A stretch of 27,484 bases of DNA from assembly GCA_009602725.1 (NCBI GenBank), contig WELB01000036.1:1-27484 (forward strand). The letters run 5' to 3'. Of this stretch, positions 1-27,484 are shown piece after piece. The position numbers and the translations under genes are program-made. The notes under the pieces are model-generated. The model was not told the origin of the DNA and ran no database searches. It saw nothing but the letters and a program-made list of their open reading frames with translations. The stretch comes from Spirogloea muscicola. Lineage: Eukaryota > Streptophyta > Zygnematophyceae > Spirogloeales > Spirogloeaceae. Within the stretch, counting starts at the first letter, position 1, and each line of letters opens with the position of its first letter.

Positions 1-369
1 GCTCACTGCGCGGCCGCAGGCGGCGGCGGCGGCGGCGGCGGCGGCGGGGAGGAGGGGGAAGAAGCTTCAGGCCGCCTTGGTCGACGAGGGGGGGCCGGTT
101 TCCCGCGCAGGCCGTTGCCCAGGCGGGCGGCATTGGCCCACGGAACTGATTCGGGGCCCCCGGGCGCCCCGTCCCGCTCTGCGTTCAGTCTACCCCCCGC
201 AACGCCCAAGCAGCCCGCTTTGGCCTTCCCTCCCGGCCCGGCTGCCCGCGCTCCCCGGGCACCAGGCCGAACGAGTCCTGCCCGGAGGCCGCACGTCCGG
301 GCGAGCCGACCTCGGCCTGCGGAAGCTCGTTACCGGCGCCAGGTGCTGTGACGGCCAGCTGCCGACGCC

Positions 370-819
370 ATGGAGGGCAGCGCCTGCAGGCACAACGCCT
401 GCCATTTCGGCAGAGGCTGCCGGGCGGGCCGCCTGCTGTCCTGTCGAGGCGCCTGACCAGGCGATGCTGCCGCCTCTCGAGGCAGAGCAAGCGGTACACC
501 TGGCCGATGCCTGGCAAGGGTATGCAAGACGGCCTTGGAGTGCGACCAAGCAGTCGCGTGGGGTCTGCACGTGCTGGAGGACAGTGTCCAACTTCAGCAT
601 TAAGCGCGCAGCAGGACAGAGCAGGCCAGAGCTGTGTACCAGCAGGCCGTCTACCTTGCTGACTGCTGCCGAGACCTGACGGGGCAGCTACAGTTGTGCC
701 GCCAGTAGGCGCAAGTTGATGTGCTGGAGGTGCAGGCTGCGGTCTCCTGGCTCGAGCCTGCAATGACAAATATACTGAGCCGACAGCCGCACGGCGGATC
801 TGCAAGCGCGCTCAGCTAA
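370..819 (+). pseudogene. Decayed coiled-coil-like reading frame
   Basis: No family is recognised. Reading the plus strand, a frame rich in Ala, Glu, Gln, Leu and Val (for example EAEQAVHLADAW at about 480-515, TALECDQAVAWGLHVLEDS at about 529-585, then ARAVYQQAVYLAD and DVLEVQAAV) looks like heptad-rich coiled-coil protein. It is interrupted: the first part is in one frame, a shift of frame near 525 is needed to continue, and in-frame stops lie at 601-603 (TAA), 706-708 (TAG) and 817-819 (TAA). I infer a dead gene or a fragment of a mobile element. The alternative is that it is non-coding and only resembles coding sequence by composition. The flanking 1-350 stretch is very GC-rich with a GGC run. 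Confidence 0.25.
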
Positions 820-859
820 GCAGCCGCATCAGCTTCAGGCGGAGCAGTCGCAGGAGCTG

Positions 860-2700
860 CAGACTACCGTCCTCAGGGCCACCGTAGATCCGCGTCGCAA
901 CCAATAAGCGTGGCACAGCAAAGTAGCTTCTGCGTGCTCCTATCCAGTTGATGGCCTTCGAAGGAGGGCGTCAAGTGCTTACTATGATGTTGTGCTTCTC
1001 TTGATTCGTTCCTGTCAGCAGTCATGCTGCACACCTCATATCAGACATTCTTCTTGCTCTTGCGGGTCAGCCTCTCACGGCCAGCACCTTTCTGAATACT
1101 ACTATCACAGCTGGGTGCATGCTTCCCTCTTGTCCCCTCTTAACTGCTACGTTTACAGCTTGCCCCGTTTTGTTTTGACATCATCATAGGGAAAGAGCAC
1201 ATCTCCTTGCAATACACTTGACACTGCATAAAGAATTTAATTGGTTGACACAATGTTTAAACCTCACAGAGGAGGCAGCAACCTTTCTGAAGTTGAGCCG
1301 AATGTTGTGCAACTGGTGTAAGCCGAATCCATGAACAAGTAGAAGCTCGTTCTGCACATCTTGCATAGTCTTGCCCTCAAGAGCCAAAACTACATGCGGT
1401 GTAATGCTTTCTGGTCAGTGACTGCTTATATAAAGTTGGTACTGCCTGGTCCTAGATGATCCCTACGGTCAGCCTTAGGACTTACATCTACTTATGAGGT
1501 ACTGCCGTCCACTCACCTCCTCCTTAGCAGTGCATCCTTACCTTCACTCCTGCGCACAATAATAGGGAGAGCGGACAATCACTGATTTGGCCTGCTATGG
1601 CATGGACACGAAATAGGATCGCAACCGCATGTGTGATGCTGTCACATGATGGGAGCATCAGTGCTGTGGAAAAGGCGGCTTGACGTATGCTTGGAGAGGC
1701 TAGCAGCGGGCTTCCTAACGGGGATGGTGCAACTACCATCTGTGGAGCTGCACAAAGATGCCGGCGGAAAATGATCCTTGTGAATATGAGAAACTCTGTC
1801 AGTATCTTCCAGTAGATAGCTGCAGTTGGCCAGCCCAGAAGGCTCTCGTTGATGGGGAAACCGCGTCGCTCATCAGTGGCAGCTAGGAGGCGGTCAATAT
1901 GCTAGATCGTGCCTATCTCCTTGGAGGTGAACAGCCTGCCGGAGCAGGCAAGCTTTGAAGGCAGTAGTGCAAGACTTAAGTGGATTGGGAGAGCTGTAGC
2001 ATTGCAAATCCCATCTGAACCAAGGCATCGACAACGCCTTGGTAGCAGAAGCATTCTGGGTTGAAATGGCGCCCTATGGTGCGCTGGAGAAGACTCATGC
2101 TGCCAAGTAACACTGCCATACCTGACCTCGCACTTGCCATTGCGGCGGCCAAAAGCTTACAACAAGTGGCTGCACTGTTGCATTTCAGCAAGCAAGACCA
2201 GATTAGCTTACCGGGTTTCATCAGCGACAATTATATGACTTTAAGATTTCAATGAGTTGTTTGATCTCGATCTTTGTGAGAAGCTGAAGCGTCCTAAGCC
2301 CTATACACGCATTCAGGGATAAGTACGTCCTGATTGGGTTCGAGCAATGGGAATTTAGAAGCAAATCCCCTTCAGTGAAGCAATACCACAGCACACAGCG
2401 GAAGTCTTACCCTGAGGCGCCGCCAGAAGGCGGCGACTCTACTGTGGGTCTGGCTTCATAGCTAAGCCCGCATGGGACGCAGCCATGGTACTTACGGAGA
2501 GCCGGCGATGTCCGCAGCGACAAGCTGCGGCGACGGGTTGGCAGCAGACGGCAGCAGCAGGGCTGTGGAGGCGGCTGCGGCAGCAGGCAAGCAGGGCTCT
2601 GCCTCTCTCTGGCCTCACTGATCGAACTGACCCGTTCGGTCTCAGCCGACAACTTGTGATGCTTCACTGCCACCCCCCCCCCCAGGGTGTGTGGGAGCCG
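860..2700. other. Spacer with no supportable gene
   Basis: Only short open frames without recognisable motifs occur here on either strand. At about 1825-1842 there is a short match to the dispersed repeat seen at 21058-21075 (GTTGGCCAGCCCAGAA), so part of the stretch may be old repeat. A run of 11 C lies at 2673-2683. I see no tRNA, rRNA or conserved protein. Confidence 0.5.
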
Positions 2701-2746
2701 CTTCAAGGCCCGTAAGGGGCGGCCTTCACGAGGATTGGTCGTTGGG

Positions 2747-2870
2747 ACATGTCACGTCCACGTGAAGACCTCGAGGGTACCGTAGGGTGGACATGTAACG
2801 TCCACAAGCGGGCCGCGAGGGACCCGCAGGATATGAGACGTCCACGGGCGGACCTTGATGATACCACAAG
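2747..2870. repeat. Imperfect ~42-bp tandem repeat, three units
   Basis: Three successive units carry the core ACGTCCAC, at about 2753, 2796 and 2839, spaced 42-43 bp apart. The first two also share GGACATGT just before it. The flanks are partly alike (GAGGGTACCGTAGGG versus GAGGGACCCGCAGGA). It lies at the edge of the larger dispersed-repeat block. Confidence 0.6.
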
Positions 2871-2894
2871 ACAAAGAAGAAAAAGAGCCAAGGA

Positions 2895-3480
2895 GAAAGC
2901 GCGGCCAGATTGACTGGTGGCTGGGAAAGGCCAGCCCAAAGGAATGGACAAGGTCTGAAGGAGCAGGAGTGTGAAGGACTAGGACTAAGGAAACAGGAAG
3001 CGCGGCCAGATTGACTGGTGGCTGGGAAAGGCCAGCCCAAAGAATGAGCTCGCCCATAGAAGAGAGGGGCTGGCAGAAGCCAGCCAAAAAAGAATGGACA
3101 TAATCCAAAGAGCTACAACAGGTGCCGAAAAGAAGGAAACACACAGCTAGGCATCTGGCCAACTAGACATGACGAAACCACAGGAATGGACGAGGTCTGA
3201 AGGAGCTGGAGTACGAAGGACTAGGACTAAGACATCAGCCAGGGACATGAGTCACGCCGAGCGGCACGACGCTGGCGTAGAAGACAACGCGCGAGGGAGA
3301 ATACATGGAAATGGACCGCGCGACAGATACCATGTACGGATAATAGGAGGGTGATGCGCCCAGACGGGCGGAACGCTACAGAAGCCAGCCCAAAAAGCAT
3401 GGACGAGGCCCGGAAAGGCCGAGCATTGCAAACAAGAGTAAGAAGGATGAACCAGCTCTTGTAAAAGGAGGTGTACTGGA
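2895..3480 (-). repeat. Dispersed repeat block (family shared with 20.8-21.9 kb), reverse orientation
   Basis: The segment GCGGCCAGATTGACTGGTGG plus the following GCTGGGAAAGGCCAGCCCAAA occurs at 2901-2940 and again at 3001-3040. Its reverse complement is at about 21720-21760. A second module, GGAATGGACAAGGTCTGAAGGAGC onward through AGGACTAGGACTAAG, occurs at about 2940-2992 and again at 3183-3232, and in reverse complement at about 21618-21690. The sequence after it (GACATCAGCCAGGGA) matches in reverse complement the sequence just after the GGTTATTGAG tail motif at 21593-21602. A weaker copy of the AGCCAGCCC module is at about 3380-3430. I infer old, rearranged copies of one transposon family. 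Confidence 0.75.
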
Positions 3481-3669
3481 ATGGCTTATGGAAGGCCAGA
3501 TTCAAAGGAAGCGGCGTAATAGTCAGCTGCCGAATTATCAGCTGCCGGCGGCACAGTCATTTGGGCTCATTGGCACCAGCGTGATAGGGCTGGGGAAACA
3601 GCCTTCACTTTCATCTAAAGAGCTGTTGATCCCTTCACCAAATAGGGCAGAGCGCTCACGCCCTAATTA

Positions 3670-3735
3670 GGGCCACGCCGCCGTGCCCTTCGCGGCGGCG
3701 ACGGCGGCGGCGGCGGCAGCGGTGGCGGTTGTTGA
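3670..3735 (+). promoter_or_regulatory. GC-rich leader upstream of the CPL4-like gene
   Basis: A run of GGC/GCG triplets directly precedes the start codon and continues as CCG repeats in the coding sequence. No TATA-like box is evident. It is inferred to be 5' untranslated or promoter-proximal sequence from its position only. Confidence 0.3.
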
Positions 3736-6700
3736 ATGGCGCTCGCCGGCGATTATGACGGCGGGAAGCCGCCGCCGCCGCCGCCGCCGCCGTCGCCGTC
3801 GCCGTCGTCCTCGTCGTCGGCATCGGCGGGCGCCGCCGACTTTGCGGCGCTACTGGAGGCGGAGCTCCTGGACGATGGCGACGGCGAAGACGGCGGCGGC
3901 TGCGGCGGTGGCGGCGGCGGCGGCGGCGAGCCCTCCACGAGCTACGGTGGAGCCGAGGCCGGCAGCTCCCGGGGCCCGAATAGGGCGAGGGTGGCGGCCG
4001 AGGACGCCGGCCCTGCAGCGCAGCGTGAGCCCGCCCCTCCCTTGCCCAGGCCTCCGAAGTACAGCTCCGAGTCGAACCCTCGACCTCAACCGCCGAACCC
4101 TGACTCCAAGCCTAAGCGTCAGACCTTGACCTTAACACCTTCGCGCGCGTCCCTTTGGGGGAGCACCTCGCAGCCCCAGGCCAGCCGGCCCTCGTTATTT
4201 TCAGACTGCACAGCACGTACAGCCCGCCAAGTTGAGCTGCATGAAGATACGAGAAGCCTTTATTTGTCTGCTGGTGCCTCCTTGAGCAAAGCCCAAAACT
4301 CTGAAGCTTGGAGCTAGGAGCTCGTGGGAAGTGCCATTGGCAGGCACGAGCGGTGCCAGTGCGGGCGCCGCGGCGGAGGCGTGCCCACCGCACCCGGGCT
4401 TCATATGGGGTGTCTGCATCCGCTGCGGCGAGCTGCGGCAAGAAGCAGACGCCGGGCCTCCTGGCGTGGCGCTCACGTACATCCACGCGGTACGCCTCAT
4501 CCTGCCAGTCGAGCCTATGCGCTAGTGTCTCAGTGACCTTCAAATGACAGTCAGCCTGTATGTGGGGCAAAAGCTGCCCCACATTCGTTGGCATTTGGGC
4601 CAACCTTGGACGAGCTTTGCGTTTATACTCAAGGTTTAGTATGACATATTCAGTCACAATCTATCCTCATGCTCGCTCTCATTCTGATCTTCAAGTTTCT
4701 CAAACAAGCAGACCGGAAGGTCAAGCTCCAACCGAAGCACTAGCCTCTACACTTGCCTTGAGAGACAATCCTTGCATGTTTCTCAGGGATTGGAGGTGAG
4801 CGAGGAGGAGGCTGGGAGGCTGCGGAACACAGACCTTGAGAGGCTCCTGGCAGAGCGGCGGCTCTACCTCGTGCTAGACCTCGACCACACGCTCCTGAAT
4901 TCGTCCCGTGTCTGTGACATCCATGCCGACGACGTTGCTTACCTGGAGCGGCTGTACCCTCCCGAGCCATCTACTTCGTCACACGGTGGACAGCAGCTCA
5001 ACAGCCACTCGTCATGCATGCAGTCCATGCGCAAAGGGCTTGCCAAGCAGATCATACGGTTCAGCACAAAGAGATCACTGGCTGTAGCCTTCTGCTTTGG
5101 AGCTTAGTTTTACTATAGTATGAGTGCTAAGTGGTAAGCTTAACATTGAACTATTGACCAGCAGTCTCCATGAGAAAAATTTCTCTGCAGCTTGCGCGCT
5201 TCGCTGAGGTGGCCGTGCTGAGCATCCGCCCATTCACGCTTCTCTGTCTCCAGTCTCGGTCGAGCTGCATCGGCTGCCGCATCTCAATCTGTGGACCAAA
5301 CTCCGGCCAGGCGTTTTCCATTTCCTGACCGAGGCCAGCAAGCTCTTCCAGCTCTATGTATACACGATGGGCGAGCGTATCTATGCCTCCACCATGGCTC
5401 GGCTGCTGGACCCGTCTGGGAGGATCTTCGGTGATCGCGTCATCTCACAGAGCGACTCCACGAGGAAGAGCATCAAAGACCTGGATATCGTCCTCGGCGC
5501 CGAGTCGGCAGTCCTCATCCTTGACGACACTGAACATGTCCGTGTCTCTTGGCCTTGCCGTGTTCAGTGCAGTGCTTGCATGTGTCTAGACATGCATTAG
5601 CAAGCAGATGTTGTGGGTACCCTCGTGTCAGTGATCTGATCTAATTGGTGAGACGTCATTTATCATATTGTCTAGTATCAAATTGGTTCTCTGCTGCAGG
5701 TATGCACACTGCGTAAATTGCTACTGAGCTGGCTGTCTGCCGTGTTTTTGATGAAGCAGGTCTGGCCGAGACATCGGTCCAACCTCGTTAGCGTGGAGCG
5801 CTATCATTTCTTTCGATCGTCCCGGGTACAATTTGGCCTGTCCGGCGCCTCCCTCGTGGAGCAGCACCAGGACGAGAGCGCGTCCTCGGGCATTTTTGTC
5901 TCAATTTTGGACCTGCTCAAGAGGCTACACAAGTCCTTCTTCCACCACCCTGCACAGGTTTGTGAGATACTTCATTGATTGGTCCTGCAAAGCAGGAGGG
6001 CAGTGATGGACGGTGCAATTGCTAAACATAGTGAGAATCAGGCGTTGCAAGCTCGTTTGGAGCCTACATATTTCCCTCCGAAAAACCCCAAGCCGCCCCT
6101 TGCCACGGCTTGTTTTAAGTCAAGTGCTGTCTGACATGCGTGTGCCCTTGGTCTTGACCCAGTGCTCTTGATGTGGAATAAGGTCCATCTTAAGGAGGAC
6201 CGAGCTGCAATCTAATCTGATGCCTGTCCGAGCTGTGCCGTGTAGGAGGGGGGTTTGACTACTCTTGCTTCAGGTATGACGCGCGACATTCGTGAGGTTT
6301 GTTGCTGCACTGTGGCCTAGCTGTCATGCCAGCGCCAAGGCCTGCATCTACCTCTTGGAGCCTGGGCTGCTATTCTGCAGATGTTGCTTATGAAATCATC
6401 ACAAACACCCCAAGATAAAAGCTGGTCCTGTTCATGGCGGCAGGTGCTCAGAAATGAGCGTCGGAAAATCTTGTCCGGCTGCCACGTCGTCTTCAGCAGG
6501 GGCTTCCCCTCTGACACACGGGACTCTGCAGCACACCCATCGTGGCAACTGGCCGAGGAGCTGGGAGCTGTGTGCTCCCAGCAGGTGGATGCGCGTACCT
6601 CCCATGTCATCGCCTTGGACAAAGGGACCGAGAAGGTGCGACACTAAGCCCTGCACGCCATGTCCATGGACCTACAATCATTGGACCTTACAATCCTATA

Positions 6701-7224
6701 CAATTGAGCACTAATCAAAGCCGTGTCAGACTTGATACAGCCATGTGGACAGACTCGAGATGTTCTTTTAGCTAAGGACCTGACGAGCACCGATTCTGCG
6801 TAAACAGGCGCAGTGGGCGCTGAGGCACGGCCATTACCTTGTTCACCCGGACTGGCTCCATTGGTGCCGTTCTCTCTGGAGGAGGGTCCAGGAGGCCGAC
6901 TTCCCTGTGGCAAGTGGGCTTGCGACGAGGCCGGTGGCGCAGTTTCTGGCCACGGAGACCAAGGAGGTTGCAGAGGAGGAGGCGGTTGCTAAAGCAGAGG
7001 GACGGCATGAACCACTGTCCTTGCTGGGAAGCAATGGAGCCATAGATCCACAGCAGCCTTTGGACGGCAAGAGGAAGGATGGCATGAAGCCAGACAGTGT
7101 GAAGGCTGTGAGCACAGCACACACGTCTGCTGCAAGCAATGGTGATGGTGCACAAGCCATGGAGGCGACCGCGTCGGATGTTCACAATGAGGCACACGTG
7201 GAAGCGCCAGAAAGTAAAGAATGA
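3736..7224 (+). CDS. CPL4: RNA polymerase II CTD phosphatase, FCP1/CPL4-like, with BRCT domain
   Basis: This is a Ser/Thr phosphatase of the FCP1/HAD family that by homology removes phosphate from the Pol II C-terminal repeat in the nucleus. My exon model is 3736-4024, 4344-4489, 4787-4985, 5254-5537, 5760-5957, 6246-6296, 6444-6635 and 6808-7224; all phases agree and give 591 aa. The order is: low-complexity N-terminus with the DFAALLEAEL motif (compare DLAAFLDAEL of plant CPL4), a Cys/His motif (CPPHPG...CIRCG, about 110-130), the catalytic DLDHT (176-180), YTMGERIYA, LDDTE (about 302-306), ERYHFF, then a BRCT domain (about 390-485) ending in HPDWLHW. The Lys/Ala/Glu-rich tail after the BRCT (about 100 aa) and the long N-terminus make it longer than Arabidopsis CPL4 (about 440 aa from memory). 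The start at 3736 is the first in-frame ATG. Exon 6 (51 nt, TAG acceptor) is the least certain. Confidence 0.92.
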
Positions 7225-8560
7225 TGATGTGAGGAGTCTGTTGTGTGAGCTTATGGCATCCATCGCTTTCTCTGCCATACTTTCACAGCCTTCAGCGACA
7301 AGCAAGATTCAATTCCATTCATAAGGTAGCTTCATAGGTGCGCACATGCTCCCTAGTGCTGCTCAAATCATGACAGAAATAGACCGACTGCAGATGCGTG
7401 ACCCAGTCGCAGCAATTAGGCATGAGATTCTCCGCTCCAAGTTGATCATTGACGGGTCAAAAGGCATCTCTGTCATTCATGTTGCAGCAAGTAGTCATCC
7501 AGTGACACACATCAAAGAAGGCCATCGTCAAGTCTTGTAGCGTCTGGGAACCATGCTTTTCCACAACGAAGCAAGTCGGCATATTCTATTGAGTATCTTG
7601 ACAGTGGGCAAAATAATGTGGACCATCAGGTAGGTATCTGCACTGTAGCTCATGCCTTGTGCAGAAGGATTGCACAAGTTTTAGGCAAGGATACGTTGCC
7701 GGTCGTTGTTGCAAAATACATAAGGCAGATTATCACTTGTGCAGACTTGTTTGCTTAAGTAAGATAGATACTGCCCTTGAAGGAAGAGCTTGCAGAAAGT
7801 GGAATGTTTGCCTACATAACAAAGTCAAGTCCCAGCCTTTACGACTGGCAATGTTAGATCCATGACCACAGCGCCTATACAGCTGAAATGAAAGTAAGAG
7901 AGGCTTTGCATTGACAGTGTTATAATCCAATTAATTATGCACCATGAAGAGCGTGCACAACCAGGTCTCTGTTATGTCTTGTAATTGCATTTGCTGGAGG
8001 CACTTGGACAATAAGACCATCGATTTGCTTGCTTTGCTTTATGTTTGACAGCATGAAGGAGCACGTCCATTGACTTTAGTAAGGCTGGTGATCATTTCAA
8101 TACTTGTCAGCGTTCACCCTAATTGTTGCAATGTTGTTGCCCATTGTTAACTGGTCGTCTACCTACAGGAGAGAAAGCTTGTCCTGATCCTGGATACATT
8201 CTGCAAAACTTCGAGAGTATGCACTGTGTGGGCTATGTCATTGCTGCGTATGCATCTTAGATAGAAGAAGCTGTCAGAGTGCGGCCAGTTGGCCATCAAA
8301 GATCTAACGTCAATGATAGAGCCCATCCATCACCTTCCAACAAGCGCCATACATCTACAAAGGTCTTCGCCTTGCTAGGTGTGACCGGGTTGTACAACGT
8401 ACTGCACAATGCCATTAGCTTTGCTGCTGAGCGGCGTCCTCTTGCTCAGGTCTCTCCGCCCATCTACGTTCAACCTTGCCTGGGCCGGCCATTCACCGCT
8501 ACTATTGTCCCGTGTAGAGGAGGTACACTCCTCTTTCTCGAGTGACCTTTTAATCATCCA
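7225..8560. other. Spacer and probable 3' UTR of the CPL4-like gene
   Basis: AT-richer sequence with only short open frames lacking recognisable motifs. The first part is presumably the 3' untranslated region of the phosphatase gene. I see no RNA gene and no clear repeat until about 8560. Confidence 0.4.
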
Positions 8561-8640
8561 CTTTTCTGGGCTGGCCTCTCACAGCCATCGCCCTCTCCTG
8601 AAAGTGTCTTCTCTTTCTAGAGGAAGATGTGTGTATTAAG

Positions 8641-8696
8641 AGATGGGGAGGCCATGTGTGGCCAAGTACAAAGGCAAGCACATGGCCTCCCCATCT
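8641..8696. repeat. Perfect hairpin with 18-bp arms and 20-nt loop
   Basis: Arm 8641-8658 (AGATGGGGAGGCCATGTG) is the exact reverse complement of 8679-8696. The 20-nt loop is TGGCCAAGTACAAAGGCAAG. The same 18-mer occurs once more at 22654-22671, and the loop plus right-arm edge recurs in reverse complement at about 22355-22383 and, less perfectly, about 21905-21935. This suggests the end structure of a mobile element, with separated pieces elsewhere. Confidence 0.8.
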
Positions 8697-8799
8697 AGAG
8701 GGGGCGAGGGCTGTATAAGGCCAGTCGAAAGCGCTAAGCACACAGCTGCTGGGCGCGCACTAAGCCTGGCCACTGGCTTGTGTGGCGGTGCTCTGGCAG

Positions 8800-8978
8800 T
8801 TACTCTGATCTGCTGTTGCTCACACGTGGATACTGAGCAGCCATCTGCATCTCCCTCTGCACCATCTTGCACTTTGTAGTGTAGTCCTTTTTCAGCACCT
8901 CTTTCGTTGGCTTTGAACATTGTCCATTCTTTTTGGGTTGGCTTTGCCAGCCCCTCTTCTCAATGGGCGAGCACCTTC
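8800..8978 (+). repeat. Long inverted repeat, left copy (partner 21090-21268)
   Basis: The segment from GTTACTCTGATCTGCTGTTG through the CCATTCTTTTTG box to the CAATGGGCGAGC box reads, with few differences, as the reverse complement of 21090-21268. The two copies therefore lie in opposite orientation about 12.1 kb apart. They belong to the dispersed family that is also found at 3040-3110. Confidence 0.85.
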
Positions 8979-9099
8979 TGGCTCCCTGGATCAGTCTGTC
9001 ATTACATGTGCGCTCAGTCGTGGGTGGGTATCAGAGTCCCCATTCAGTCGTGTTTTCTGTTATCTCCCCTGAGGCCCCTTGATTCTTCCTGCAAGAGAG

Positions 9100-9195
9100 A
9101 AGAGGCACGTGGTGCGCATGAAATGAAAGGGTGCGCATGGATTGAAAGGGAGGCCAGTTTAAGCCACTACGTTGGTCGGGCAAACACTAGTGCAA
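9100..9195 (+). repeat. Direct repeat, left copy (partner about 22560-22642)
   Basis: The segment with GCGCATG.ATTGAAA, then GGAGGCCA.TT.AAGCC, ending in GGGCAAAC, is shared with about 22570-22642. The copies are in the same orientation, 13.4 kb apart. The 22.6-kb copy also shares the GTGTGTATTAAGAGA word with about 8628-8642, so the two loci carry related composite repeats. Confidence 0.65.
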
Positions 9196-9381
9196 AAGTT
9201 AAGGCTACATAACACGAAGCCCGATGCTAAGGTGGCTAAGGTAACAGTGTGACGTAATTTACCAAAAAATTGGCCTGGTTTGGTCTCCCCTTGTCATGTG
9301 CCAAGCGCGCCTGCTCTCCTGATATATCACGTCACTGCCACACGCCATGTAGGTCCAGCAACAAGTATCACTGTGAACCAC

Positions 9382-12300
9382 ATGGCTGCCGCATACTTCC
9401 CAACTATGGTATGGCAGTGTCGCGGCTAGTCACAGTGACGGCCACTGCAACAGGGTGCAGAGGCACTGGACTTGCACTGCTGGAGCCAGTCTGGTGTGCA
9501 ACCAGCAGCGGCAGCGGCGGCCGCAGCGTGGCCTCAAGAGGGGCACATCATCGAGGGCCGCCCGCTCTCGACGGAGTTCGGTACGCCCCTCAGTGGCAGG
9601 AGGAGCCAGTCACGGCCAAGCGCAGCCCACATGGAGTCTCCCGGAGCACATAGCGCCGCTGCACCGAGCGCCAGGATCGCGATTGTGGGCGACGTGGTGA
9701 GCGCAGCTTGGCGGTGCTGGCCAGCCAGAGCTGGGACCATCTACGCCGCATAGTCCACCTTGGCAGTCAGAGTCAACAAATGGGCTCTGCTGGGCTGCGC
9801 AGCACGACATGTGGGACGCGGAGGCCGACGGTCGGGCTCTCGCTACCTTGGACGTGAGCAGCGCCACACCTAATCACGTCCGTCAGCATGCCGTGTCTGA
9901 GCACAACGTCTGAAGCATAATGACCTCAGGGATCCACCACTCTTGTAGATTTACCAGCTTTACCAGCTAAGGGAACTCTACAAAGACACCATTACCTGCC
10001 TGGTCATCAGCATCTCGAACGTGGCTAGCTGTCTTGCCTGTTGTCCAGTACCTGTACTGAATGCCTGTCGAAATTGGGTTCATCTGATTCAATGTATTTT
10101 ACAAGTGGAAGTCCTTTGGAAGTCTGCTAGCCTGCTGCGAAATGTACTGGGGTGACATGCTTTCTTGTCGTGCCTCGCAAAGCACCGCCGCAGGTGGATC
10201 TGGTCCTCTTTGTAGGTGCGTAGATGCTACACCATGTGTACTTGATCTTACTGTAGGTCCTGAGCTTCTGAAGTTGAAGTCACTAATACATGCCTCTTGC
10301 AAGTACTAGTCACTAGCTCACCAGTGAGCTCTTGAAAGGGCCTCCACCTCTTACCTCCTTTGCAATCGCAAGCTCTTGAGGGCACACTGTCTGCATTTGC
10401 AAACGCCCGGGCCAATGTCAAGCCTCTGCACCTGCCGAGTCTGCATTGCCAAGGCCCTCTACACCGTCTGCACCCCTGCCGGCCTGACACAGGTGATTTT
10501 GGTGACGAGAACGTTGAGCTGGTGAGACAGGTGAGCGAGCTGCCGATGCCCAAGGCCGTAGTGTTGGGCAACCACGACTGCTGGTGGACGAGTTCAACGC
10601 CCTGCAGGCCAGTTCGGAAGTCCTTTCCAAGGCTTACATGCCCTGTGAGTTCCTCTCTGCAAGCCCAAAGAAGTTGCTGTACACTGACTCCTTGAAGTAT
10701 TTCTGGCCCATGCTTGCCTGCAGGACGGGAGGCCAGGATGACGTGCAGCGGCAGCTACATCTGTGACCAGTTGCCTTGACTTCCTTGTGGGTTCCTGGCT
10801 GCTGCAATTACTGCCATTTCAGCAGATGATCTTTCTTTTAGGTGCTCGTCAATGTTTGCTGGACAACAACTGATCCTTGCCCACATTGCCCTGGATATAG
10901 TGTTTGCTTTCAGCAGTGCTCACACAAATTGTTGAGATGGTGTCCATCAGTCTTATGCTCCAAGCTCCTCGTGCTGGCAGACTTGGGGAGTCGCATGTGG
11001 GCTTCAGACGACTCGACTTCCCGCACCTCAAGCTGAGTTTGGTGGGAGGGAGACCCTTTTCATATGGTGGGAGCACCTGGAGTGAAGGCAACAGCGCATT
11101 CTATGGCAGCAGGTCCATTTGCAATCCTTCGCGGCTCAATGTAAGCCACTCTTGAAGCCATTGGTTTACAATCTCGACTAACGGATCCCTTTCCACTCTG
11201 CACCTGGTGGCACGGACCTCCAAAGCCGCTGTAAATAGGTGAATACGACCTCGAAGTTGTTCTCCAGTAAGGCTGACAGTGCCTTGAAGCAGGTTTGGAG
11301 TTCGGAGCTTTGAGGACAGCGCTCAGCTTATCACACAATCTGCAAAAGCTGCTCCAGAGGACCACTTGCTCATCCTCCTGGCACACAACGGGCCACTAGG
11401 TCTTGCAATTTTTACAGATATTCAACGGAAGATATGGCCTCTTTACTGTTGTCAAATAGTTGTCTAGCAGACATGATGATTAGAGTCTTGAAAAGATGTC
11501 AAGCCAGCAGAACAAACACTTAGTTTCGTGCAACACCAAGATTCAGTGAAGGCAATCACTCAGCCGTCTGTTCAGTCCTCTTTTCCAACCCAATGCCAGG
11601 ACTCGGTGAGGAACCAAGGTCCATCTGTGGAAGGGATTGGGGATCTTGGCGAGCACCGCCTGGAGGCGACCATGGCGACCCTGGTCAGCATCGTTCTTCA
11701 TGCATCTTAACAATACCCAAAAGTGCACCACCCTGAATCTATTTTGCATGCTTGCAATGCTGAACGGGAGTGGATAGTATCGCGGCAGCTCAGCTTGACT
11801 GAGATATCTGAAGCAGCCACTCACACTGGCAAAGCTGGAAGCTGTGCTGATCTAGTATATATGGCTCGCCACCAGCTAAGATGCTCAACACATTTGCCTG
11901 CAGATCATAGCAAGGGCAATGGCACTACTCACGCTTCTGTTCGCTGCTGATGCTGACCAGATTGAGTTCCCTGATTGTTGCTGTTATGCAGACCTGAAAA
12001 CGGCGATTGATCAGATTGTGGGCCCCTCCTTGAGGAGGAATGTGCCCCTCGTGGTCTTTGGCCACATGCACAAGGGCTTAGCACAAAAGCAAGGCTTACG
12101 GGAGATGATTGTGATGGACAGCGCCAGGAGGATCATGTATCTGAATGCCGCAGTCGTTCCCAGGCTCCGAGATGGGCCGCTAGAGTGCACTGCCGATTAC
12201 GGACTCTCTTCACACGCACACGAAGGCAGAGGGCTGGGCTTGGATCCGTCCATGGCTGCCGCCAAGGAGAGGCAATTCACGCTGGTGGAGCTGGCCCAAG

Positions 12301-12422
12301 AAGGTGTAATAAGAGTGGAAGAGGTTTGGGTCCACCCGGAGACACTGCAGGTGTCTAAGGACCTCAAGTACAGCATAGGGCAGGTGCAATCTGAGGGAGT
12401 CCCACAACAAGCTGAGACGTAG
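9382..12422 (+). CDS. Calcineurin-like metallophosphoesterase of the cyanobacterial/plant type
   Basis: A two-metal phosphoesterase; the substrate is unknown. I recall the family as TIGR04168, found in cyanobacteria and plants. My exon model is 9382-9408, 9490-9696, 9803-9853, 10194-10215, 10493-10644, 10737-10762, 10981-11112, 11293-11399, 11600-11683 and 11992-12422, in phase throughout, 412 aa. Metal-binding motifs appear in order: IAIVGDV|HD (split by an intron), FVGDFG, GNHD (128-131), GGRPFS, AHNGPLGLG, ICGRDW, GGDHGDPD and FGHMH (292-295), then LNAAVVPR. The N-terminal 60-70 residues are Ala-rich with few acidic residues and could be a plastid transit peptide (inference). The first exon (MAAAYFPTM) is tentative; an in-frame ATG at 9631 just before the domain is another possible start. 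The exon at 10737 could instead begin at 10724. Two exons are only 22 and 26 nt. Confidence 0.88.
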
Positions 12423-12960
12423 ATAGGCACAACACTTATTGTTATGGTCGGGCTTGTAAAGCGCAGTCCTGCAAACCAGTCCTCCAACCATGGCCCCACC
12501 TTAAATTTGGCACTCAGCGCAGCTTCACTGTGTGCAGAGAGACCAATTTGCAAGGAAGTATATAGACAGCCCAGAGTAGCATGCCTTTCGTTGACTCCAC
12601 TGCATAAACGCAAAAGCATGAACAGATGCGTATGTCTGTTGCTTAGGTGCTCCTGCTCGTGCTCACTTTATAGGGCTTGTGATCTTGCAGCGTCTGCTTC
12701 CAATCATGACGGCTTCTCCTTCAGCCGGCATCTGGCATTCTCAGGGGTGGCTTTGAGGTCCTTCTTATGCCTCAAATGCCACTGCCCTTACAGCAGGGCT
12801 CCTTGACTCGAGGACCAGCGACCAAGTTGACTAGAGATGACTTGCTTGAGCCTCTCAGTAGACATTGCTCGAAGCTCAATGAAACAGGTCATAAAACGGC
12901 AGTTTTGCGATGGTGGCTGCTGCAATGTCTGCAGAAGGATATATACTCGTTGAAACGTAC
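12423..12960. other. Probable 3' UTR and spacer
   Basis: No gene is supportable. A TGTAA word, the polyadenylation signal used by many chlorophytes, lies at 12455-12459, only 33 nt after the stop codon. A single occurrence is not decisive. Confidence 0.35.
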
Positions 12961-12965
12961 AAATG

Positions 12966-13290
12966 TACAGCACCTGCTGCTCAGCTGACCCGTTCAGTAA
13001 CCACAGGGGGCGAAGCCTGGGAATACTCAGCGCACAAGTGAAGAAACTAGGTCCAGCGGAGCCGGCAAATGTGGGAAATGACAAAGGGCCGAGATGCTTG
13101 CATGGGCCAGCTGAGGAAAGAAATCTGCTCTCCTGAAGTAGAGTCTGTCATGTGAGTTGGAGGGCTGAGGCCATCCAACTCTCAATACACAGTGGTCTAG
13201 TACATCGACAGATGAACTTTAGCTACATGTGCATCACCTGCTGTTAAGCTGACCTGCTCAGTAACCGGAGTCGAACTCTCGACCTTAGGA
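12966..13290 (-). repeat. Two diverged repeat tails in reverse orientation
   Basis: CACCTGCTG.T.AGCTGACC followed by TCAGTAACC occurs at about 12970-13000 and again at about 13238-13268. Read on the minus strand, the second becomes GACTCCGGTTACTGAGCA, close to the GACTCGAGGTTATTGAGCA tail at 20804-20822. I infer old copies of the same element tail as in the 20.8-22.3 kb cluster, inserted the other way round. Confidence 0.5.
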
Positions 13291-13299
13291 TGCTCAACC

Positions 13300-14219
13300 T
13301 AGCTCCCCGGGGGAATGCCGCAGTGCCAAGTGGCGGGGGCCGAAGGCTGCCACGTGTTAGACACTTAGGCGGTAAGCGCTCCGCGGGTGGCGCCTGACAC
13401 GGGCCCTCATTGGCTTGTCAAGCTGCCGGGTCCTCTGCGGGAGCTTAGCCTTGTAGCTTTAGCGCCTCTCGGCCCCTTTTAGTTGCGGTGCACCAGCCAG
13501 CGGCGTAGCCAGCAGGTCGACTAGGTCCCGCAGGGAGAGATCAGACATGTCAGAAAAAGCTAGTCGGACATCGACCTGTAGAGGATGGCTGTCGGGCGGT
13601 CCGGCCGTGCCGCACGTGGGCTACAGCCCCCGACGATAAGTGGAGGGGGGGGGGGAAGCGTCCGGCAAAGGTGGGGGTAAAGGCCCTGGCCCCCGTAATT
13701 ATCCACCCCTCTTCATTCCTCCACATCATACGGTTTACTGGGATTGTGCGCTGATATATTCAGTCACGAAAGTGCACACGCGCCTGGCCCCCGGCCCGGA
13801 CCTTTCCCACCAGCACCCGCCCCCGGGCCCTCACGAGATGGGTGACCGACCGGGGGGGGGGAGATTCGACGACCGATTTGCGAGGCCTCCTCTGGGCTCA
13901 TTTGCCGCGGGGCAATGGTGGGGCGTGACGTGGCCCACAAAATGCCTCCCCAACCCCCCCTCGCCCGCCGCGGCGAGCCCTAGCGCCTTTCCCCCGCGCG
14001 CCCGCCGCCGCCATCACCGCCGCCATCACCGCCGCCGCCGCCGNCGCCGCGGCGCTGAGCTCGCCGGCGCGCGCCTCTCGCGCCGCCTCTCCTCTTGGCT
14101 GCTGCGACGAGCGGATGTAGCCCCGCCCTTGGCACGGCTGCCGCTGCGCCGAGCCCTTGGTTGTTGGAGGCGCCAGGCTCGGCGCTCTCGTGGCCGCCAC
14201 TGCCGCTGCCCTACTTTGC
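13300..14219 (+). promoter_or_regulatory. GC-rich upstream region of the type-B response regulator
   Basis: The region holds G runs at 13645-13655 (11 G) and 13852-13861 (10 G) and, from 13990, CCG/CAC triplet runs with an undetermined base at 14044. An open frame from 13640 crosses the regulator's first exon in another frame; its composition (poly-Arg, poly-Pro) argues against coding. An in-frame TAG at 14118-14120 precedes the regulator's start. Promoter or 5' UTR function is inferred from position only. Confidence 0.35.
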
Positions 14220-17200
14220 ATGGCAAGCGTCACCGAGTACCAGAATGGCTACAACAGCAGTTACTTCGGCGGCAGCGGCAGCAGGTCGTCGGGTGTGATA
14301 CCAGCTGTTGGGCCAGACAGGGCGGGGAAGGCTGTTGAGATGGCGACTCTCAAGGTGGAGCCTGTGGAGCAATTACCATTCCCGGCAGGGATGCGTGTCC
14401 TCGTTGTGGACGACGATCCCTCGTGCCTTATCATACTGGAGAAGATGCTGCGCAAGTGCAACTATCACGGTCAGCATGACCAGCCACGCACTGGTGGCCT
14501 CGCTGTGATTTCACTTGCGATTTCCCTTGCTGACACCCAGAAGCCACAGTCGCAGTCAGCCATAGTGGCCTCCGTCTTGAACTGCATCGGTCACTTGTCT
14601 GGATTAGCAACCTGGATGGCAGAATGACCCCTATTTGTACTAGTTAGACCTGGGCTGACCCATGCGCTGTCCTGGCTACAGTAGGTAGTCTCTACTTGGA
14701 AGATGACCCCACACACAAGTGCGTGTGAATGTGATCTGCTCTCTTCCACGGGGCTTAAGATGGTCAGACGCTAATTGAGGCTGTGACTGTGAGGGTCAGA
14801 TAGCAGATAGAGCTTCAGGTCTGCGTGACTTGCACTCTTCTTGAGGCCTGGGCCCTGACAGGCCTATGCTTTTTATTGCAGTGACATCCTGCACGAGGGC
14901 AACTACTGCACTTCAGAAATTGAGGGAGAATAAGGATGCTTATGACCTAGTTATCAGTGATGTCATCATGCCGGACATGGATGGCTTCAAGCTTCTTGAG
15001 TTAGTTGGTTTGGAGATGGATCTCCCTGTGATCAGTGAGTTAGTTTCCTGTGTCTTGTGCATTTTTAGATGATTCATATATGTGAAGCAGAGCACGCACA
15101 TGCTTATCTGCATGTAGGTGTGCATGATGACAAGTAGACCAACATGTCGAAGCCAGTAGTGCTTTCTATGTGACATCACACTGCTGTCTTGTTTGCTGTC
15201 TGTTTGGGCAGTGATGTCTGCCAATGGTGAGACCTCTGCCGTCATGAAGGGAGTCACACATGGTGCATGTGATTACCTCCTCAAGCCAGTGCGCATAGAA
15301 GAGCTGCGTAATATCTGGCAGCATGTCCTTCGAAAGAAGAAACAGGACAATAAGGTGAGAATGTATCTAGGATACAGGCTTTCATGCATGCTGCTGTCTA
15401 TGAGCTCGTAGGCATCAACAGGTCACTGCAAGTTGCTGTGTACCAAAGGGAATGGCTATGGCTAGGGTGTTACTCACAATTACCTTGAGTTGGCATGTAA
15501 ATCGAAGTGAGGGCGTGGTGGGTTGCCTGTATTCATGACAGGGAGACGATGCAGCTGGCAGTATTGAAGATCCTGGAAGGAGAAGGGATGAAGAAGGAGA
15601 CTTCACTTCATCTGCTGATCAAGACACCGTGTCGGCGAGCAAGCATAGCTTAAATAAGAAGCGCAAGGAAGGAATCCAGGTCACAGGATCGGCAAAGGTG
15701 TGCGGACCTGCTTCAGATAGCTTAAAGTTCGAACTGCTGCGAGTTTGGACTTGACATAAAGCACCCCTTGTGGATGCATGCTCGTCCATGTGCTGCAGGA
15801 GCTTTTAGCAACCAAAATCTCAGCTGGCCAATCGACTTCATGTGAACAGCTCAAATGGGCATGCTGCCTGTGATTTTGATGAGGCGGTCGAAGGGAATGG
15901 CTTGCTCTAAGCATGCACTTCGAGGTGCAAGTTACTCTTTTTGAAGCAGTGCGCTGCTCTTTGACAGGAGGAGGGGGAGCATACTGGGTTCGATGAAGAT
16001 GACAACGACCCTGGAGCTCTGAAGAAAGCGCGAGTTGTCTGGTCTGTGGAGCTTCATCAGCAGTTTGTGAATGCTGTGAACCAGCTAGGCATTGACAGTA
16101 AGCCTCCTTGCTTGTTAGGTCAGGCGACTTTTTCACATGCTCAAAGTCTTGGATCTTTTAGATGCTCATTTGATCTCATGACATGAGGCTTATCTATGGT
16201 GGATATAGTTGTCATGGTGGGCAACTCGAGGAACCTAGCTGGAGCAGGTCTCATTGCATCAGCTAGCAGGACTTGACATGAATGAATACAATCAACAAAA
16301 TGCTCCACTTCATAGGATGTATCGGTCTTCTTGCTAGCAGCACATGAAGAACAACTTGTCTTCCTTGCCAGAGGCTGTGCCCAAAAAGGTGCTGGAGATG
16401 ATGAACGTGTCTGGTCTTACGCGCGAGAACGTTGCCAGCCACTTACAGGTATGTTGTTCATTTGACAACCAGTCTACTTACAGCAAAGCCTGGCTGTGAG
16501 AGACGCCTTTCCTTGAAGCACTGGAAGTGGGATGCAGAGCACGTTGAGGTTGCAATTGAGGTCTATTTTTCACTTGAGCTAAGGTTGTTTGACTCATGAG
16601 TGCCCCTTATCATTTCTGTGCTTCCTGTATGATGATGCAGAAGTATCGCCTGTACTTGAAGCGGCTCAGTGGGGTAGCCCCTCAACTGCAGAGCAACAAC
16701 TCCGGTGGATCCGCAGCCCCTTCGCAGAGCGGCACTCCTGATAGCACTATGGGAAGGCCTGCCACAAGTTCTGCAACAAACACCTCACCCTCATCTTCAC
16801 CAGCCTATGAATTGCCGCAGGAGCATCAAGCCCCTGTCAGCGGTGGGCAGCAACTTCGGGCACAAGCCATGGCAACCCTGCAGGCAAGTTACACCGGCAG
16901 GTCAAGTCTATCCAAGGGGTTGATGGGTCTGCATATCTTGGTACTTGATACTAGGAGAATAACGGGGGTCAATCGCATGTAGTGTAGCCATCACTACGGC
17001 CCTTGGAAGAGCCAAGGGCCGTAGTGATGTCTACACCGGCTCTTCCTCGTGGTGTCTGTTGAATATCCAGATTAAGGTTTTCTAATCTTGTCTATCTCAG
17101 AATTCCAGCACACAGCTCATCCTGCCGCAGCAGGCCCTGTGTAAAAGGTGGTTCCTGGTACTGTAATTGGTGATAGCAGATATTCCTTCCACATAAGCCT

Positions 17201-17334
17201 CTCAAAGCTCCCTGCATTCTCTTTGGCAGTCCACTGGAATAAGTGTCAGGAGCGGAGCAGGAGGTGGGACTCTCACCCTCGACCAGGCACTGTTGATGCA
17301 TGCCCAGCTCCAGCAAAGACAGGAGCAGCAAGAT

Positions 17335-17365
<31 letters not shown>

Positions 17366-17393
17366 GGCGGCAGCAAGAGCAGCAGAGGCAGCA

Positions 17394-17442
<49 letters not shown>

Positions 17443-19177
17443 CAGCAAAGGCAGCAGCAGCGGCAACATGAGCAGCAACAGAGGCAGCAGCAGCAGCAGC
17501 AGCAGCAGAGGCACCAGGAGCAACAACAGCTCCAATACCATCACCAGCTTCAGGTGGCGGCTGCCCAGGCGGGTCCCGGGGTACCCATGGTTGGAAACCA
17601 GGTGGGGAGCTTACACGGCTTGCAAACAAGCTCTGAACTCGAGAGAAGAGCACGTCAGCATCTGGCCACTGTCAGCCAGTTGGGAGCAGGTGGCGCGTCA
17701 TATGATGATAGTGACATTGCTGGCTACACGGCATTGCAGCAGTTCAGTGCTGAGCATGCAAACGAAGTTGTTGGACAAGGAGGTGGGTTGCGGGGCCGGA
17801 TGGGTGGCACTCCCGTCTTGCCAGGCTTGGAAGCCACAGGCGGCAGTGCCACACTGAACCAGAACATACTGCTGCTGCAGTTACTGCACCAGCAACAGCT
17901 AGCCCAGTCAGGTGCGGCTGGAACGGCTCAGAGTCTGGGGATCCAACCAGGCGTTTTGCAGGGCTCGATGGGCAAGATGGTTGGTCAGACAAGGGGCAGT
18001 CCAAGTGCACGGATGGGAGGAGCGGCAAGTGGTAGTGGCACTTATCAGGGCATCACTCAGGCGCAGCTTGCCGAGGTGTTGGCGCGACCTGGTGGCCTGG
18101 AGAGCTTGCAGGCAGCCGCGCTCCAGAGAAGCCAACAGCAGGCACCTGCTGCGGACGTCCATAGTTTGGGCAGCATGGGCCTACATCAGCAGTCAGGCAC
18201 CGGCTCTCATACTGGCCTGAGCCCCTACGGACCAGACGATGGCCACTTGCAGTTGCCAAGGAGCATGCCGACTGGCTACGCAGGCAACTCCAGCAGCTTG
18301 TCTCCGGACATGGATGTCAGACAGTCGTGGCACCAGCAAGCAGTTGTGGGCCTCGCTGACCACATGAATGAGGAGCTAGCTATCTCGTCGCTGCAGGTCT
18401 GGATAAACACCTCATTCAGTCAGTAGCACTTTGTGACTTTTATCTAAAATACATTGTGGGTGGACATAAGAGACCAGATTCTGAAATCTTCATGCCATCT
18501 TCTTATGTCCAACGGGACTAGCCTAGTGCTTACGCATTGTTGCATTTTCCATTGGCTTCATGACCAGGAGAACAATGCAAGATATCAGACAGTGCAAGCA
18601 CCGCCACTCAGCTATCCACAAGATTCTCTACCATCCAGCAGGCTTGCTGCAGCAGGACCGGTCCCGAGCATAGACAGCAGTGCAGAAAGGTCCTCTACCT
18701 TGCCTGAGGGCCAAGCTGTCATGGATCATCATGTTGTTCTTGACCAAGCCCCCAAGCTTGAGAGCCAGCACAGCCTGGGCCTTGCTGAGACAGCGTCAGA
18801 AGATATCATCAGCATGTTCTTCCTGCAGGTTGTGCCCGAAACTGCTGCTCTACATGCCAGCCGCCATAGGCCCTGCTGGGTCTACACATTGACTTGTCTT
18901 CTTTAGAGTTGCCCATATGATGGTTAGTCTTGGTCTTAACAACTTGTAAGAGTAGATAAATGAATCAGGGTCCAGGAATTTCCTAAATTGTCCTACTGCA
19001 AGATTGTATTTACTTTTCCATGTGTGCTTAGTTGTCTTGGAGATTTGTTGTTTTTGTGGTCTAAAAGTACTAAACAGGCAATATACTGCTGTGCACCTTG
19101 GACAGGACTCTGAAACAGCCGCGCTCATTGATGGGGATCTGAACACCGACTTTGACAGCGTCATGTCACTCCAGTGA
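14220..19177 (+). CDS. Type-B (ARR-B) response regulator, receiver plus GARP DNA-binding domain
   Basis: A nuclear transcription factor that ends a histidine-kinase phosphorelay (cytokinin type in land plants). My exon model is 14220-14469, 14882-15034, 15212-15354, 15542-15697, 15968-16097, 16372-16448, 16641-16883, 17230-18396, 18568-18828 and 19106-19177, all in phase, 883 aa. The receiver domain (about 58-170) has every key residue: acidic pocket DDD (64-66), phospho-acceptor Asp110 in [10 protein letters not shown], Ser136 in MSANGE and Lys158 in LLKPVR. An acidic linker with KKRK follows, then the GARP/Myb-like domain (about 253-313) with [29 protein letters not shown] and [11 protein letters not shown]. 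Exon 8 encodes a Gln-rich region (about 406-485; longest pure run 14 Gln, all CAG) and then a Gln/Gly/Ser-rich activation-like region. Intron 7 starts with GC rather than GT. The start is the first ATG after an in-frame stop. Confidence 0.93.
16982..17036. repeat. Near-perfect 25-bp inverted repeat (hairpin) inside intron 7
   Basis: The arms 16989-17006 (CATCACTACGGCCCTTGG) and 17012-17029 are exact reverse complements around the 5-nt loop AAGAG. After one mismatch (16988/17030) six more pairs follow (GTGTAG/CTACAC), giving 24 of 25 pairs. It sits in the intron 16884-17229 of the response regulator. In RNA it would form a strong stem. Confidence 0.9.
17306..17545 (+). repeat. CAG triplet tract coding polyglutamine
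   Basis: Interrupted CAG/CAA/CGG/GAG triplets within exon 8 of the response regulator, including 14 uninterrupted CAG codons at about 17398-17439. The reading frame stays open throughout. Length variation among strains would be expected for such a tract. Confidence 0.85.
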
Positions 19178-19690
19178 AGAGTCTATGTCATCTCCTTGCT
19201 GCCTACCACAAGACTGCTCCGATGCTGTGAAAGTAAGCCTTTGCAGGAGGCGTCTGCTTGAGAACATCCTCCTCCACTCAGCTTCCTCGCCAAATCACAA
19301 CTGCACCCAAGTTGCGAGCGGCCAGCTTCAGCCCCCAAGGGATGTGGTCAGCCTCAGTTGCCTGCGAGTCCACTGATCTCGCTGTTGACACAAGCAGCTG
19401 CTCAGCCATGTGCACCAGGACCCAGAGTACGTGGAATGGCAGCTCACTGCCTGTGTATCTGTCCCCTCCATGCGCCCCCCTGCCCGATTTCCCTGAAGCG
19501 TGCACATACATCAACCCATTTCCTTTTAAAGTACTGTAGTGTGTTGATTCTTCCAGGTTGTCTCCTTCACGTTGCTTCCCCCATGCTTTCAGCATTACCA
19601 CGTTAGAGAGATCCGCACACGAAAGGCACCCGCTATGGTTCCCTTGTCCTCCCTCCCCCCTCCCACCATTCTCCAAGCTCCCTTCTCTGT
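19178..19690. other. Probable 3' UTR of the response regulator and spacer
   Basis: No gene or RNA is supportable here; the open frames are short and without motifs. Pyrimidine-rich sequence at about 19640-19690 (CCTCCCTCCCCCCTCCC) lies just before the truncated reverse transcriptase. Confidence 0.4.
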
Positions 19691-20800
19691 GGGATTCGTT
19701 CAACAGCGTGGACTGAGACGTCGTCGCCCAGGAGCTGAGGGAGGCCTTCCCAAGCCTCCTGCCCTTCTTCCGGCTTGCCTATAGTCAGCCGAGCGACTTG
19801 CTGTGGAGGACAGAGAATGGTGTTGTGGAGATCCTCCAGTCACCCACGGGCACACAGCAAGGGGATCCGCTGGCGGCTTTCTTCTACGCGCTGGCTCACA
19901 ATCGCGCGCTGCAGGCAAGGGCCACAGCACACCCTGGCGTCCTCGTGCCCACGTACGGCGACAACGACCTTTGTGGGCACGCCTGGCTCTTGACAGCCTC
20001 CCACTCAGGGGCGGCTGCGTGGCTGACAGCGCTCCCCATGTACGCTGTACTGACCATGCTGGACGCTGTCTTCCGGACGGCTGTCCACCAGGTCCTGGGC
20101 CTCCACCCCTCCTGCTTCGTTTGTGTGGTGCAGTGCGAGTGCGGAGCACGCAACGCCGACGCTGCGGAGTGGCTGCGCACATGCTTCACTGTGCACACGG
20201 TGGAGAGCGGACCGGCACGTACGACCTTCTCTGGAGATGCCATATATGGCATCTTCTTCAGGCCGGCTACACCGTGGCAATGGAGCACTCAAGCATCATG
20301 CCCCGTCAAGCTGGGGCCGATGGCCGTCTCCATGCCCGTCTCGCCGATCTCAGTGCCCACGCACTGGGCGGGGTCCCTGGATCATTGCAGACGTGTCACC
20401 ACCGACTGCTTTGAATCAAGGACCTCCCAACGAGGGGCGGAGGAGGCAGGCTATGCAGTCCGCCAAGCGGCGGGCGCCAAGGAGAGGAAGTACGCAGACC
20501 ACCCCGCTGGCGACGAGTTTGTCGCGCTTGCAGTCGACGTCCACGGGGCATTTCTAATATAGTGGCTTGACCTACGCCAGCGTCCTGTGCAGCGTGCTGT
20601 GTTCCGCTGCCAAGGACGACAGAGCGAGCAGCCCGGCTTCAATGCCATTGGGTCGCTTGCTTGAATCTACAGGATGCGCCTTGCAGTCTTCCTGCAGCGG
20701 TCGTTAGCCGTCCACTTGCGTGCAGGTCACGCCTTGGCTGCTGCCTCCTGGTTCCGTCAGGGCGACGCTGGCCGCCCTCTATTTACTCTGATGAGAACTT
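19690..20800 (+). pseudogene. 5'-truncated, disrupted non-LTR-type reverse transcriptase
   Basis: Matches to reverse-transcriptase motifs start abruptly: SFNSVD at about 19696-19713, an in-frame TGA at 19714-19716, then FPSLLPFFRLAYSQPSDLLW, TGTQQGDPLAAFFYALA (the QGDPL motif) and, where the YADD catalytic motif is expected, TYGDND. After about 20250 the recognisable protein moves between frames (DAIYGIF, then QAGYTVAMEHSSIMP and GADGRLHARLADL, then EEAGYAVRQAAGAKERKYAD and FVALAVDVHGAF), and a further block (RMRLAVFLQRSLAVHLRAG) ends near 20740. The C-terminal pattern (ADL, a downstream D, K..KY) resembles a restriction-like endonuclease of R2-type elements; that is inference. The truncated 5' end, the stop and the frame changes mark a dead copy. 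Confidence 0.8.
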
Positions 20801-20810
20801 GCTGACTCGA

Positions 20811-20990
20811 GGTTATTGAGCACCTCTTGCTGACGTCTTGGAGACTAGTATCCTGCTTCTTATGCCATTCGGCCCTTTCAGGCCTTGTACTCCCTCTAGG
20901 CTGGCCTCTTATAGCCATTGCAGTACACTGAAAGAGCTGTCTTTCTTGACGAGAGCCACATTTCTCTCACCGAGCCATACCGCCCGAGTG
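20811..20990 (+). repeat. Element 3' tail and adjoining repeat
   Basis: The motif GGTTATTGAG at 20811-20820 follows the truncated reverse transcriptase and recurs downstream of the second copy (21593-21602) and twice more. The adjoining GGCTGGCCTCTTATAGCCAT at about 20900-20919 resembles GGCTGGCCTCTCACAGCCAT at 8570-8589. Confidence 0.6.
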
Positions 20991-21049
20991 GGTGGACAGC
21001 CTGCCCACGCAGCAAGGCGGAATCGACTGCGATCTAGAAGAAGAAAGAC

Positions 21050-21268
21050 TCGTCCAGTTGGCCAGCCCAGAAAAGAGGGAGAAGAAAGAAGAGCTCGCCC
21101 ATAGAGAAGAGGGGCTGGCAAAGCCAACTCAAAAAGAATGGACAATGTCCAAAGCCAAAGAAAAAGTGCCGGAAAAGGACTACACTACAAAGCACGAGAC
21201 GGTGCGGAGGGAGATGTAGATGGATGCTCAGTATCCACGTGTGAGCAACAACAGCAGATCAGAGTAAC
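21050..21268 (-). repeat. Long inverted repeat, right copy (partner 8800-8978)
   Basis: Reverse complement of the 8.8-kb copy, from the GCTCGCCCAT box at about 21093 to GATCAGAGTAACTC at about 21257-21270. The first part (GCTCGCCCATAGAGAAGAGG, GGCTGGCA.AAGCCA) also matches 3043-3085 in the same orientation, which shows at least three copies of this module in the window. Confidence 0.85.
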
Positions 21269-21289
21269 TCGAAGCGGGAAAAGCGGCAC

Positions 21290-21590
21290 TCTGTCAAGAC
21301 CCGGAAGCATCTTTGTCGAGGCCGCTTATGCGGTGGCGCTCGAGAACACCAGCGTCATGCCACCGACCGCTGGGGCGGATGGCCGCATCCACACCCGGCG
21401 CGCCGACCTCGTCGCCAGCGCGCTCGGCGGGGGGCCTCGGCTCATCGCAGACGTCGTCACAACTGACAGCTTTGTTTCCAGCAGCGCAAAACGCTCGTCG
21501 GAGGAGGCGGGCTACGCAGTCGGCCAAGCGGCTTTCGTCAGGGCGACGTCTTTCCGCCAGCTAGCTACTCGGACTTGCATCTCCTGACTA
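21290..21590 (+). pseudogene. Second, more truncated copy of the retroelement C-terminal region
   Basis: A 5'-truncated fragment in a single frame: EAAYAVALENTSVMPPTAGA, GRIHTRRADL, LIADVVTTDSF, SSEEAGYAVGQAA. It aligns with the 20250-20470 part of the larger copy (QAGYTVAMEHSSIMP, GRLHARLADL, EEAGYAVRQAA) but lacks all reverse-transcriptase motifs and the K..KY block, where the frame runs into unrelated sequence and stops at 21585-21587. It is followed by the same GGTTATTGAG tail. Its intact ADL...ADVVTTD order helps to read the frame shifts in the first copy. Confidence 0.75.
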
Positions 21591-21592
21591 GA

Positions 21593-21765
21593 GGTTATTG
21601 AGCGTTCCCTGGCTGATGTCTTAGTCCTAGTCGTTCGCACTCAGGCTCCCTCAGACCTTGTCCATTCCTTCGGGCTGGTTGTTCCAGCCCCTATTCTCAA
21701 TGGGCGAGCACTTTCTTCTTTGGGCTGGCCTTTCCCAGCCACCAGTCAATCTGGCCGCGCCCTTC
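21593..21765 (+). repeat. Element 3' tail plus dispersed module, plus orientation
   Basis: GGTTATTGAGCG is followed by GCTGATGTCTTAGTCCTAG, GACCTTGTCCATTCCTTCGG, CTCAATGGGCGAGCA and GGCTGGCCTTTCCCAGCCAC. All are found in reverse complement, in a shuffled order, at 2895-3250. Confidence 0.75.
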
Positions 21766-21904
21766 TTGAAGCAGCAGCCATAGCACGGCCAGCGCGCGTG
21801 CGGGCGCGCAAGAAGAAAGGAATGAACGAAGTTCGAAGGGGCCAGAAAAGCGCTAAAACACGCAGCGACTCAGGTGGCCACTGGGTGCTCAATATCCGCA
21901 GTTG

Positions 21905-22395
21905 ATGTTCTTGCCTTTGTACCTGGCCATTTTGGCCATCGTTTGTTTCAAAGACACGAGCAGCCGCTTGTGTTTCCGGCTGAGATGGGCTTGCCAGCTG
22001 CATATCTGTCGCTCTTGCGACGTCGAGTTTCGGCCTGTTTGCAGCGTGCTCAGGCTAGTGCCTTGCACCAGAAAGCTGGGCGAGCTCTAGTAGGTGGCAG
22101 AAGGGCTCCGTTTTCCCCTCAGCTCATCTGACTTCCTACTGCTGACTCGGGGGTATTGAGGGCGCCCTGTCTGCCTAGCCTACGGCTCCGTCATGAACAC
22201 CTGTATGCATCTGGCTGGCAGTGTACAGCCGATTTTTAAATATCAGCAGCCGCTTGGTTCCTGGCATCTAGTATTCATGCATCGAGTAGTGACCTTTATG
22301 TTTTGACCCGTGGTTATTGAGCGGGTCAATCTGCTGTAGGTTATGTAGATTTTTAGATGTGCTTGCCTTTGTACCTGGCCATTTGGCCTACATTT
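21905..22395 (+). repeat. Two further tails and copies of the CTTGCCTTTGTACCTGGCCA repeat
   Basis: CTTGCCTTTGTACCTGGCCA followed by TTTTGGCC or TTTGGCC occurs at about 21911-21940 and again at about 22364-22390. Tail motifs GGGTATTGAG (22151-22160) and GGTTATTGAG (22312-22321) lie between. I find no coding sequence here; these look like remnants of several 5'-truncated insertions in one orientation. Confidence 0.6.
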
Positions 22396-22559
22396 CTTTC
22401 TAATACACGATCTCTCCTTGTGTCAGAGAAACTGGTCTGCGAGATGGCGCTGGGTGACTCGAAGGTACTCGCGCTAATGGGCTCTGCAAATGCCATTGTT
22501 TCAAGTATTCAAATACACGAAAGTTCCTTCTGCAAATGGAAAACGTGTGTATTAAGAGA

Positions 22560-22671
22560 GAAGGCGCGCGGGGCGCATGAATTGAAATGGAGGCCAATTC
22601 AAGCCGACACATTGTTCAGGCAGAGTCTAGGGCAAACTAAACAAAATTAAGAGAGATGGGGAGGCCATGTG
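22560..22671 (+). repeat. Direct repeat and half-hairpin next to the racemase start
   Basis: The copy of the 9.1-kb repeat ends at about 22642, and the 18-mer AGATGGGGAGGCCATGTG (22654-22671), one arm of the 8641-8696 hairpin, follows within 12 nt. The racemase model starts 52 nt later. Confidence 0.65.
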
Positions 22672-22722
22672 GGAGGCGGGAGGAGTGCAGCTCCCGCGCC
22701 ACGCGCGCGCCGCGAGCTGGCC

Positions 22723-24471
22723 ATGCTGGCCAGTCGCCCGCCGCCGCCGCCGTCGCCGGCGGCGGCGNTGCAGGTCCTCAGCGCCGCCGCCGCCGCTGCC
22801 GCCGCCGCCGCCGCGCGCGGCGCTTCTCGCCGTGGCGTTGACGGCGCCGCCATGGGGCTGCAGCCGGGTCTGGCCGTGCGGTATGTCGCCGACGCGGCGC
22901 ACTTCCCCTACGGCGGCAAGCCGCCCGCCGCCGTCGCGGCACGCGCCATGGCGCTCGGCCGCGACCTCGGTGAGCCCGTTGAGCCCCCGGCTCGCCGCTT
23001 GCCGTGGCTCTGGCGGAGGTGCACACTATACCACCTTGGTGGTGGGCACCCATTGTGGATCTTCCTGCCACTGTGGCCCAAGCCCGTCTGGCGCCTCGCA
23101 GTGGCGGGCGGGTGCTGCCTGCTGGTCGTGGCGTGCAACACTGCGTCGTCGGCGGCTCTGGACGACCTCCGCCGCCAGTGAGCTCCGCCTGCTCGTGGGC
23201 TTTCGTGCAATGAGCGCACTGAGCTTGCTGCGAGCCGACGCCGCCGCTGCCGACGCCGCCGACGCCGCTGCTGTCCAGCTTGCCGGTCGCGGTCGTCGGC
23301 GTGGAGCCGGCGCTGAAGCCCGGTGTTGCACAGAGCAAGTCGGGGGTGAGCACACGCAAGCACCAATTGCAATGGTGGACCGGTCGTGCTGGGGAGCGTC
23401 ACTAGGGGCTCTGCCGCGCGGATGGCCATGCCGGTTCTGCTTTCACATTGGGGGCGACCGCAAGGTTCAAGTGGGCATGAGAGGCGAGTTCGGTCAGCCA
23501 AGGCCGGCGTGAGCCCACAGGGCGTCATTGGCGCCCGCAGCTGGTGGCGGTCCTGGCGACGGAGCAGACCGTGTCAGGGGGCCGACTGGCTGCGCTGTGC
23601 CGGTTGCACGCGCACGGCACGCGCGTGGAGTTGGTCCCCATGCCTGGCCTGGCGGACTTCGTGGAGGCAGGAGAGGTGGGCAGCACGGTGTCTACAGTGG
23701 CCACCATCTCTTTTGCCCTGTGGAGGGGTGCATCTGCATTGTCTCCAGATCACCGCAGCAGCAGAGCGAGCTGTATCGGTGCAGTCGTGCTCTTTTAGTA
23801 GCACTCACTCTGGCAGATGTGAGATGTTTGCCAGCTGAACCCCATTGCTGCAAGTGTTCCCCGCGGCGCAGGTGACAGGTGATCGCGTGGCGGCCTTGAT
23901 TGGCAGCGCGCTCGGGCCGCTTATACGCGACGGTTGCGACACCATTGTCCTCGGCTGCACACACTACAGCTTTCTCAAAGTGAGAGCATGCTGACGAGTT
24001 ACTTCAAGCACCATCAGCACTGTTGAAGCTCCTTGGGCTGTCTTTGTGGTTGTGGGTCTGGACTAAGTGCAATGCTTTGCGACCTTACCAGGTCAAGGAA
24101 ACAGCTGCATGTAACCTCATCTCCTGGCAGGGTAGTATGAGAAGAGGTCGCCTTTGCATGAGCTTGCGCAGGCCTGCCTGTCAGAGGTGCTTCCTGCACA
24201 CGTTGAGGTGGTGGATGCGGCCCCTGCGGTGGCACGCCGGGTGCTGTGGGTCCTTGCGCGAGATGGCTACTCGCCAAACTGCACAAGTCCTCAACACCGA
24301 AGGCCTTGCCTCAACGTCTCAACGACTGGGGACCCGCACCAACTAGTACGTGTCGTGCAGCAGCTCCACAGCGCCACCGGCATGCTACCACTGCATATGC
24401 ATGTGCAGCAGCACGTGCATTCTGTCCAAAGCAGGACGCCAAGTATTCTGTTGGTGGCTTCTTCTGTATAA
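22723..24471 (+). CDS. murI: Glutamate racemase (MurI type)
   Basis: Interconverts L- and D-glutamate, the D-Glu source for peptidoglycan. My exon model is 22723-22969, 23102-23177, 23279-23345, 23541-23675, 23872-23979 and 24136-24471, all in phase, 322 aa. MurI motifs in order: RYVADAAHFPYG (about 53-64), VVACNTASSAALDDL with catalytic Cys94, VAVVGVEPALKPGVAQSKSG, VAVLATEQTVSGGRL, MPGLADFVEAGE, DTIVLGCTHYSFLK with catalytic Cys204, AHVEVVDAAPAVARRV and TTGDP. The two Cys are 110 residues apart, as in Bacillus RacE (C74/C185, from memory 111). The DSGVGG motif expected near the N-terminus is absent; a poly-Ala tract occupies that place. An acceptor-like TGCAG at 22769-22773 would let an upstream exon supply it. 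Start 22723 is therefore tentative. In green algae such genes point to plastid peptidoglycan synthesis. Confidence 0.88.
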
Positions 24472-25368
24472 TTTACATTGACTAATCTTGGCCACACGAG
24501 GCCTGACCTTGACTTCGATTGTCTGCTGCAACTCAACCGGCCTCCCTTGAGTTTTGTGCTCCGTCGTGGCGCACTGTGCCAACTTAACTTTGCCCTTCAT
24601 GACCTCAAGGCCTGCAGAGGCTTCTGCTCAGCATTTGCTTCTGGTGCTTCACTCAGCACTACTGCGCAAGGCCTGGCATCAGGTACAACGAATAATTGAT
24701 GCCAGGTGCCTACACACATGGGCAATTGAGTTTGCGTTCGTTAGAAGGACCGAACAATTCACGAACTTCCAAGTGTACCGAGCACTCATGCTTCACGTGT
24801 TCCAGGGGCTGCACTCCAAGTCTCTTAGATGCACTTATTTAGTCATTTCAAATCTAGCATATGTGCAAAGCAAGCCCATATCATCAAAGTGCAACTTGCA
24901 TTGCAGCTGGGCAGATCGATCCCCCAGCCTCACTCCAAAGTCATCTTCTCCACGAGACTAAGTGCTGCAACTGTGTAATCTCAGCAACAGAGTATCCACA
25001 TTGTGGCGCTTTTACTTGTCAGCCAGCGTACTCCCTTGACCTTATTGGCTACATCAGGGCTGATTGACAGTGTTATGTGAAAGCAGGGAGAGAGACTTGG
25101 ATCACTGTTTCTGCAACAAAGCACCCAACTTACAAGCTTGACATATCTTCCGAATCATACTGGCATGCATCTGCAGACACGCAGCAACTGCACACCAACT
25201 CTAGATCTCCACTGTCCAAGCACAGGCGAGCAGGACAACATGGAACTCTCTGCAGGCAGAAGGATGGTGGCTACAGAAGCAGGCCAAAAAAATGGGGTGA
25301 GGGGTGGCCAGTAATCGCCAGGAAGTGTTGTGGCTCTGATTTTGGCGATTTGGTGACAACTACCCTAT
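24472..25368. other. Spacer between convergent genes
   Basis: Contains the presumed 3' untranslated regions of the racemase (plus strand) and the cyclophilin (minus strand). Only short open frames without motifs; no RNA gene or repeat recognised. Confidence 0.45.
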
Positions 25369-27432
<2,064 letters not shown>

Positions 27433-27484
27433 GCAGCGCCGCCGGCCGAGCCCGGCGGCGGCCGTGAGCCGGGCGCCGGCGGCG

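Follow-up and report, generated by a model that had tools for sequence, protein, structure and literature searches.

The nuclear genome of Spirogloea muscicola encodes a glutamate racemase of the MurI type. In the window, i.e., the whole stretch of 27,484 nucleotides analysed here, a plus-strand gene at positions 22723-24471 bears both catalytic cysteine motifs of this family, is split into six exons by five introns and lies among genes of the green lineage. Taken as a whole, we read it with moderate confidence as a spliced nuclear gene of bacterial origin, whose product would provide D-glutamate, most likely for plastid peptidoglycan. MurI enzymes are cofactor-independent and rely on a pair of cysteines for inversion at the alpha carbon of glutamate.

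Structure of the racemase gene

The six exons yield a product of 310 amino acids. According to the gene model and the alignments, exon 1 (22723-22969) encodes a low-complexity N-terminus followed by RYVADAAHFPYGGK and ends in phase 1; it is incomplete or uncertain, owing to an ambiguous base (N) at 22768. Exon 2 (23102-23177) carries the first catalytic cysteine motif, ACNTAS, with the cysteine codon at 23134-23136, and exon 3 (23279-23345) encodes LPVAVVGVEPALKPGVAQSKSG, in which the EPAxKP block is recognized. Exon 4 (23541-23675) covers the aligned part running from LVAVLATEQTV to ADFVEAGE, whereas the second catalytic cysteine motif, GCTHY, is found in exon 5 (23872-23979), with the cysteine codon at 23956-23958 and the histidine codon at 23962-23964. 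Exon 6 (24172-24471) encodes the C-terminal part, including VVDAAPAVARRV and TTGDPHQL, and includes the stop codon.

All five introns are of the GT-AG type: intron 1 (22970-23101, 132 nt) is in phase 1, intron 2 (23178-23278, 101 nt) in phase 2, and introns 3 (23346-23540, 195 nt), 4 (23676-23871, 196 nt) and 5 (23980-24171, 192 nt) in phase 0. Read-through of introns 2 to 5 meets in-frame stops. Intron 1 has a length divisible by three and leaves the frame open, so it is the alignment that decides for its removal; its retention would add 44 residues that are seen in none of the 17 aligned bacterial rows. The first catalytic cysteine is separated from the second by 110 residues, a distance that ranges from 97 to 127 in the bacterial MurI of the 20 rows showing both motifs (four of them also at 110), the 21st row, L014, being cut off. 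An earlier note made from the DNA letters had claimed both MurI cysteines at bacterial spacing and five phase-consistent introns, and the two claims hold.

Bacterial relatives and the proposed use of D-glutamate

The nearest relatives found are the MurI of three IMG/VR contigs (L025-L027), with 40-42% identity over about 200 residues. Their EPGLKP, GVLAT and GLAD blocks resemble EPALKP, AVLAT and GLAD of S. muscicola, but they are uninterrupted genes of prokaryotic form, and the N-terminal motif DSGVGG is present in L025 and L026 (L027 begins after it). One of two Acinetobacter MurI is also among the best relatives in the local panel (142 bits). No relative was retrieved from the viral contigs by a single-protein scan, and an alignment scan of them gave six loci, including L025-L027. 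The latter lie at contig ends, each beside a tRNA-His, and probably represent host DNA flanking a prophage; a virus-borne copy was discarded on this reading. A scan of genome contigs returned two spirochaete loci only.

Trees were built with 19 of 67 matching plasmid records, these two spirochaete loci and five of the six IMG/VR loci, the latter entering only from the analyses of 26 and 21 rows on. They omit L029 (a fragment), L005 (a weak second match) and L001 and L002 (apparently the same genes as L003 and L004); L014, nearly identical to L006, was left out of the later trees, and the reduced trees also omit the long branches L012, L017, L023, L028 and L030. The L014 record (NZ_CP039131.1), a plasmid of "Pseudomonas sp. 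A2", terminates in a MurI that is almost identical to the Klebsiella protein (branches of 0 and 0.085) and may be mislabelled or contaminated.

In the 21-row tree, the S. muscicola protein clusters with the three IMG/VR proteins L025-L027 as well as with one Acinetobacter MurI (89/87), and a split supported at 100/99 separates this mainly proteobacterial side from the Bacillus-type MurI. The grouping with L025-L027 persists when the Acinetobacter row is removed (82/83), and placement of the S. muscicola protein on the Bacillus side by constraint stands unrejected (p-AU 0.095). In the full 26-row tree, the protein joins Acinetobacter A (89/81) inside a group of 14 rows (87/85), a join that may be false, as the tree program warns that two long branches meet there; the S. 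muscicola row indeed has a long branch and an odd composition. In these trees, none of the starred sets comprising at most half of the rows contains the S. muscicola protein. The label "proteobacterial" is loose, since two spirochaetes fall on that side and Neisseria and Legionella on the Bacillus side.

No cyanobacterial MurI was found among the plasmid records listed (60 of 67 and 60 of 79) or among the phage records listed (20 of 21 and 20 of 22). Of the comparison with cyanobacterial and other bacterial MurI proposed in the earlier note, the bacterial part has thus been carried out, on rows without cyanobacteria, and in these trees the protein appears to lean, not firmly, to the mainly proteobacterial group over the Bacillus type. 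Because of this lean, it would be premature to take the origin as endosymbiotic, i.e., cyanobacterial. In its PGARAA block, cyanobacterial MurI is similar to the Bacillus type, a likeness that would speak against descent from the plastid ancestor and is given here as a lead only.

The gene would have been acquired from bacteria, a MurI of proteobacterial type being favoured, not proven, as the source, and early enough for five introns to be gained. The predicted enzyme would interconvert L- and D-glutamate, one cysteine taking the alpha proton and the other returning one to the opposite face. Its D-glutamate would most likely feed the MurD step of the plastid peptidoglycan pathway, MurD being the enzyme that adds D-glutamate in peptidoglycan synthesis. 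From the published reports of plastid peptidoglycan and of algal MurI, we consider this supply the likeliest role of the racemase, albeit a putative one.

Another possibility, which we regard as distinctly less probable, is that the racemase is active and its D-glutamate is not destined for plastid peptidoglycan, the pathway having been lost and the product serving D-amino-acid use or some other purpose. The lean to a mainly proteobacterial group is in favour of such a history, whereas the maintenance of the gene throughout the gain of five introns and the usual service of MurI, which is otherwise to supply D-glutamate for the cell wall, argue against it. The literature also speaks on both sides. 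In the available text of one study, 17 transfers are counted in one racemase family, taken here to be the Asp/Glu family: the acceptors are fungi in 15 cases, oomycetes in one and Physcomitrella patens in one, the latter a species suspected by the authors, in another family, of contaminating sequences (PMC5169069). The only transfer tested there, the aspartate-glutamate racemase of Candida glabrata, had no obvious role (PMC5169069). Since there are reports, in other eukaryotes and mostly in fungi, of transferred racemases that have no known role, a lone racemase with another use is a live rival. Furthermore, the peptidoglycan layer is reported to be lost in most Chlorophyta (PMC10784329). On the contrary, of the two algae for which a MurI is named, Klebsormidium is described as possessing the peptidoglycan genes in full (PMC8227023), and a peptidoglycan layer is present in Cyanophora (PMC6704402).

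The missing motif, the enzyme family and the genomic setting

The S. muscicola protein lacks DSGxGG, the N-terminal MurI motif with the catalytic aspartate and serine, which is present in all 21 bacterial rows. Among the 20 columns invariant in 20 bacterial MurI (L014 omitted), 14 are kept, one is changed (P to A) and five are absent, the latter being exactly the D, S, G, G and G of this motif. Its expected site, as judged from the motif search, the context and these columns, coincides with the N at 22768, which is probably an assembly join. Directly 3' of this base, TGCAGGTCCTC reads (L)QVL in the frame used and resembles the GGLxVL that follows DSGxGG in bacteria. An upstream exon carrying the motif inside the window was considered and rejected, as no [DN][ST]GxG[GA] was detected in the six frames of the whole window, a search that would overlook a motif interrupted by an intron.

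The simplest reading is that the assembly join has lost DSGxGG, the gap hiding an intact motif of what would be an active enzyme, and the alternative is a true loss. Should the N represent just one base left unread, the motif is truly missing from the protein, which may be inactive: it would then be a relic derived from MurI, with a genuine low-complexity N-terminus. The empty six-frame search is consistent with such a relic, as are the additional alanine-rich residues between QVLSA and RYVADAAHFPYG, which have no counterpart there in the bacterial rows, and an alternative alignment that sets RRGVDG opposite DSGVGG. We nevertheless consider a relic unlikely, given that the 15 remaining invariant columns are retained with a single exception, that the exons are open with canonical splice sites, and that QVLSA immediately after the N fits the bacterial sequence. 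Moreover, this N is embedded in G+C-rich triplet repeats, and so is the window's second N (14044), the only further one.

The assembled protein matches the NCBIfam profile TIGR00067 (glut_race) from profile position 20 with an E-value of 5e-41 and 140.7 bits (hmmscan), i.e., about 6 bits below the whole-protein cut-off of 146.65 bits. This shortfall is explicable by the missing N-terminus, since two known full-length MurI truncated near the corresponding position fell from 178.9 to 143.8 bits and from 361.8 to 323.4 bits, a cost of 35 and 38 bits. The TIGR00067 match does not by itself prove a MurI, because this profile matched 10 of 14 control genomes, the archaeon Haloferax volcanii among them, and exceeded the cut-off in eight. 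The spliced protein also matches the Pfam family Asp_Glu_race (PF01177) with an E-value of 3e-18 (hmmscan), and glutamate racemases make up 23 of the 24 distinct PDB sequences matched with phmmer, the remaining one covering residues 22-59 only, the alanine-rich stretch included. A chance resemblance is ruled out by these three results.

Membership of PF01177 is shared across the superfamily and would in itself accommodate a different Asp/Glu racemase, for example an aspartate racemase. This is very improbable, as the aspartate-type profile TIGR00035 and CuyB reach E-values of only 0.006 and 7.5e-08 vs. 5e-41 for TIGR00067; profile scores and PDB matches alike place the protein nearer to glutamate than to aspartate racemases, and on the former an aspartate racemase was excluded. 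The protein shares CNTAS and GCTHY at bacterial spacing with bacterial MurI/RacE (TIGR00067; e.g., RacE of B. subtilis, L016). Unlike them, it is encoded by a nuclear gene with five introns, bears an alanine-rich stretch near the N-terminus, is devoid of DSGxGG in the assembled sequence and has a longer C-terminal tail.

The neighbouring genes indicate that the contig is nuclear DNA of the green lineage. Downstream and convergent with the racemase gene, a multi-exon cyclophilin gene on the minus strand (about 25369-26550) has the photosynthetic NDH subunit L5 of the chloroplast as best PDB match (E-value 5e-76), and both genes share the N-free stretch 22769-27484. On the upstream side, a response-regulator receiver and a Myb-like domain, both present in pieces (Pfam E-values 2e-25 and 2e-9), belong to a type-B response regulator gene on the plus strand (receiver and Myb-like GARP, ARR1-like; 14331-16760, perhaps to about 18426), the Myb-like part having the response regulator ARR1 as best PDB match (E-value 9e-30). 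This region contains a polyglutamine-coding stretch at about 17305-17560, and the N at 14044 precedes the receiver pieces. Further upstream on the plus strand are an FCP1-like phosphatase domain with a BRCT domain after it (5208-6647) and pieces of a TIGR04168-family gene (10336-12422) that individually score under the family cut-off.

A bacterial contaminant or a chimeric contig is hardly credible: the closest proteins found come from bacteria or from contigs of bacterial type, and an N separates the racemase gene from the upstream genes, but five introns of the spliceosomal kind, the linkage to the cyclophilin gene by sequence free of any N and a best identity of 40-42% to any MurI found exclude it in practice. 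The introns and the green-lineage neighbours thus confirm that the gene is nuclear and no contamination, as had been claimed.

Besides these genes, the window contains a dispersed repeat in two copies of opposite orientation (8810-8972 and 21093-21254, 87-89% alike), possibly a remnant of a transposable element. An open frame of 281 codons on the plus strand (19717-20562) presents, by eye, reverse-transcriptase-like motifs (GTQQGDPL, YGDN) and gave no match in Pfam or NCBIfam at the thresholds applied. A 33-nt motif around GGTTATTGAG occurs four times, at irregular intervals, between 20790 and 22323. No Mur domain was found among 10 of the window's open reading frames scanned with Pfam, and no Rfam match was obtained in the window at the gathering threshold.

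The D-glutamate step in the green lineage

That some members of the green lineage have plastid peptidoglycan, as also put forward in the earlier note, is supported by publications and not by the window: it is reported in several green lineages, with ten core or key enzymes of the pathway counted (PMC10784329, PMC4815162, PMC7455551). The words MurI and racemase are absent from the main texts of two of these papers, as far as these are available (PMC4815162, PMC7455551). Most green plants are described as having no obvious MurI, with the exceptions of Cyanophora paradoxa and Klebsormidium nitens, and a D-alanine aminotransferase or a bifunctional DapF is proposed as the source of D-glutamate instead (PMC9434261, available text). 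Two putative MurI are reported in Cyanophora, whose peptidoglycan genes are of mixed bacterial origins (PMC6704402). The MurI of K. nitens (GAQ85716.1) and of C. paradoxa are likewise glutamate racemase homologues of plastid-bearing algae of the Archaeplastida, likened here to the S. muscicola gene by their published description only (PMC9434261, PMC6704402). K. nitens provides the only green-algal MurI named in the available texts of the literature searched, a corpus with few subscription papers that is no proof of rarity. The present MurI of the green lineage is uncommon and not the first of its kind.

A more specific scenario, which we put forward only tentatively and consider rather doubtful, is that of an alga whose plastid D-glutamate comes from a laterally acquired racemase, of a proteobacterium-like donor, replacing a lost cyanobacterial MurI. 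If true, lateral acquisition of a racemase would be the answer of one green lineage to the missing D-glutamate step, which mosses and most green plants would fill by some other route. A further MurI of the green lineage, possibly of non-cyanobacterial ancestry, renders this step accessible to testing and suggests more than one solution to it; D-glutamate, a constituent of bacterial cell walls, still seems to be needed by the chloroplasts of some plants.
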